The notes below the pieces were generated by a model. It saw only the letters and a program-made list of their open reading frames with translations, searched no databases and was not told where the DNA came from. 64,000 bases of DNA, from contig NZ_VAHN01000007.1 of the NCBI RefSeq assembly GCF_005796205.1, positions 1-64,000 on the forward strand. Direction: 5' to 3'. Within the stretch, counting starts at the first letter, position 1, and the number at the start of each line of letters is the position of its first letter. This DNA is from Pseudarthrobacter sp. NamE2 (GTDB taxonomy: Bacteria > Actinomycetota > Actinomycetes > Actinomycetales > Micrococcaceae). Below, one piece after another: positions 1 to 64,000 of the stretch. The translations under genes and the position numbers were made by a program.

Positions 1-516
1 AATGGCCGCCCCGATGCCGGCCATCACACCGCAGCCCAGCAGGCCAACAGCGGCAGCATCAACATCAGGATCGACCTTGGTGCACTGCCCGGCGGCGACC
101 AGCGTCTTTTCCGCGAACGCGCCAATACCCAGGGCGGGAGAGAGTTCGGTGCCGTCCTCCAAGGTCATCTTCCGGGTGGCGTTGTGCGTGTTGAAGCAGT
201 ACTGCGGCTGGCCCTTGGCACAGGCACGGCACTGCCCGCACACGGCACGCCAGTTCAGGATCACCCGATCACCGGGAGCCACGGAAGTAACGTCAGGGCC
301 CACGGCGCTGACCACGCCCGTGGCCTCATGGCCCAGCAGGTAGGGAAAGTCGTTGCCGATGCCGCCCTGCTTGTAATGCAGGTCCGTGTGGCAGACGCCG
401 CAGGTGAGAATGTCCACCAGCGCCTCGCCCGGACCCGGATCCGGCACCAGGATCGTCTCCAACGAAACCGGCGCGTCCTTCTCCCGGACGATGACTGCTT
501 GGACTTTGTGCACCAT
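1..516 (-). CDS. S-(hydroxymethyl)mycothiol dehydrogenase (partial, 3' end outside window)
   Basis: Zinc- and NAD-dependent medium-chain dehydrogenase that oxidises the formaldehyde-mycothiol adduct in the cytoplasm. The first 172 residues are present, of about 360 usual for the family; the gene runs off the left edge. The catalytic zinc ligands Cys39 and His63-Glu64 (GHE) and the four structural zinc cysteines 93, 96, 99 and 107 (CGQCRAC...C) are all visible. The ATG at 516 follows a good ribosome site (AGGAAAGGA, about 10 nt upstream). The mycothiol rather than glutathione assignment rests on family resemblance and the actinobacterial context. A generic zinc alcohol dehydrogenase is the alternative. 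Confidence 0.88.
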
Positions 517-650
517 TGTTCTCGTGTTCCTTTCCTGGTTCCGGTGAGTCGGCAAACCACATGCCAATCTAGTCGACCCGCCGCAGCAGGAGCGCCATCC
601 CGCAATTGCGTATTACACAACACGGTGCGCATGACGCTTACTGGAAAATA

Positions 651-675
651 TGACAGTGGCCACACTCCACTGTCA
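651..675. promoter_or_regulatory. Perfect 9-bp inverted repeat, operator-like
   Basis: TGACAGTGG at 651-659 is repeated in inverted orientation as CCACTGTCA at 667-675 with a 7-nt spacer. It lies in the divergent intergenic region, 135 nt upstream of the mycothiol dehydrogenase start and 70 nt upstream of the small membrane protein gene. Its symmetry and half-site spacing look like a dimeric repressor site. No run of T follows it, so a terminator is less likely. The regulator is unknown. Confidence 0.45.
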
Positions 676-747
676 ATAGAAGAGTGATCGTGACGGCCGG
701 GTCCGCTGCTTTAGCCGGACAAAAACAGCGGCAGTAGGCTGGATGGC

Positions 748-1062
748 ATGTCCTCGAAAGAACCGCCTGCCGAACGGCGCGAGATCACCGTACGCCGGGC
801 CCCCAAGTATGTGCCCTTCCTGGTCCTCGGGGCGCTGGTGGGCATCGCGGCCGCGGCAGTGGTGGCATATGCGCTTCCGGGAAGCGAAAGCTTCGACAGG
901 GGTGCCGTGTTCGGATTCTTCATGGTGATGCTCGCCGGCGCCGGCGCAATCCTGGGCGCCGTGCTCGCACTGATCCTGGACCGTCGAAGCGTCAAGCGCC
1001 GGCAGCGTGCGGTGGTGGAATCCGTGCCGGACACCGAACCGGACACCGACCCCCAGTCATAA
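748..1062 (+). CDS. Small two-TM membrane protein of unknown function
   Basis: A 104-residue protein with a charged N-terminus (about residues 1-20), two hydrophobic segments (about 21-43 and 52-76) and a charged, Asp/Pro-rich C-terminal tail. The segments are likely membrane helices, so both ends probably face the same side. It sits just upstream of purF on the same strand with a 48-nt gap, but nothing ties it to purine synthesis. I do not recognise a named family. Confidence 0.7.
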   Translation: MSSKEPPAERREITVRRAPKYVPFLVLGALVGIAAAAVVAYALPGSESFDRGAVFGFFMVMLAGAGAILGAVLALILDRRSVKRRQRAVVESVPDTEPDTDPQS

Positions 1063-1110
1063 AGCCGCAACCGGGAAAAGCCATACCCCATATCGTGCGA
1101 TAATCGATCA

Positions 1111-2781
1111 GTGGCACGCGGCGATGGAAAACTTTCCCATGACCTTCTTCCCGGCGAAAAAGGACCCCAGGATGCCTGTGGCGTCTTCGGCGTCTGGGCA
1201 CCGGGCGAAGAAGTAGCAAAACTCACCTATTACGGGCTGTACGCACTGCAGCACCGCGGTCAGGAGTCGGCTGGCATCGCCACCAGCGACGGCAAGCGGA
1301 TCAACGTCTACAAGGACATGGGCCTGGTGTCCCAGGTCTTCGACGAGACCACCCTGAACACCCTCACCGGGCACCTGGCTGTGGGGCACTGCCGCTACTC
1401 CACCACCGGAGCCAGCCACTGGGCCAACGCCCAGCCCACCCTGGGCGCCACCAGCACCGGTACCGTGGCTTTGGCGCACAACGGCAACCTGACCAACACC
1501 GCCGAACTGAATGCGATGATCCACGAGCGCAATGGCGGCCAGCTCACCGGTGAGATGAAGCAGGGCAACACCTCGGACACTGCCCTGGTCACCGCGCTGC
1601 TGGAGGGCGAGCCGGGCAGGACCCTGGAAGAGACCGCCACCGAGCTCCTGCCCAAGATCAAGGGCGGCTTCTGCTTCGTCTTCATGGATGAAGGCACCCT
1701 CTACGCGGCACGCGACACCTTCGGCATCCGCCCGCTGGTCCTCGGCCGCCTGGACCGCGGCTGGGTTGTGGCCTCGGAGCAGTCCGCCCTCGCTACCGTG
1801 GGCGCAAGCTTCATCCGCGAGATCGAGCCCGGAGAGTTCATCGCAATCGACGAACAGGGTGTGCGGTCCAAGCGCTTCGCTGAACCGACGCCGGCCGGCT
1901 GCGTTTTCGAGTACGTTTACCTGGCCCGTCCTGACGCCGCCATTGCCGGCCGTTCCGTATACGAGTCCCGGGTGGAGATGGGCCGCCAGCTCGCCCGCGA
2001 AAACACGCACGCGGCGGACATCGTCATTCCCGTCCCGGAATCCGGAACGCCCGCCGCGGTGGGCTACGCCGAGGAGTCCGGCATCCCCTTCGCCCACGGC
2101 TTCGTCAAAAACTCGTACGTGGGCCGTACCTTCATCCAGCCTTCGCAGACGCTGCGCCAGCTGGGTATCCGCCTCAAGCTCAACGCCCTCGAGTCCGTCA
2201 TTCGCGGCAAGCGCGTGGTAGTGGTGGACGATTCCATCGTCCGCGGCAACACCCAGCGGGCCATCGTCCGGATGCTCCGGGAAGCCGGCGCCTCAGAGGT
2301 CCATGTCAAGATTTCCTCGCCGCCGGTGCAGTGGCCCTGCTTCTACGGCATCGACTTCGCCTCCCGCGCCGAGCTCATTGCCAACGGCGCCACCATCGAC
2401 GAGATCTCCCAGGCGATCGGCGCCGACTCGCTGGCCTACATCTCCGAGGACGGCATGATCGGCGCCACCCGCCAGCCGCGGGAACGCCTCTGCACCGCGT
2501 GCTTCACAGGCAAGTACCCCATCAAGCTGCCGGACGCCGACAAGCTCGGGAAGAACCTGCTCGAGCGCACGGATCTCGGCGGACTGAAGCCCTCGCCGTC
2601 CGCGCTGCCCGGTGAGACCGCCGCTTTGGCCGTGGACCCGCAGGAGGACCCTGCGGAAAAGTCCGGCGCCACAGGTTGCGATCCCGGACCGGACTCCGAA
2701 TTCGAAAACCTGCTCACCGAGGCAGACCTCGTGCCCGACGTACATGCCGCCGCCAGCGCTGACAAGAAAGAGTCCCTATGA
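1111..2781 (+). CDS. purF: Amidophosphoribosyltransferase
   Basis: First committed step of purine synthesis: PRPP plus glutamine gives 5-phosphoribosylamine. The 556-residue protein starts with a GTG. Cys23 (DACGVFG) is the expected N-terminal nucleophile once a 22-residue propeptide is removed. The glutaminase domain is followed by a phosphoribosyltransferase domain with the PRPP motif VVVVDDSIVRGNT near residue 370. Cysteines near 264, 410, 462 and 465 fit the iron-sulfur cluster of the B. subtilis-type enzyme. The stop overlaps the purM start by 4 nt (ATGA), so the two are translationally coupled. No strong ribosome site precedes the GTG. Confidence 0.97.
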   Translation: MARGDGKLSHDLLPGEKGPQDACGVFGVWAPGEEVAKLTYYGLYALQHRGQESAGIATSDGKRINVYKDMGLVSQVFDETTLNTLTGHLAVGHCRYSTTGASHWANAQPTLGATSTGTVALAHNGNLTNTAELNAMIHERNGGQLTGEMKQGNTSDTALVTALLEGEPGRTLEETATELLPKIKGGFCFVFMDEGTLYAARDTFGIRPLVLGRLDRGWVVASEQSALATVGASFIREIEPGEFIAIDEQGVRSKRFAEPTPAGCVFEYVYLARPDAAIAGRSVYESRVEMGRQLARENTHAADIVIPVPESGTPAAVGYAEESGIPFAHGFVKNSYVGRTFIQPSQTLRQLGIRLKLNALESVIRGKRVVVVDDSIVRGNTQRAIVRMLREAGASEVHVKISSPPVQWPCFYGIDFASRAELIANGATIDEISQAIGADSLAYISEDGMIGATRQPRERLCTACFTGKYPIKLPDADKLGKNLLERTDLGGLKPSPSALPGETAALAVDPQEDPAEKSGATGCDPGPDSEFENLLTEADLVPDVHAAASADKKESL

Positions 2782-3935
2782 CTTCCGCCAACACCGCCGC
2801 CGGTTCCGCATCGGAGAAGGCGGGCATCACCTACGCCTCCGCAGGCGTCGACGTCGAAGCCGGGGACCTCGCCGTCGAACTCATGAAGGATGCCGTCAAG
2901 GCAACCCACAACTCCTCCGTCATCGGCGGGGTGGGCGGCTTCGCGGGCCTGTACGACGTCTCCCGGCTGCTGACGTACAAGAAGCCGCTGCTGGCCACCT
3001 CCACTGACGGCGTCGGCACCAAGGTGGCCATCGCCCAGGCCATGGACATCCACGACACCATCGGCTTCGACCTGGTGGGCATGGTGGTGGACGACATCGT
3101 GGTGGTGGGTGCCGAGCCGCTGTACATGACCGACTACATTGCCTGCGGCAAGGTGGTTCCGGAGCGCATCGCCGGCATCGTCCGCGGCATCGCGTCCGCC
3201 TGCTCCGTGGCCGGCACCGCCCTGGTGGGCGGCGAAACCGCAGAGCACCCCGGCCTGCTGGGCGAGCACGAGTACGACGTCGCCGGCGCAGCTACCGGCG
3301 TCGTCGAAGCCGACGCCCTCCTGGGACCGGACCGCGTCCGCGCCGGCGACGTCGTCATCGGCATGGCCTCCTCCGGCCTGCACTCCAACGGCTACTCCCT
3401 GGTCCGCCGCGTGATCAACCATGCAGGCTGGGCGCTGGACCGCCAGGTCTCCGAACTCGGCCGCACCCTGGGCGAGGAGCTGCTTGAGCCCACCCGGGTT
3501 TACGCCGCCGACTGCCTGGACCTGGCCCGTGCTTTCCCGGTCACGGGTGATGCCGCGGTGCACGGCTTCAGCCACGTCACCGGCGGCGGCCTGGCTGCAA
3601 ACCTGGCCCGCGTCCTGCCGCAGGGCCTGGTGGCAACCGTGGACCGCGCCACATGGGAACTGCCCGCAATCTTCAAGCTGGTGTCCGAGCTGGGCAACGT
3701 CCCGCTGGCCGACCTGGAACGCACCCTCAACCTGGGTGTGGGCATGGTGGCCATCGTGTCCCCCGAAGCCGCGGATGCCGCCGTCGCACGTTTGAATGAC
3801 CGCGGCCTGCCGTCCTGGGTCATGGGCACGGTCACCGGGGACTCGGATGCGATCCTCAGGTCCGGCCCGGACTACGTCCAGGGCGCCAAGGGCGTGGACG
3901 GCGGCGCTGTCCGCCTGGTCAACGCCTACGCCTGA
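2778..3935 (+). CDS. purM: Phosphoribosylformylglycinamidine cyclo-ligase
   Basis: AIR synthetase, the ATP-dependent ring closure of FGAM in purine synthesis. The 385-residue protein has the PurM/SelD-type fold, with STDGVGTKVAIA near residues 74-85 and the Gly-rich GVGMVAIV segment in the C-terminal domain. It overlaps purF by 4 nt and forms an operon with it. The N-terminus carries a roughly 15-residue Ala/Ser-rich extension before the conserved ITYASAGVD start, common in actinobacterial PurM. Confidence 0.97.
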   Translation: MTSANTAAGSASEKAGITYASAGVDVEAGDLAVELMKDAVKATHNSSVIGGVGGFAGLYDVSRLLTYKKPLLATSTDGVGTKVAIAQAMDIHDTIGFDLVGMVVDDIVVVGAEPLYMTDYIACGKVVPERIAGIVRGIASACSVAGTALVGGETAEHPGLLGEHEYDVAGAATGVVEADALLGPDRVRAGDVVIGMASSGLHSNGYSLVRRVINHAGWALDRQVSELGRTLGEELLEPTRVYAADCLDLARAFPVTGDAAVHGFSHVTGGGLAANLARVLPQGLVATVDRATWELPAIFKLVSELGNVPLADLERTLNLGVGMVAIVSPEAADAAVARLNDRGLPSWVMGTVTGDSDAILRSGPDYVQGAKGVDGGAVRLVNAYA

Positions 3936-3947
3936 ACCTCCATCGGC

Positions 3948-3989
3948 TGCTCCGCACTTGACGTATTGACGTACGGCAGGTGCGGAGCA
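3948..3989. terminator. Bidirectional hairpin between convergent genes
   Basis: TGCTCCGCAC (3948-3957) pairs perfectly with GTGCGGAGCA (3980-3989) around a 22-nt loop that itself holds an ACGTa...gACGT pairing. It lies just after the purM stop and before the convergent VOC gene end. The T-run is short, so termination is inferred from position. Confidence 0.5.
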
Positions 3990-3994
3990 CCCGT

Positions 3995-4759
3995 TTAAGC
4001 GGGCAACTGGATGAGGCCCAGGATGCCGCCCTGCGGATCCCTGATGGTGGCAGGGCCCTCCCCGTCGGGCTCCACGAGCACCTCGCCGCCGCCCGCTACG
4101 GCAGCCTCGACCGCTGCCCGGAGGTCGGCAACACCAAAGTAGATCTGCCAGCCCGCCGCTTCACCTGCTTCGGCAGGGACAACGCCGGCCACCTCCCTGC
4201 CGCCGGTGATCAGCGCGGTGTAGCTGCCGCCGTCGTCCTGCGGATACTCGGTGACCTCGTGTCCGAAAAGCTGCTGGAAAAATCCGACGGCGGCCTGCGG
4301 CTCAGGCGTGGCAAGTTCCACCCAGGCCAGGGCACCGGGCTCGTTGGACAGCCGGCTGCCCCCGTGCGTTCCGGCCTGGCAGAGGCCGGTGGTGCCGCCG
4401 CCGGGCGGAGCGATGAAAGCGAGGGTGCCGGTGTCCGCCACACGCTCGGGTCCGAACTCCACGGTTCCCTGTGCGTAGGCGGTTTCCTCCACCAGGGCCC
4501 CGGCGTCCGCTGCAGCGAGGTAGACGTTCCACTGCCCCGGAGCCCGTGCCTTTCCCTGCGCCGGATTCTGCGGGGCGATGACCGATACCAGGTGGCCGTC
4601 CGTGAACGCCTGGGCGTAAACCTGCCCGTCGGGGGTGGGAAAGTCCCGGTAGGTCCAGTCGAACAGCCTGCCGTAAAAGTCCTTCGCTGCGGCAACATCG
4701 GGCGTTTGCAGGTCGGCCCGGCACGGTTCGCCGTGGCTGTATCCCATGATCTCTGGCAT
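3995..4759 (-). CDS. Tandem VOC (glyoxalase-like) family protein
   Basis: A 254-residue cytoplasmic protein made of two vicinal-oxygen-chelate domains, about residues 6-122 and 135-254. Each has the beta-alpha-beta-beta-beta layout (second copy: AWVELATPEPQAAVGFFQQL near its start, ATIRDPQGGILGLIQ at its end). Many such two-domain proteins are annotated as glyoxalase/bleomycin-resistance or hydroxylase-like proteins; the substrate cannot be read here. The frame is open further upstream, but the ATG at 4759 gives a standard start and avoids overlap with the divergent hydrolase gene. No strong ribosome site is seen. Confidence 0.85.
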   Translation of the reverse strand: MPEIMGYSHGEPCRADLQTPDVAAAKDFYGRLFDWTYRDFPTPDGQVYAQAFTDGHLVSVIAPQNPAQGKARAPGQWNVYLAAADAGALVEETAYAQGTVEFGPERVADTGTLAFIAPPGGGTTGLCQAGTHGGSRLSNEPGALAWVELATPEPQAAVGFFQQLFGHEVTEYPQDDGGSYTALITGGREVAGVVPAEAGEAAGWQIYFGVADLRAAVEAAVAGGGEVLVEPDGEGPATIRDPQGGILGLIQLPA

Positions 4760-4853
4760 GCCATCAACGCTAGCAAGCCTTGTGGCGCCGGCACCCGGAA
4801 GGCAGAATGTCGCACAGACTGCCAGCAGCGGGATGATCGGGAACGGAAATCGG

Positions 4854-5624
4854 ATGGCCGGCCGGATTGACATTGATGGGCACCCCACGTGGGTGGCGGA
4901 CCTGGGCGGCAGCGGAGCTCCGCTGCTCCTGCTGCACGGAGGCATGGGGAACAGCGACGACCTCCTCAACGGCATCGGGCCGGAACTTTCCAGCCACTAC
5001 CGGGTCATCGCCTTCGACCGGCGGGGACACGGCTATACCGCGGATACGGATGCCGACTTCCACTACGAGGACATGGCCGCCGAAACCGTGCGGGTGCTCG
5101 AAACTCTGGTGGACGGTCCGGCCCACCTGGTGGGTTGGAGCGACGGCGGCATCGTGGCCCTCCTGGTTGCCCTGCGCCGGCCTGACCTGGTGGACAAGCT
5201 GGTGGTCATCGGCACCAACTACCATGTGGACGGCAACCTTCCCTTGGAGATGGAGCCGGACGCCGGCGAGGCGCAGGTCCTGGCTGCAGCCTATGCCGAG
5301 CGGTCACCGGACGGACCGGAACACTTTGACGCGGTCATGCAGAAGAGCCTCCGGCTGATCAGCACCGAACCGACCCTTACGACGGTGGACATCGCCAGGA
5401 TTACCAAGCCGGTACTGGTGGTCTCCGGCGATGACGACATCGTGGCCCTCCCCCACACGGTCTCGCTGTATGAAGCGCTGCCGGAAGGCCAGCTGGCCGT
5501 GGTACCCGGAGCGTCCCACCTGCTTCCGCTGGAACAGCCATCCACGCTCACCGGCCTCATCCTTCCGTTCCTGGGCGCTGACGGGCCGCCGCAGACCATG
5601 ATGCCCGTCCGCCGCAAACGGTGA
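4854..5624 (+). CDS. Alpha/beta-fold hydrolase
   Basis: A 256-residue serine hydrolase of the alpha/beta superfamily. The oxyanion HGG motif is near residue 27, the nucleophile elbow GWSDGG near residue 98, an acidic residue in SGDDDI near 191, and the catalytic His in GASHLLP near 220. It is divergent from the VOC gene. An in-frame ATG at 4833 is an alternative start adding seven residues. The substrate is unknown; the closest general class is the esterase/haloperoxidase type. Confidence 0.88.
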   Translation: MAGRIDIDGHPTWVADLGGSGAPLLLLHGGMGNSDDLLNGIGPELSSHYRVIAFDRRGHGYTADTDADFHYEDMAAETVRVLETLVDGPAHLVGWSDGGIVALLVALRRPDLVDKLVVIGTNYHVDGNLPLEMEPDAGEAQVLAAAYAERSPDGPEHFDAVMQKSLRLISTEPTLTTVDIARITKPVLVVSGDDDIVALPHTVSLYEALPEGQLAVVPGASHLLPLEQPSTLTGLILPFLGADGPPQTMMPVRRKR

Positions 5625-5764
5625 CGTCCGGGGAGGGCCACCATTCCGACGCCCCCGGCCCCGCTTGGTAGCATGGGGCGACTCTTCCCCTTGCCTCGAA
5701 ATGATGTATCCATGCCTGCTGCCATCCCGGTCCGGAACCCCTGCCTCCCAGGCAGGACGGCACC

Positions 5765-7033
5765 GTGACGGCACTGACAGAGGCAGCCCCGGCGGCCCTC
5801 CGGCGGCCGGCTCCCGGGCTCCTGCTTGCCAGCCAGCTCATCTTCAACATCGGGTTCTTCGCGGTTGTGCCGTTCCTTGCCCTGGTCATGAGCCGGGACT
5901 TCGGGATGACCGCCACGGCCGTCGGAGTGGTCCTGGGTGCCCGCGTCTTCAGCCAGCAGGGGCTCTTCCTCGTCGGCGGCATGGTCACCGACCGGTGGGG
6001 AGCCCGCGGCGCCATGCTGGTGGGCTGCCTGGTCCGGGTCTCCGGGTACCTCACCCTGGCCTTGGCGGACAGCTTTCCGCTCTTCCTCCTGGGTGCCGTC
6101 CTCACGGGGATGGGCGGCGCCTTGTTCTCCCCCGCACTGGAATCTCTGGTTGGCATGGCGGAAGAACGACGGCGGGACACCGGAGGGAAGTCCCCCACGC
6201 TTTTCGCACTGCTCAGCATCTGCGGCGAGATCGGCGCAGTGGCCGGCCCCTTGGTGGGCGCCCTGCTGCTCGGCGTCTCGTTCACATCCGCCGCGCTGGC
6301 GGGCGCAGCCGTTTTCACAGTGATGACAGGTGTCCTGTGGAGCTTCGTGCCGGCCGGGACACACCGGGACCCGCTGGCTGCTGACGGTGGACCTGCACCG
6401 GAAGCGGCACGACCGGCGGTGCGTGAAGGCCTGTCCGCCATGCTGCAGAACAAGCGTTTCCTCGCCTTTGCGGGCCTCTACAGCCTGAACCTGCTGGCGT
6501 ACAACCAGCTCTACTTCGGCTTGCCGGTAGAGCTGGCCCGCAGCGGCGGCGGGCCCGGGGCCCTGGCAGGACTGTTCGCCGTCGCATCCGTCCTGACGGT
6601 TGCCCTGCAGTGGCCTGCATCCCGCCTGATGGGCCGGCTCGGTCCAGGGCGGGCCTTGATGGCCGGCTTCACGCTCCAGTCCCTGGCGTTCGCAGCCATG
6701 GCGTGTCTGGCCCCACTTGCCCCGCCCGCGACGGCACCCCTGCTCCCGCCGCTGCTGTTCGTCGCGGGCCTCTGCCTCGGCCACATGTGCGTGGTGCCGG
6801 TGGCGATGTCGCTTGTCCTGGACTTCTCCCGCGGACGGCCATCAGGGATTTACTATGGCCTCCTGGCCAGCGCCGGCGGCTGTGCCGTGTTGCTGGGGAA
6901 CACCGTCCTCGGGCCGCTCTACGCAGATGCTGCGGTTCCGGGTCCTGCCGCCCTATGGCCGTGGACCCTCATGGCGGTACTCCTGGCAGTGCCCGCCGTC
7001 GGGCTGCCCCGCCTGCTGCGCACGCCCGTTTGA
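5765..7033 (+). CDS. MFS transporter (DHA1-type efflux permease)
   Basis: A 422-residue major facilitator with about 12 hydrophobic segments. The loop between helices 2 and 3 carries the MFS signature (GGMVTDRWGARGAMLVG, residues about 74-90), and there is a longer central loop near residue 205. It resembles MdtH-like drug exporters. The start is a GTG. The preceding 140 nt hold no gene. The substrate cannot be inferred, as the neighbours are unrelated. Confidence 0.88.
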   Translation: MTALTEAAPAALRRPAPGLLLASQLIFNIGFFAVVPFLALVMSRDFGMTATAVGVVLGARVFSQQGLFLVGGMVTDRWGARGAMLVGCLVRVSGYLTLALADSFPLFLLGAVLTGMGGALFSPALESLVGMAEERRRDTGGKSPTLFALLSICGEIGAVAGPLVGALLLGVSFTSAALAGAAVFTVMTGVLWSFVPAGTHRDPLAADGGPAPEAARPAVREGLSAMLQNKRFLAFAGLYSLNLLAYNQLYFGLPVELARSGGGPGALAGLFAVASVLTVALQWPASRLMGRLGPGRALMAGFTLQSLAFAAMACLAPLAPPATAPLLPPLLFVAGLCLGHMCVVPVAMSLVLDFSRGRPSGIYYGLLASAGGCAVLLGNTVLGPLYADAAVPGPAALWPWTLMAVLLAVPAVGLPRLLRTPV

Positions 7034-7076
7034 CCTGGGACGCCGCTCGGTTCGGCACAACACCGGGGGACACCAA

Positions 7077-7117
7077 AAGCCCGTTGCCGGCATCCACATG
7101 ATGCCGGCAACGGGCTT
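7077..7117. terminator. Strong 17-bp perfect hairpin terminator
   Basis: A perfect 17-bp stem (7077-7093 with 7101-7117) around the 7-nt loop CCACATG, flanked by A residues on the left arm and ending in TT. It lies 43 nt after the MFS stop and faces the convergent DUF3073 gene, so it probably ends both transcripts. Confidence 0.75.
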
Positions 7118-7266
7118 CCGCGCATAAGTCAGGCCCTGAATCTCAATCAGGGTGCCACAAATGAAGCTTTGCACCAGCGTCAGGACGGCGCGGATTTATA
7201 CCGCTGGATCCATCAGTGCTGCTGCGTCACAGGGCTGCCAGCGCCCGGCATGGCAGCTTGCGACAA

Positions 7267-7500
7267 CTAGCCGATGCGACGGGAATCTACCTCGTCGTCG
7301 TCGTCTTCCAAATCATCCGCGTACTTGTCCACGTAAGCCGAATAGTCCGGCTCAGCCGGTTCATTCGCGTAATGGCTCGTGGCACGACTCGACGGGCCCG
7401 TCAGCTCGCGCTGAAGTGCCGAATAGTCAGTGTTCGGGGAGTAGTACTTGATGTCCCGAGCCTGCTTAGTAGCTTTTGCCTTTTGACGGCCGCGCCCCAT
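7267..7500 (-). CDS. DUF3073 domain protein
   Basis: A 77-residue highly charged protein starting MGRGRQKAKATKQARDIKYY, the conserved core of DUF3073, and ending in an acidic DDLEDDDDE tail. DUF3073 proteins are small, widespread in Actinobacteria and of unknown function. The basic N-terminus and acidic C-terminus suggest nucleic acid or ribosome contact, which is only a guess. The frame is open for another 29 codons upstream, but the ATG at 7500 follows a good site (AAAGGGGGT) and matches the family start. Confidence 0.9.
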   Translation of the reverse strand: MGRGRQKAKATKQARDIKYYSPNTDYSALQRELTGPSSRATSHYANEPAEPDYSAYVDKYADDLEDDDDEVDSRRIG

Positions 7501-7775
7501 GGCGTGACCCCCTTTTGTACTTGGACCGGAGGTGGTCACCTTTGGCGATGGTGAGGCCCCGGAATGATTGGTCAATTTGTCGTACACCTAGATTACATGC
7601 TTTCGCGGTGCCCTGCTTGCCAGACGCGGCCCCCAGGGGTGGTCTGCGCTACCATTCCACCGCTCCACCCGCGAGTTTTCGGCTTTTTTCTTCGGTAGAG
7701 TCGCTTAAGCAACTGCTGAAACTGGACGGCTGACCGGCTGCCCACCCCGGACAGAACGCAGGAGGATGCACCGCC

Positions 7776-8498
7776 GTGAACCACCAGGACGTCCCGCCCA
7801 AGCCTGGCACTCCGCCCACTTCCGGCCTTCCCCAGGTTCCTGCCGCGCAGGCCCCGGACCACGGCCGTGCTCACGGCCACGCCCCCGCGCAGGGGCCCGC
7901 CCCGGCATCCGTAACCTGGTCCCAGCCGCGGCCCCAGGCGGAACGCGGACCGTCGCGGAAGCTGCCGGCAACAACCCGGCGGACGCTCTGGAAGGCGCTG
8001 TTCGCCGTCGTACTTCTGGCAGTGATTGCCGGCCTTGTGTGGCTCGCCCTCTGGCTGAACAGCAGCCCGGGCTCATCGGGGGACGACGACGGCGCCGCCG
8101 GGGTTCTTGAAACCACCGCCGCTCCGCGCGCTACACCACTGCCCCTGCCGCGCGACGGCGTGCAGCCCGCCGATTACGCGCTGGGGGACTGCTTTGCCGA
8201 CTTCGACCCTGAGGCGCTGGCCTCCAGGCTGGTCCCCTGCGACACGGGGCATTCGGCCCAGCTGGTGGCCGTTTTCCGGTACCCGGAGTCCGAGGACTAC
8301 CCCGGCGCAGAAGCGCTTAAGGCGAAGGCCCTGGAAGCCTGCCAGGCGGCACGGCTGGGGCCGGCGGCCAACGAGTACCAGCTGAACTACCAGCGCAGCT
8401 TCCCCAGCAGCACCAGCTGGGAGTCCGGGGACCGCAGGGTGGACTGCTACGTGACCGCATCCGGCGGCAACGTCATAAAAGCAAGCGTGCTGCCCTGA
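7776..8498 (+). CDS. Septum_form-like membrane protein
   Basis: A 240-residue protein. The Pro/Ala/His-rich cytoplasmic region (about 1-68) is followed by one membrane helix (about 70-95), an acidic linker, and an outer domain with GDCFADFD, CDTGHSAQLVAVF and a late Cys in RRVDCYV. Spaced cysteines with a CxxxH pattern fit the Septum_form (DUF4190-associated) domain of actinobacteria, whose role is not well established. The start is GTG, with an AGGAGG site about 10 nt upstream. The gene runs convergently into clpB. Confidence 0.75.
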   Translation: MNHQDVPPKPGTPPTSGLPQVPAAQAPDHGRAHGHAPAQGPAPASVTWSQPRPQAERGPSRKLPATTRRTLWKALFAVVLLAVIAGLVWLALWLNSSPGSSGDDDGAAGVLETTAAPRATPLPLPRDGVQPADYALGDCFADFDPEALASRLVPCDTGHSAQLVAVFRYPESEDYPGAEALKAKALEACQAARLGPAANEYQLNYQRSFPSSTSWESGDRRVDCYVTASGGNVIKASVLP

Positions 8499-8523
8499 CG
8501 GCATATCCGCCAGGACAGCACGC
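8485..8523. terminator. Hairpin overlapping a stop codon, between convergent genes
   Basis: GCGTGCTGCCCTGACGG (8485-8501) pairs with CCGCCAGGACAGCACGC (8507-8523) at 15 of 17 positions, the other two being G-T type, around a 5-nt loop. The left arm contains the stop codon of the Septum_form gene. It probably serves that gene and the convergent clpB. Confidence 0.55.
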
Positions 8524-8538
8524 AGTGGGTACCGGGCG

Positions 8539-11178
8539 TTAGCCCTTCCGCTTCACCGACAGGCCGGAGGTCAGTGCCCCGGTCAGGGCGTCAACGTCAG
8601 CCCCATCCAGCTCGCCGTCCGGCGCCGTGTCCACCAGAACGGTGTCGCCGTCGCTGATGCCGCCGGCCAGGATGGCCTTGGCCAGCCGGTCCCCGATCTC
8701 GCGCTGCACCAGGCGGCGCAGCGGCCGGGCGCCATACGCGGGGTCGAAGCCGGAGATGGCGAGCCATTCCTTCGCAGCGTCCGTGACGTCCAGGGTGAGC
8801 CGGCGTTCGTGCAGCCGGCGGCCCAGGTCGGCAACGTGCAGGTCCACGATCCGGGAGAGCTCCTCCACGCTCAGGGCATCGAACAGCACCACCTCGTCCA
8901 GCCGGTTCAGGAACTCGGGCTTGAAGGACGCATTGACCGTGGCCATGACGGCGTTCCGCTTGGCCTCCGCATCCAGCGACTGGTCCACCAGGAACTGGCT
9001 GCCCAGGTTGGACGTCAGCACCAGGATCACGTTGCGGAAGTCCACGGTGCGGCCCTGGCCGTCGGTGAGTCGGCCGTCGTCGAGCACCTGCAGGAGGATG
9101 TCGAAGACCTCGGGGTGGGCCTTCTCCACCTCGTCCAGCAGCACCACGGAGTAGGGCCGGCGCCGGACGGCCTCGGTGAGCTGGCCGCCCTCCTCGTAGC
9201 CCACGTATCCCGGAGGCGCGCCCACCAGCCGGGCCACGGAGTGCTTCTCGCCGTACTCGGACATGTCGATCCGCACCATGGCGCGCTCGTCGTCGAACAG
9301 GAAGTCCGCGAGCGCCTTGGCCAGCTCCGTCTTACCCACGCCGGTGGGGCCCAGGAAGAGGAACGAACCGGTGGGCCGGTTGGGATCGCTGATGCCCGCA
9401 CGGGCACGGCGGACGGCATCGGACACTGCCGTGACGGCTTTCATCTGGCCAATCAGGCGCTTGCCGAGTTCTTCCTCCATGTGGAGCAGCTTCTGGCTCT
9501 CGCCCTGCAGCATGCGCCCGGCGGGAATACCGGTCCACGCGGAGATGACCTCGGCGATGTCGTTCGCGGTAACTTCCTCGGCCACCATTTGCGCGGACTT
9601 GTCCGTCACGGCGGCCTCTGCTTCCGCCGCGGCGTTCAGCTCGCGCTCCAGCGCCGGGATCTCCCCGTAGAGGATGCGCGAGGCGGTTTCGAGGTCGCCT
9701 TCACGCTGGGCCTTGTCAGCGGCGCTGCGCAGCTCGTCCAGCTTCGCCTTCAGGTCGCCCACCCGGTTCAGGCCGGCTTTCTCGGCCTCCCAGCGGGCGT
9801 TGAGTGCGGCGAGTTCCTCCTCCTTGTCCGCCTTGTCCGCACGGAGCGCGGCAAGCCGTTCCACGGAGGCCACATCGGTTTCGCCTTCCAGGGCCAGCTC
9901 TTCCATGGTGAGCCGGTCCACGGCGCGGCGGAGCTGGTCGATCTCCTCCGGGGCGGAGTCGATCTCCATGCGGAGCCGGGACGCGGCCTCGTCCACGAGG
10001 TCGATGGCCTTGTCCGGCAGCTGCCGGCCCGAGATGTAGCGGTTGGACAGCGTAGCCGCGGCCACCAGGGCGGAGTCGGCGATGGACACCTTGTGGTGCG
10101 CCTCGTAGCGCTCCTTGAGGCCACGGAGGATGCCGATGGTGTCCTCGACACTTGGCTCGCCCACGTACACCTGCTGGAAGCGGCGTTCGAGGGCCGCATC
10201 CTTCTCGATGTTTTCGCGGTACTCATCAAGCGTGGTGGCACCAATCAGCCGGAGCTCGCCGCGGGCCAGCATGGGCTTGAGCATGTTGCCCGCGTCCATG
10301 GAGGAATCTCCGGTGGCGCCGGCGCCCACCACGGTGTGGATCTCATCGATGAAAGTGACGATCTGGCCTTCGGAGCCCTTGATCTCCTCAAGCACCGCCT
10401 TCAGCCGCTCCTCGAACTCTCCGCGGTACTTCGCGCCGGCCACCATGGAGCCGAGGTCCAGGGAGATGAGCGTCTTGCCGCGCAGGCTTTCCGGGACGTC
10501 GCCCGCGACCATGCGCTGCGCCAGCCCTTCCACCACAGCGGTCTTGCCAACGCCCGGCTCGCCAATCAGCACCGGGTTGTTCTTGGTGCGGCGGCTCAGG
10601 ACCTGGACCACGCGCCGGATTTCGGAGTCGCGGCCGATCACCGGGTCAAGCTTGCCGGCCCGGGCCATCGCGGTGAGGTCCGTGCCAAACTTCTCCAGCG
10701 ACTGGAAGGTGTTTTCCGGGTCCGGGCTGGTGACCTTCCTGTCACCGCGGACACCCGGCAGGGCGGCGAGGAGCGCCTCGCGGGAGGCGCCGGCGTCACG
10801 CAGCAGGCGTCCGGCAGCGTCGCTTCCGGCAGAGAGGCCCAGCAGGAGGACCTCGGTGGAGACGAAGGTGTCGCCCAGCCGGTCGGCTTCCTCCTTGGCG
10901 TTCTGGATGGCCTGCAGGGCGGGCCGGGAAAGCTGCGCCTGCTGGCTGGATCCGCCGGAGGTGGCGGGCAGGGCCTTGATGGCGCTGCTTGCCTGCACGC
11001 TGACGGCATCGGGATCGGCGCCGGTGGCGCGGAGAAGCGCGACGGCGACGCCCTCGCGCTGGTCCATCAGCGCCTTGAGCAGGTGGGCGGGTTCAACCTG
11101 CGGGTTGCCTGCCGTGGAGGCGTTCATGGCCGCAGCCGAAAGAGCCTCCTGGCTCTTGGTGGTGAATTTGACGTCCAA
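8539..11178 (-). CDS. clpB: ATP-dependent disaggregase chaperone
   Basis: Hsp100 protein that works with DnaK to pull apart protein aggregates. The 879-residue length is normal. Order: Clp N-domain (1-150), first AAA+ with Walker A GEPGVGKT near 206, a coiled-coil middle domain (about 400-530), and second AAA+ with GPTGVGKT near 607. The start codon is TTG, placed 6 nt after a strong AAAGGAG site. A HAIR element sits about 30 nt upstream, so repression by HspR and heat induction are expected. The very long reading frame antisense to it is a GC-bias artefact. Confidence 0.97.
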
Positions 11179-11207
11179 AGAGAGCTCCTTTCAGGGGCAG
11201 TTTGTCT

Positions 11208-11232
11208 AAGTTGAGTCTACTACGCTCAACTT
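11208..11232 (-). promoter_or_regulatory. HAIR element (HspR operator) of clpB
   Basis: AAGTTGAGT (11208-11216), 7-nt spacer, GCTCAACTT (11224-11232): an inverted repeat with one mismatch. It matches the HAIR consensus CTTGAGT-N7-ACTCAAG in spacing and core (TTGAGT...CTCAA). Known HspR regulons in Actinobacteria include clpB. It lies 30 nt upstream of the TTG start. Confidence 0.85.
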
Positions 11233-11382
11233 TGCTTTGGTGCGGTTTATTTCCTGCCCGAGCCCCCTGTTTGCCCACGGCGAACACGGGTCCGGTTGTT
11301 CCCTTGCCTGCCTGATGCCCCTAGGATCGGACGCGTGACCGGGGAGGACGGTTCCGCCGGCGCACTCGAGACGGGACAGGAA

Positions 11383-11718
11383 ATGAAAAAGTTTGTTGTT
11401 CTCTACATCGCAGACCAGCCAGCGCAGGCCCAGATGGCGGAAAGCTCGCCCGAGGCCGCCCAGGAGGGGATGAAGGCCTGGATGGAGTGGGCCGGCCGCG
11501 CGGGCGACGGCATCGTGGACATGGGCAGCCCGCTGGGCACCGGCAAGGAAGTCACCGCCAGCGGCTCCTCGGAAGCTTCCACCGGGGTTGCCGGCTACGG
11601 CATCCTGCAGGCCGAGGACCTGGCCGGTGCCGAGGCGCTGCTGGACGGGCATCCGCACCTGATGATGCCGGGCGCCAGCATCCAGGTGTACGAGACCCTG
11701 GACCTCCCGGGCATGTAA
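11383..11718 (+). CDS. YCII-related domain protein
   Basis: A 111-residue cytoplasmic protein with the ferredoxin-like YCII fold: a first strand KKFVVLYIAD, a central helix (EAAQEGMKAWMEWAGRAG), and a GYGILQAEDLAGAEALL segment before the last strand VYETLD. Relatives are annotated YCII or DGPF-type proteins; YciI itself has weak hydrolase activity, but no function is known for this branch. The ATG at 11383 follows GGACAGGAA. The gene lies between divergent clpB and convergent modC. Confidence 0.78.
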   Translation: MKKFVVLYIADQPAQAQMAESSPEAAQEGMKAWMEWAGRAGDGIVDMGSPLGTGKEVTASGSSEASTGVAGYGILQAEDLAGAEALLDGHPHLMMPGASIQVYETLDLPGM

Positions 11719-11725
11719 CCCCCAG

Positions 11726-11788
11726 GAGTTTTTGTCCAGATATGCAGGGTTAAGCGGCCCGGAAGTCGGCATACCTGGACAAAAACTC
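11726..11788. terminator. Long hairpin between convergent genes (repeat-like)
   Basis: GAGTTTTTGTCCAG (11726-11739) is perfectly repeated inverted at 11775-11788. After one mismatch, five more pairs (11741-11745 with 11769-11773) extend the stem. Each flank supplies a T-run in its own direction, so it looks like a bidirectional terminator. The right end reaches into the last two bases of the modC gene. A similar but weaker element is at 25619-25666. Confidence 0.65.
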
Positions 11789-12845
11789 AGGCCTCGTAGA
11801 CGGAGACGGCGGCGGCCTTCACCACGAAGTGCACCGTCATCCCCGGGACCAGGCCCAGGTCCGCCGAGGCGGCGGGCGTGATGTCCGCGGCGAGCCCGCC
11901 CGCGCGGACCCGGATCTGGTCGCCGTGCGGTTCCAGGTCCGTGATGGACACCGGGAAGGAGTTCCGTGGACTGCCGTGCGCGTCCGTGAGGAACACGGAA
12001 ACGGCCGACGGCGGGAACACGGCCACGCCGGGACCGCCCGGCCCGTGCCGGGGGCCGGCTTCCTCAAGGTGGCCGGCCACTTCCCTGCCGCGGCCCGTCC
12101 GGATGCCGTCCTTTGTCAGTGTTCCCGGCATGAAGTTCAGCCCGGCGAGCCCGGCTGCGAACGGGCTGCGGGGCTGCTCCAGCACCCGGCGGGTGGGACC
12201 GTGCTCAACCACCTTTCCGCCGTCCAGGATCAGCACCCGGTCCGCGAGCATCAGCGCATCCAGCACATCGTGGGTGACGATGACCGCCTGCCGTTCGGCG
12301 AGGACACGCTTAAGCAGGCGGCGGAGAAGCGGCGCGGAATGGATGTCCAGGGCCGCCATGGGTTCGTCCAACAGCAGGAGCGCGGGATCGGTGGCGAGCG
12401 CCCGGGCCACCGCGACGCGCTGGGCCTGCCCGCCGGACAGTTCCGCCGGGCGCCGCCTGGCAAGATCCAAGGCCTCCACTTCCGCCAGCCAGCGTTCCGC
12501 CTCCCGGTTTGCAGCTTTCCGGGGTACGCCGGCGCTGCGCGGGCCGAACGCCACGTTGTCCAGGGCCGTCAGGTGTGGAAACAACAGGGGTTCCTGCGCG
12601 AGCAGAGCGGTTCCGCGCCGGTGCGGGGGCGTCCACCGGCTGCTGTTGCCGCCCAGGTGGAAGATGGTGCGTCCGTTGAGTTCGGCGCGGCCGCCGTCCG
12701 GCTTGAGCAGGCCGGCGATGCTGGAGAGCAACGTGGACTTGCCGGCGCCGTTGGGTCCCATGACGGCGACGGTTTCGCCCGCTGCCAGGCTCATGGTGAC
12801 GTCGAAACCCCGCTCAGCCAGGGCTGCCTGGTAGGAGAACGTCAC
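11787..12845 (-). CDS. modC: Molybdate ABC transporter ATP-binding protein
   Basis: ATPase of the molybdate importer. The 352 residues hold Walker [10 protein letters not shown] (about 31-39), signature LSGGQ near 137, Walker B LLLLDEP near 157, the H-loop in VIVTHD, and a C-terminal TOBE/Mop-like oxyanion-binding domain (about 285-352). The GTG start overlaps the modB stop by 4 nt (GTGA). It is the last gene of the regulator-modA-modB-modC operon. A sulfate transporter is excluded by the adjacent ModA and the single permease. Confidence 0.93.
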
Positions 12846-13693
12846 GGAACCGTCCCTCCGGGCGCGGCGGACGCCGTCGCGCGTTCCGTGGAGGCCTGGC
12901 GCACTCCCCTGCCCGCCGGGCGCCGGTACGCAAGCGCCACCACGGCAACCGCAACCGCCACCAGGACCAGGGACAGTGCGACGGCGGCGTCCGGGTCAGT
13001 CTCCCGCTGCAGATAGATTTCCAGCGGCAGGGTCCGGGTCACCCCCTGCAGGCTGCCCGCGAACGTGAGGGTGGCACCAAACTCGCCCAGGCTCCGGGCA
13101 AAGGAGAGCACCGCACCGGACGCCAGCCCGGGCAGCATCAGCGGCAGCGTAACGCGGCGGAACACCACGCCGGGCGGGGCGCCAAGCGTCGCGGCCACGG
13201 CCTCGTACCGCTGCCCGCCCGTCCGCACGGCCCCTTCAAGGCTGACCACCAGGAACGGCAGCGCAACGAAGGTCTGGGCCAGCACCACCGCGGTGGTGGA
13301 AAAGGCGATCTGGAGTCCCAGCACTTCCAGCGTGCCGCCCAGCAGGCCCTGCCGCCCGAAAGTGTAGAGCAATGCAATGCCCCCGACGACGGGCGGCAGC
13401 ACCAGCGGCAGCAGCACCAGGGAGCGGAGCAGCCCCTGCAACGGGAACCTCCCCCGGGCAAGGACCAGGGCCAGCGGCACACCCAGGACGATGCACAGCA
13501 GGGTGCTGGCGACAGACGTCCGCAGGCTCAGGCCCAGGGCGGACAGCGCCGACTCTGACGTGACCAGCGGCAGGAAGTCAACCCAGTTGACCCTGGCCAC
13601 GATGGCGGCCAAGGGCAGGACCACCACCAGGGCGGCCAGGACCGCCAGGCCGTAGAGCCAGCGCGGAAGGCCGGTGTAGGTCCGGGTGTTCAC
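12842..13693 (-). CDS. modB: Molybdate ABC transporter permease
   Basis: Membrane subunit of the molybdate importer, 283 residues with about six hydrophobic segments. The EAA loop is visible at [20 protein letters not shown], followed by the [12 protein letters not shown] segment typical of ModB/CysT permeases. The GTG start overlaps the modA stop by 4 nt, and its own stop overlaps the modC start. The C-terminal tail after the last helix is long and Ala/Arg-rich. Confidence 0.93.
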
Positions 13694-14469
13694 TTTCTCC
13701 CGGCCCCGAAACCGGCCCCGGCAAGGACAGACTGGCCTTCGGCCCCGGTCACCAGGTTTAGGAACGCGCGGGCCGCTTCCTTGTCCTGCGCGCCGGCCAG
13801 GACGGTGATGGGGTAGCTGTTGACTGCGGCACCGGCCTCGGGGAACGGGACGCTTTCCACCTTGTCCCCGGCGGACCTCACGTCCGTGACGTAGACCAGG
13901 CCGGCGTCAGCTTCTCCAGAGATGACCTTGCCCAGGACGTCTGTAACAGAGTTTTCCTCGCTGACGGGCTTCAGGACCGTCCCCTGCCGTTCCGCTATGG
14001 TGGCGGCAGCAGCGCCGCACGGCACCTGCCGGGCACAGACCACCACCCGGGTGCCGCCCTTGGCCAGGTCTGCGAAGGAGCTGATACCTGCGAAATTGCC
14101 GGCCGGGACAGCGATCGCCAGGGTGTTGGTGGCGAAGACAGCCGGTTCGCCGTCCGCGAGTCCGGCGTCCGCCACCTTGCCCATGTTCCTGGTGTCGGCA
14201 GCGGCGAACACATCCGCCGGAGCGCCCTGGCCGATCTGCGTCGCCAGGTCCGATGAGCCCGCAAAGTTCAGGACGACCTTTGTGCCGGGATGCTGCGCCT
14301 CGTAGGTTTCGGCCAGCTCAGTGAAGCTGGATTTCAGCGAGGCGGCTGCGAAGACGGTCAGCGTTTTTTCTGTGCCTCCAGCCGCGGGGTTGGTGCTGGA
14401 GTTTGCACAGCCGCTGAGGCCTGCCGCGAGCGCAATGGCCGCCAGGAGGATTCCGGTTGCCCGTTTCAT
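13690..14469 (-). CDS. modA: Molybdate-binding lipoprotein
   Basis: Periplasm-side substrate-binding protein, 259 residues. A lipoprotein signal ([20 protein letters not shown] then Cys21) anchors it outside the membrane. The mature domain starts [13 protein letters not shown], the usual ModA oxyanion site (AAASL), and later has GSSDLATQI and GLVYVTD. The ATG at 14469 overlaps the stop of the upstream regulator by 4 nt, which sets the start. Its frame is open further upstream, but only as a shadow of the regulator gene. Confidence 0.94.
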
Positions 14470-14876
14470 GGCGCGCCCTTTCCCTGCGGGGTTTCGATAA
14501 TGACGGTGGTGGCCTTGACCACGGCAGTGGCCACCGAGCCCGGTTCCAGCCTCATTTCCCGTACGGCCTCGCTGCTCATCAGCGACACCACCCGGAAGGG
14601 GCCGCATTGCAGCTCCACCTGCGCCATCACCTTGTCTGCGGTGATGCCGGTGACCAGCCCTACGAACCTGTTGCGCGCCGAGCTGCCCGAGCGGTGCGGG
14701 TCTTCGGGCAACTGGGCCAGCTTTTGTGCATGCAGGGCCAGTTCAAGGCCGTCGACGGCGAGCCGGCCGGACTCATCCCGGAGCGGGGTAAGGGAGCCGT
14801 TGTCCGTCCAGCGCCGGACGGTATCGTCACTGACGCCGAGGAACCGGGCCGCCTCGGAAACGCGGATGATGGTCAT
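14466..14876 (-). CDS. HTH-TOBE molybdate-responsive regulator
   Basis: A 136-residue protein. The N-terminal MerR/excisionase-type helix-turn-helix (SEAARFLGVSDDTVRRWTD, about 7-25) is followed by a single TOBE/Mop domain (about 68-131: NRFVGLVTGITADKVMAQVE) that binds oxyanions such as molybdate. It is the first gene of the mod operon and overlaps modA by 4 nt, so it is very likely the local molybdate sensor. It differs from E. coli ModE in having a MerR-like rather than LysR-like HTH and one Mop unit. The ATG follows GGGGAA. Confidence 0.85.
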   Translation of the reverse strand: MTIIRVSEAARFLGVSDDTVRRWTDNGSLTPLRDESGRLAVDGLELALHAQKLAQLPEDPHRSGSSARNRFVGLVTGITADKVMAQVELQCGPFRVVSLMSSEAVREMRLEPGSVATAVVKATTVIIETPQGKGAP

Positions 14877-14991
14877 TTCCCCACTATAGGACGCAGATGC
14901 GGTTCTATCCGCGCTGTTCTTCCGCTTTTCCGAATGTGACTGTTTATTGGTGGCGCCGCCGGCTATGCATGTGCAGCACTACACTTCCTCC

Positions 14992-15861
14992 ATGGCCATT
15001 TACATCGACCCGCCTTTATGGCCTGCGCACGGAACGCATTTTTCCCATCTGGTTTCGGACACCTCGCGGGAAGAGCTGCACGCCTTTGCGGCCGCGCAGG
15101 GGATCCCGGAGCGGGCCTTCGACGGCGACCACTACGACGTGCCGGAGCGCCGGGTCGAGGAACTGGTGGCAGCGGGCGCCGTTCCCGTCGAAGCCCGCAT
15201 GCTGGTCCGGAAGCTCATCGCCAGCGGCCTCCGCATCCCTGCACGGCAGCGCAACAAGGCGCTCAAGGTGCCGCTGCAGCTGCGGTGGGAAGCCATCATG
15301 CCCGGCCACGACGCCCTTTTCCTCGAACTCCTGGACCGCTGGGCGGAGCCGCACCGGCGCTACCACGGCTGCACCCACCTGCTCTCCGTGCTCGAATCCC
15401 TGGACCTGCTCACCGAACCGGCGGACCCGCCCCGGACCGTGCTCCTGGCGGCCTGGTTCCATGATGCCGTCTACCAGGGAATCCCGGGGCAGGATGAGGA
15501 GGAGTCAGCCCGGCTTGCGGAGGACCGCCTGCATGCCGCCGGACTGCCACCGGGGGACGTGGCTGAGGTGACGCGGCTTGTCCGGCTGACGAGCCACCAC
15601 CGTCCCGACGAAGGGGACGGCGACGGCGCCCTCCTCTGCGACGCCGACCTCTCCGTCCTTGGCGGGGACCCGGACGAATACGCCCGCTACCTTTCCGCCG
15701 TCCGCCAGGATTATGCGCACGTGGGTGACGCCGACTTCGCAGCCGGACGCGCCGCCGTCGTACGCCGCCTGCTGGACCTCACCCCGCTCTTCCACACCGG
15801 GCGGGCAAAGGAACTGTGGCAGGACGCCGCGCACCGAAACCTGCTGGGGGAGCTGGCATGA
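14992..15861 (+). CDS. DUF4031 / HD-like domain fusion protein
   Basis: A 289-residue protein with two parts. The N-terminal DUF4031 domain (about 1-85) starts with the characteristic AIYIDPPLWPAHG. The C-terminal part (about 105-289) resembles HD metal-dependent phosphohydrolases: RRYHGCTHL, a WFHDAVY motif, and LCDADLSVLG give spaced His/Asp ligands. DUF4031 is uncharacterised, and the fusion suggests a nucleotide or phosphate substrate. It overlaps the next gene by 4 nt (ATGA), implying shared function or at least coupled expression. Confidence 0.75.
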   Translation: MAIYIDPPLWPAHGTHFSHLVSDTSREELHAFAAAQGIPERAFDGDHYDVPERRVEELVAAGAVPVEARMLVRKLIASGLRIPARQRNKALKVPLQLRWEAIMPGHDALFLELLDRWAEPHRRYHGCTHLLSVLESLDLLTEPADPPRTVLLAAWFHDAVYQGIPGQDEEESARLAEDRLHAAGLPPGDVAEVTRLVRLTSHHRPDEGDGDGALLCDADLSVLGGDPDEYARYLSAVRQDYAHVGDADFAAGRAAVVRRLLDLTPLFHTGRAKELWQDAAHRNLLGELA

Positions 15862-16667
15862 ACGTCCCCCTGTCCAAGAACGTGCACGTGCATTCCGCGA
15901 GCGCTGCGCACTGGCAGCTTCCCTACACGGTCCGGCTGGAGTGGGGGCTCGACGGCGCCCTGACGGTGGCTCCCAGGGCGGACCTTGCGGTGGTGGTGGA
16001 CGTCCTTTCCTTCAGCACGTGCGTCAGCGTCGCCCTTGACCGCGGAGCCGAGGTGTTTCCCTACTCGTGGAAGGACACCAGCGCCGAGGAGTTCGCCGCA
16101 CGGCACGGGGCAGAGCTGGCCGGTCCCCGCGACGGTGGCGGGCTGAGCCTCTCTCCTGCAAGCCTGCGTGCCGCGGAGTCCCTGGACCGGGTGGTGCTCC
16201 CCTCTCCAAACGGCTCCGCTTTGTGCCACGTGCTGGCCGGCGAGGTGCCGCTGGTGGCCGCAGTGTGCCTGCGCAATGCGGCAGCCACGGCAGAGTGGGC
16301 GGCAGCCAACCTTGCCGACGACGCGGTGGTCGCCGTTGTGGCGGCCGGTGAACGCTGGCCGGACGGGAACCTTCGCCCTGCCGTGGAGGACCAGATCGGG
16401 GCCGGCGCGTTCATTGCCGGGCTGATGGCTGCGGGGAAGGGCGGCTATGAGGCGGAGGACGGCCGGCACGGCTACTCCCCGGAGGCGGTTGCGGCAGCGG
16501 CGGTCTTCGAGGCCGCGGAGCCGCGCCTGCGCGGGATGCTGCACGGCTGTTCCAGCGGGCAGGAGCTTGCCGGTGGGGGCTACGCGGAGGACGTGGACAT
16601 CGCCGCTGAACTGGACGACAGCGATTCCGTGGCCATCCTGGTGAACGGAGCGTTCAGCCCCCGCTGA
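15858..16667 (+). CDS. ComB-like 2-phosphosulfolactate phosphatase family protein
   Basis: A 269-residue protein of the ComB family, recognised by ADLAVVVDVLSFSTCVSVAL (the Mg-binding VDVLSFST segment, about 34-53) and SPNGSALC near 117. In methanogens ComB makes sulfolactate for coenzyme M; bacteria with no coenzyme M use the fold for unknown phosphatase reactions. Translation is coupled to the upstream DUF4031/HD protein. The C-terminus has HGCSSGQEL, typical of the family. The true substrate here is unknown. Confidence 0.8.
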   Translation: MNVPLSKNVHVHSASAAHWQLPYTVRLEWGLDGALTVAPRADLAVVVDVLSFSTCVSVALDRGAEVFPYSWKDTSAEEFAARHGAELAGPRDGGGLSLSPASLRAAESLDRVVLPSPNGSALCHVLAGEVPLVAAVCLRNAAATAEWAAANLADDAVVAVVAAGERWPDGNLRPAVEDQIGAGAFIAGLMAAGKGGYEAEDGRHGYSPEAVAAAAVFEAAEPRLRGMLHGCSSGQELAGGGYAEDVDIAAELDDSDSVAILVNGAFSPR

Positions 16668-16724
16668 CGTTTCACGTCATTGCCTTCGGCGGGCGGACAC
16701 GAATTTGGAGCGGCGGTCTGCCGG

Positions 16725-17126
16725 TCAGCGGTACACGGACACGAACGGCGCGCTGGTGGGCACAATCTTCTTGCCCAGCGGCATCAGGGACACCGGGATG
16801 AGCTTGAGGTTGGCGATGGCCAGCGGGATGCCGATGATGGTGACGGCCATGGCGAAGGCCGTTACCACGTGGCCGATGGCGATCCAGATCCCGGCAACGA
16901 GCAGCCAGATCACGTTGCCCAGCAGCGGGAAGACGCCCGTCCCTCCCGGCTTGTCCACCACCGTGCGGCCAAAGGGCCAGAGCGTATAGGCGGCAATCCG
17001 GAACGAGGCGATGCCCCACGGGATGGTGATGATGAGCAGGCAGCAGATCACACCGGCCACGGAGTAACCGAGGGCGAGCCAGAACCCGCCGAAAACCAGC
17101 CAGATGATGTTGAGCAGCGTCTTCAT
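16725..17126 (-). CDS. YccF-domain inner membrane protein
   Basis: A 133-residue membrane protein with two copies of the YccF domain. Each carries a hydrophobic segment followed by a proline turn: ITIPWGIASFRIAAYTLWPFGR and, in the second half, TIIGIPLAIANLKLIPVSLMPLGK (shown here only by their positions, about 34-56 and 97-120). Four membrane helices are expected. Function unknown; YccF proteins are widespread. It is transcribed in the same direction as trpF but separated from it by a hairpin. Confidence 0.88.
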   Translation of the reverse strand: MKTLLNIIWLVFGGFWLALGYSVAGVICCLLIITIPWGIASFRIAAYTLWPFGRTVVDKPGGTGVFPLLGNVIWLLVAGIWIAIGHVVTAFAMAVTIIGIPLAIANLKLIPVSLMPLGKKIVPTSAPFVSVYR

Positions 17127-17140
17127 CCACCCATTGTCCC

Positions 17141-17179
17141 TTCAGGGGTCCGACAATAACGGTCGGGGAATCCCCTGAA
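17141..17179 (-). terminator. Hairpin downstream of trpF
   Basis: TTCAGGGG (17141-17148) pairs with CCCCTGAA (17172-17179), and inside it CCGAC (17150-17154) pairs with GTCGG (17162-17166). This two-part stem lies between the trpF stop and the yccF-like start on the same strand. No T-run is obvious. Confidence 0.5.
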
Positions 17180-17221
17180 CGGACCCTGAGCCGCGGGTAC
17201 CTGCCGGCGGGGCCTCTTCTG

Positions 17222-17833
17222 TCAGGCCGTGGCGCGAGACTTCGCGGCATGCACGAATGCGCGGATCTTCGCCAGGTCCTTGACGCCGCGGGAGGCCTCC
17301 ACGCCGGAGGAAACATCGACACCCCAAGCGTGGGCCATCACGGACGCGTTGGCCACGTTATCGGGGTTAAGCCCGCCGGCCAGCAGCCAGTGGCGGCCCT
17401 GGAGTTCCAGCACGTCCGCCATCGAGGCGTAATCCCAGTCCTCCCCGGAGCCCGGCACGGCTGCATCGATCAGGAGCAGGTCCTCACCCCAGTCCTCGAA
17501 CTCTTCCCGCGGGGAACCCATGGTGACGGCCCTGATCAACTTCATGCCGGCATCGTGCACGGTGGCCACGTCCTCCCGCGAGCGGCTGCCGTGCAACTGG
17601 ATCCACTCCAGCCCCGCCGCGCGGGCTATCGCTACGGCGTCTGCCACCGGCTCGTGGCGGAACACGCCAATGGGGGAAACCCTGTCCGGGACGTCCGCCA
17701 GGAGCGCGGAGACTTGGTTGGGCGTGACCACCCGGGGACTGGCGGTGAGGACAAAACCTACGGCGTCCGCTCCGGATTCCACCGCTTCACGGACCGAATC
17801 GGGCGTGCTCAGACCACACACTTTGACGAACAT
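17222..17833 (-). CDS. trpF: Phosphoribosylanthranilate isomerase
   Basis: Third step of tryptophan synthesis, converting PRA to CdRP. The 203-residue (beta/alpha)8 protein has the catalytic Cys7 in VKVCGLS, the IQLHGS strand, and the phosphate-binding LLAGGLNPDNV and DVSSGVE segments near residues 150-180. The gene stands alone, away from a trp operon. Many actinobacteria instead use PriA (HisA/TrpF) for this step, so a separate trpF is worth noting, though it is known in Arthrobacter relatives. Confidence 0.93.
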   Translation of the reverse strand: MFVKVCGLSTPDSVREAVESGADAVGFVLTASPRVVTPNQVSALLADVPDRVSPIGVFRHEPVADAVAIARAAGLEWIQLHGSRSREDVATVHDAGMKLIRAVTMGSPREEFEDWGEDLLLIDAAVPGSGEDWDYASMADVLELQGRHWLLAGGLNPDNVANASVMAHAWGVDVSSGVEASRGVKDLAKIRAFVHAAKSRATA

Positions 17834-17938
17834 TCCCGGCTCCTTCAGGCTGTTTTCGTGTTGACCCCCCGGAGGAGATTAGCAGGCACCGGCCTATCCC
17901 GCGACGGGTGAGGGGTTACGGGGAACTAGGCTGGGCTG

Positions 17939-18505
17939 ATGCAGATCATCCGCTTCGCAGACCTTCCGGCAGAGCCGTGGCGCAACGGCGGCGGAGCCAC
18001 CCGCCAGGTGGCCGGCCGCGCCTCCGCGGACGGCTCCGGCTGGGACTGGCGCGTGAGCATCGCGGACGTCACCAGGGCCGGGGACTTTTCGTGTTTCCCC
18101 GGGATGGAGCGGCTCCTGACGGTGGTGGAAGGCGACCTCCTGCTGCTCACCATCGAGGGAGCCGAACGTCCCGTGGAAAAGCACCGGCCTTTCCGGTTCG
18201 ACGGCGGTGCGGCCACGGCTGCCAGGCTCCCCACGGGCGATATCCGGTACCTCAACGTGATCACCAGGGCCGGCGCGTACAAGGCCTACACGTCCGTCAT
18301 CGAACTGTCGAAAAAACGCGCCCATCCGTTGTGGGCCGGCCAGTTAGGGGTCTTTTTGCAGGGGCAGGTTACGGTTTCAGACGACGCCAGTGGCCAGGAA
18401 GCGCTTGCACGCTATGACGCCGTTGTCGGTTCGGATGACACCACCCCGGAGGTATTGGGTCGGGGTTTCCTGGCCGTGGTCTCCATCGATCCCGTGGAGG
18501 ACTAG
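17939..18505 (+). CDS. HutD/Ves family protein
   Basis: A 188-residue cupin-like cytoplasmic protein. The start IIRFADLPAEPWRNGGGATRQ holds the family motif PWRNGGG, followed by DWRVSIADV and DFSCFPGMERLLTVVEG. HutD is linked to histidine use and Ves to cold growth in other bacteria; the biochemical role is not settled. No hut genes are nearby, so a link with histidine breakdown is unproven. Confidence 0.9.
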   Translation: MQIIRFADLPAEPWRNGGGATRQVAGRASADGSGWDWRVSIADVTRAGDFSCFPGMERLLTVVEGDLLLLTIEGAERPVEKHRPFRFDGGAATAARLPTGDIRYLNVITRAGAYKAYTSVIELSKKRAHPLWAGQLGVFLQGQVTVSDDASGQEALARYDAVVGSDDTTPEVLGRGFLAVVSIDPVED

Positions 18506-18597
18506 TTCCGGAACGGGACAGGCCAGCCTCGCTTGCCTTGCCAAGCACAGCCTTTCCGCACTGGTTACCGGCCCCCGCCGTACCTAAACTCAGGGCT

Positions 18598-19128
18598 ATG
18601 ACCACAACAACGTTCAACTCGCTCCTGTCCACCCAGATCGCCAACGAATTCACGGCGTCGCAGCAGTACATTGCCGTTGCAACGTGGTTCGCCAACCAGG
18701 ACCTTCCCCAGCTGGCCAAGTATTTCTACCGCCAGTCCGTGGAGGAACGGAACCACGCCATGATGATGGTGCAGTACATGCTGGACCGGGACATCCCCTT
18801 CACCATTCCAGGCGTCCCCGCCGTCCGCAATGACTTCGCCTCCGTGACCGAGCCGCTGGCCCTGGCCCTGCAGCAGGAAAAGGATGTCACCCGGAACATC
18901 GAGGACCTTTTCCGCGCCGCCCGCAGCGAGAATGACGCCCTGGGCGAGCAGTTCATGCTCTGGTTCCTCAAGGAGCAGGTGGAGGAAGTGGCGTCCATGA
19001 CCACGCTGCTCAACATCGCCGAGCGTGCGGACAACCTGTTCGACATCGAGAACTTCATTGCCCGCGAAACCGTCGGCGACGGCGGCCGGGACGCCGGCGC
19101 CCCCGAGGCTGCCGGCGGCGCCCTCTAA
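18598..19128 (+). CDS. Ferritin
   Basis: Iron-storage cage subunit, 176 residues. The ferroxidase-centre ligands are visible as E17 (ANEFTASQQY), E50 and H53 (VEERNHA), and the late WFLKEQVEEVASM helix. The C-terminus has an extra Gly/Ala-rich tail of about 18 residues. It resembles the BfrB-type ferritin of actinobacteria rather than heme bacterioferritin. The ATG has only a weak ribosome site; the upstream frame (from 18538) lacks family similarity. Confidence 0.92.
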   Translation: MTTTTFNSLLSTQIANEFTASQQYIAVATWFANQDLPQLAKYFYRQSVEERNHAMMMVQYMLDRDIPFTIPGVPAVRNDFASVTEPLALALQQEKDVTRNIEDLFRAARSENDALGEQFMLWFLKEQVEEVASMTTLLNIAERADNLFDIENFIARETVGDGGRDAGAPEAAGGAL

Positions 19129-19132
19129 GCTC

Positions 19133-19202
19133 CTCCCATCTGGGTAGCAGTAAGTGCCGTTTTGGGCCGTGAAAACGACAGTTACTGCTACCCAGTTGGG
19201 AG
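19133..19202. repeat. Extragenic palindrome, family A copy 1
   Basis: A 70-bp near-perfect palindrome. The outer arms CTCCCA/TGGGAG and inner arms CTGGGTAGCAGTAA/TTACTGCTACCCAG enclose GCCGTTTTGGG. It lies 5 nt after the ferritin stop and could end its transcript. A diverged copy with compensating arm changes lies at 24698-24766, so it is a mobile-type repeat rather than a single terminator. Confidence 0.75.
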
Positions 19203-19285
19203 AGTGGCACCAGTGGTGAGGTTGGCCACCAACGTGGCAACCCGCCGTCGGGCGTTGCTACGCTGGAAACAAGGCTCCGAACCCG

Positions 19286-19343
19286 AGCCTCCGGACGACG
19301 GTTCAGTACCCGGAACGCGACAAGACTGGCCAAAGGATTCGTC
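19286..19343 (+). promoter_or_regulatory. Guanidine-III (ykkC-III) riboswitch
   Basis: The segment from CCGGACGA (19291-19298) through GTACCCGG (19306-19313) to GACAAGAC (19319-19326) matches the ykkC-III consensus closely in order and spacing. CCGG at 19291-19294 can pair with CCGG at 19310-19313, and GGTTCAGT (19300-19307) with ACTGGCC (19325-19331) allowing one bulge. The ribosome site AAAGGA (19332-19337) directly follows the second pairing arm, 6 nt before the SMR start. This fits translational control by guanidine. Confidence 0.88.
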
Positions 19344-19667
19344 ATGTCGTGGATAATTCTGATTCTCTCGGGAGCACTCGAGGCCGTTTGGGCCGCCGCG
19401 CTGCACCGCACCTTCAAGGCCTCCGGCCGCCGCCGCATCGCGCCGGCCGCCCTGTTCCTGGTTTCCGTGGCAGCCAGCACCGCCGGCCTGGCGATCGCCA
19501 TGCAGTCCATCCCCACGGGCACCGCTTACGCCGTATGGGTCGGGGTGGGCGTGGTCCTGACATCCGCCTATGCGATCCTCACCAAGGTGGAACGCCCGAC
19601 GGCGGCGCGGCTGCTCCTGCTGTCCGGCATCGCCGCGTGCGTGGTGGGCTTGAAGGTGGTGGCGTGA
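19344..19667 (+). CDS. SMR family transporter subunit, guanidinium exporter type (first of pair)
   Basis: A 107-residue small multidrug resistance protein with four helices. The essential Glu13 lies in ILSGALEAVWAAAL, and GTAYAVWVGVGVV marks helix 3. The GALEAVWA context and the guanidine riboswitch in front of it point to guanidinium export (Gdx/SugE type) rather than broad drug efflux. It is followed by a second SMR gene overlapping by 1 nt, so the two probably form a heterodimer. Confidence 0.9.
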   Translation: MSWIILILSGALEAVWAAALHRTFKASGRRRIAPAALFLVSVAASTAGLAIAMQSIPTGTAYAVWVGVGVVLTSAYAILTKVERPTAARLLLLSGIAACVVGLKVVA

Positions 19668-20050
19668 TGTTCCGCCGTTCAATTCCCTGGCTGGTGCTGC
19701 TGGCGTCGGCTGTCCTGGAAGCCGTGTGGGCAACAGCCTTGGGTCTGTCCGATGGCTTCAGCAAGCCCCTGCCCACCGTGGTTTTCGTTGTCACCGCGGT
19801 CCTGAGCATGCTCGGCCTGGGCCTGGCCATCCGGACCATTCCACTGGGCACCGCCTACGCCATCTGGGTGGGGATCGGCGCCGCGTTGACCGTCGGCTGG
19901 GCGATGGCCACCGGCGTGGAACCCTTCAGCCTGCTGAAACTGCTGTTCATCGCGGGCATCGTGGGGTGTGCCGCGGGGCTGAAGGCGCTGCCGGCGGAGA
20001 AAAAGCCCGAGAAGGAGCCGCGGCCGGCACGCGAGCCTGCGCACCGCTGA
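19667..20050 (+). CDS. SMR family transporter subunit (second of pair)
   Basis: A 127-residue four-helix SMR protein with the key Glu in ASAVLEAVWATAL (about residue 17) and GTAYAIWVGIGAAL. It has a charged Lys/Glu/Pro-rich C-terminal tail of about 20 residues, absent from its partner. Its ATG overlaps the TGA of the first subunit (TGATG), so the ratio of the two is set by coupled translation. Paired SMR subunits usually work as a heterodimer with opposite topologies. Confidence 0.9.
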   Translation: MFRRSIPWLVLLASAVLEAVWATALGLSDGFSKPLPTVVFVVTAVLSMLGLGLAIRTIPLGTAYAIWVGIGAALTVGWAMATGVEPFSLLKLLFIAGIVGCAAGLKALPAEKKPEKEPRPAREPAHR

Positions 20051-20161
20051 GCCTTCCCACGTCGAAGGCGGCCTTACGGCGTCTTCCGCCAAACCGCCGT
20101 CGGCCTCCCGCCATCCGGGATGAAAGCTAAGGAGGTTCGGTGCCCGGTTTAGGCTTTTGCC

Positions 20162-20788
20162 ATGGACTCCCCCGAGATCACCCAGGCGATAGCCGCCCTC
20201 CGCGCCCGGATGGCGTCCGGCAGCCGAACCATTTTGGGCATCACGGGCCCGCCGGGTTCAGGAAAATCCACCTTCGCAGCCTGGATCCGGGAGCAGTTTG
20301 GCCCGGGCGCGGCCGTGGTGGTTCCGATGGACGGGTTCCACCTGGGCAACGCCATCCTCGACGGCACCCCGCTCCGCCAGCGGAAGGGCGCCATTGATAC
20401 GTTCGACGGCGGCGGGTACCTTTCGCTGCTCCGCCGCCTGGTGCGCCGGGACGAGCCGGTGGTCTACGCCCCGGAATTCCGGCGCACCATCGACGAACCC
20501 GTGGCCGCGTCCATCGCCGTCCCCGCCGAGGTTCCGCTCATCATCACCGAAGGCAACTACCTGTTGGCGGAGCAGGAGCCCTGGAAGGAGGTCCGGGCGC
20601 AGCTGGACGAGGTGTGGTTCCTGGACACACCGGACCAGCTGCGGGTGAGCCGGCTCGTGGCCAGGCATGTGCAATTCGGCATGGACCAGTCCGCGGCTGA
20701 AGCGTGGGCCGCCGGACCGGACGAGGCCAACGCCCGGCTGATCAGCTCTACCCGGCCAGCCGCGGACCGCATCATCCCCTGGCTCTGA
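20162..20788 (+). CDS. Uridine-kinase-like P-loop nucleoside/sugar kinase
   Basis: A 208-residue P-loop kinase. Walker A is GPPGSGKST (about 29-37), followed by VVVPMDGFHLGN, the DGFHL substrate motif of the uridine kinase/PanK group, and the lid arginine region near RLVARHV. Relatives are annotated as nucleoside/nucleotide kinase or fructose transport kinase FrcK. With no adjoining transporter the substrate is open. A GGAGG site lies 28 nt upstream of the ATG, so the start is less certain. Confidence 0.82.
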   Translation: MDSPEITQAIAALRARMASGSRTILGITGPPGSGKSTFAAWIREQFGPGAAVVVPMDGFHLGNAILDGTPLRQRKGAIDTFDGGGYLSLLRRLVRRDEPVVYAPEFRRTIDEPVAASIAVPAEVPLIITEGNYLLAEQEPWKEVRAQLDEVWFLDTPDQLRVSRLVARHVQFGMDQSAAEAWAAGPDEANARLISSTRPAADRIIPWL

Positions 20789-20825
20789 AACCGCCGCCCC
20801 ACCCCACCGAACAAAGGAGATCCCC

Positions 20826-21818
20826 ATGGCACCCACCACCATGCTGGGTGACGGCCTGAGCGTCAGTCCCCTCGGCTTCGGCGGCATGGCCCTCACCCCG
20901 GTCTATGGCGGGGTGGACCCGGCCGACGCGCTCAAGACCCTGCACCATGCCGTTGACGCCGGCATCAGCTTCATCGACACCGCTGATGTCTACGGGGCAG
21001 GCAGCAACGAGGAGCTGATTTCCCGGCTGCTGCGGGAGCGGCGGGGCGACGTGCAGCTGGCCACCAAATTCGCACTGGTGGGAAGCCCCGGCGAGGGGTA
21101 CTCGGATGTCCGGAACGATCCGCCCTATATCCGGCAGGCCTTGGACCGGAGCCTGCAGCGGCTCGGCACGGACGTGATCGACCTGTACTACCTGCACCGC
21201 CGTGACCTCCGCGTTCCGATTGTGGAAGCCGTGGAGGCCATGGCTGGGCTGGTGCAGCAGGGCAAGGTCCGCCACCTTGGCCTGTCCGAGGTAACCGCCC
21301 GGGAGCTGGAGGAGGCCTGCTCGGTCCACCCCATCGCGGCAGTCCAAAGCGAGTGGTCCATCTGGAGCCGCGACGTGGAACGCAACGTTGTTCCCGCCGC
21401 CGCCCGCCTGGGAGTGGGCTTCGTGCCGTACTCACCCCTGGGCCGCGGATTCCTCACCGGCACCGTCGACGCAGCCAGCCTGGGTGACAACGACTTCCGG
21501 CGCCGCATCCCCCGCTTTGCCCCTGAGGCAGCCAGCGCCAACCAGGCAGTGGTGGACACCGTCCGGTCAGTGGCCGCGAAACTCGATGCGACCCCCGCGC
21601 AGGTAGCCCTGGCCTGGCTCCTCGCCCAGGGCCAGCGCCTGGGACTGCCGGTGGTACCCATCCCCGGAACCCGGAAGCGGGAGCGGATTGACGAGAACCT
21701 GGGAGCCCTTGCCCTCCACCTGGCCCCGGCGCAACTGGAGGCGCTTGGCGAAGCCTCTGACGCCGTCGTCGGCTCGCGCTCTGCGGATCCCACCTGGGTG
21801 TCGGAGGGCCGGGAGTAG
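20826..21818 (+). CDS. Aldo/keto reductase
   Basis: A 330-residue NADP(H)-dependent oxidoreductase with the (beta/alpha)8 fold. The catalytic tetrad is visible as D51 and Y56 (FIDTADVYG), K81 (ATKFALVG) and H124 (DLYYLHR). IPGTRKRERIDENLG near 276-290 is the NADP phosphate site. The ATG follows a strong AAAGGAGAT site. It belongs to the AKR13/YakC-like group; the substrate is unknown. Confidence 0.93.
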   Translation: MAPTTMLGDGLSVSPLGFGGMALTPVYGGVDPADALKTLHHAVDAGISFIDTADVYGAGSNEELISRLLRERRGDVQLATKFALVGSPGEGYSDVRNDPPYIRQALDRSLQRLGTDVIDLYYLHRRDLRVPIVEAVEAMAGLVQQGKVRHLGLSEVTARELEEACSVHPIAAVQSEWSIWSRDVERNVVPAAARLGVGFVPYSPLGRGFLTGTVDAASLGDNDFRRRIPRFAPEAASANQAVVDTVRSVAAKLDATPAQVALAWLLAQGQRLGLPVVPIPGTRKRERIDENLGALALHLAPAQLEALGEASDAVVGSRSADPTWVSEGRE

Positions 21819-21854
21819 CCTGAGCCGCGGACCGTCGTCCCTAGACTGAAGCCC

Positions 21855-22505
21855 ATGGACTCACTTCTGTACGACCTGCCGGCCCTGACCATCCGCAGCA
21901 TTTCCGTCAGCGAGATGGACAACAACGTTTACCTGCTGACTGCGAAAGCCAGCGGCGAGCAGGTGCTGATCGACGCCGCGGACAACCTGCCGGCCATCCA
22001 GCGGCTGCTGCAGGACGCCGCCGCGGACACGTCCGCGGCGCCCAGGCTTGCCCTGATCGCCACCACGCACCAGCACTGGGACCACGTCCGGGCGCTGAAG
22101 GAACTGGCGGAGGCAACGGGTGCGTCCACCGCAGCAGGCATTGACGACGCCGACGCGTTGCCTGTGCCGGTGGACCAGCGCCTCGGGCACGGGGACACCG
22201 TGGCCGTGGACGGCTTTGAGCTGGCGGCTGTCCACCTGCGCGGGCATACGCCTGGCTCGATCGCCTACGTGTACGAGGAACCCCGCGGGCTCACCCGCAT
22301 CTTCTCCGGCGACTCGCTGTTCCCGGGCGGGGTGGGCAACACCCAAAAGGACCCGGAGCGGTTCAACCAGCTGCTGGACGACGTCACGGAGCGGCTGTTC
22401 GGCACCTACCCCGATTCCGCCGTCGTGCACCCCGGCCACGGCAAGGCCACGACGCTCGGCGCCGAACGCCCGCACCTCGGCGAATGGCGCGAGCGGGGCT
22501 GGTGA
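21855..22505 (+). CDS. MBL-fold metallo-hydrolase
   Basis: A 216-residue metallo-beta-lactamase-fold protein. The metal motif THQHWDH (about 71-77) has the first histidine in the usual HxHxDH pattern, with further ligands in LRGHTPGS, FSGDSLF and VHPGHG. The glyoxalase II-like group is the nearest class. The replaced spacing residue (Q, W) is normal. Substrate unknown. It is followed at once by an extragenic palindrome. Confidence 0.9.
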   Translation: MDSLLYDLPALTIRSISVSEMDNNVYLLTAKASGEQVLIDAADNLPAIQRLLQDAAADTSAAPRLALIATTHQHWDHVRALKELAEATGASTAAGIDDADALPVPVDQRLGHGDTVAVDGFELAAVHLRGHTPGSIAYVYEEPRGLTRIFSGDSLFPGGVGNTQKDPERFNQLLDDVTERLFGTYPDSAVVHPGHGKATTLGAERPHLGEWRERGW

Positions 22506-22509
22506 CGCC

Positions 22510-22564
22510 CACTGGTGGTTGAGCACGCCGAAACCCGGTTTCGACAAGCTCGACCACCGAAGTG
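22510..22564. repeat. Extragenic palindrome, TGGTTGAGC/GTTTCGAC type
   Basis: CACT/AGTG at the ends, GGTGGTTGAGC (22514-22524) against GCTCGACCACC (22548-22558), and an inner perfect hairpin CGAAAC-CCG-GTTTCG (22529-22543). This three-tier palindrome lies between two convergent genes. Similar sequences with GGTTTCGACAAGCTC are, from memory, common in Arthrobacter and Microbacteriaceae genomes, so it is probably a dispersed REP that also ends transcription. Confidence 0.7.
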
Positions 22565-22568
22565 GGGA

Positions 22569-24377
22569 CTACCGCCCGCGGCGCTCGTTCGACGCCGGAG
22601 CGGAGGCACGGCGCGGGCCGCTGCGCTTGGCCCGGCCGGAGCCGCCGTTGCCGGAGCCGTAGGATCCGCTTGAAGCCCCTCCTGTCGTGGAGGACCAGAC
22701 GGCCTTGCTGCCGCCGCTAGTGGCGGAACCCGCACCGGACCGCTGGGCGCCGCGCCCACCTGAGGTGCCGGCAGCAGCGCGCTGGCCGGTGGCCGGACGT
22801 CCGCCGCGCTGTCCGTCGGAACCGCGGCCGGCCGATGAGCGGCCACCTGCTGCGGGGACGTCATTGCGGTGGGTATTGCCGGCGGTACCGCGGACGCGTG
22901 CATTGCGGCGTGCGGCGGCAGCTGCGATCGCGCGGTCCTCGTTCTGCTCGCGGACCAGCTCGGCCGCGGCGCGGGCCTCGCTGCGCCCCTCGAAGGCGGC
23001 GGCGCGGCGCTGGGCACGGGGGACGTCGGTGCGGACCGGCTCAGCGGAAACCTTGCCGCGGCCGCCACGTCCGCCCCGGCCGCCCGCTGTGGGGGACGCC
23101 TGGCGGCGGGCCCGCTTCCGCTCGGCGTTGGCACCGGTGGAGGTGCCGCCGCCCTGCTTGGGCATGTTGGCGGCCAGCAGCGCGGCCCGGGTGCGCGGGT
23201 CCACCTTCTCCGCAACCTCGCCAACCAGCTCTGCCACGATCAGCGAGGAGGCCGTCACACGCTCGAAGCTGACGTCCACGCCGGCGGCCTTCATCAGCTT
23301 CTTCACGTCGGTCTGCTGCTCGGGGAGGGTCAGCGTGACCACGGTTCCGTCGGAACCGGCACGCGCAGTACGGCCGGAGCGGTGCAGGTACGCCTTGTGC
23401 TCGGTGGGCGGGTCCACGTGGATCACCAGCTCGACGTCGTCCACGTGCACCCCGCGGGCGGCGACGTCGGTGGCCACGAGGACGCGCACGTCCCCGTTGG
23501 AGAACTCGGCCAGGTTGCGGTCACGGGCGTTCTGCGAAAGGTTGCCATGCAGGTCGACGGCGGGGATTCCGGCGTCGGTCAGCGTCTTGGCCAGCTTGCG
23601 GGCGTGGTGCTTGGTCCGCATGAAGAGGACTCGGCGGCCCGCCCCGGAGGCGAGCTCCACGATCAGCTGCTTCTTGACGGTCTGGTCGTTGACCACCAGC
23701 ACGTGGTGCTCCATGGTGGTCACCGCGGCCTGCGGGTCGTCCACGGAGTGGGTGAGCGGATTGGACAGGAAGCGCTGGACGAGCTTGTCCACGCCGTTGT
23801 CCAGGGTGGCGGAGAAGAGCAGTCGCTGGCCCTGCTTGGGGGTCATGTCCAGCAGCTTCTTGACCACGGGCAGGAAGCCGAGGTCCGCCATGTGGTCCGC
23901 CTCGTCCAGGACGGTGATCTCCACCGTTTCCAGGGTGAGGATGCGCTGGCGAATCAGGTCCTCCAGGCGGCCGGGGCAGGCGATGACGATATCGACGCCG
24001 GCCCGCAGCGCCTTTTCCTGGCGCGCCTGGGAGACGCCGCCGTAGATCACGGTGGTGTTCAGCCCGGCTGCCTTGGCCAGCGGCTCGATGGTGGCATTGA
24101 TCTGGGTGGCCAGCTCACGGGTGGGTGCCAGCACCAGGCCCATGGGGCGGCCGGGCTTTCGGAAGTGGGCTGCCTCCCGCTCGGCGAGGCGGGCCACCAA
24201 GGGGATGGCGAAGGCGATGGTCTTGCCGGAGCCGGTGCGGCCGCGGCCCAGGACGTCACGTCCTGCCAGCGTGTCGGGAAGGGTCTTCACCTGGATGGGG
24301 AACGGTGATTCGATTCCCTGGGCGGCGAGGGTGTCGGCAAGGGCTTTGGGCGTGCCGAGGGCAGCAAAAGTAGTCAA
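22569..24377 (-). CDS. DEAD-box RNA helicase
   Basis: ATP-dependent RNA helicase, 602 residues. Q-motif near residue 20, motif I GRTGSGKT near 47, motif Ia APTRELA, motif II DEAD, SAT, and HRSGRTAR at the end of the second RecA domain (about 390). The C-terminal 180 residues are Arg/Gly/Ser-rich and disordered, as in RNA-binding tails of RhlE/CsdA-type helicases. The start is one of two TTG codons (24383 or 24377), both behind a GAAAG site. The frame stays open for 76 more codons, but that part overlaps a hairpin leader and lacks similarity. Cold or ribosome-assembly roles are inferred. Confidence 0.9.
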   Translation of the reverse strand: MTTFAALGTPKALADTLAAQGIESPFPIQVKTLPDTLAGRDVLGRGRTGSGKTIAFAIPLVARLAEREAAHFRKPGRPMGLVLAPTRELATQINATIEPLAKAAGLNTTVIYGGVSQARQEKALRAGVDIVIACPGRLEDLIRQRILTLETVEITVLDEADHMADLGFLPVVKKLLDMTPKQGQRLLFSATLDNGVDKLVQRFLSNPLTHSVDDPQAAVTTMEHHVLVVNDQTVKKQLIVELASGAGRRVLFMRTKHHARKLAKTLTDAGIPAVDLHGNLSQNARDRNLAEFSNGDVRVLVATDVAARGVHVDDVELVIHVDPPTEHKAYLHRSGRTARAGSDGTVVTLTLPEQQTDVKKLMKAAGVDVSFERVTASSLIVAELVGEVAEKVDPRTRAALLAANMPKQGGGTSTGANAERKRARRQASPTAGGRGGRGGRGKVSAEPVRTDVPRAQRRAAAFEGRSEARAAAELVREQNEDRAIAAAAARRNARVRGTAGNTHRNDVPAAGGRSSAGRGSDGQRGGRPATGQRAAAGTSGGRGAQRSGAGSATSGGSKAVWSSTTGGASSGSYGSGNGGSGRAKRSGPRRASAPASNERRGR

Positions 24378-24548
24378 AGTCAAAGGTCTTTCAGGCGGTA
24401 TCCAGGCGGATATCGGCCCCCGACGCCGGTTGGGCCAGGGGGTTCGCCGAAGAAAAGTCAGGTGGTCGACCAGCCAGCTGCCATCTGCAGGACGGCGGCC
24501 GGGACCAAATGGAACGCGTTCATCGACGCAGGACGTGCCTCTCACATG

Positions 24549-24600
24549 AAAAAAGCCCACTCCCCCGGAAAGGGACTCCAAAATCAAGGAGCGAGCGGGC
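24549..24600 (-). terminator. Intrinsic terminator/attenuator in the helicase leader
   Basis: Read on the minus strand, GCCCGCTC (24600-24593) pairs with GAGTGGGC (24562-24555) using one G-U pair, with a smaller CTCC/GGAG hairpin inside, and is followed by TTTTTT (24554-24549). It lies about 170 nt upstream of the helicase start and downstream of a possible -10 box (TACAAT, 24629-24624). A terminator between promoter and start suggests attenuation. Confidence 0.6.
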
Positions 24601-24623
24601 ATCACTGCACATCAAGTTCCACC

Positions 24624-24629
24624 ATTGTA
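24624..24629 (-). promoter_or_regulatory. Possible -10 box for the helicase transcript
   Basis: TACAAT on the minus strand in a GC-rich setting. No clear -35 hexamer is seen. If used, it gives a leader of about 240 nt that contains the terminator-like hairpin. Confidence 0.35.
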
Positions 24630-24697
24630 GCATCACGCGGTCCCCCACCCTTTCCCCGGCCCGCCCCTGTCGCCCGTCCGGTCCCGGGCCCGCCCCG

Positions 24698-24766
24698 CAA
24701 CCAGGTAGCGCGAAGCGCCGTTTTGGGTACTCAGAACGGCACTTCGCGCTACTCACTTGGGCGTTG
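24698..24766. repeat. Extragenic palindrome, family A copy 2
   Basis: GTAGCGCGAAGCGCCGTT (24705-24722) pairs with AACGGCACTTCGCGCTAC (24735-24752) with one mismatch; outer CAAC/GTTG extend it. It shares GGTAGC, AAG, GCCGTTTTGGG and GCTAC with the copy at 19133-19202. The arm positions that differ have changed on both sides together (AGT/ACT against GCG/CGC), so the fold is conserved. Confidence 0.72.
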
Positions 24767-24798
24767 CCTTGGCAGGCGGGTCAGGGCAGGCTTGTGGC

Positions 24799-25605
24799 AT
24801 GAGCGAACACGCGGGTCACCACCATGGAACGCACGACGACGGCACCACCACAGGCGGCAACGGCACCTTCGGCGGGGGTTCTGCAGGCGGCATCGGCACA
24901 AGCACTGACACGGGCACCGGCGGCGGCATCGGGAGCGGAATCCGCGGGGACGATGCAGCGTCGGTCTGGGACGAGCGGTACCGGTCGAAGCCGCAGATGT
25001 GGAGCGGCAAGCCCAACCCCCAGCTGGTCCGCGAGGTGAGCGGATTGCACCCCGGGAAGGCGCTGGACCTTGGCTGCGGCGAAGGCGCCGACGCCATCTG
25101 GCTGGCGCAGCACGGCTGGGCGGTGACCGCCGTCGACGTTTCCGCCGTAGCACTGGAGCGTGCCCACTCGCACGAGAAGGCCGCGCGGGCGAGGGAAAGT
25201 GTGCACGCGGCGGAGGGGAATATCGGCAGCCGCATCAGGTGGCAGCAGGCAGACCTGGAGGAGTGGAAGCCCGAGGGATCGTTCGACCTTGTGACCTCGC
25301 AGTTCCTGCATGCCGAGGAACTCGCCTGGCAGGGGCCGCTGCGGACGGCGGCATCCGCGGTCAAACCCGGCGGGACGCTGCTGGTGGTGGGCCATCATCC
25401 GGACCACCTGCCCCCGTGGGGCGGCGGGCACCATCACCACCGGGAAATGTTCTACACCGGCGATGACCTGGTCCGCGAGCTGGGACTGGACGGGCCCGAG
25501 TGGCAGCTGGAAGTCGTGACCAGCCGGGAGCGGCCGGTGACCGGGCCGGAGGGCCAGCACGCCACTATCGCGGATGTTGTCCTGCGCGCCACCCGCCTCC
25601 CCTGA
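24799..25605 (+). CDS. Class I SAM-dependent methyltransferase
   Basis: A 268-residue protein with the Rossmann-type methyltransferase core at about 60-265. The SAM motif is ALDLGCGEGADAIWLA near 94-109, motif II is VTAVDVS, and IRWQQADLEEW supplies the adenine-side acidic residue. It resembles TehB/thiopurine-type methyltransferases. The first 50 residues are a low-complexity His/Gly/Thr stretch (HHHGTHDDGTTTGGNG) unlike the core, perhaps metal-binding. A second His cluster (GGGHHHHRE) lies near 211. Methyl acceptor unknown. Confidence 0.85.
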   Translation: MSEHAGHHHGTHDDGTTTGGNGTFGGGSAGGIGTSTDTGTGGGIGSGIRGDDAASVWDERYRSKPQMWSGKPNPQLVREVSGLHPGKALDLGCGEGADAIWLAQHGWAVTAVDVSAVALERAHSHEKAARARESVHAAEGNIGSRIRWQQADLEEWKPEGSFDLVTSQFLHAEELAWQGPLRTAASAVKPGGTLLVVGHHPDHLPPWGGGHHHHREMFYTGDDLVRELGLDGPEWQLEVVTSRERPVTGPEGQHATIADVVLRATRLP

Positions 25606-25618
25606 CCTGTCCCTTCGG

Positions 25619-25666
25619 GTTTTTGCACACGTACGGCCTTCTATCCCGTGACAGCTGTCCAAAAAC
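25619..25666. terminator. Hairpin between convergent genes
   Basis: GTTTTTGCACAC (25619-25630) pairs with CTGTCCAAAAAC (25655-25666) at 10 of 12 positions, giving T-runs on both flanks in their own direction. It lies on the gap between the methyltransferase stop and the convergent MFS stop. The layout resembles the element at 11726-11788. Confidence 0.5.
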
Positions 25667-27058
25667 TTAGGGTGACGGGGTGGTGACCCGCGGCGCAACG
25701 GATACCGCGGCCAAGGCGACCACAGCGGCGAGGCCGAAGACGCCGGCGAAGGATGCCGCCGTCGTCGTAAACGCCGCGAAGACGATGCCGGTTGTGGCCA
25801 GGGCGAGCGCACCGCCCAGCGAGTCCGCGATGGACATGGCTGAACTGTTGAAGCCTTCGTTGTCTTTGGTGGACAGGGCCAGGGTCATGACGCTGAGCCG
25901 CGGGTAAAGCAGGCCCATGCCGCCGCCGGCGAGGACCCACCCAGCGATAGCGGCGGCGGCGGGCCAGTGGAGTGCCGACGTCGCAAGGGCCAGCAGCACG
26001 GCGGTGAGGACCATCAGCGCACCAACGGACACCGCGCTCCGGTGCGGGAGACGGGCTCCCAGACGGCCCTGCACGGCGGACGCTCCTGCCCATGCCAGCG
26101 CCCCGCCCGTGAGGGTGAGGCCGGCGAAGGTGGGTGCAAAAGCGTACTGCTCGATCAGCAGGTACGGCAGGTAGACCTCGGCGCCGAAGAACGCGGCTGA
26201 TGCCAGCCCGCGCGCCAGGATGACGCTGGGCAGTCCAGGCCGCGCCATGAGGGTGCCCCGGGGAACCAACGGCCGGACTGCCACCATCGCCATCACGACG
26301 GCGGCGACGGCCAGGACTGCGGTGGCCGCCGGAACACCAGGGGTGTGGACTTGCGCTGAGAGGTTCAGGGCCAGGACCGCAACGGCGGCGAGCACCGCCC
26401 AGGCGAGGCGGCCGGCAGCCCACGGGGTGCCCGCAGCGGCCGAAGCCTGCTGCGGCATCCTGCGCAGCACCGGTGCGATCATCAGCAGCGCGGGGACCAC
26501 CAAACCCACCACACCCAGGAACACCCAATGCCAGCTGAAGACCTGCGCCACGATCCCCGCCGCGAACGGACCCACCAGGGAAGGGATCACCCAGGCTGCC
26601 GAGAACGCCGCAAAGATTTTGGGGTGAAGCACGCCCGGGAAGACGCGGGCCACCAGCACATACAAGGCAACGGTAAGGGCACCGCCGCCCAGGCCCTGGA
26701 CCAGCCTGCCGGCGACGAGCAGAGGCATTGACGCCGAGGTACCGACGATCAGCAGCCCCGCAACGAACAATCCGACGGAGGCATAGAGGGGTGCCGCCGG
26801 GCCGCGCCGGTCGGACCAGTTGCCGGCAGCCACCATGCCGATGACACCGGTGGCCAACGGTCCCGCGAAGGCCAGTGCGTAGAGGCCTGCGCCGTCCAGT
26901 TCGCGGCTCACCAGGGGCATGATGGTGGTCACCGCGAGCGACTCGAAGGCGGCAAGGAACACCAGGGAACAAGTGCCGATGGTGACCCACAGATACGTCC
27001 GGTGGAGGATGCCTGCAACGTGGGATGTGGCCGGGACGGTGGAGTCGGGCACGGCCAT
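25667..27058 (-). CDS. MFS transporter (DHA2-like, EmrB/QacA type)
   Basis: A 463-residue permease with 12-14 hydrophobic segments. FESLAVTTIMPLVSREL in helix 1 and GNWSDRRGPAAPLYASVG after helix 2 are MFS signatures, and LVAGRLVQGLGGGAL marks motif C-like helix 5. A drug-exporter role is likely but the substrate is unknown. The start codon is 1 nt after the stop of the upstream MFS gene, so the two are translationally coupled. Confidence 0.88.
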   Translation of the reverse strand: MAVPDSTVPATSHVAGILHRTYLWVTIGTCSLVFLAAFESLAVTTIMPLVSRELDGAGLYALAFAGPLATGVIGMVAAGNWSDRRGPAAPLYASVGLFVAGLLIVGTSASMPLLVAGRLVQGLGGGALTVALYVLVARVFPGVLHPKIFAAFSAAWVIPSLVGPFAAGIVAQVFSWHWVFLGVVGLVVPALLMIAPVLRRMPQQASAAAGTPWAAGRLAWAVLAAVAVLALNLSAQVHTPGVPAATAVLAVAAVVMAMVAVRPLVPRGTLMARPGLPSVILARGLASAAFFGAEVYLPYLLIEQYAFAPTFAGLTLTGGALAWAGASAVQGRLGARLPHRSAVSVGALMVLTAVLLALATSALHWPAAAAIAGWVLAGGGMGLLYPRLSVMTLALSTKDNEGFNSSAMSIADSLGGALALATTGIVFAAFTTTAASFAGVFGLAAVVALAAVSVAPRVTTPSP

Positions 27059-27059
27059 C

Positions 27060-28385
27060 TCAGCCGCCCACGTACCGGTTGCGGCCTGCCCTGTAGCCGA
27101 AGACGGCGGCCAGTGACCCGACCACCAGGAACAGGACGCCGGCGGCGGCGAAGGATCCGGTGGCCTGGTGCAGCTGGCCCACCATAAGGGTCCCGGTGGA
27201 GCCGAGGCCGTAGCCGACGCCCTGCATCATCCCGGAAAGATGCGCCGCCGTGTGCCCGTCCCGGGTCCGGAGCATGATCATGGTGAGCGCGACCGCGGTC
27301 AGGCTCCCCTGCCCCAGGCCCAGCAAACCGGCCCAACCCCATACGAGCTCCAGCGGCCCGAAAATGCACAGGGCAAAGCCGGCTCCGGTCATCAGGGCAA
27401 CAACGGTGTTGATGGCGCGCTGGTCCCGGAACCGGGCTGCCAGCGCCGGCGCGAACAGCGAACCCAGCATTTGCAGCACAATGCTGGCCGAGACGATCAG
27501 CCCCGCAGTGCCTCCGTCCACGCCGCGCTCCCGCAGGATGGGCGCCAGCCAGGCAAAGACGCTGAAGGACATCATCGCCTGCAGCACCATAAAGATGGTC
27601 ACCTGCCACGCCACCGCCGAGCGCCACACGTTCACCCCGTCCCTGGCAACCTGGTGCTTTACCGTCCGCTGGCGGACAGCCACGGGAAGGAACAAAAGAA
27701 GGACGACGGCGGCAGGCACCGCCCAGAACCACAGGGCCAGGGTCCACTCCCCCGTCGCAGCAAAGACGGGGTAGGTGAAGCCCGCTCCGAGTGCCGCCGA
27801 GGCGCAGATGGCGGTGGTGTACAGCCCGCCCATCAAGCCGAGGCGGTGCGGAAAGTCCCGCTTCACCAGCCCCGGGAGCAGGACGTTGCACAGGGCGATG
27901 GCCGCCCCGCAGGCTGCCGTTCCGGCCAGCAGGCCAGGCAGGTGGCCGGCCCCGGATAGCCCTGTGTCGACCGGGCGCAGCAGCAGCCCCGCCGTAAGCA
28001 CGGCCATCGCAGCCAGCAGGATCCGCTCGGCGCCAAACCTTCGGGCCAGGACCGGGGCCAGCGGGGCGAACACACCCAGCAGCGTGACGGGCGCCGTTGT
28101 CAGCACCACTACCGCCCACCCCGGCAATGCCGCCTGGGACGTGACCTCCGGGAGCACGGCGGAGAAGCTGGAGAAGACGGTGCGCAGGTTCAGCCCGATC
28201 AGGACCAAACAAAGGCCCAGGTACGCCAGCTGCCGCCGGCTGCCAACCCGGGTTGGCGCAGGAGCAGGCAGTTCATCGGCCTCGGCGTCCACGAGTGTCT
28301 CCACCTGGTGAAGGCCGCTCCGATCGGGCCCATGTCCTTCGGCCCGCCGCTGCTTCCCTGCTGCGGAGTCTGTTGCTTCCGTCAC
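27060..28385 (-). CDS. MFS transporter (CynX/NimT family)
   Basis: A 441-residue permease. The N-terminal roughly 50 residues are polar; then come about 12 hydrophobic segments. LVLIGLNLRTVFSSFSAVLP is the typical start of the CynX/NimT group (cyanate or nitroimidazole transport in E. coli), and SFSVFAWLAPILRERG is a conserved mid-segment. The start is uncertain: a GTG at 28385 is chosen over an upstream ATG at 28430. It heads a two-gene MFS operon. Substrate unknown. Confidence 0.85.
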   Translation of the reverse strand: MTEATDSAAGKQRRAEGHGPDRSGLHQVETLVDAEADELPAPAPTRVGSRRQLAYLGLCLVLIGLNLRTVFSSFSAVLPEVTSQAALPGWAVVVLTTAPVTLLGVFAPLAPVLARRFGAERILLAAMAVLTAGLLLRPVDTGLSGAGHLPGLLAGTAACGAAIALCNVLLPGLVKRDFPHRLGLMGGLYTTAICASAALGAGFTYPVFAATGEWTLALWFWAVPAAVVLLLFLPVAVRQRTVKHQVARDGVNVWRSAVAWQVTIFMVLQAMMSFSVFAWLAPILRERGVDGGTAGLIVSASIVLQMLGSLFAPALAARFRDQRAINTVVALMTGAGFALCIFGPLELVWGWAGLLGLGQGSLTAVALTMIMLRTRDGHTAAHLSGMMQGVGYGLGSTGTLMVGQLHQATGSFAAAGVLFLVVGSLAAVFGYRAGRNRYVGG

Positions 28386-28511
28386 CCGCCCATTTTTGCA
28401 GGCCGACGGCTGCGGCTGGCTTATCCACATAGGGCCCGGCCGGCCTTCCGGCGGTCCGGCCGGCGTCCCTAGGTTGGAACAGCATCCAGATTCCCAAAAG
28501 CAAGGAGAGCC

Positions 28512-28937
28512 ATGGGCATGCCACCCTCTTCCGAGCCCCTTCCCGTGGAGGCAGCCGGGGAACCAGCGCCCGCAGCTTCAGGCGCATTGGCGGAGCCACC
28601 GGGCAACGGCCATACCGCGGCAGCCATCGCCAGCCTGGTGCTGGCCATTGTGGCGCCCGTGAGCCTCCTCTTTACCGCACCCTTTGCCAGCTTCGCCATG
28701 CTGCTGGCCTTCCCGTATGACGGCCCGTCACGAAATCCATGGCTGGCTCCGCTCGCCTTCTGGAGCCTGCCCATGGTTTTCGGAACCATTTCCGCGGGCC
28801 TGGGCATCTACAGTCTCCGGAAGTCCAAACGCAGTGGAGAGAGTAAGGGCCTGTCCTTGGCCTCGCTCTGCATCACCGCAGTCTTCTTTGTTCTGGGCCT
28901 GAGCTTCACCCTCCGGTTTGTTTACATGATGCGGTGA
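28512..28937 (+). CDS. Small DUF4190-like membrane protein
   Basis: A 141-residue protein. A Pro/Ala-rich N-terminus (about 1-32) is followed by a membrane helix (about 36-66), a loop with YDGPSRNPW, and two more helices (about 75-95 and 107-135) separated by a basic RKSKRSGESKG loop. The helix-basic loop-helix arrangement resembles DUF4190-type proteins. The ATG follows a good AAGGAGAG site. Function unknown. It precedes trmB on the same strand with a 74-nt gap. Confidence 0.65.
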   Translation: MGMPPSSEPLPVEAAGEPAPAASGALAEPPGNGHTAAAIASLVLAIVAPVSLLFTAPFASFAMLLAFPYDGPSRNPWLAPLAFWSLPMVFGTISAGLGIYSLRKSKRSGESKGLSLASLCITAVFFVLGLSFTLRFVYMMR

Positions 28938-29011
28938 TGCAAAAGGCCCCGTGGTTCCACGGATCCCCGGTCAAGGCATGCCAGCTTCCTCCCGGCGCTA
29001 TTCTGGAAGGG

Positions 29012-29935
29012 ATGAGCGAATCCCCGGAAACTCCCCAGCAGCCGCATGTCCCCAGGCCGGTCACGCCCGGAACCCAGGCGTCCTACGGCACCTATGGTGG
29101 CCGGCCAGTCAGCTTTGTGCGCCGCGGCACCCGCCTCCAGGGCCGGCGGCAGGCGGCATGGGAGGAGCACGCCGAACGGTGGGCCATCAACGTTCCACGG
29201 CATGTGGCCAACACCTCGATCCATCCGGACTACGTTTTCGACGCCGAGGCGGAGTTCGGACGCAAGGCGCCGTTGATCGTCGAGGTGGGATCTGGCCTGG
29301 GCGATGCCATCTGCCACGCCGCGGAGCAGAACCCGGACACGGATTTCCTGGCTGTGGAGGTCTACACCCCCGGGCTGGCAAACACCATCATGAAGATCAA
29401 CAGCCGCGGGCTCCGGAACGTCCGCGTGGTGGAGGCCAACGCCCCCGAGGTGCTCGCCACCATGCTTCCGGCAGGCTCGGTTGACGAGCTCTGGGTCTTC
29501 TTCCCCGACCCCTGGCACAAGTCCCGCCACCACAAACGCCGGCTGATCCAGCCGGAGTTCGCCGCCCTGGCCGCCCGTGCCCTGAAACCGGGCGGGCTGT
29601 GGCGGATCGCCACCGACTGGTCCAACTACGCCATCCACGTCCGCGACGTGCTGTCGGAGTCACAGGACTTCGAGAACCTGCATACAGGCGAGCGCCGCGG
29701 CCCTGAAAGCCCGCTCACGCAGGTGTGGCAGTCCGGCGTCGAAACCGTGGTGGGCGGCGCCCCTGTCCGCGAGGGCCGGGCCCCGGTGAGCACCGAACAC
29801 ACCGGCCCGAACGAGGGCATCGATGAAACGGGCGGCTGGGCACCCCGCTTTGCGGGCAGGATCCGCACCAGCTTCGAGGCGAAGGCGCACGAGGCCGGCA
29901 GGCTGATCTTCGATCTCTGCTACCGCCGGCGGTAG
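29012..29935 (+). CDS. trmB: tRNA (guanine-N7-)-methyltransferase
   Basis: Makes m7G46 in the variable loop of tRNA. The 307-residue protein has the SAM motif VEVGSGLGDAIC near residue 89-100, the FFPDPWHKSRHHKRRL segment near 165-180 that holds the catalytic Asp and tRNA contacts, and TDWSNYA near 206. The N-terminal 35 residues and a roughly 60-residue C-terminal insertion before the last helix are extra relative to E. coli TrmB. The ATG at 29012 has GGAAGGG too close to it; the upstream open frame has no similarity. Confidence 0.94.
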   Translation: MSESPETPQQPHVPRPVTPGTQASYGTYGGRPVSFVRRGTRLQGRRQAAWEEHAERWAINVPRHVANTSIHPDYVFDAEAEFGRKAPLIVEVGSGLGDAICHAAEQNPDTDFLAVEVYTPGLANTIMKINSRGLRNVRVVEANAPEVLATMLPAGSVDELWVFFPDPWHKSRHHKRRLIQPEFAALAARALKPGGLWRIATDWSNYAIHVRDVLSESQDFENLHTGERRGPESPLTQVWQSGVETVVGGAPVREGRAPVSTEHTGPNEGIDETGGWAPRFAGRIRTSFEAKAHEAGRLIFDLCYRRR

Positions 29936-30073
29936 ACCGAATCCGGCCCGGCAGCACCCACTGTTCCAGAGTGGGGCACGCACACCAGTGAACCACCGCG
30001 CAGGCGCTGCGCACGCACCAACGAAAGCCATCAATCCGTGGGGGCCGGCCGCATTTGCTACGGGGTGGGCGGT

Positions 30074-30106
30074 TTCTTTCGGTCGTTGCAACACCGACCG
30101 AAAGAA
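30074..30106. repeat. 12-bp perfect palindrome at the left end of the IS30 remnant
   Basis: TTCTTTCGGTCG (30074-30085) and CGACCGAAAGAA (30095-30106) flank a 9-nt loop. The central TTGCAACACCGACC resembles terminal inverted repeats of IS30-like elements, and it lies 11 nt upstream of the transposase start. Probably the element's left end plus an overlapping control site. Confidence 0.45.
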
Positions 30107-30116
30107 GTGTTGTTTC

Positions 30117-30864
30117 ATGCGCAGTTCGACGCGCCGATCACGGAAAATGGGCCCGGAGGCCTTGGTTGAGAAGAAGCCCTTATATGTTCAGCTCATGAAA
30201 GAAGGGCACTCAAACTCGGCAGCATGCAGGAAAGTTCAGCAGGCGGCCGCGATCCAGGACCAAGGTAAAGCCACGCCAGTACATCACTGATGCCCTGAAG
30301 ATTGCTGACCGCCCTGCCCACATTGCTACCAGGGAAGAAGCTGGCCACTGGGAAGGTGATTTCATCATGGGGAAGGGGAACAAATCAGCGATAGTGACGT
30401 TAGTGGAGCGATCTTCCCGGTTCCTCATCGCCTTTGTGCTCCGCCCGGGAAACAGGTCCGACAACATGCGTGACCAGCTCATTCAGGCGCTCGGGGTCAT
30501 GCCGGCCACGCTCCGGAGGACCTTGACGTGGGACCGTGGCTCCGAGATGGCCGAGCACGCCGAGGTCGCTGCGGCGCTGGGGACGCTGGTGTACTTCTGT
30601 GATCCGGCCAGCCCTTGGCAGCATGCATCTGACGAAAACGCCAACGGTTCGCTCCGCCAGTACTTCCGAAAGGGAGATGACCTGAGCACCCTAGAACCGG
30701 CAGATGTCCTGTTCGCCGCTGAGGAGATCAACAGCCGGCCCAGAGCCGTCCTGGATTGGTCCAGCGCAACTGCCAGATTCGCCGCCCACCACACGGCTGC
30801 GGCAACGCGAGGCCGAAGGAGTAGCAGAAGCACTCCGGCTGCGGCTCTTGCTACTTCTGGCTAG
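30117..30864 (+). pseudogene. IS30-family transposase, internally deleted and frame-shifted
   Basis: The N-terminal piece (30117-30235) reads EKKPLYVQLMKEGHSNSAA, the usual helix-turn-helix start of IS30-type transposases. The C-terminal piece (from about 30244) reads RSRTKVKPRQYITDALKIA, HWEGDFIMGKGNKSAIVTLV and then the DDE catalytic core (DRGSEMAEH; ASPWQHASDENANGSLRQYF with the third acidic residue). The two parts are in different frames and the middle of the protein is missing, so it is dead. The end is also altered: the normal EEINSRPRAVLDW is followed by an unrelated Arg/Ser-rich tail. The right terminal repeat was not found. Confidence 0.85.
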
Positions 30865-31519
30865 CGTTATCGAGCAGCTGCCTGAACTGCGCTTCGCTGT
30901 CCAGAATGAGCTTTTCGCCGTCAAGGAAGAAGGTGGGAGTGCCTGTCACGCCAAGTGCTTTGCCATCGGCAATGTCCTGGCGGATGCGTTCCTTTGTTTC
31001 TTCTGCCGCGACCTCCGTGTCGTACTGGCTCATGTCCAGGCCCAGCTCTTCGGCGTAAGTCCTGAAGAGCGTGGCCTGGGAGTCTTGCTTTTCGCCCCAT
31101 TGAGGCTGGGTCTCGAAGAGCTTGGCGGCCATCTGTTCGTACTTGCCCTGTTGGGCGGCGGCTTCGACGGCGAGGGCGGCGGTGCCTGAGTTCGCATGAC
31201 CTGGCAGGGGGAAGTAACGGTGAATGAAGGTGATCCGGTCCCCGTATTCCTGCTTCAGTTTCTGCACTAGGGGCTCGGCCGAGCGGCAGGATTCGCATTC
31301 GAAGTCCAGGAACTCGACCAGCTGGGCCTTCTCAGTGACGGGGTTCGTGACGCGGTGACTGTTCTCCCGCATTAGCTGAACGTCGCCGGCTTGAGGCGCG
31401 GCGGGCGTTGGCTTGTTTGTGGAGACCACGGCGTACCAGATCACCCCGGCAGCGAGGAGGAAAGCGAGGATCGTCCAGATGGCGATCCGAACGTTCCGTG
31501 CGGTGGTTACAGCGCTCAC
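30851..31519 (-). CDS. DsbA/thioredoxin-like secreted protein
   Basis: A 222-residue membrane-anchored protein. One N-terminal helix (about 10-34) is followed by an extracellular DsbA-type thioredoxin domain. The active site is CESC (near 75-78) instead of the usual CPHC of DsbA, and the cis-Pro lies in TGTPTFF near 198. It is the third gene of a CmtR-like/CDF/Dsb operon, starting at a GTG that overlaps the transporter stop by 4 nt. Probably handles thiols on the outside, perhaps for the metal system. Confidence 0.85.
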   Translation of the reverse strand: MSAVTTARNVRIAIWTILAFLLAAGVIWYAVVSTNKPTPAAPQAGDVQLMRENSHRVTNPVTEKAQLVEFLDFECESCRSAEPLVQKLKQEYGDRITFIHRYFPLPGHANSGTAALAVEAAAQQGKYEQMAAKLFETQPQWGEKQDSQATLFRTYAEELGLDMSQYDTEVAAEETKERIRQDIADGKALGVTGTPTFFLDGEKLILDSEAQFRQLLDNASQK

Positions 31520-32340
31520 CGGTCGGGCGGCTTCGTTCCGAGGGTCACGGACACCGTCGCGGGTTTCCTATCGGCTTGGCAGCCGGCGCAGCAGGCCCCT
31601 TCCTGCTCCTCAGGGGCAGAAACCGCGGCTTCCGCAGGGCTGCTTGTTGAGGCTGCTGGGGCGCAGCAGTCATCGTCCTCTTCACCGTGGCCATGGGCGT
31701 CGCCGCTGGCGTGGGGAAGGGCGCAGCAGGCCTCCCCGCGCCAGGCATTGATGCCCTCACGGACCGAGATGCCTGCGATAACCAGGGCGGCGCCTGCGTC
31801 GGCCCACCACCAGCCCAGGGTGCTGTTCAGGACCAGGCCGACGAGCAGGACGGCGGAGAGGTATGTGCACAGCAGTGTCTGTTTGGAATCGGCCACAGCT
31901 GTCCGGGAACCCAGTTCCCGCCCTGCCCGACGCTGGGCCCAGGACAGCACGGGCATAATCGCCAGGCTCAACGCTGCGATCACGATGCCGGGGACAGAGC
32001 GCTGAGCTTCTTCACCGCCCGTTAGTGACGCAACAGCGTCCATGGTCACGAACGCGGCGAGAGCGAAAAACGAGATAGCAATGATCCGCAGCGTCAGGTG
32101 CTCGCGCCGTTCGGGATTCTTCGAGGAGAACTGCCACGAAAGTGCCAGGGCAGAGGTCACCTCGATAATCGAGTCCAATCCGAAACCGATCAAAGCTGAA
32201 GAGTCGGCAATGTTGCCGGCCCAGAGCGCGACGACGGCTTCAATGACGTTGTAGGTGATGGTGGCGGCCGCGAACAGCCGGATGCGGCGGTTCAGCACGG
32301 CACCGCGTTCCGGGGTGGGTGCCTGCAGCAGCGCGGTCAT
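31516..32340 (-). CDS. CDF-type cation transporter with Cys-rich tail
   Basis: A 274-residue cation diffusion facilitator-like protein. About six helices carry FGLDSIIEV (residues about 51-59, the first metal-site Asp in helix 2) and WWWADAGAALVIAG in helix 5. The C-terminal 70 residues leave the membrane and hold three CC pairs, a HGHGEEDDDCC run and CCAGC. This tail replaces the usual CDF cytoplasmic domain and looks like a metal buffer. The ATG at 32340 overlaps the regulator stop by 4 nt; a second ATG at 32349 is possible. Zinc, cadmium or lead export is inferred. Confidence 0.86.
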   Translation of the reverse strand: MTALLQAPTPERGAVLNRRIRLFAAATITYNVIEAVVALWAGNIADSSALIGFGLDSIIEVTSALALSWQFSSKNPERREHLTLRIIAISFFALAAFVTMDAVASLTGGEEAQRSVPGIVIAALSLAIMPVLSWAQRRAGRELGSRTAVADSKQTLLCTYLSAVLLVGLVLNSTLGWWWADAGAALVIAGISVREGINAWRGEACCALPHASGDAHGHGEEDDDCCAPAASTSSPAEAAVSAPEEQEGACCAGCQADRKPATVSVTLGTKPPDR

Positions 32341-32663
32341 ACGAGGCATTCCCCGTCCGGTGCGCAGCAGGCCGGATCAACAGCGAGGACAACACCCAGC
32401 AGATCCTTAATCGCGTGGCCTAGCCGCGCGTCAGCGAGCTCGTACCGCGTCCGCCGCCCGTCAGGGACAGCAACCACCAGGCCACAGCCACGCAGGCAGG
32501 TCAGGTGATTGGACATACTCTGCCGGGAGACGCCAAGGGTATCAGCGAGGTCGGACGGGTAGGACGGAGCATCTGAAAGAGCCAAGAGGATCCGAGAACG
32601 GGTAGGGTCCGAGACCGCATACCCAAACCGGGCCAACACCGGTGCCTGCGTGAGCGTTTCCAT
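32337..32663 (-). CDS. ArsR-family metal sensor, CmtR-like
   Basis: A 108-residue winged-helix repressor. The recognition helix region is GVSRQSMSNHLTCLRGCG. The two cysteines in CLRGC and cysteines in the tail (ACCAPDGEC) match the positions used for Cd/Pb binding in mycobacterial CmtR (two in alpha-4, one near the C-terminus). It heads the transporter-Dsb operon and probably represses it until metal binds. The CmtR label is by cysteine pattern, so treat the metal as inferred. Confidence 0.88.
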   Translation of the reverse strand: METLTQAPVLARFGYAVSDPTRSRILLALSDAPSYPSDLADTLGVSRQSMSNHLTCLRGCGLVVAVPDGRRTRYELADARLGHAIKDLLGVVLAVDPACCAPDGECLV

Positions 32664-32667
32664 AAGG

Positions 32668-32705
32668 CTAAAGTACAGCCCAGCATGTATTCACGCAAAT
32701 ATGTA
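32668..32705 (-). promoter_or_regulatory. AT-rich upstream region of the metal operon, possible operator
   Basis: On the minus strand the segment has TATTTGCGTGAATA with TATT/AATA ends and two TACAT copies around it, just upstream of the regulator start. ArsR-type proteins bind AT-rich imperfect palindromes at this place. The symmetry is weak, so this is only a candidate site. Confidence 0.3.
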
Positions 32706-32914
32706 CTCAGGCTTGCTCTTGCACATCAAACTCCTCCGGGTTAGTACTCGTCTTCGAACTCATACCTGACCTGCTACGTTCAGATCAGACCTGTTGCGAC
32801 GTTTATGAGAAACCGCCGTGTTCATGATCGTGCGGGCCAAACTGGCCAAGATGATGCAGTAGGGCGGGCAGTGGCCTGGAAGGGGCAACGGCCGGCGGGC
32901 GGGCGGGTAAGGCC

Positions 32915-33574
32915 TCAGGGCACCGTGATCACGGCGACGGCATGCTGCGTCCCGTCCCGCAGTTCCACGCTGGAGATGCTGCCCAGCTGGATCGGCGTGG
33001 CCCCGGTGATCCGGACCCTGCCGCTGGACGTTGCCGTCCAGGCGCAGGCGCGGTCCTCGCTGCCGGCGCGGTCGCGGACCCAGAGGGATAATGTTCCGTC
33101 CTGCGGCAGGCTGCTGCCGTTGACGGCAAGCTCGGTTCCCCAGTTCTTCCGCGCAAGGTCGATGTTGACCTGCAGGCCGTCCCCGGACTGCACCGAGTAG
33201 GTGGCATCAGGAGGGTCGGGCCGCGCCAGGAGCGGTCCCGCCAGGATGCCCAAAGCGAGGCACGCGGCGGCGACGGCGCCCACGAGTGCCGCCCACCGCC
33301 GTCGGGAGGTCCGACGGCGGCGCGCCAGCCGGGCTAGGAGCGGCGCCGGAGCGGGGACGCTGGAGGGGGCGGCCAGGCTTGAAACGGCAGTCAGTGCCAC
33401 CGCGTCCGGAACGGGAAGGATATCCAGGAGGACTGGAACAGTCTCCAGCCCTGCCAGTTCCTCCCGGCACTCGGTGCAGCCCTCCAGATGGGCTTCAAAA
33501 CCCGCCCGGTCCGCGGGTTTGAGGCCGCCCAGCAAGTAAGCACCGAGCAGCTGGTGCTGTTCGACGCTGTTCAC
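32915..33574 (-). CDS. Anti-sigma factor with zinc-finger (RslA-like)
   Basis: A 219-residue membrane protein. The N-terminal zf-HC2 domain has the Hx3CxxC motif (HLEGCTEC, about 29-36), which binds zinc and, when oxidised, frees the sigma factor. One membrane helix (about 95-116) leads to an extracellular domain with beta structure (about 125-219). The start overlaps the sigma gene stop by 4 nt. RslA is the best-known relative, for SigL in mycobacteria. Confidence 0.88.
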   Translation of the reverse strand: MNSVEQHQLLGAYLLGGLKPADRAGFEAHLEGCTECREELAGLETVPVLLDILPVPDAVALTAVSSLAAPSSVPAPAPLLARLARRRRTSRRRWAALVGAVAAACLALGILAGPLLARPDPPDATYSVQSGDGLQVNIDLARKNWGTELAVNGSSLPQDGTLSLWVRDRAGSEDRACAWTATSSGRVRITGATPIQLGSISSVELRDGTQHAVAVITVP

Positions 33575-34065
33575 CGTTCCACCCCCATCTCGTCCAAAAT
33601 GGTGCGGAGCGCCCGTACCGCGTAATACGCCCGGGACTTGACCGTGCCACTGGGGATGTTGAGCTGGACCGCGGTTTCGTTGACGGTGAAGCGGCGGTAG
33701 TGCAGGGCCACCAGGACGTCCCGGTGCTCCTTGCTCAACCGGAGCAGGGCTTCTTCGACCAGCACCCGGTTGAGCAGGTCATCCACGCGTTCCATAACCT
33801 CGGCAGGATCCGGGCCGCTCTCGAGTGATTCGGGGCGGCGTTGGGCGCGGCGGTAGTTGTCGATCATGATGTTCCTGGCCGTCCGGTAAAGGTAGCTGCG
33901 CAGGCTGCCGTTGATGTCCGGGGCGTGCTGCCACACGCGGAGCACTGTCTCCTGGACCACGTCCTCGGCCATTTGGGGATCATGTGAGGCACTGGCGACA
34001 AAACGGCGGAGCGCGGGGCCATGTTCACGGTAAATGGACTCCACCACGTCTTCATCCAGCGGCAT
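33571..34065 (-). CDS. ECF sigma factor (SigL-like)
   Basis: A 164-residue group 4 sigma factor. Region 2 (about 15-80: DPQMAEDVVQETVLRVWQH, YLYRTARNIMID) and region 4 (about 110-160: LSKEHRDVLVALHYRRFTVNE... SGTVKSRAYYAVRALR) are both present, without regions 1 and 3. The paired anti-sigma gene overlaps by 4 nt. A SigL-type promoter on the same strand 50-75 nt upstream suggests that it transcribes itself. The name SigL-like rests on the anti-sigma and promoter patterns. Confidence 0.9.
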   Translation of the reverse strand: MPLDEDVVESIYREHGPALRRFVASASHDPQMAEDVVQETVLRVWQHAPDINGSLRSYLYRTARNIMIDNYRRAQRRPESLESGPDPAEVMERVDDLLNRVLVEEALLRLSKEHRDVLVALHYRRFTVNETAVQLNIPSGTVKSRAYYAVRALRTILDEMGVER

Positions 34066-34117
34066 AGCGTCCCTCCCACCCGGGCCTTCGTCCCACCATT
34101 CCTGCTTACCACCTGAA

Positions 34118-34143
34118 GACGCTGTTGCCGGGCAGAAAGTTCA
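34118..34143 (-). promoter_or_regulatory. SigL-type ECF promoter of the sigma/anti-sigma genes
   Basis: On the minus strand TGAACT (34143-34138), 16-nt spacer, CGTC (34121-34118). This matches the pattern TGAACC-N16-CGTC seen at 34162-34187 for the divergent lipoprotein. It is about 53 nt upstream of the sigma factor start, so autoregulation is likely. Confidence 0.65.
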
Positions 34144-34161
34144 GATTAGGGGGCGCTGCTG

Positions 34162-34187
34162 TGAACCGTTCTTCACCCGGTTACGTC
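34162..34187 (+). promoter_or_regulatory. SigL-type ECF promoter of the lipoprotein gene
   Basis: TGAACC (34162-34167), exactly 16 nt spacer, CGTC (34184-34187), 53 nt upstream of the lipoprotein ATG at 34240. TGAACC-N16/18-CGT is, as I remember it, the pattern reported for mycobacterial SigL. The divergent sigma gene makes direct control likely. Confidence 0.7.
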
Positions 34188-34239
34188 GTAGCGGTTACCG
34201 TCCGGTGATTCGACGCCGGGCCCAGCCAAGGAGCATCCC

Positions 34240-34797
34240 ATGAAACACCACGTGGGCGCAGGCCTCGCCATCCTGGCCCTTTCCGCAGTCCTGACTGCCT
34301 GCGCCGGCGGTACGGGAACCGCGCCGGCAACCAGTCCTGCCGTCACGGCGGGCTCGCCTGCCGCCTCTGCGACGGCCCCCGCCGCTTCCGTTTCACCGCC
34401 TTCGGCAACCTCCACCACCACGGCGAGCGCCGCCGTCGACCTCATGACAGCGTCCTCCAGCGCCGGTGAGATCGTGGTGGACGGCAAGGGCATGAGCGTC
34501 TACTTCTTCACCAACGATGTGAAGGATTCCGGAACCAGCGCCTGCACGGATGCCTGCCTGGCGGCGTGGCCGCCCGTGGTCACTACTTCGGCCACTCCTG
34601 CCGCCGAGGGCGTCACGGGAACGCTGGGCACCATCAACACCCCGGACGGCAAGATGCAGGTCACGCTGAACGGGATGCCGCTGTACTACTTCGCCAAGGA
34701 CACCAAGCCTGGTGACGTCCTGGGCCAGGGCGTCAACGGCGTCTGGTACCTGGCCGACCCGGCAGGCGGAATGATCATGACGGGCGGTGCCGGCTAG
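34240..34797 (+). CDS. Secreted lipoprotein with repeat YxFxxD-type domains
   Basis: A 185-residue lipoprotein. Signal peptide with lipobox LTAC (Cys21), then a 45-residue Ala/Thr/Ser/Pro linker. Two copies of the Lipoprotein_15 repeat follow: GMSVYFFTNDVKDSGTSACTDACLAAWPP and GMPLYYFAKDTKPGD (about residues 83-112 and 147-161), recognised by the aromatic YxFxxD core and a CxxxC pair. Function unknown; relatives are surface proteins. The divergent ECF sigma factor probably drives it. Confidence 0.85.
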   Translation: MKHHVGAGLAILALSAVLTACAGGTGTAPATSPAVTAGSPAASATAPAASVSPPSATSTTTASAAVDLMTASSSAGEIVVDGKGMSVYFFTNDVKDSGTSACTDACLAAWPPVVTTSATPAAEGVTGTLGTINTPDGKMQVTLNGMPLYYFAKDTKPGDVLGQGVNGVWYLADPAGGMIMTGGAG

Positions 34798-34846
34798 GAA
34801 GCAGATGCAGCGCGCGCCCAGCCGGTAAAGCGGGCCGCAGGCGCCT

Positions 34847-35605
34847 TCACCGCAGTGGAACTGCGGGGAGCGTTTCCGGCAGAGGCAGATCTGACGGGCC
34901 GGGAACGGGCACCTGCGGCTGCTGGCCCACCCCGTTGGTCAGGTCCTTGGGGACGGCGGTGGGCAGGTCCTTGACCACGGGCAGTTCCTCCGGCTTGCCG
35001 GGGGCTGCGGGGGTCCCGGTGGCCTCTTTTGCGGTCTCCGCCGGCGTGGCAGGAACGGCCGACGGCGGCACCTGGCCCGGCTGCGCGGCCCCGGCGGGAT
35101 CGGTGGGAACCACTCCCGGGGCGGCAGGGCCGGACGGAGCCGGCAGCAGGGGTTCCTCTGCGCGGTCTTCGGCGGGCGCCGGGCTTGATCCGGTGACGAA
35201 CGAGGTGATGGCCCGGTTGAACTGGGTGAACGAGTCGCGGAGGCCCTGGTCCGAGGCTACGGCCACTGCGCCTCCGGCGGAGAGTGAGACCGCCACGGAC
35301 AGGGCCGTGAGGGCTACGCGCCGCTTGGCGCGGCGGCGGGCGGCGAGTTCATCGACGGGCGCACTGACAACCGTGTCTGCTGCGGGCGCCTCACCGGTGG
35401 CCGCTGCCGTCACGTCGGGAAATGCCGGCGCCTGCTTGGCCCGCGCCAGCAAGGCGGCTACTTTTGCGGACGGCTCCGGGGTCCCGGTACCCAGCGCGCG
35501 GAGCTGCAGGAGGGCGGGGCGGAGCTGGCCGTCGTCGTCCAGTCCTGCCTCGAGCAGCAGCTGGTCGACGAATCGGTCGCTGCGGGATCCTGCGGTGTCA
35601 CTCAT
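34847..35605 (-). CDS. Putative anti-sigma membrane protein (partner of the second ECF sigma factor)
   Basis: A 252-residue protein. The N-terminal cytoplasmic part (about 1-95) carries a basic RRRAKRRV stretch before one membrane helix (about 96-116). After it a Pro/Ala/Val-rich, acidic, low-complexity outer region runs to the end. No zinc-finger HxxxCxxC motif is visible, so if it is an anti-sigma factor it is of another kind. Overlap of 8 nt with the upstream sigma gene supports that role. The exact family is not recognised. Confidence 0.7.
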   Translation of the reverse strand: MSDTAGSRSDRFVDQLLLEAGLDDDGQLRPALLQLRALGTGTPEPSAKVAALLARAKQAPAFPDVTAAATGEAPAADTVVSAPVDELAARRRAKRRVALTALSVAVSLSAGGAVAVASDQGLRDSFTQFNRAITSFVTGSSPAPAEDRAEEPLLPAPSGPAAPGVVPTDPAGAAQPGQVPPSAVPATPAETAKEATGTPAAPGKPEELPVVKDLPTAVPKDLTNGVGQQPQVPVPGPSDLPLPETLPAVPLR

Positions 35606-36176
35606 GGTTCGCCTGGTTTCTTGTGAGCGTTTGTGCTTTGAGGTTTTGAAGGGCCCTGCGCTGGAGCTGTTTGATGGCCCCCGTGCTCTTGCCCATGATT
35701 GCGGCCACCTGTTCGATGGACAGGTCCGCCACGACGCGGAGGGCCAGGACTTCCTGGTGTTCCTCGCTGAGTCCGGCCAGCATGTCGGCGGCCCCGCCGG
35801 TCAGTTCCACGGCGTGGTCCTCCGCGGACGGCGTCGTTCGTCCGTCGTGCTGGGGATCGTAGGGGCTTAGCTGCGGCCTGCGCTCCAGCCGGCGGTAATA
35901 GTCCACCATCCGCGCGTGCGCAATGGAGAAGATCAGCGACCTGGCGCCCTGCAGGCCGCCGGTGAGTCCGCTGATTTTCGGGTAGAACGCCAAAAACACG
36001 TCCTGCGTCACTGCCTCGGGATCATCCACTCCGCGGGCTTTGAGGTAACCGTGCACGGGGCCGGCGAAGGACCGATAGGCAGCGCCGAAGAGCACAGCCG
36101 GATCCGTTCCGGCCGCACTCTCGAATATGTCAGTCTCTTCTTGGGCCAAAGTGCTTAGCACCAGCGGCTCCTCCAT
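35598..36176 (-). CDS. ECF sigma factor (second)
   Basis: A 192-residue sigma-70 family protein with regions 2 and 4 only. Region 2 includes DDPEAVTQDVFLAFYPKI and SLIFSIAHARMVDYYRRLER (about 51-100); region 4 has LSEEHQEVLALRVVADLSIEQVAAIM and TGAIKQLQRRALQNLK (about 138-180). It overlaps the next gene (anti-sigma-like) by 8 nt. The module lies directly upstream in the same direction as no other genes; its target may be the Ala-rich secreted protein gene on the same strand. Confidence 0.88.
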   Translation of the reverse strand: MEEPLVLSTLAQEETDIFESAAGTDPAVLFGAAYRSFAGPVHGYLKARGVDDPEAVTQDVFLAFYPKISGLTGGLQGARSLIFSIAHARMVDYYRRLERRPQLSPYDPQHDGRTTPSAEDHAVELTGGAADMLAGLSEEHQEVLALRVVADLSIEQVAAIMGKSTGAIKQLQRRALQNLKAQTLTRNQANHE

Positions 36177-36299
36177 CCGCGGACGCGGCTCATGCCTGTC
36201 CCGGTTGCCGGTTTCAACTGCCAGTTCCCCATGGTCGTACCCCGCTGCCGTCCGGCAGCAATTCCGGCGGGCACCCGACAGGGGATGCCCCGGACTGCA

Positions 36300-36338
36300 G
36301 TACTGCGGGAAATGGACGTGTGCCGTTTCCCGCAGTAC
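36300..36338. terminator. 13-bp perfect hairpin after the Ala-rich gene
   Basis: GTACTGCGGGAAA (36300-36312) and TTTCCCGCAGTAC (36326-36338) pair perfectly with a 13-nt loop. It lies 17 nt after the stop of the Ala-rich gene on the minus strand and upstream of the sigma gene. Its function as terminator is inferred from place. Confidence 0.6.
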
Positions 36339-36354
36339 AGACTAGTCAAAGCCC

Positions 36355-37062
36355 TTAGCGCACCGAAACGGACGGGGCGTTCACGGTCGCGCTGCCGCCG
36401 TCGACCGATACGTTGGGAACGGCAGGGACAGCAGGCACGGCGGGCTCGCCGTCGACGCCCGGAACGGCGGGCACTGCCGGAACGGCGGGCACAGCGGGAA
36501 CGGCGGGCACAGCGGGACGCTCAACCTCAACAGCGGTGGAACCGGTGGCGGCAGCGCCGGCTTCCGCAGCTGCGCCGGCCTCGGCAACGACGCCGGTGCA
36601 GAAGCTTTCGACATTGGCTTCGCCTTCAGCGGCAATCACCAGCGAGGAGAAGCCCTCGGAGGAGGCGTTCAAGCCACCGTTGGTGAAAGCGGTGCACAGG
36701 CCGAATGCTGCGGCTCCGGCGGCGTCCACGGCGGCATCTGCTGCAACGGAGGCGGAGGCCTGGGCGGCGACGCTGTCACCGCTGACCGTGGCCTCTGCGT
36801 TAGTGGCGGCTTCGGCATCTGCGGAAGCGTCGGCGTCGACAACGGCGTCAACGGTGGATTCTGCGGCGGCCTGGGCGTCAGCTGCTGCTTCGGCTGCCAG
36901 CTCCGGAGCCGGGGCGCCGAGGAGTTCGTGGGCGGCCTGCTGCGCTTCGGTGGGAAGGGCACCGGAAACAGCAGCAACGCCGGTTCCGCCAACGGCCAGG
37001 GTGCCGGCAGCCAGAACGGAGGCGGCGACTTTACTGGTGGCGAGAACGGTGAACACAGACAT
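36355..37062 (-). CDS. Ala-rich secreted protein with PAV repeats
   Basis: A 235-residue protein with a hydrophobic N-terminal segment (about 10-35) that may be a signal anchor, then an Ala/Asp/Glu-rich helical stretch (about 40-130). A short globular-looking piece with two Cys (AFGLCTAFTNG and ESFCTGVV, about 142-182) follows, and the tail is nearly pure PAV tripeptide repeats (about 192-225). The Cys pair could form a disulfide outside. The ATG at 37062 follows GGAG. No family recognised. It lies beside a second ECF sigma module. Confidence 0.75.
   Translation of the reverse strand: MSVFTVLATSKVAASVLAAGTLAVGGTGVAAVSGALPTEAQQAAHELLGAPAPELAAEAAADAQAAAESTVDAVVDADASADAEAATNAEATVSGDSVAAQASASVAADAAVDAAGAAAFGLCTAFTNGGLNASSEGFSSLVIAAEGEANVESFCTGVVAEAGAAAEAGAAATGSTAVEVERPAVPAVPAVPAVPAVPAVPGVDGEPAVPAVPAVPNVSVDGGSATVNAPSVSVR
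36418..36521. repeat. Coding tandem repeat of PAV codons
   Basis: A 9-bp repeat unit (ggcgggcac with variants such as cagcgggaa) runs through the end of the Ala-rich gene and encodes PAVPAVPAV, interrupted once by GVDGE. The number of units would be expected to vary between strains. Confidence 0.7.
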
Positions 37063-37124
37063 GAGGCACTCCAAAACTAGACGATTATGGGGTTGGGCCC
37101 GGCGGGCGGACCCATCACCTCCTA

Positions 37125-37151
37125 CATCGCCGGGGTCAGCGGAAAGGTTAC
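37125..37151 (-). promoter_or_regulatory. ECF-like promoter candidate for the Ala-rich gene
   Basis: On the minus strand GTAACC (37151-37146), 16-nt spacer, CGATG (37129-37125). The AACC motif and 16-nt spacing are typical of ECF promoters. It lies 63 nt upstream of the Ala-rich gene. No matching sequence was found upstream of the sigma gene itself except a looser GCAACC-N17-CGTCC, so this is tentative. Confidence 0.35.
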
Positions 37152-37208
37152 GGTCCCCGGAAAAGTTTTCTGCGCACCTGCCAGCGCCGCCGCGATTACG
37201 ATCAATGC

Positions 37209-37844
37209 ATGCCTGAACCCACACAGCCTGAAGAACGTGCACCGCGGCGGCCTGAGGAGGAGGCGGCTGTCCGGAAAGAGGCCGGAACGTGGCAGTCGAT
37301 GGTGGATAACAACAAGGCGCTGCTCCTGCGGAAGACAGGCAAGGACACGGCCTACTGGACGGAACAGGCACGGGCGGCGGGCATCGCCAGCGACGGGGAG
37401 CTCCGGGACTGGATGCGCAACCAGTTCGGCGTGACGGGCTACGCGCAGTACGCGGTGTCCTGGGAGATGTTCGGCTACCCGGAGTTCATGCTGCGGGATG
37501 CGGACGAACTGCTGGACGGCCAGTACGTCAACCACCCGGACCTGCGTCCGATCGCGGATGCGGTCCTGGCCTGGGCATCAGCCACCGAGGGCGTGCAGAT
37601 CCAGATGCGAAAGGGCTATGTGTCGCTGCATAGCGCGCGCCGGAAGTTCGCACAGCTGACGCGTTCGACCAACACCGCAGTGGACATCACGTTGCGCCTG
37701 GACGCACCGGCGGAGGGCAGGCTCGAAAAAGTCCGGACCCGCGCGGATGATCCCTTTACCCTCCGGGTGCGGCTGACTGCGCCGGAACAGGTGGATGACG
37801 AGCTGCTGGAAATCCTTGTGCTTGCCCTGGAACAGAACAGCTAG
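37209..37844 (+). CDS. DUF4287 / DUF5655 domain protein
   Basis: A 211-residue cytoplasmic protein. The N-terminal DUF4287 part (about 25-90) has KTGKDTAYWTEQAR and ends near GYAQYAVSWEMFG. The C-terminal DUF5655 part (about 105-208) shows KGYVSLHSARRKFAQL and the last strand DDELLEILVLALEQN. Both are domains of unknown function, common as standalone proteins in actinobacteria. The ATG at 37209 follows no strong site. Confidence 0.8.
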   Translation: MPEPTQPEERAPRRPEEEAAVRKEAGTWQSMVDNNKALLLRKTGKDTAYWTEQARAAGIASDGELRDWMRNQFGVTGYAQYAVSWEMFGYPEFMLRDADELLDGQYVNHPDLRPIADAVLAWASATEGVQIQMRKGYVSLHSARRKFAQLTRSTNTAVDITLRLDAPAEGRLEKVRTRADDPFTLRVRLTAPEQVDDELLEILVLALEQNS

Positions 37845-37909
37845 ACGAAACGGGCAAAGCCGGCCGGGGCCGCTTTGTATCCACACCGGCCCCGGCGTAA
37901 GTCTGGCTG

Positions 37910-38755
37910 CTACGCCTCGACCAGGTCTGCGTCGGACTCCTCGAACTCCACGGCCGCCACGATCTCGAGCGTCTCCGGGTTGATCATGAACGCTTCGTCG
38001 GCCTCCTCGACCATGATGAAGTCCCCGTGATCGGTGGCGAAGTGCCAGGCAAGCGTCTTTTCGCCGTCGTGGATGTAGTTGGGGTCGCCCATGGTGATCT
38101 TGAGCAGCTCGTAGCTGGCGATGGCGCAAAGCTCGCGGATGATGATTTCGAAATCCGGGGCGTCCTCCAGTGCTGCCGCCTCGGCCTGCGCCTTGCGTTC
38201 GGGCAGGTCGGGGATCCGGGCAACGAGTTCTTGGATGTAGGCGCCCACCTCCTCGTCGTCGAGGACCAGCAGGTCCGGCTGGCTGCGCAGCCAGGCAGCG
38301 TTGAGGGCGGTGATGTTTTCCCGCTCCAGCAGCTCCTCGAACTCGTTGTCGAGCTCCTCCATGCGGAGGACGCCGTCGGGGGTTTCCTCCGCGTCCAGGC
38401 CGTCCAGGTAGTACTCCTCTTCCTCCTCGGACAGGTGGTCGTAGGCCTCCACGGCCCGGTTGAACAGGTCCAGGTGGGCCGTTGCGCCCATGCCTGCCAT
38501 TCCCTCGCGGACCAGGGTGTCCGTTTCGGCGCGGTCAGCAGACATGAAAGCGTACTGTGCAAAGCCGCCTTCCAGCGCCTGGCTGAGGTAGAAGTCCACG
38601 TAGTAGCTGCGGACGGCCACAGGGGACATCTCCCCGGTGCGCAGGAGGGCGATATGCATGGCGTCCACCACGCTCACATTGGCCTCGACCGCCTCTTCAT
38701 CGCTTGCTTCAATGCTGCTGCTGGTCAGGATGACGGGCTGCTGGCTGGTGATCAT
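37910..38755 (-). CDS. DMP19-like acidic protein
   Basis: A 281-residue acidic protein. SYYVDFYLSQALEGGFAQY (about 56-74) is the pattern of the DMP19 (DUF4375) domain, first known from a Neisseria DNA-mimic protein. Acidic clusters EEEEEYYLDGLDAEETPDG and the C-terminal EFEESDADLVEA fit that type. It may bind a DNA-binding protein, but this is inference. The ATG at 38755 follows a GAGG site; a GTG 4 codons earlier overlaps that site. Neighbours: convergent with the DUF4287 gene and divergent from the SNF2 gene. Confidence 0.6.
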   Translation of the reverse strand: MITSQQPVILTSSSIEASDEEAVEANVSVVDAMHIALLRTGEMSPVAVRSYYVDFYLSQALEGGFAQYAFMSADRAETDTLVREGMAGMGATAHLDLFNRAVEAYDHLSEEEEEYYLDGLDAEETPDGVLRMEELDNEFEELLERENITALNAAWLRSQPDLLVLDDEEVGAYIQELVARIPDLPERKAQAEAAALEDAPDFEIIIRELCAIASYELLKITMGDPNYIHDGEKTLAWHFATDHGDFIMVEEADEAFMINPETLEIVAAVEFEESDADLVEA

Positions 38756-38975
38756 GGCAATCCTCACTGCTCATCGCGGGTGGTGCTTGGGACGCTTTCA
38801 CGCTACGTGTTCGGGACCGCGGGGCTATTGAGGAGGAAGTGAACGTCACAAGAAGTTTTCGGTGGCAGCCGGCAAAAGGGTCCGCACGCTCCCCTGCCGG
38901 CGGCGAACTAAGATGGATCAGATAACCAACCGACGGACCCGGCCCCGCCGTGTCCTGCTGAAAGTAGCGCGCACC

Positions 38976-41900
38976 ATGCCACCCCAACCGGACGAGAGTG
39001 CGGACCTGGCGATTCAAACCCCTGCCATCAACGACCGCTCCCTGGCTGCGGGCCTTGCCTATGCCATGGGCAGCCGGGTTTCCGGCGTCTCGTTTGACGC
39101 CGGCACCGGACTTATGCTCGGCAAGGTCCGGGGCAGTGCGGACGTGCCTTATTCCACGACCGCCAAACTGGTCCGCAAGGGTGGCGGGTGGAGCTGCACG
39201 GTGGGTGTGTGCAGCTGCCCTGTGCGGAAGGACTGCAAGCACGTCGCGGCCTTGCTCTTCGCTGCGGAGGACAACCCGGCCATCCGCGTCCAGCTCCTTT
39301 CCCCGTCCATGGCTGCCCAGGTGTCCCGCGGGCCTGCTGCAGTCCTGTCCGACTGGGAACAGGCCCTCAGTCCGCTCATCTCGCAGCGCGGCGGTGCCCC
39401 TTCCGGCAACGGCGTCCCGCTGGCGCTCCAGTTTGAGATCGAGGAACCGGCCCCGCACTTCTCCTACACAGGCCGCCGGGATCCGGTTCGCGGTGTACGG
39501 CAGCTAAAAGCGCGTCCGGTGATCATGGGCGCCAAGGGCAAATGGATCCGCGGCGATGTCTCCTGGAACACCCTGAGCTACCTGAATTTCCGGCGGGAAT
39601 GCAACGAGGCGCACGTGGAGTGGATGCAGGAGTTCCTGGCCAATCATTCCGCCTCCGCCAGCCGGATGCACAACTCTTCCGGCCTCTGGCTCAGCCTGAA
39701 CTCCTATTCCGGCAAAAACCTGTGGAGCCTGCTGTCTGACGCCCGCAAGATCGGACTCGCCCTGGTCCACTCGCGCGGCACTGAGCCGGTCCAAGTGTCG
39801 GAGGCGCCTGCCGCCGTCGGACTTAATCTGGGGCGGTACGGCACAAGCAGTTCCAAACCACCGGAACCATTTGTCGCAGCGCCCGACGGCGGTTTGGAGC
39901 TTTCGCCCACCATCACCGTTGAGGGCGTGGAGGTTGATCCGGCCTCGGTGGGCACCATCGGCCGGCCCGCGCACGGGTTGTTTGTCACATCGGGCGAGGC
40001 GGCCCTGCCCGGCGTTCCCGATCCCGAAGGCACCATCACCCTGGCCCCGCTGGAAGGCGGGCTGAGTGAGGAACTCCTGGCGTTCGTCACAGCGGGCAGC
40101 ACCCTGCACATTCCGGCCAAGGACGAGTCGCGATTCCTCACCGGCTTCTATCCGAAGCTCAAGCAGACGGCCCGGGTCACGGCCCGCGACGAATCGGTGG
40201 AGCTGCCGGCCCTTGCCGTCCCAACGCTCTCGCTGCTGGCAAATTACGGGACCGACCACCGGGTGCGGCTGCACTGGGAGTGGCACTACAAGAGCGGAAA
40301 CCTCGTCACGGCGCAGCCCCTGTGGCGGCATCCGGGCGACCAGGGCTACCGCGACGATGCTGCCGAGGCGCGCATTCTGGAAGGCGTCGGCCGGTTGTGG
40401 GAGGTAGTGCCCGCCCTGGGTGAATCCGCTGCCGGCGGCTGGGGCACTCCCCGGCTGGCGGCGTCGGCCGAGCTGAAGGGCCTGGACACGCTGGCTTTCA
40501 CCGAGGACGTGCTGCCGCGGCTGCGCCAGACCCCGGACGTGGACGTGGAGACGGCGGGCGACATCGCCGACTACCGCGAGGCCGAAGAAGCGCCGGTGGT
40601 GTCCATTTCCACCAAGGCCACCGAGCAGCGTGACTGGTTCGACCTGGGCATCCAAATCACGCTGGAGGGCGAGCCGGTATCGTTTGCGGCGGTCTTTTCC
40701 GCCCTGGCGGCGGGGCAGACCAAGATGCTGCTGCCGAGCGGCGCCTACTTTTCCCTGGATTTGCCGGAGCTGCACCAGCTGCGCGCCCTGATTGAAGAGG
40801 CGCGGTCGCTGCAGGACAACAAGGACGCGCCCCTGCAGATCAGCCGGTTCCAGGCGGGATTGTGGGACGAGCTGGCGCAGTTGGGCATCGTGGACGAGCA
40901 GGCTGCGGCATGGCGGTCGGCGGTCGGCGGCCTGCTGGAGGGCGGCATCGACGGGCTGTTGCTGCCGGCCTCCCTGAACGCTGAATTGCGGCCGTACCAG
41001 CTGGAGGGCTTCAACTGGCTCACGTTTCTGTACCGGCACAGCCTGGGCGGGGTCCTTGCCGACGATATGGGCCTCGGCAAGACCGTCCAGGCGCTGGCGC
41101 TGATGTGCGCGGCGAAGGAACACGCTTCCGCTGCTGCAGCGCCGGCAGGCGTTGTTGCAACAGCGCCCGACGACGGTGCTGCCGCCGGCTCTGTTGCCCC
41201 GGATGCCGGCGGCGCGGTCCAGCCCGCCGCCGTCGCGCCTTTCCTGGTGGTTGCGCCCACCAGCGTGGTGGGGAACTGGGCGGCTGAGGCGGCACGCTTC
41301 GCCCCCGGGTTGAAGGTGCAGGCCGTCGGCGAGACGTTCGCCAAAAGCGGCCTGGACCCCGCGGAGACCCTGGCAGGTGTTGACGTGGTCATCACCTCCT
41401 ACGCGCTGTTCCGCATCGACTACGACTCCTACGCTTCCCGCCGGTGGTCGGGGCTGGTGCTGGATGAGGCGCAGTTCGTCAAGAACCACCAATCAAAGGC
41501 ATACCAGTGCGCCCGGAAGCTGCCGGCGTCGTTCAAGCTGGCCATTACCGGCACCCCACTGGAAAACAACCTCATGGAGTTCTGGGCGCTCACATCCATT
41601 GTGGCTCCGGGTCTCTTTTCCAGTCCCAAGCGCTTTGCCGAGTACTACCAGAAACCCGTGGAGAAGAACGGCGACAAGGGGCAGCTGGACAAGCTCCGCC
41701 GTCGGGTCCGTCCACTGATGATGCGCCGCACCAAGGACCAGGTGATCAAGGACCTGCCGCCCAAGCAGGAGCAGGTCCTTGAGGTGGTGCTGAACCCGCG
41801 GCACCAGAAGGTGTACCAGACGCACCTGCAGCGGGAACGGCAGAAGATTCTCGGCCTGATTGACGATGTGAACAAGAACCGGTTCACCATCTTCCAGTCC

Positions 41901-42473
41901 CTGACCCTGCTCCGGCAGCTCAGCCTCGACGCTTCGCTGATTGACCCGTCCCTGTCCGGCGTGCGCTCGAGCAAGCTGGACGTCTTATTCGAACAGCTTG
42001 AGGACCTGGTGGCGGAGGGCCACCGGGCGCTGATCTTCAGCCAGTTCACCGGGTTCCTGGGGAAGGTCCGGGAGCGCCTCGAGGAGCAGGAGATTGAGTA
42101 CTGCTACCTCGACGGTGCCACCCGTAACCGTGCCGATGTTGTCAGCGAGTTCAAGAACGGCAGCGCGCCGGTATTCCTGATTTCACTGAAGGCGGGCGGG
42201 TTCGGGCTGAACCTCACCGAGGCCGATTATGTCTTCCTGCTGGACCCCTGGTGGAACCCGGCGTCCGAGGCACAGGCTGTGGACCGGACCCACAGGATTG
42301 GGCAGGCGCGGAACGTGATGGTGTACCGGCTGGTGGCCAAGGACACCATCGAGGAAAAGGTCATGGCACTGAAAGCCCGGAAGTCGCAGTTGTTTGCCGA
42401 CGTGGTGGAGGGCGACGCCCTGGCCGGTGGCGCCATCACTGCCGAGGACCTGGCGGGGCTGTTCAAGGAGTAG
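38976..42473 (+). CDS. SNF2-family helicase with SWIM zinc finger
   Basis: A 1165-residue Swi2/Snf2 ATPase. The N-terminal SWIM domain (CSCPVRKDCKHVAAL, about 80-94) binds zinc and nucleic acid. The ATPase has motif I DDMGLGKTVQAL near 695, motif II DEAQ near 830, and the helicase C-domain with LIFSQF, DGATRNR and LDPWWNPASEAQAVDRTHRIG (about 1020-1115). A 45-residue Ala/Pro insertion sits between motif I and Ia. The start is either the ATG at 38976 or at 38913 (21 residues longer). DNA repair or chromatin-like remodelling is inferred. Confidence 0.93.
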   Translation: MPPQPDESADLAIQTPAINDRSLAAGLAYAMGSRVSGVSFDAGTGLMLGKVRGSADVPYSTTAKLVRKGGGWSCTVGVCSCPVRKDCKHVAALLFAAEDNPAIRVQLLSPSMAAQVSRGPAAVLSDWEQALSPLISQRGGAPSGNGVPLALQFEIEEPAPHFSYTGRRDPVRGVRQLKARPVIMGAKGKWIRGDVSWNTLSYLNFRRECNEAHVEWMQEFLANHSASASRMHNSSGLWLSLNSYSGKNLWSLLSDARKIGLALVHSRGTEPVQVSEAPAAVGLNLGRYGTSSSKPPEPFVAAPDGGLELSPTITVEGVEVDPASVGTIGRPAHGLFVTSGEAALPGVPDPEGTITLAPLEGGLSEELLAFVTAGSTLHIPAKDESRFLTGFYPKLKQTARVTARDESVELPALAVPTLSLLANYGTDHRVRLHWEWHYKSGNLVTAQPLWRHPGDQGYRDDAAEARILEGVGRLWEVVPALGESAAGGWGTPRLAASAELKGLDTLAFTEDVLPRLRQTPDVDVETAGDIADYREAEEAPVVSISTKATEQRDWFDLGIQITLEGEPVSFAAVFSALAAGQTKMLLPSGAYFSLDLPELHQLRALIEEARSLQDNKDAPLQISRFQAGLWDELAQLGIVDEQAAAWRSAVGGLLEGGIDGLLLPASLNAELRPYQLEGFNWLTFLYRHSLGGVLADDMGLGKTVQALALMCAAKEHASAAAAPAGVVATAPDDGAAAGSVAPDAGGAVQPAAVAPFLVVAPTSVVGNWAAEAARFAPGLKVQAVGETFAKSGLDPAETLAGVDVVITSYALFRIDYDSYASRRWSGLVLDEAQFVKNHQSKAYQCARKLPASFKLAITGTPLENNLMEFWALTSIVAPGLFSSPKRFAEYYQKPVEKNGDKGQLDKLRRRVRPLMMRRTKDQVIKDLPPKQEQVLEVVLNPRHQKVYQTHLQRERQKILGLIDDVNKNRFTIFQSLTLLRQLSLDASLIDPSLSGVRSSKLDVLFEQLEDLVAEGHRALIFSQFTGFLGKVRERLEEQEIEYCYLDGATRNRADVVSEFKNGSAPVFLISLKAGGFGLNLTEADYVFLLDPWWNPASEAQAVDRTHRIGQARNVMVYRLVAKDTIEEKVMALKARKSQLFADVVEGDALAGGAITAEDLAGLFKE

Positions 42474-42520
42474 CCCCGGTCAAGGAGTAGCGCTGTATTG
42501 GCTGTATTGGACGGGCCCCG

Positions 42521-43303
42521 TTACGCCTTGGGCCCCGTTGGAAGGGTGAGGATTTCGGCGCCGTCATTGGTGATGGCGATGGTGTGCTCGCTGTGGGCCG
42601 TCCGGCAGCCTGTGGCGCTACGGAGGGTCCAGCCGTCGGTATCGGTGACGAGTTCTGCGGTGTCCGCCATGACCCAGGGTTCCAGTGCGAGCAGCAGGCC
42701 GGGACGCAGTCTGTAGCCGCGGCCGGGGCGCCCGGCGTTAGGCACATGCGGGTCCTGGTGCATGGTTGACCCGATGCCGTGGCCACCGAACTGGGTGTTG
42801 ACGGGGTACCCCGCGTCGCTGAGCACTGAGCCGATGGCGTGGGAGATGTCGCCGATGCGGGCACCCGGCCCGGCTGCGGCGATGCCTGCTTCCAGGGCGC
42901 GTTCGGTGGTGTTGATCAGCGCCATGCTTTCCGTGGGCTGCGAGTCGCCTACAACAAAGCTGATGGCAGAGTCCGCTGCGACTCCTCCCAGTGAAACGGC
43001 CAGGTCCAGGCTCAGCAGGTCACCATTGGCAAGGGTGTAGTCGTAGGGCCGCCCATGGAGCACCGCATCATTGACGCCGGTGCAGATGTAGTGTCCGAAC
43101 GGACCGCGCCCGAAGGACGGCGCGTAGTCGACGTAGCATGACTGCGCGCCGGCTTCGGCAATCATTTCCGCTGTCCACTTGTCGATGTCCAGGAGATTGG
43201 TGCCCACTGTGCTGCGGCGCTTCATGGCCTGGAGGATGTCCGCTACCAGGGCGCCCGTCTTCTTTCCCTGCGCCAGTTCGGAGTGGTTCAGGATTTCGAT
43301 CAT
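42521..43303 (-). CDS. map: Type I methionine aminopeptidase
   Basis: Removes N-terminal methionine from new proteins. The 260-residue protein has the pita-bread fold metal ligands: D108 (DLAVSLGG), D119 (ADSAIS), H182 (FGGHGIGSTMH), E213 (LLALEPWV) and E245 (SEHTIA), close to residue numbers in known enzymes. A YVDYAPSFGRGPFGHYIC segment near 66-83 is an actinobacterial map feature. The ATG at 43303 follows AAGGAC in the divergent promoter region shared with the XRE gene. Confidence 0.94.
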   Translation of the reverse strand: MIEILNHSELAQGKKTGALVADILQAMKRRSTVGTNLLDIDKWTAEMIAEAGAQSCYVDYAPSFGRGPFGHYICTGVNDAVLHGRPYDYTLANGDLLSLDLAVSLGGVAADSAISFVVGDSQPTESMALINTTERALEAGIAAAGPGARIGDISHAIGSVLSDAGYPVNTQFGGHGIGSTMHQDPHVPNAGRPGRGYRLRPGLLLALEPWVMADTAELVTDTDGWTLRSATGCRTAHSEHTIAITNDGAEILTLPTGPKA

Positions 43304-43323
43304 GGGCGTCCTTCGCGTTACTA

Positions 43324-43365
43324 CCAATAATTATCCCGGCCATATTATCCCGGTATTAGTATTGG
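43324..43365. promoter_or_regulatory. Divergent operator/promoter between map and the XRE gene
   Basis: CCAATA (43324-43329) and TATTGG (43360-43365) are inverted, and between them ATTATCCCGG occurs twice as a 14-bp-spaced direct repeat (43330-43339 and 43344-43353). This AT-rich stretch lies 20 nt upstream of the map start and touches the XRE start. It is a likely autoregulation site for the XRE repressor. Confidence 0.5.
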
Positions 43366-43369
43366 AGCC

Positions 43370-43669
43370 ATGGTCAGGTTGCCACTCACGCCCGAAGAAG
43401 TGGAACGGGGACAGCGGCTGGGAGCCCTGTTGCGCCGTGCACGAGGAGAACGACCCATGCTGGAGACGGCACTGGATGCCTGCCTCTCGCCGGAAACCCT
43501 CCGGAAAATCGAGACCGGACGGGTAGCGACGCCTGCTTTCTCCACTATCGCCGCGATCGCCAGCGTCCTGGGGCTCTCCCTCGACGACGTCTGGCGTGAG
43601 ATCACCAAAGCCGATGGTGGAACTGAAGTAACCAGCTCCAGCAGCTCGCGCCAGCACTTGGCCTCCTAG
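43370..43669 (+). CDS. XRE-type HTH regulator
   Basis: A 99-residue protein with an XRE-like helix-turn-helix at about 20-70: SPETLRKIETGRVATPAFST is the recognition part and ASVLGLSLDDVWREI the third and fourth helices. The Ser-rich tail is disordered. It is divergently placed from map with only 66 nt between, and relatives are often found next to a map gene. It probably represses itself and map. The ATG follows GGAG. Confidence 0.83.
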   Translation: MVRLPLTPEEVERGQRLGALLRRARGERPMLETALDACLSPETLRKIETGRVATPAFSTIAAIASVLGLSLDDVWREITKADGGTEVTSSSSSRQHLAS

Positions 43670-43837
43670 AACTAAATCGGATTCATAAACCAGCGATGCT
43701 ATGAAAATCCCACCAGGTCAGAGCCAGCTCCCAGTTTGAGCAGGTCCCGGGGGCAGGGCGATGGGCGTTGCGAGGAAGAAGAATTGGTCCCATAGTTCGT
43801 CATCCGATGGGGTGTCGCCGGGGTCCACGAGGTCTTC

Positions 43838-43869
43838 GCCGGGTAGTTCCTTAGCCGGGTAGTTCCTTA
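43838..43869. repeat. 16-bp tandem duplication truncating the DUF222 gene
   Basis: GCCGGGTAGTTCCTTA at 43838-43853 is repeated exactly at 43854-43869. The repeat is not a multiple of three and puts a TAA into the frame directly after the first copy, which ends the DUF222/HNH gene about 38 codons early. Confidence 0.85.
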
Positions 43870-45521
43870 ACTGCAGGGTCCGGTGGAAGGCCGTCCGGGG
43901 CTTCGGGCGGCAGAACATCATTCAGGGAGAACTCGGCAGCGTGGGAGGCGGAGCCGACGACACCACGAACCGGCGCGAGTGGACGTGCAGCAGCCTCATC
44001 ATGAATCTGCAGAACTCGGCCCGGTTCGCCGTCAGTCAGGGCGGGTGGCCAGTGGGGTGGTTCCCAGTCCTGGTGTTCGCTGGTGTAGCGGCGTCCGGCG
44101 GGTGAGATCCAGCCGGGTGGTTCGTTCTTGGTGGCGGGGGTGGGTTGCCAGGCGCTGGTGTGTTTCATGCGGTGGTGTTTGGGGCAGGGCTGGGCGAGGT
44201 TGGTGATTCCGGTGGTTCCGCCGTGGTGCCAGGCCAGCAGGTGGTCGGCTTCGTTGTCGAGGGAGTGGTTGCTGCAGCCAGGGAACGGGCATTTACCGTC
44301 CCGGAGCCTCAGCCAGCGGCGCATCGCTTCCGGGATCCGGTAGCTCTTCCGCCCGATCTCCAACGGCGCCCCGTCCCTGGGATCGACCAGGACCCGGTAA
44401 AACGAGTCCGCCCCGCCGGAGACGAGTCTGCGGGCCATCGACGCCGGGATCGGGCCGTGCCCGTCCAGCATTGCCGGTTCCTCGGTGGCGGCCAGGAGCG
44501 AGAACACCGGGACCGTGACGAGCACCTGCGCCCGCGGCACGGGCGGGTGAGCAAGTTCGAGACCGCCTTCGTTCACGTGAGAGTCGGCAGAGGCACCACC
44601 GCACCGTGCGACGCCATCCGGTGGACCATGGGTGGGGGTGTGTCCGGTGCCGAGGAGGGCTGTGGCGCCGATGTCTGCCATCAGTTGCGGAAGGGTGCGG
44701 GGTTCGTCCGGTCCCTGCAGTCCGCGGGCCAGGGCCCGGGTCCGGTTCCAGGCGGCGTTGGCCTGGTCTGCGGGCAGGTACAGGGAGACCCAGGCCATCG
44801 CGTCCCGGTCCGGGGCGTATTCCATCCGCCGGTCCGCCACACCCCTGGCGTGGCGTTCCTCGATCGAGTCGGGGTGGTGGCGTTCCCGCCAGGAGCGCAC
44901 CTTCGGCCGCAACCTCGCCGGCGGCAACACCCCTGCGACACCACCAGGGCCGGCACCGGGTGTATCGGGGTTCAGGAAGTGCTTTTCCAAGGCTGTGGCG
45001 GCGGCGGGGTCAAGCCCGGTGGTCTCGTCGATGAGGACCTTGGTGTTCTGCCACGACACCTGCCCGGCCTGCAGCGCATCCAGCACCGCCGGCAATGAAC
45101 TGGTCAAGGCCTGGGCTTCACCGATCAGGGCACTTGCGGCGCGTTCACCGATGGTCAGGACGCAGGCGACTTCGGCCACGGAGGCCATCTCGCGGCCTTT
45201 GGCCCATTCCGGACCCGCCGCCGGGTCCTCCATGGCAGCGACGGCGCCGACGTGCCCGCCCACCAGCAGCACCTTCACCGCGGCAGCGGCGGCCTCAAGC
45301 TTCCGCTGCACCGCCAAACCGTCCAGGCAGTCATCCGCGAACACCCGCAACGGATCAGCCCCCGCGGCCAGGGCATCAGAAAAGCCAGCATCAGGACTAC
45401 CTGAAACAGCGGAGCCGCCGGCAACAATACGGGCGAGCTCATCAACGAAACCAGCCACCGACGCAACAGCAGCCAAAATCCCGGCCCTGCCTCCCCCGCC
45501 CCAGGTCGCTCCGCTTTCCAT
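43851..45521 (-). CDS. DUF222/HNH endonuclease-like protein, C-terminally truncated
   Basis: A 556-residue protein. The DUF222 domain (about 30-330) is followed by an HNH nuclease fold near 430-475 with CPFPGCSNHSLDNEADHLL, the HHGG and NLAQPCPKHHRMKH zinc/catalytic residues. Such proteins are multicopy in Arthrobacter and may be selfish or defence elements. Its last codons are followed by a stop created by a 16-bp tandem duplication (43838-43869). Without one copy the frame would run on for about 38 residues (EDLVDPGDTPSDDELWDQFF...) to the stop at 43718. Confidence 0.88.
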   Translation of the reverse strand: MESGATWGGGGRAGILAAVASVAGFVDELARIVAGGSAVSGSPDAGFSDALAAGADPLRVFADDCLDGLAVQRKLEAAAAAVKVLLVGGHVGAVAAMEDPAAGPEWAKGREMASVAEVACVLTIGERAASALIGEAQALTSSLPAVLDALQAGQVSWQNTKVLIDETTGLDPAAATALEKHFLNPDTPGAGPGGVAGVLPPARLRPKVRSWRERHHPDSIEERHARGVADRRMEYAPDRDAMAWVSLYLPADQANAAWNRTRALARGLQGPDEPRTLPQLMADIGATALLGTGHTPTHGPPDGVARCGGASADSHVNEGGLELAHPPVPRAQVLVTVPVFSLLAATEEPAMLDGHGPIPASMARRLVSGGADSFYRVLVDPRDGAPLEIGRKSYRIPEAMRRWLRLRDGKCPFPGCSNHSLDNEADHLLAWHHGGTTGITNLAQPCPKHHRMKHTSAWQPTPATKNEPPGWISPAGRRYTSEHQDWEPPHWPPALTDGEPGRVLQIHDEAAARPLAPVRGVVGSASHAAEFSLNDVLPPEAPDGLPPDPAVKELPG

Positions 45522-45669
45522 ACCCCAAGCATGCCAAGGGGGTCTGACAAAACATCCGCCTGGGAGGCTATTCCGGGAAAAGATTCCAGGACTTTTTGAT
45601 AGCAGGAACGGACCTCAAGCGGTGGGCCATAAACTGGACATCAACAGAATTACAACGTTGGAGAGCGCT

Positions 45670-46695
45670 TTGTCTCAACAGCAAGTCGCCCATCAGGCCG
45701 GTGCGCCGTCAGAACAGACCCCGGCCCTTCCTCCCCTGCGCGCCGACGCCTTCACGGTTCCTTACCGCGACCCCGTCTGGGACGGCCCCACGGACCCCAT
45801 CCTGGTGGCCGACCATCGCAAAGGGGAATGGGTCCTGTTCTACACTCAGCGCCGCGCCACGGAACCCGGGCTGACCGGCGTCGAATGGGTACACGGCACG
45901 GCGATCGGCGCCGCGAGATCGTCCGACGGCGGCGCAACCTGGCGCTATCAAGGAACCGTGGACGGACTCGTTCCGCCGGGAACGGAACTGCCGGCAACAC
46001 TCTGGGCGCCCGACGTCGTACGCATCGGCGACCAGTGGATCATGTACCTGTCCGTCCTGGGCGGACGCCGGACCGGCTGGACCGGGAATGCGTCCATCGT
46101 GCAGTTCGCCAGCCCGGACTTGGATCATTGGGAATACCTGGGCGCCATCGACCTGGACTCCACGAGGGTCATTGATGCGGCTGTGGCACGCTGCGGGGAC
46201 GGCCGGTACCGGCTCTGGTACAAGGACGAAACGCGGGACTCGAACACGTACAGCGCCGTCAGCGGCACCCCTCAGGACCCGGCTTCGTGGGTCGTGGAAG
46301 GCGTGGCTATCCCTGGACGCCCGCACGAAGGACCAAAGGTCTTCCGGATGGATGGCACGTTCTGGATGGTCGTGGATGAGTGGCGCGGCCAGGGCGTTTT
46401 CCGCTCACCTGACGGCGCCGGCAACTGGACCAGGCAGGAGTACCTGGACGGCCTCATCCTCACCGGGCCGGAGGAAGTGGCGGGGCGGCCCGTCGTCGGA
46501 CGCCATGCGGACGTGGTTCCGCTCGCACCGGGCGACGACGGCCGGGAACGGGCCCTGCTGGTGTACTTCACGCACCCCTACTGGGGCGGCGAGGACATCG
46601 GCACCATGGAGCCGGACCCGCGCACGCACCTGAGCCACGTCCGGGCCGCAGTGCTGAAAGTCCGGGACGGCAACCTGGTGTGCACGGAGCAGTGA
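45670..46695 (+). CDS. GH43-like five-bladed beta-propeller protein
   Basis: A 341-residue cytoplasmic (no signal) protein of the glycosyl hydrolase 43/32 superfamily. The repeated blade strands are visible as WVLFYTQRR, WIMYLSVLGG, DHWEYLGAIDL and FWMVVDEWRG; DPVWDGPTDPILVAD near 37-51 carries the expected first-strand acidic residues. A true hydrolase or a related binding role cannot be told apart. The start is uncertain: a TTG at 45670 behind GGAGAG is chosen; GTG at 45622 or TTG at 45658 are alternatives. No sugar transporter is adjoining. Confidence 0.75.
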   Translation: MSQQQVAHQAGAPSEQTPALPPLRADAFTVPYRDPVWDGPTDPILVADHRKGEWVLFYTQRRATEPGLTGVEWVHGTAIGAARSSDGGATWRYQGTVDGLVPPGTELPATLWAPDVVRIGDQWIMYLSVLGGRRTGWTGNASIVQFASPDLDHWEYLGAIDLDSTRVIDAAVARCGDGRYRLWYKDETRDSNTYSAVSGTPQDPASWVVEGVAIPGRPHEGPKVFRMDGTFWMVVDEWRGQGVFRSPDGAGNWTRQEYLDGLILTGPEEVAGRPVVGRHADVVPLAPGDDGRERALLVYFTHPYWGGEDIGTMEPDPRTHLSHVRAAVLKVRDGNLVCTEQ

Positions 46696-46842
46696 CCGGC
46701 AGGCGCCAAAGGATAAAGGATGACAAAGGGCCAGACCTTGGAACTATAAGCCGGCTGCTGCCGGCACCGGTCCAAGGCCTGGCCCCCTGCCTGACTCGTG
46801 CGCCGGGCACCGCCTCCCAGCGGGCGGCCCCGGCAGTTTGTG

Positions 46843-48132
46843 TCAGCCCCGCTGCGGGGAACCCAGCTCCACCGGATCCTCATCCGTCAGGTAGGCAAGT
46901 TCGGAGTGGGCAGCGAGGTCGATGCCGCGCAGCTCGTCCTCCGGGTTGATGCGGAGGCCAACGGTCTTGTCCAGGATCTTCGCCAGGACCCAGGTGACGC
47001 CGAAGGAGTAAGCCAGCACCGTAACCGTGGCGAGGGCCTGGGTCCCCAGCAGTTCCACGCCGCCGCCGTAGAAGAGCCCGTTGACCCCATTCGGGGCGGC
47101 GTCCGTGGCGAACAAGCCAATCAGCAGGGTGCCAAGGATGCCGCCCACCAGGTGCACGCCAACGACGTCGAGCGAATCGTCGAAGCCCAGGCGGAACTTC
47201 AGCTCGATGGCCAGGGAGCAGACAGCGCCGGCAACCAGGCCGATTGCCACCGCGCCGAGCGGGCTGACTGCCCCGCAGGCCGGGGTGATGGCTACGAGTG
47301 CCGAGATGATGCCGGACGCGGCGCCCATGCTGGTGGCGGCGCCGTGTCGGAGCCGCTCCACAAAGGCCCAGGCGAGCAAGCCGGCAGAGGCGGCAAGAGC
47401 GGTGTTCAGGAAGACCACCGACGCCGACTGGCCGGCAGAGAGTGCCGAGCCGGCGTTGAAGCCGAACCAGCCCACCCACAGCAGTCCGGCGCCGACCAGG
47501 ACCAGCGGGCGGCTGTGCGGCTTGGCGTGTTCCACCTTGGGCCAGCCGGAGCTCTTGCCCAGGACCAGGGCCAGCGCGAGGGCTGCGGCGCCGGCGTTCA
47601 TGTGCACCGCCGTGCCGCCGGCGAAGTCGATCGCTTTGATACCGTTGGCGATCCAGCCGCCAACCGTGGAGCCGTCCGCGGAGGAAAAGGCGAAAACCCA
47701 GTGCGCGATCGGGAAGTAGACGATGGTGGCCCAGATGCCGGCGAACAGCATCCACGCACCGAACTTCATGCGCCCGGCCGCCGCCCCTGCCACCAGCGCG
47801 GTGGTGACGCAGGCGAAGAACAACTGGAACGCGGCAAACAGGATGACCGGAATGGATGCCCCCTCGTCCGCGGCGAGCAGCTGCCCCATGCCGGGGAACT
47901 CCGTGACGTCACCGATCAGGCCCATCCCGCCAACGGAGTTTCCGAAGGCCATCGAGTAGCCGAACAGCGCCCAGAGCACGGCCACCAGGCTGGCTCCGCC
48001 GAAACACATCATCATCATGTTCAGAATGCGGCGCGACCCCACCATGCCCCCGTAGAACAGGGCCAGGGCGGGGATCATCATGCAGACCAGCGCCGAGCTG
48101 GCCAAAATCCAAGCGACATTTCCCGAATCCAT
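46843..48132 (-). CDS. amt: Ammonium transporter
   Basis: A 429-residue Amt family channel with 11 helices. AFQLFFACVTTALVAGA (about 100-116), the twin-His pore residues in HMNAGAAALAL (about 166) and VVGVHLVGGILGTL (about 315) are all present. DELRGIDLAAHSELAYL at the C-terminus is the conserved cytoplasmic end. A GlnR-like box lies 146-183 nt upstream, which would switch it on under nitrogen limitation. The ATG follows AAAGGGG; no PII gene (glnK) follows it here. Confidence 0.95.
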   Translation of the reverse strand: MDSGNVAWILASSALVCMMIPALALFYGGMVGSRRILNMMMMCFGGASLVAVLWALFGYSMAFGNSVGGMGLIGDVTEFPGMGQLLAADEGASIPVILFAAFQLFFACVTTALVAGAAAGRMKFGAWMLFAGIWATIVYFPIAHWVFAFSSADGSTVGGWIANGIKAIDFAGGTAVHMNAGAAALALALVLGKSSGWPKVEHAKPHSRPLVLVGAGLLWVGWFGFNAGSALSAGQSASVVFLNTALAASAGLLAWAFVERLRHGAATSMGAASGIISALVAITPACGAVSPLGAVAIGLVAGAVCSLAIELKFRLGFDDSLDVVGVHLVGGILGTLLIGLFATDAAPNGVNGLFYGGGVELLGTQALATVTVLAYSFGVTWVLAKILDKTVGLRINPEDELRGIDLAAHSELAYLTDEDPVELGSPQRG

Positions 48133-48277
48133 TGGGAACCCCTTTCGTGATGCGAGGAGAGAACGGAAATCGCCGGTAGGAGCCACTCCGGAGGAGGGAC
48201 GCGGAATCAGAACCACGTCCGCTGGAGGGCGGCTATTGCCGTCTGGTTCCAACTGTATGGCGGGCATTCGGGGCTGG

Positions 48278-48315
48278 GTTTCGGGTGCGTTAAATGATGG
48301 TTTCAGTCATCCACA
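48278..48315 (-). promoter_or_regulatory. GlnR-box-like operator upstream of amt
   Basis: On the minus strand GAAAC-CATCAT-TTAAC-GCACCC-GAAAC shows three of the four half-sites of the actinobacterial GlnR box (gTnAC-N6-GaAAC-N6-gTnAC-N6-GaAAC) with exact 6-nt spacing; the fourth is a weak TGTGG. A further GAAAC lies 21 nt away. GlnR control of amt is well known in other actinomycetes. Confidence 0.55.
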
Positions 48316-48438
48316 CCGAAGTTTCAGGAGTCCCTTTAAGTCGCGTGGCTAGCGGGCGGGCGGCAAGGCGTGGGCATAAGCTGGGGAATGCCACGCACCG
48401 GAATGCACAGCAGGGTTACTGCGAAAGGACTAACGGAA

Positions 48439-49542
48439 ATGGCGCAATCGACCGGGCAGGACCTTCAGGAACTGAGGGTGGGCGTTGTCGGCATCGGCTG
48501 GGCGGGACAGCAACACCTGAAGGCCTACGATGCCCTGGAAGGGGTACGCATCGTTTCCCTGGCCGGGATGGAACAGGAACTCCGCGGCACGCTGCAGGCC
48601 GAGTACGCGATTCCCAACGCCTTCTCCGACTGGTCCGAGATGCTGGAGCACGGCGGCCTGGATGCCGTCAGCGTGGCCGTGCCCACCTTCCTGCACGCCC
48701 CGATCGCCGTCGCGGCCCTGGAGCGCGGCCTGCACGTGCTGAGCGAGAAACCCATCGCACGCAACGCGGCCGAAGGCCAGGCTATGGTTCAGGCCGCCCG
48801 CAAGGCCGGGAGGGTGCTGGACGTTGCCTTCAACCACCGCCGCCGCGGCGACATCCGGGCCCTGAAGGGCGTGATTGACGACGGCGGGTTGGGCCGGCCG
48901 TACTACGCCAAGGCATCCTGGCTGCGCCGCTCCGGCATTCCCACGATCGGGAGCTGGTTCACCAACCCGGAGCTTGCGGGCGGCGGCCCCCTGGCCGATA
49001 TCGGTGTCCACGCCCTCGACTACGCCCTGCACCTCCTCGGGGAGCCCAAGGTACTGGCAGTCTCCGCCGCCACCCACTCCGAGCTGGGCCCGCAGGGGCG
49101 GGGCGGCGGAAGACAGTATTCGGCGCTCGCGTCCAGCCATGCGTTCGAGGTGGAGGATTTTGCGTCCGCGTTCATGCGCCTTGAGGGCGGCGGGACGCTG
49201 CTGATCGAGGCCAGCTGGGCCACCTACCGCGAGACCGACGACCTGCTGGACTTCACCGTCTACGGCACGGACGGCGGCGCCGAGCTCAAAGTGCAGGGGG
49301 CGCCCTTCCCGCCCGTAGGACAGCTCCGCGTGTTCACGGACAAGGACGGCGAATCCGCCGACTACGTCCCGCCGGTACTGCCGGGCCGGGCCCATGATGC
49401 GGTGGTGGAAGACTTTGTGACGGCAGTCCGGGGCGGAGAGCAGGTGTGGGCCGGGCACGACGGTTCCCTGGCGCTCTACCGCGCCCGGATCATCGACGCG
49501 TGCTACCAGTCCGCGCGGGAGGAGAGGGAGGTCCGTCTCTAA
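48439..49542 (+). CDS. Gfo/Idh/MocA family oxidoreductase
   Basis: A 367-residue NAD(P)-dependent sugar or cyclitol dehydrogenase. The Rossmann motif is [14 protein letters not shown] near 14-27, and EKPIARN near 98 contains the conserved catalytic Lys. The C-terminal alpha/beta domain holds [15 protein letters not shown] near 181-195. It overlaps the following ThuA gene by 1 nt. The pair resembles the trehalose-use ThuAB type, but the sugar is not shown here. The frame is open earlier, from 48370; the ATG at 48439 follows AAAGGAC. Confidence 0.92.
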
Positions 49543-50291
49543 TGGACAACAAACTACGTATCCTGGTGTGGAACGAAGGGGTCCACGAGGCCATCAACGA
49601 GCCGCCCCACATTGGCGAAATCTATCCTGACGGCATCCACGGCGCTATCGCCGCGGGCCTCCGCTCCCACTACCCGGAAGCGGACATTACGACGGCGGTC
49701 CTCGCCACGGATGATGAGCACGGCCTGCACGAGGAGGTGCTGGCGGAGACGGACGTCCTGCTCTGGTGGGGACACAAGGCGCACCAGGAGGTGAGCGATG
49801 CCGTCGTCGAACGCGTCCACCGGCACGTGCTCGGCGGCATGGGCCTCCTGGTGCTGCACTCAGGCCATTTCGCGAAGGTCTTCACGCGCCTCCTGGGCAC
49901 CAGCTGCTCCCTTGCGTGGCGGAACGAGGGTGAACGCGAACTCGTCTGGACCGTCAAGCCGTCGCATCCGATCGCGGAGGGTGTGGACAGCCCCATTGTC
50001 ATCCCGGAGCAGGAGATGTACGGGGAGCTGTTCGACATCCCCGACCCGGACGACCTGATCTTCATCAGCTCCTTCGCCGGCGGTGAAGTCTTCCGGTCCG
50101 GCGTCACCTTCACCCGCGGCAAGGGGCGCATCTTCTACTTCAGCCCAGGCGACCAGGAGTATCCGGTCTACCACCATCCGCAGATTCAGCGGGTCCTTGC
50201 CAATGGGGTCAAGTGGGCGGCGCAGCCCGGGCTTCAGCGTGCGGTTCCGGAGGTCACCAATCCATCCCGGGACTGGTTTGGGGAGGCCTAG
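49542..50291 (+). CDS. ThuA-like domain protein
   Basis: A 249-residue protein with the ThuA fold, a class I glutamine-amidotransferase-like architecture lacking the glutaminase Cys triad. [12 protein letters not shown] at the start, [27 protein letters not shown] and [20 protein letters not shown] are the core. ThuA proteins assist in trehalose-related carbon use; the precise reaction is unclear. Its ATG overlaps the stop of the oxidoreductase by 1 nt (TAATG), so they act together. Confidence 0.9.
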
Positions 50292-50357
50292 GAGGAGGCG
50301 GCTTCAGTTGCGGATTTCCCCATGGCGGTGGAGGTCCCGGACGGGTACAACTGAGAG

Positions 50358-53443
<3,086 letters not shown>

Positions 53444-53463
53444 TCAATACTTGAGCTTTCAAC

Positions 53464-53516
53464 ATTAGCCGAATGTGACTGTGCACCCTGATAAGCAGAC
53501 CGCAAGCTCGGCTAAT
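53464..53516. promoter_or_regulatory. Inverted repeat pair in the gdhA/AmiS divergent region
   Basis: ATTAGCCGA (53464-53472) and TCGGCTAAT (53508-53516) are perfect inverted copies 35 nt apart, about 75 nt upstream of both starts. The spacing suits looping or two dimers. Possible regulator site; identity unknown. Confidence 0.4.
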
Positions 53517-53590
53517 CTCCGTATTGTGACATTTACTTTCCGCAAAACGAAAAGCGACGGCTTGGCACTCCGCCTTCCGGAGGCCTCCTG

Positions 53591-54220
53591 ATGCCCTACG
53601 TTTGCCTCCTCCTCTCCGGCGCCGCGCTGCTTCTCAACGGGCTCGCGATGCTTGGGCGCCTGCCCCGCCGCGACGCTGCCGTCCTCAGCCTGGTGGTAGG
53701 AGGCACGCAGCTGGTGCTCGGCGTCGTACACCTGGGCACGGCTGCCGGGGCGCCATTACTGACAGCGGCCGGAATGTTCCTGTTCGGGCTGACCTACGTT
53801 TACGTGGGCCTGGACGTCCTCCTGGACCTCGGCTCGAAAGGTACTGGCTGGTTCTGCGGGATGGTTGCCTTTGTCGGGCTGCTGCTGGCTGCCGCCTGGC
53901 TTGGCACCGATCCCCTGCTGGCGGTGCTGTGGCTTGCCTGGGCGGTACTGTGGGGCCTGTTGTTCGTATCGTCTGCCCTGGGCCGGACAGGCCTGGATGC
54001 GACCATCGGCTGGGCGCTGGTGCTGGCGAGCCAGACCACCGCAACCCTGCCCGCGTTCCTCGGACTGGCGGGGATGTGGCCGCGGCAGGGGGAAGCAGCA
54101 TTGCTTGCCGCACTTGTCCTGGCCGGTCTTTTTGGTGCAGCACGCACGCTGGCCCGGCGCGGAGCTGAAGCTCCAGGCCGGGCCAGTCCAGTTCCTCCCG
54201 CCCGAGGCATCGGAAGTTAG
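53591..54220 (+). CDS. AmiS/UreI family channel
   Basis: A 209-residue membrane protein with about six helices. The order of segments (VCLLLSGAALLLNGLAML; GLTYVYVGLDVLLDL; GWFCGMVAFVGLLLAAAWL; LWLAWAVLWGLLF) matches the AmiS/UreI family of urea or short-amide channels. Its neighbour gdhA consumes ammonium. No urease or amidase gene is in the window, so the amide substrate is unproven. The ATG follows GGAGG by 7 nt. Confidence 0.88.
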   Translation: MPYVCLLLSGAALLLNGLAMLGRLPRRDAAVLSLVVGGTQLVLGVVHLGTAAGAPLLTAAGMFLFGLTYVYVGLDVLLDLGSKGTGWFCGMVAFVGLLLAAAWLGTDPLLAVLWLAWAVLWGLLFVSSALGRTGLDATIGWALVLASQTTATLPAFLGLAGMWPRQGEAALLAALVLAGLFGAARTLARRGAEAPGRASPVPPARGIGS

Positions 54221-54228
54221 TGCGTCCC

Positions 54229-55125
54229 CTACCGCAGCACCACGGTACGGTTGCCCTGCAGGATCACGCGGCCCTCGCAGTGCCAGCGCACGGCGTTGGA
54301 CAGGGCCTTGCATTCCGTGTCGCGGCCGGCGGCCACCAGGTCCTCCGGACCGAAGGTGTGGTCCACCTCCACCACCTGCTGGGCGATGATGGGACCCTCA
54401 TCGAGTTCGGCGTTGACGTAGTGGGCGGTGGCGCCAACGGTCTTGACACCGCGGGCGTAGGCCTGGTGGTACGGCTTGGCGCCCTTGAAGCTGGGCAGGA
54501 ACGAATGATGGATGTTGATGGCACGGCCGTCCAGCTTGCGGGTCAGTTCGTCACTGAGGACCTGCATGTAGCGGGCCAGGACCACCAGCTCCACGTCCAG
54601 GCCGTCCACCAGGTCCATCAGCTTGGCCTCGGCCTCGGGCTTGGTGTCTGCAGTGACCGGAATGTGGTGGAACGGAATGCCATGCCACTCGACCAGCCCG
54701 CGGTGGTCCTGGTGGTTGGACACCACGGCCACCACCTCAACCGGAAGCTCGCCGATCCGGGCGCGGAACAGCAGGTCGTTGAGGCAGTGCCCGAACTTGG
54801 ACACCATGATCAGCACTTTACGCTTGGATCCCTGCCGCTCCAGCTGCCACCGCATGCCGAACTTATCGGCGACAGGGGCAAAAGAGCTGCGCAGCGCGTC
54901 CAGCGTGGATTCGTCCCCCTCCGAGACGAAGTGCACCCGCATGTAGAAGTGGCCCTCTGCGCGGTCACCGAACTGCTTGTTGTCGATGATGTCGCAGCCG
55001 TTTTCCAGCAGGAAGCCGGAGACGGCGTGCACGATGCCCGGGCCTTCGGGGCAGTCGAGCGTAAGGACGTGCTCCACGGTGGTGGGCAGTTTAGTACCGG
55101 CAATATCGGTTTCAGTCACAGTCAT
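54229..55125 (-). CDS. purU: Formyltetrahydrofolate deformylase
   Basis: Hydrolyses 10-formyl-THF to THF and formate. The 298-residue protein has an N-terminal ACT domain (about 17-95: LTLDCPEGPGIVHAVSGFL) and a C-terminal formyltransferase-like domain with NIHHSFLPSFKG near 222-233, the HH and Asp catalytic group. It is the last gene of the glyA-sox operon, 4 nt after sdaA. Its presence fits release of one-carbon units from sarcosine methyl groups. Confidence 0.95.
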   Translation of the reverse strand: MTVTETDIAGTKLPTTVEHVLTLDCPEGPGIVHAVSGFLLENGCDIIDNKQFGDRAEGHFYMRVHFVSEGDESTLDALRSSFAPVADKFGMRWQLERQGSKRKVLIMVSKFGHCLNDLLFRARIGELPVEVVAVVSNHQDHRGLVEWHGIPFHHIPVTADTKPEAEAKLMDLVDGLDVELVVLARYMQVLSDELTRKLDGRAINIHHSFLPSFKGAKPYHQAYARGVKTVGATAHYVNAELDEGPIIAQQVVEVDHTFGPEDLVAAGRDTECKALSNAVRWHCEGRVILQGNRTVVLR

Positions 55126-55129
55126 GGCT

Positions 55130-56503
55130 TCAGCACTCGATCACGTTCACGGCCAGTCCTCCTCGGGAGGTTTCCTTGTACTTGGTTTTCATGTCGGCTC
55201 CGGTATCGCGCATGGTCTTGATCGCCTTGTCCAGCGAGACCTTGTGGCTGCCGTCCCCGTGCAGGGCCAGCCGTGCGGCGTTGATCGCCTTGACGCTGGC
55301 AATGGCGTTCCGCTCGATGCAGGGAATCTGCACCAGCCCGCCCACCGGATCGCAGGTGAGGCCGAGGTTGTGCTCGATCCCCACCTCCGCGGCGTTCTCC
55401 ACCTGCCCGGGGGTTCCGCCCAGGACCTCGCAGAGCCCGGCCGCAGCCATCGAGCAGGCCGAGCCAACCTCGCCCTGGCAGCCCACCTCGGCACCCGAGA
55501 TGGAGGCGTTCGTTTTGAACAGGATCCCGACGGCGGCCGCCGCCAGGAGGAAGCGGACCACGCCGTCGTCGTCCGCTCCTGGAACAAACTTCACGTAGTA
55601 GTGCAGGACGGCGGGGACAATGCCCGCTGCGCCGTTGGTGGGCGCCGTGACGATCCGGCCGCCCGCGGCGTTTTCCTCGTTGACGGCAAGGGCGAACAGG
55701 TTCACCCATTCCATGGCGTGGAGCGCATCGGTGCTGCCCGAGTCCTGCGACAGGGTTTTGTAGAGCTGCGGCGCCCGGCGCGGAACCTTCAGCCCGCCCG
55801 GCAGGATTCCCTCGGCGTTGCAGCCGTTCTGCACGCATTCACGCATGACGGCCCACAGGTCCAGCAGCTTCTCCCGGAGTTCGGCTTCACTGCGCCACAC
55901 CAGCTCGTTGGCAAGCATCACGTCCGAGATGGACATGTTTTCCCGGCGGCAGATCTCCAGCAGCTCGTCTCCGGTGGAGAAGGGGTACGGCTGCACGGTG
56001 GTGTCCGCCACCACCTTGTCCGCGCCCGCGGCGTCGCCGCCAACCACGAAGCCGCCCCCAATTGAATAGAAGCTCCGCTCGCTGAGGACGGCCCCGGTGT
56101 GGTCGAAGGCCCGGAAGGTCATTCCGTTCGGGTGGGCGGGAAGGGACTTGCGGCGGTGGAGGACCACGTCTTCTTCCCAGTTGAAGTCCACGCGGTGTGT
56201 GCCCGCGATGTGCAGCTCGGCGTCCAGCGCGGCAGCAGCCACCTGGTCATCCGCGGTGAACGTGTTAACCGTCTCCGGCTCCAGGCCCTGCAGGCCCAGG
56301 ACCACGGCCTTGTCCGACCCGTGGCCGCGCCCGGTGGCGCCGAGCGAACCGAACAGTTCCGACTGGACCCGGGCAGTGGAGCTCAGCTGCCCGTCCGCCT
56401 TCAGGTCGTCGGCGAACTGCTTGGCCGCCCGCATCGGGCCCACCGTGTGTGACGACGAGGGCCCGATGCCAACGGAAAACAGGTCAAGGACGCTGAGCGC
56501 CAT
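55130..56503 (-). CDS. sdaA: L-serine ammonia-lyase (iron-sulfur type)
   Basis: Converts serine to pyruvate and ammonia. The 457-residue protein has the beta-subunit-like N-terminal part ([20 protein letters not shown], about 5-24) and the alpha part with [15 protein letters not shown] near 281. The [4Fe-4S] cysteines are visible in [11 protein letters not shown] and [13 protein letters not shown]. Translation starts 1 nt inside the soxG stop. It drains serine made from glycine by GlyA to pyruvate. Confidence 0.96.
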
Positions 56504-57153
56504 CAGGGAACCTCGGGTGAGGCGTACTCCCGCATGGCGTCCAGGAGCCAGCGGCCCAGGAATTCGGCGAAGGATGCCCGGGGGAAGATCCGGAAGGATT
56601 CCTCACCCGTCTTCCACAGGATCACCGGAATGTTGGCAACCTCGGTGGAGTAGGCGGTGCCGGCCTTGAGCACCCGGGGGTGCAGGTCCAGCGAGCAGCC
56701 CTTCTCCAGGACGGCCCGGGCCCGCGGGCCGGTCAGTTCGAAGGTGGTGCGGTTGGCGGAGAGGTCCACCACCTGGCCCTGGCCATCCGCCAGTGCGGAC
56801 TGGAGGGCCTGTATCAGGTCGCCGCCCAGGGACTCGTGCGCCTCGGTGGGAGCCACCACCAGGAACTCGCCCGGCCCCAGCCACAGGACCGTGGTGTCGC
56901 CGTTGGTGACGGTCCCGCCGCACTGTGCCGGCAGGCCGCCGGTGACCGACGCGAGCCGCTGTGCCGTCTCGGAACCGGCCTGGGCCCGCAGCCCCACCAG
57001 GGTGAGGAAGGGCACCTCGGCCAGTTCAACGGTGCCGGCCAGGGAACCTGAGGCGAACGCTTCCGCGAGCTGCCGTGCCGGGCTGGTGCGGACGGCCAGG
57101 TTCTGGGCTGCGAGGTTCTTCTCGGAGGTCGGGGATGCTGCTGTCTCAGCCAT
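56503..57153 (-). CDS. soxG: Sarcosine oxidase subunit gamma
   Basis: Small structural subunit of heterotetrameric sarcosine oxidase, 216 residues. It is GcvT-like in fold: [14 protein letters not shown] (about 102-115) and [19 protein letters not shown] (about 139-157) match the family. Its ATG lies inside the 3' end of soxA (8-nt overlap), and its stop overlaps the sdaA start by 1 nt. The first 40 residues are extra relative to short family members. Confidence 0.93.
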
Positions 57154-60088
57154 CTTTACGGGTCCCTTCGGGGTCAAAAAGCACTGTTTCTGCCACAACG
57201 ACGTCCACCAGCTGGTCGCCGGCGGCTGCCACCAGTGTTTCGCCGATGCGGTTGCGGCCGTTCTTGATCAGGGCCAGGCCAAAGGACCGGCCCAGTGCGG
57301 CGCTGTGGTAGCTGGAGGTGACGAAGCCCTCCATTGGGACCGGCCCGTAAGCCGGGTTGGTGGAGCGGCCCTTTTCCACCAACTGGGTGCCTTCGGGCAA
57401 CCGAAGCGTGCCGTCGACCGGAAGGACGCTGACCAGGTGCTTGCGGTCCTCGCGCTGAGCGTCCACCCGGGAGTAGGAGCGCTTGCCAATAAAGTCCTTG
57501 GCCTTGGAGACGATCCACTCCATGCCCGCGTCCTGCGGGGTGACGGTGCCGTCGGTGTCCTGGCCGACAATCGGGTAGCCCTTCTCGGCGCGCAGGACGT
57601 GCATGGTCTCGGTGCCGTACGGGGTGATGTTGAATTCCGCACCGGCAGCCGCCACGGCTTCCCAGGTGTTGAGCCCGTACCAGGTGGGCACGTTGATTTC
57701 GTAGGCCAGTTCACCGGAGAAGGAGATCCGGCAGATACGGGCGCGGACGCCTGAGGCGAGGATGGTTTCCCGGAACGTCATGAACGGGAACGCCTCGGCT
57801 TTTAGGCCGCCGTTCGCGGCCAGTTCCGGCGCCACCTTGGCGATGACGTCGCGTGACTTCGGCCCCACCACTGCAATGGTGCTCCACTGCTCGGTCACGG
57901 AGGTGCAGTGCACATCGAGTTCCGGCCATTCGGTCTGCAGCCATTCCTCGAGCCAGTCCAGGACCTTGGCGGCACCGCCGGTGGTGGTGGTCATGAAGTA
58001 GCGGTCCTCGTCGAGGCGGAGCGTGACGCCGTCGTCGAAGATCATGCCGTCCGGCGTGCACATGACGCCGTAGCGGGCGGATCCGGGGGCGAGCTTCTTG
58101 AACGCGTTGGTGTAGACGCGGTTCAGGAACTCGCCCGCGTCCTTGCCGCGGATTTCGATCTTGCCCAGGGTGGTGGCGTCCATGAAGCCCACGGATTCCC
58201 GGACGGCGGCACACTCGCGCAGCACCGCGGCGTCCATGTCCTCCCCGGCCTGCGGGTAGTACCAGGGCCGCTTCCACTGTCCAACATCCTCGAACAGGGC
58301 GCCCTTCGCCACGTGCCAGGGGTGGATGGAGGTGATACGGGCGGGGTCGAACAGTTCGCCGCGCTGACGTCCGGCCAGAGCTGCGAAGGCCACCGGGGTG
58401 AACGGCGCCCGGTAGGTGGTGGTGCCGATCTCGCCGATGCCGCGGGAGGCCTCCCCGGCCTGGCGCAGGGCTGCCGCGATCACGCCGATGGCGTTGACGC
58501 CGGAGGTCTTGCCCTGGTCGTTGGCGGTGCTGATGGAGGTGTAGCGCTTCACGTGCTCCACGGAGCGCATGCCGGCGCCGGTGGAACGGAGCACGTCCGC
58601 CACGGACTGGTCGCGCTGGAAGTCCACGAAGTGGTGGTGCCAGTCGTCCGGGGTGCCAGTCTCGCCCGGCACCAGCCACAGCTGGCGGGTGGGGGCGGAA
58701 GCCTTCGGCTCGCCGATCGGGGAAGGCTCGACGGCGGAGCTGAAGCCGGCAGCGGTGGCTGCGGTGACACCGGCGGAAATACCTTCGCGGACGCAGTCCG
58801 CGGTGACGAAGGAGCCGCGGCCGGAACCGACGATCTGCTGGTTGGGGACCTCGGCGGCGGGCACGAAGGCGGCCAGCTCGTCGTCCCAGCGCAGCTTGCC
58901 CTGCCGCTGGGAGTGCAGGTGGACCAGCGGACTCCAGCCGCCGGAAACTGCCAGCAGGTCTGCGGCGATCTGTTCGATGCCGGAGGTGAGCTCGCCGTCG
59001 TCGTTGATGCTGCGGACGGTGACGCCATCAAGCCGGCCCGTTCCGTCAGCGGAGGTGTTGGCCACTGCGCTGCCGATCAGCACGCGGGTGCCGGCTTCGA
59101 CGGCGGCTGCGGCTGCCTCGGTCATCTTGGGCCGGGCGTCCACCACGGCGGCGATCTTGACGCCGGCTGCGCGGAGGTCGGCGGCGAGGGCGTAGGCGCT
59201 GTCATTGGTGGTGCTGATGACCACGCGCTTGCCCGGGGCCACGGCGTAGCGGTTCAGGTAGCTGCGGACGGCGGAAGCCAGCATGATGCCGGGGCGGTCG
59301 TTGTTCTCGAATACCAGCGGACGCTCGTGGGCGCCCGGGGCCAGGACCACCTGATTGGCACGGATGTGCCAAATGCGCTGCCGGGAGACACCGGGGGCGG
59401 CGGGGCTGGAAAGGTGGTCGGTCCGGTTTTGGACGGCAATGACATAGTTGGCGTCGTAGGCGCCGAAAGCAGTGGTCCGGTTCAGCACGGTTGATTCCGC
59501 GCCGGACACCAGCTCAGCTTCCACATCGGCAACCCATTCCAGCGCGGGCTTGCCCTCGATGGTCTCGGCCAGCTCCGGCGACGTGGAGCCGGAGAGCAGG
59601 GAGCCGCCCAGTTCGGGCTGGTCGTCGAGCAGCATGACGCGGGCGCCGGTGCGGACCGCCTCACGGGCCGCGGCCAGGCCGGCCGGGCCGCCGCCGATCA
59701 CCAGGACGTCGGTGTGGACGTACTTTTTGTCGTACTCGGCCCTGTCTTCCTCCGGGTCCAGCCGGCCCAGGCCGCTGAGCAGTTCTGCCTTCAGGCCGTC
59801 CACCAGGGAAACAGTGGTTGCGGGAAGCATGGATTCAGCCACGTGGCCGGGGAAGCGGGCAGCCACCTTCACCAGGGCGTTGGGTTCCTCCACGCCGGCC
59901 GCCAGGATGCCGCGGGGGCGGTCCTCGTACAGGGAGTTTCCGACGGCGACGCGGCCGTTGGCGAGCAGCGCCGAGGCAAGCGTGTCCCCCGGGTGTCCGG
60001 TGAATTCCTCGCCGTCGACGGTGAAACGCCAGGAGATGGTGCGGTCGATGCGGCCGCCGGTGCTGAGGCGGGCGTTCAGGGAAGTCAC
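57146..60088 (-). CDS. soxA: Sarcosine oxidase subunit alpha
   Basis: Large subunit, 980 residues. N-terminal part with the 2Fe-2S-ferredoxin-like fold (about 1-100), then a dinucleotide-binding domain with [15 protein letters not shown] near 132-146 (NAD/FAD), and a C-terminal GcvT-type aminomethyltransferase domain (about 580-980) that passes the methyl group to tetrahydrofolate. The GTG start at 60088 follows GGAAGGAG by 7 nt and overlaps soxD by 4 nt. The enzyme turns sarcosine, THF and oxygen into glycine, 5,10-methylene-THF and peroxide. Confidence 0.96.
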
Positions 60089-60390
60089 TTGGCTGCTCCT
60101 TCCGGGGCGGCAGGGGTGGTGTCGGGGCGGGGTGTGCCCATCGGGTAGACGGCCTTGATGTCGTAGCTCACGGTGTCCCGGAGCATGTTGAACCACTGCC
60201 GGCAGCCGGTGCTGTGGACCCAGCGCTCGGCGAAGGTGCCCTTGGTGTTCGCGCGGTAGAAGAGGTACCGGGACCACTCGACGTCGTTCAGTTCGTTCGG
60301 GTTCTCGGGGTAAGCCACGTGGGCCTGGCCGCCGTAGTGGAATTCGGTTTCATCCCGGGGGCCGCAGTTGGGGCATGAGATCAGCAGCAT
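60085..60390 (-). CDS. soxD: Sarcosine oxidase subunit delta
   Basis: A 101-residue subunit that binds zinc through [16 protein letters not shown] (Cys6, Cys9 and a His) and a later Cys in [10 protein letters not shown]. The [19 protein letters not shown] segment is diagnostic. Its start is the ATG at 60390; the stop overlaps soxA by 4 nt. The open frame continues upstream without similarity. Confidence 0.95.
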
Positions 60391-60409
60391 GTGCGTTGTC
60401 TTTCTCGGG

Positions 60410-61630
60410 CTAGTGGGCCACGGCGGCGGCGCCGTGTTCGTCGATGAGGGCGCCGGTTTCGAAGCGCTCCAGGGAGAACGGTGCATTCAGCTTGTGCGGC
60501 GTTCCGGTGGCGATGGTGTGCGCGAAGGTCATGCCGGCGGCGGGGGTTCCCTTGAACCCGCCGGTGCCCCAGCCGCAGTTCACGAACATGTTCTCCACGG
60601 GGGTGGTGCCCACGATCGGCGAGGCGTCCAGCGTAGTGTCCACGATGCCGCCCCAGGTCCGGAGCACGTGGGCCCGGGCGAAGATGGGGAAGAGCTCCAC
60701 GGCGGCGGCCATCTGCTGCTCGATTACGTGGAAGGAGCCGCGCTGGCCGTAGCCGTTGTAGGAGTCGATGCCCGCGCCCATTACCAGCTCGCCCTTGTGC
60801 GCCTGGGAGACGTACACGTGCACGTGGTTGGACATGACCACGGTGGGGTGGACAGGCTCGTGCAGTTCGGAAACCAGTGCCTGCAGCGGGTGGGACTGGA
60901 TGGGCAGCTGGAAGCCGGCCATTTCGGCCAGGACGGAGCTGTGGCCGGCGGCGCACAGGCCCACCTTTTCGGTGTTGATGGTGCCGCGGGTGGTCTTGAC
61001 GCCGACCACGCGCCCGCCGTCCTTGATGAAGCCGGTGACTTCGCAGTTCTGGATGATGTCCACGCCCATCTCGTCGCACTTGCGGGCGAAGGCCCAGGCC
61101 ACGTGGTCGTGCTTGGCGATGCCTGCGCGCGGCTGGTAGGTGGCGCCCATGACGGGGTAGCGGATGTTGTCGCTGATGTTCAGGATGGGGCAGAGTTCCT
61201 TGACCTGCTGCGGGTCCAGCCACTCGGCGTCGACGCCGTTGAGCTTGTTGGCGCCCACGCGGCGCATGCTTTCGCGTACGTCGCCCAGGGTGTGGGCCAG
61301 GTTCATCACGCCGCGCTGGCTGAAGAGGAAGTCGTATTCGAGTTCCTCCGGCAGGATCTCCCAGAGCTTGAGGGCGTGCTCGTAGATGGCCGCGCTTTCG
61401 TCCCAGAGGTAGTTGGAGCGGATGATGGTGGTGTTGCGGGCCATGTTGCCGCCGGCCAGCCAGCCCTTTTCCAGGACGGCGATGTTGGTCATGCCGTGGT
61501 TCTTCGCGAGGAAGTACGCGGTGGCGAGGCCGTGCCCGCCGCCACCCACAACCACAGCGTCGTAGGAGGACTTGGGGTCCGGGTTCCGCCAGAGGAAATC
61601 CGGGTGCTCAGGAAGGTGGGGTGCGCTCAC
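60410..61630 (-). CDS. soxB: Sarcosine oxidase subunit beta
   Basis: Catalytic flavoprotein, 406 residues. FAD-binding [15 protein letters not shown] (about 27-40), [22 protein letters not shown] (about 53-74) and [16 protein letters not shown] near the end match the subunit. KHDHVAWAF (173-181) lies where the covalent FMN histidine is expected. The GTG start overlaps the glyA stop by 4 nt. It directly oxidises sarcosine at its FAD. Confidence 0.96.
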
Positions 61631-62967
61631 TGGGCTGCTCCAATCAGGTCTGCTTCGGCACCGGCCAGTGCGGCTTCTGCGTTGAGGTGCGGGTACAGCG
61701 GGAATTTCCCCGCCAGGGCCGTGACGCGTGCGCGGAGTTCGACGGCGGTGTCCCCGGGCAGGGTGCCGGTGCCGGCGGAAGCGATCAGGGCCTTGGCGAT
61801 GATGTCCGCGACCTCGGTGAACTCGGCGGCGCCGAAGCCGCGGGCTGCCAGGGCGGGGGTGCCGATGCGGAGGCCGGAGGAAACCATCGGCGGGCGCGGG
61901 TCGAAGGGGACGGCATTGCGGTTCACCGTGATGCCGATCTGGTGGAGGGCGTCTTCGCCCTGCTGGCCGTCCAGTTCCGAGTTGCGGAGGTCAACCAGGA
62001 CCAGGTGCACGTCGGTGCCGCCGTTGACCACGGAGATGCCGGCAGCGGCCACGTCTTCCTGGAGCAGGCGCTGTGCCACCAGCTGGGCGCCCTGCAGGAC
62101 GCGTTCCTGACGCTCCTTGAACTCGGGGGCGGCGGCCAGCTTGAAGGCCACGGCCTTGGCGGCGACCACGTGCTCCAGCGGCCCGCCCTGCTGGCCGGGG
62201 AACACTGCGCTGTTGATCTTCTTGGCGTACTCCTCCTTGGCGAGGATGACGCCGCCGCGGGGGCCGCCCAGGGTCTTGTGCGTGGTGGTGGTGACCACGT
62301 CCGCGTAGGGGACGGGGTTGGGGTGCAGGCCGGCTGCAACCAGGCCGGCGAAGTGTGCCATGTCCACCATCAGGTAGGCGCCGACCAGGTCGGCGATGCG
62401 GCGGAACTCGGCGAAGTCCAGCTGGCGGGAGTAGGCGGACCAGCCGGCCACGATCAGCTTGGGCTTGTGCTCGAGGGCCAGGGCTTCCACCTCTGCCATG
62501 TCGATGCGGAGGTCCTCCTCGCGGACGTGGTAGGGCACCACGTTGTAGAGCTTGCCGGAGAAGTTGATCTTCATGCCGTGGGTCAGGTGGCCGCCGTGGG
62601 CGAGGGAGAGTCCGAGGATGGTGTCGCCCGGGTTCAGCAGGGCGAACATGGCTGCGGCGTTGGCCTGGGCGCCGGAGTGCGGCTGGACGTTGGCGAACTC
62701 GGCTCCGAACAGGGCCTTGACGCGGTCGATGGCGAGCTGCTCGACGACGTCCACGTGCTCGCAGCCGCCGTAGTAGCGCTTTCCGGGGTAGCCCTCGGCG
62801 TACTTGTTGGTCAGGACCGAGCCCTGCGCCTCCATGACCGATGCCGGAGCGAAGTTCTCCGAGGCGATCATCTCGAGGGTGGTCTGCTGCCGCTCCAGCT
62901 CCTTTGCTACGGCGGCAGCGACGTCGGAGTCCACCTGGGCGAGCGAGGCGTTCAGTACGTTCTGCAT
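61627..62967 (-). CDS. glyA: Serine hydroxymethyltransferase
   Basis: Interconverts glycine and serine with methylene-THF. The 446-residue PLP enzyme has the PLP lysine in [14 protein letters not shown] near 226-239, and [14 protein letters not shown] and GTDVHL as substrate and folate regions. It leads the seven-gene operon; with soxBDAG it uses the glycine and methylene-THF that sarcosine oxidation yields. The ATG follows AAAGGAG. A housekeeping glyA copy may exist elsewhere. Confidence 0.97.
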
Positions 62968-63004
62968 GTTTCTCCTTTAGTGCCCTTGGAAGTTACTGAC
63001 CCAC

Positions 63005-63035
63005 AACTGATCTGTAACTGATATATTAGAACTAA
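63005..63035. promoter_or_regulatory. Repeats in the glyA/GntR divergent promoter region
   Basis: AACTGAT occurs twice (63005-63011 and 63016-63022), 11 nt apart, one helical turn, followed by the 10-bp palindrome TTAGAACTAA (63026-63035). These lie between the divergent glyA and GntR starts, so they may be binding sites of the GntR protein. The individual site is not confirmed. Confidence 0.45.
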
Positions 63036-63093
63036 CGCCATAGTATGTTTCACATCACAGAAGAGTCAATACCGAAACAGGGGAGAGCCTGGA

Positions 63094-63762
63094 ATGAGCC
63101 TGATGCTTGACAACCAGCTGACGGCCGGGGGCGAGATCTCGCTCGCGGAGCAGGCCTACCGGCACCTCCGTGACAAGCTGATCATGCTGGACATCCGGCC
63201 CGGCGAAGCCATCAATGACGGCAGGCTGGCCGCGGAAATGGGAATCGGGCGGACCCCCGTCCGGGAAGCGCTCAAGCGCCTGGAAAGCGACCACCTCGTG
63301 ATCTCCTATCCGCGCCGCGGAACGTTCGCCACCATCGTGGACATCACCGAACTGGCCGACGTCTCGGAACTCCGTGAGACCCTTGAACCGCTCGCCGCGC
63401 GGCGTGCCGCCAAGGCCGCGTCCCCTGCCGTCCGCGAGGAGTTGCGGGACACTGCGGCGGCGATCGCCACGATGGATGCGACGGACGACCCCTACGCGCT
63501 CATGCGGTACGACATGAAGGTGCACCGACTGATCTACCGCGCGGCTGGCAACGCGCACCTTGAAGACGTCCTGATCCGCTACGACAACCTCGCCACCCGC
63601 ATCTGGTGCATGGTGCTCGAAAAGGTGCCGTCAGTGGCCGGACATATCTCCGAGCACATCGAACTGCTGCAGGCCATCGCGGACGGGGATTCCGAACGCG
63701 CCGGCAAACTCGCCTTCGACCACGTCTCCAGCTTCGAAGAGGCCATCCGCAGCGTGCTCTGA
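63094..63762 (+). CDS. GntR-family (FCD) transcriptional regulator
   Basis: A 222-residue repressor. The N-terminal winged helix (about 15-75) has INDGRLAAEMGIGRTPVREALKRL, the standard GntR signature; the FCD ligand domain (about 85-220) has spaced His/Asp/Arg residues (DMKVHRLIY, HISEHIELL) that bind metal and small acids. It is divergent to glyA-sox, so it probably controls that operon with sarcosine, glycine or serine as ligand. The ATG follows GGGGAGAG. Confidence 0.9.
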   Translation: MSLMLDNQLTAGGEISLAEQAYRHLRDKLIMLDIRPGEAINDGRLAAEMGIGRTPVREALKRLESDHLVISYPRRGTFATIVDITELADVSELRETLEPLAARRAAKAASPAVREELRDTAAAIATMDATDDPYALMRYDMKVHRLIYRAAGNAHLEDVLIRYDNLATRIWCMVLEKVPSVAGHISEHIELLQAIADGDSERAGKLAFDHVSSFEEAIRSVL

Positions 63763-63798
63763 CGCTCCCGGCAGCTGCTTCGGGCCTGTGTTACCGGC

Positions 63799-63966
63799 TT
63801 ACTGCTCCAGCCGCCTGCGCAGCAGGCAGAATTCGTCGCCCTCCGGATCGGCCAGGACGTGCCATGGCTCGTCGCCGGCCTGCCCGACGTCGGCCGGGCG
63901 GGCTCCGAGCGCCAGCAGGTCGGGGTCGGCACAGTTCAGGACCAGTTCGCTGATACGGGACACCAT
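63799..63966 (-). pseudogene. VOC (glyoxalase-like) protein remnant, internally deleted
   Basis: A 55-residue reading frame, MVSRISELVLNCADPDLLA then GARPADVGQAGDEPWHVLAD, DPEGDEFCLLRRRLEQ. The first part is the usual N-terminus of glyoxalase-like domain proteins (about 115-120 residues) and the rest is their C-terminal strand DPEGxEFCLLRR. The middle of about 60 residues is missing, and the join is smooth. It therefore seems an internally deleted, probably nonfunctional copy. The ATG at 63966 and stop at 63801 are clear. Confidence 0.6.
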
Positions 63967-64000
63967 GGCGCCAGTGTACGGGGACGGCCCAGCTTTTTGT

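Follow-up and report, generated by a model that had tools for sequence, protein, structure and literature searches.

Organization of the locus

The window, that is, the whole stretch of DNA analyzed here, comprises 64,000 nt of contig NZ_VAHN01000007.1 of the soil actinobacterium Pseudarthrobacter sp. NamE2. It encodes on the minus strand, in this order, a CmtR-like repressor, a CDF transporter and a DsbA-like protein. The relevant features are the following:

30367..30864, plus strand: transposase relic (rve integrase core; PF00665, 39.2 bits, residues 3-83 of 165)
30851..31519, minus strand: DsbA-like membrane-anchored thiol oxidoreductase, 222 aa, GTG start (PF13462, PF01323)
31286..31297, minus strand: DsbA active site CESC, C75-C78 (CxxC conservation)
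31516..32340, minus strand: CDF transporter, 274 aa, six predicted TM helices, no C-terminal domain (PF01545 and structural model)
31519..31731, minus strand: predicted cytosolic Cys/His/acidic tail of the transporter, residues 204-274 (alignment, topology and model)
31867..31881, minus strand: TM5 site QxxxC (Q154, C158) in the place of the canonical HxxxD (alignment)
32337..32663, minus strand: cmtR-like ArsR/SmtB repressor, 108 aa, Cys 56, 60, 99, 100 and 106 (NCBIfam models and PDB match)
32674..32690, minus strand: proposed CmtR operator, dyad ATACA-N8-TGTA, 10 nt before the cmtR start (recurrence upstream of cmtR)

The overlapping gene trio is confirmed as real. The cdf and dsbA genes share 4 nt (31516-31519), and so do cmtR and cdf (32337-32340) if cdf starts at the ATG at 32340, in agreement with the original prediction. 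The longest mechanical cdf ORF starts at 32349 and would overlap cmtR by 13 nt, but the orthologs align from the Met at 32340. Of the 80 loci examined, 78 have a cmtR match on the same strand, and 62 of these allow a start giving the 4-nt overlap. Compared with five orthologous loci, the dN/dS values are 0.025-0.079 for cmtR, 0.107-0.156 for cdf and 0.078-0.111 for dsbA (dS exceeds 1 for one of these loci, L027). All three genes are under purifying selection, and because these ratios are low the trio is not a chance arrangement.

The transposase relic abuts dsbA and is a neighbor outside the operon. Truncation of dsbA by this element was ruled out, orthologs aligning up to residue 221 of 222. 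For a small thioredoxin-like protein encoded nearby, a fold search yielded no match at E 0.001.

The CmtR-like sensor and its proposed operator

The best PDB match of the sensor is M. tuberculosis CmtR (2jsc, E 1.2e-28). Its score against HTH_metalloreg is above the cut-off (62.5 bits versus 55), whereas that against the NCBIfam CmtR equivalog model NF047906 (133.8 bits) falls below the cut-off of 150, and the protein is therefore denoted CmtR-like. The cysteines C56 and C60 of the CLRGC motif align to the metal-site cysteine pair of 2jsc (C57/C61 of CmtR). As originally predicted, additional cysteines (C99, C100 and C106) are located near the C-terminus; the 2jsc alignment stops at residue 98, and the position of the third cysteine ligand in it is therefore uncertain.

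The dyad ATACA-N8-TGTA is found in 63 of 71 upstream regions (the window and 70 of the 80 loci), in 62 of the 63 cases 10-12 nt before the start codon, compared with a chance expectation of 0.00014 per 130 nt. The remaining eight regions all show a near form, as judged by eye. In the 4.04 Mb genome the dyad has a single exact match; the count alone proves nothing because a reversed control pattern matched twice, and uniqueness in the genome was accordingly dropped as evidence. One further near form in the genome is located on contig C63, inside an ORF of L239.

The CDF transporter

The transporter scores above the gathering threshold of PF01545 (46.8 bits versus 26.6). Because its score against the TIGR01297 superfamily model (52.6 bits) is below the cut-off of 82.35, it is assigned to a divergent branch lacking the C-terminal domain (CTD) rather than to the classical CDF family. 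A six-helix CDF transmembrane fold is predicted by the structural model, which matches YiiP (8f6k_B) with Z 19.6 and rmsd 4.0 over 193 aligned residues; the pLDDT is mostly 70-86 in the transmembrane part and under 50 in the tail.

The transmembrane metal site (site A) appears to be altered relative to the canonical one. In classical CDF proteins the TM5 pair is HxxxD or DxxxD (PMC1868760, PMC5703985). The QxxxC motif found here in place of the canonical HxxxD is conserved without exception in all 81 sequences of the alignment, as are D56, E60, the WAD motif of TM6 and CC205-206 at the start of the tail, and C158 is the only cysteine of the transporter outside the tail. Q154 and C158 align to H155 and D159 of YiiP in a sequence alignment with a weak phmmer score (29 bits), so that G52/D56 and Q154/C158 occupy the positions of the DD-HD quartet. 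In a weak A1/A2 profile comparison (probability 20%, TM3-TM6) the motif is aligned to ExxxD of a neighboring CDF type. Across the phylum, all 28 loci that were read combine [Q/E]xxxC with D56 and E60. Neither the altered site nor the operator dyad was part of the original prediction.

A 71-residue cysteine-containing tail is present instead of a normal CTD, which bears out another part of that prediction. Its seven cysteines (CC at 205-206, 225-226 and 250-251, and C254) have a probability of about 7e-7 at an assumed cysteine rate of 0.7%. The three CC pairs had been correctly recognized; the HGHGEEDDDCC run, listed in addition to them, contains the second of these pairs. Taken alone, the tail is far less constrained (57-69% identical to orthologs). 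The positive-inside loops suggest that both ends of the transporter, including the tail, are located inside the cell.

The DsbA-like protein and VKOR

The DsbA-like protein matches PF13462 (80.6 bits) and PF01323 (68.4 bits), contains a predicted transmembrane segment at about residues 14-32 and combines the CxxC and cis-Pro (GTPTF at residue 193) signatures of the DsbA/thioredoxin domain. Of 78 aligned proteins, 77 retain the CxxC and one has a gap there. Both cysteines of the protein belong to the active site. The tail of the transporter was considered as a DsbA substrate and rejected on the predicted topology, with the tail inside and the DsbA domain outside. VKOR is an oxidant of DsbA. There is no VKOR gene adjacent to the operon in the window; the only one in the genome is encoded outside it.

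Recurrence of the trio and of the dsbA neighborhoods

The same gene order recurs in other genomes, which supports the originally proposed operon; the outcome that would have refuted it, a neighborhood conserved in no other genome, does not apply. The cmtR gene is located upstream of a CTD-less, Cys-tailed CDF in 78 of the 80 loci. The complete trio with 4-nt overlaps is present in five of the 80 nearest loci and on one plasmid, with looser forms elsewhere, and the overlap with dsbA is retained in the window, in L023-L027 and in L104. Related trios occur on metal-resistance plasmids; in particular, plasmid 3 of strain FB24 carries the same gene order. Strain FB24 became sensitive to Pb, Zn and Cd after loss of plasmid DNA (PMC2751784), a phenotype that is not specific to the trio because the three plasmids carry other metal genes.

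The presence of an oxidoreductase in a metal-export operon had been considered unusual; this does not hold for the present family, since genes of the same DsbA subfamily are found behind CmtR-CDF, ArsR-CDF and CadA/LspA units, in many cases with VKOR next. Among 40 DsbA loci, some of them near copies or from one shared genome, the nearest tested same-strand upstream gene is CDF in 20, CcdA in 5, LspA in 2, CmtR in 2 and CadA in 1, and 10 have no tested gene within 500 nt upstream; VKOR is directly downstream in 22. DsbA is present in 24 of 56 genomes with the CDF versus 15 of 93 without it (Fisher p 4.9e-4, not corrected for kinship). On the CDF tree, a quick reconstruction with many weak branches, a very long L218 branch and near copies included, the DsbA label is clustered (14 changes versus a shuffled mean of 26). 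Because rows L139-L174 were chosen for having DsbA, the tree yields no DsbA frequency; L180, which has no CDF of this type, was left out.

Two further candidates were discarded. The copies in the genome itself are not functional paralogs, given that the cmtR-CDF copy at C34 carries a frameshift and the CDF copy at C15 is interrupted by a stop; no DsbA was found near either copy in the stretches examined. An apparent CDF-thioredoxin fusion in L047 (387-aa ORF) probably results from a frameshift within a run of five G (GGGGG) because TGA-CC-GTG lies in another frame. A link between this CDF, DsbA/VKOR and CmtR was not found in titles and abstract openings of the literature (subscription papers were mostly outside reach).

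Proposed function and alternatives

We consider it fairly probable that the trio is an operon that controls its own expression and confers resistance to thiophilic divalent metals (most likely Cd2+/Pb2+), with extracytoplasmic thiol protection. The CmtR-like repressor would occupy the dyad located 10 nt upstream of its own start and would be released upon metal binding to CLRGC and the C-terminal cysteines, whereupon the three overlapping genes, presumably on a single transcript, would be translated together. The cytosolic CC tail of the transporter might collect metal and hand it over to the transmembrane site around D56, E60, Q154 and C158 for export. The outward-facing, membrane-anchored DsbA would then keep exported proteins oxidized and folded, so that external metal could not cap their thiols, and would be reoxidized by the VKOR encoded elsewhere in the genome. 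Sensitivity to Cd has been reported for dsbA mutants of E. coli and Vibrio (PMC7598926, PMC6531988).

The role of DsbA could be read in other ways. Conceivably, CmtR-CDF is the working unit and DsbA a general envelope oxidase that travels with metal genes and has no metal-specific role, as might be suggested by the absence of a same-strand DsbA gene from the 2.5 kb downstream of 57 of the 80 nearest CDF loci and by the 10 DsbA loci without a tested upstream gene. We regard this as unlikely considering the retained 4-nt overlap, the repeated placement of the same DsbA behind three exporter types and the clustering on the partly DsbA-selected tree. It appears similarly unlikely that DsbA is an ScsC-like surface isomerase, reductase or direct metal binder that repairs metal-damaged proteins instead of oxidizing new ones. 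The PDB relatives of the protein do include Scs and copper-resistance proteins, CcdA, a reductive-pathway partner, is directly upstream in five of the 40 loci, and ScsC proteins contribute to copper resistance through isomerase or oxidase activity (PMC5524982); the frequent downstream VKOR and the restriction of cysteines to the active site argue against this reading.

With respect to the substrate, export of Zn/Co/Ni as in classical CDFs, with a sensor of the same metals, would fit the predicted fold and the Frankia CmtR/SrnR-like regulators, which may share an operon with a CDF named CzcD (PMC4531530), but the replacement of His and Asp in TM5, with an invariant Cys instead, and the CLRGC pair of the sensor make it rather improbable. 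A transporter that lost transport through the change of site A and became a sensor or partner protein is hardly credible: TM5 has lost two of the four quartet residues and TM2 has Gly in place of one, whereas D56, E60, WAD and CC are invariant, the gene is under purifying selection and it is the sole exporter-like gene of the operon.

Relation to known systems

M. tuberculosis CmtR (Rv1994c), a Cd/Pb sensor, is likewise an ArsR/SmtB protein with a CLRGC pair and a Cys near the C-terminus; it is presumably linked to a P-type ATPase, in contrast to the window sensor, which is linked to a CDF and scores below the curated CmtR cut-off. YiiP/FieF shares PF01545 and the six-helix fold with the window transporter but differs in the CTD, in the DD-HD quartet and in the lack of a Cys tail. 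Russell and Soulimane reportedly worked on CTD-lacking CDFs in 2012. MmCDF3, named among these proteins (PMC4995437), shares the absence of the cytoplasmic domain. The Scs (suppressor of copper sensitivity) systems also include a thioredoxin-fold enzyme that acts outside the cytoplasm and is connected with metal tolerance (PMC5524982), a resemblance of function and PDB listing, although they serve copper in Gram-negative hosts rather than combining a CmtR-like sensor with a CDF and, in relatives, VKOR. The cadA-lspA islands of Arthrobacter plasmids carry the same DsbA subfamily downstream but use a P-type ATPase exporter and another ArsR regulator.

According to a review, CTD-lacking CDFs are numerous and their function is 'still unclear' (PMC6465983). 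More tentatively, we propose that those with an invariant site Cys (D-E / [Q,E,D,C]xxxC), many with a terminal CC, might constitute a branch of their own that exports thiophilic metals and is represented in at least three phyla. Actinobacteria might have joined them to envelope disulfide formation by DsbA, often with VKOR, under the control of a single Cd/Pb sensor, which would induce export and thiol protection together. One CTD-less branch would thereby be connected to a regulator and its putative binding site and to a probable class of substrates, and its transport site would stand out as markedly altered. To our knowledge, a link between export and envelope folding is otherwise known only from Cd-sensitive dsbA mutants and copper Scs systems; if the proposal is correct, metal resistance in actinobacteria would handle export and oxidative folding in the envelope as one problem.

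Gene order and its conservation

The genome of Pseudarthrobacter sp. NamE2 (4.04 Mb in 64 contigs) contains one three-gene run, a CmtR-like sensor, a CDF transporter with a Cys-rich tail in place of the usual C-terminal domain (CTD) and a DsbA-like protein, with the following features:

32674-32690, minus strand, dyad ATACA-N8-TGTA, candidate operator, 10 nt 5' of the cmtR-like start codon
32337-32663, minus strand, cmtR-like gene, overlapping cdf by 4 nt
31516-32340, minus strand, cdf, overlapping the dsbA-like gene by 4 nt
30851-31519, minus strand, dsbA-like gene, last of the run
30367-30864, transposase relic (rve core), adjoining dsbA

An alternative, longer cdf start is at 32349; ortholog alignments begin at 32340. 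Closest among the named loci are those from Arthrobacter and Pseudarthrobacter. Among the 80 nearest CDF loci, a few of which share one genome (L095 and L097 are near copies and L049 is split), 78 have a cmtR stop no more than 75 nt from the CDF match. A DsbA gene follows on the same strand within 700 nt downstream of CDF in 15 of these loci, with the identical 4-nt cdf/dsbA overlap in five (L023-L027), and at 700-2500 nt in another seven; L030 retains a DsbA remnant, which leaves 57 loci without DsbA within 2.5 kb. Both overlaps recur on plasmid pNtRootA2-1, and FB24 plasmid 3 has the same gene order with a cdf/dsbA overlap annotated as 1 nt. Compared with L023-L027, cmtR, cdf and dsbA have dN/dS values of 0.025-0.079, 0.107-0.156 and 0.078-0.111, respectively, and the CDF tail is less constrained than the rest of the protein. 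On a CDF tree of 100 rows, with low branch support, DsbA adjacency requires 14 changes versus 26 in shuffles.

The CDF of a contig titled Vibrio cholerae 35D (L095) matches that of Arthrobacter sp. B1805 at 214 of 215 residues and, in the tree, clusters with that of A. agilis pAAG24-152; this is most likely contamination or mislabelling. In P. oxydans USM2 (L024:9483-10821), homologs of the secreted protein and lipoprotein genes of the window (34240-35605) are located about 3 kb from the trio, perhaps indicating an insertion hot spot.

DsbA, metal exporters and VKOR

In 149 genomes of the family searched at E 1e-40, CDF was found in 56, DsbA in 39 and both, by list comparison, in 24 (Fisher p 4.9e-4, with kinship ignored). 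The neighborhoods of 40 of the 49 DsbA matches were counted, leaving out the two of this genome and the seven weakest; near copies and loci from shared genomes (e.g., L142/L143, L147/L148 and L160-L162) are included. The nearest tested same-strand gene within 500 nt upstream encodes this CDF in 10 loci, the classical CDF type in 10, CcdA in five, LspA and CmtR in two each, CadA in one and none in 10; downstream, VKOR is found in 22, a cytochrome oxidase assembly gene in three and no tested gene in 15. Across 13 annotated plasmid stretches, hand-picked from 468 DsbA and 80 CDF records, DsbA is found in CadA-LspA islands (pSI-1, pMK-1, p232), with classical CDF (pASPHE301, FW306-05-C, FB24 plasmid 1), with the CTD-less Cys-tailed CDF (FB24 plasmid 3, pNtRootA2-1) or with VKOR (Kocuria, Corynebacterium, Rhodococcus and two A. 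agilis plasmids). On A. agilis pAAG24-85 (L218:4959-6484), DsbA is directly preceded by a CTD-less CDF of a divergent kind (about 38% identity), and CcdA, VKOR and TlpA follow.

P0001, the DsbA-like product, has a thioredoxin fold, a signal anchor and the CESC and GTPTF motifs. The CxxC motif is retained in 77 of 78 collected DsbA-like proteins, the remaining one having a gap, and takes the form CE[SAG]C in 73. The solved relatives of P0001 are DsbA-like proteins followed, at lower rank, by Scs or copper-resistance proteins.

The transporter and a possible second thiol partner

The CDF scores above the PF01545 threshold and below the TIGR CDF superfamily cut-off. Its AlphaFold model (mean pLDDT 64.5; transmembrane part mostly 70-86, tail below 50) best matches YiiP (8f6k_B; Z 19.6, rmsd 4.0, 193 aligned), and the positive-inside rule predicts that both termini are cytosolic. 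Residues G52, D56, E60, Q154, C158, C205 and C206 are invariant in all 81 aligned CDFs (the window and 80 loci). In the printed alignment, Q154/C158 fall on H155/D159 of YiiP and G52/D56 on D47/D51, the positions of its site; a weak-score alignment places Q154/C158 on ExxxD of the classical type. A phylum search at E 1e-15 gave matches in 83 of 296 genomes, and in 28 of 28 loci outside the genus, drawn from 30 listed among the stronger matches, the printed motifs retain D56, E60 and QxxxC or ExxxC. By eye, the second TM5 residue is Cys in five plasmid relatives hand-picked from 80 records, paired with E (A. agilis), C (Lentilactobacillus, Alicyclobacillus) or D (Sulfitobacter, Alteromonas). 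The quartets listed in the relevant part of PMC5703985 are HD-HD, ND-DD, DD-DD, DD-HD, EN-HD, HH-DH and HD-(E/H)D, with cysteine described there as less found. Tails span 17-100 residues as cut (one of 187 is a probable frameshift), yet CC past TM6 is constant in the 81 sequences despite this variation; the 28 distant proteins have short C-termini, many, not all, with a terminal CC or another Cys.

In 16 of the 80 loci, a gene for a small, apparently cytosolic thioredoxin-like protein (about 104 residues) is located within 2.5 kb past CDF, at most 4 nt from its stop in 12. The pattern CPNS...GSPS...CRxY (L048:5847-6158 and 15 other loci) includes invariant CPN, GSP and CR. The protein scores 62.9 bits against the NCBIfam DF family selenoprotein model (cut-off 70) and only E 0.08 against Pfam Thioredoxin_3; its model (pLDDT 92) has weak fold matches, some SelW-related. 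A search of this genome, run without a positive control, gave no match. This protein is a candidate alternative or additional thiol partner of CDF, and at least one of DsbA and the thioredoxin-like protein is present in 32 of the 80 loci. An apparent CDF-thioredoxin-like fusion (L047:5001-6164) is probably the product of a frameshift at a GGGGG run and no true one.

Sensor and candidate operator

The sensor P0003 scores above the cut-off of the general metalloregulator model, and among its solved relatives M. tuberculosis CmtR (2jsc) ranks first, with C56 and C60 aligned to the CmtR Cys pair. By sequence we class it as CmtR-like, not CmtR proper, because it misses the CmtR cut-off (133.8 versus 150 bits) and its C99, C100 and C106 are near the place of the third ligand, to which none of them aligns with certainty.

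The dyad is present in 63 of 71 upstream regions (the window and 70 of the 80 loci; the 10 with no cmtR match, or with one starting later than residue 1-2, were left out), and 62 of these copies lie 10-12 nt before the start codon. The chance rate from shuffles is 0.00014 per region. By eye, all eight other regions have GTACA-N8-TGTA or ATTCA-N8-TGTA at the same position. Genome-wide there is one exact copy of the dyad and two of its reversed control; RTACA-N8-TGTAY occurs at two sites, the operon and an ORF interior on contig C63, with controls equally frequent. Support for the dyad therefore comes from its constant position, not from rarity. The C63 site (183352-183369; L239:1501-1518), a perfect GTACA-N8-TGTAC, is probably due to chance. 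The trio operon appears to be the main target of the repressor.

Origin and proposed function

With the sigma factor adjoining the trio as query in 19 genomes, this one included, matches were found in 12 further genomes, all congeneric. In 10 of these loci the slot between trmB and the sigma/anti-sigma pair lacks the operon; for the remaining two, trmB is absent from the stretch examined and no operon was seen there. In the window, the operon and the transposase relic share this slot, an arrangement that fits acquisition by this genome. Decayed copies without DsbA are located elsewhere in the genome: cmtR-CDF on C34 (L008:5406-6408) and CDF on C15 (L009:4074-4741).

E. coli without dsbA is described in a passage of PMC7598926 as Cd and Zn sensitive, attributed to metal binding by free thiols (Rensing 1997 and Stafford 1999 are titles cited there), and Cd sensitivity of V. 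parahaemolyticus dsbA mutants is reported in a passage of PMC6531988. Strain D11 of FB24, having lost plasmid DNA, is described in part of PMC2751784 as showing strong sensitivity to Pb, Zn and Cd; since three FB24 plasmids with metal genes come into play, this phenotype is not trio-specific. For the trio itself, we infer the identity of the metal and the role of DsbA. The metal would be sensed by the CmtR-like repressor, opening the operon; the CDF would export it through a Cys-containing site to which its cytosolic CC tail delivers the metal; and DsbA, together with VKOR, would hold surface proteins oxidised.
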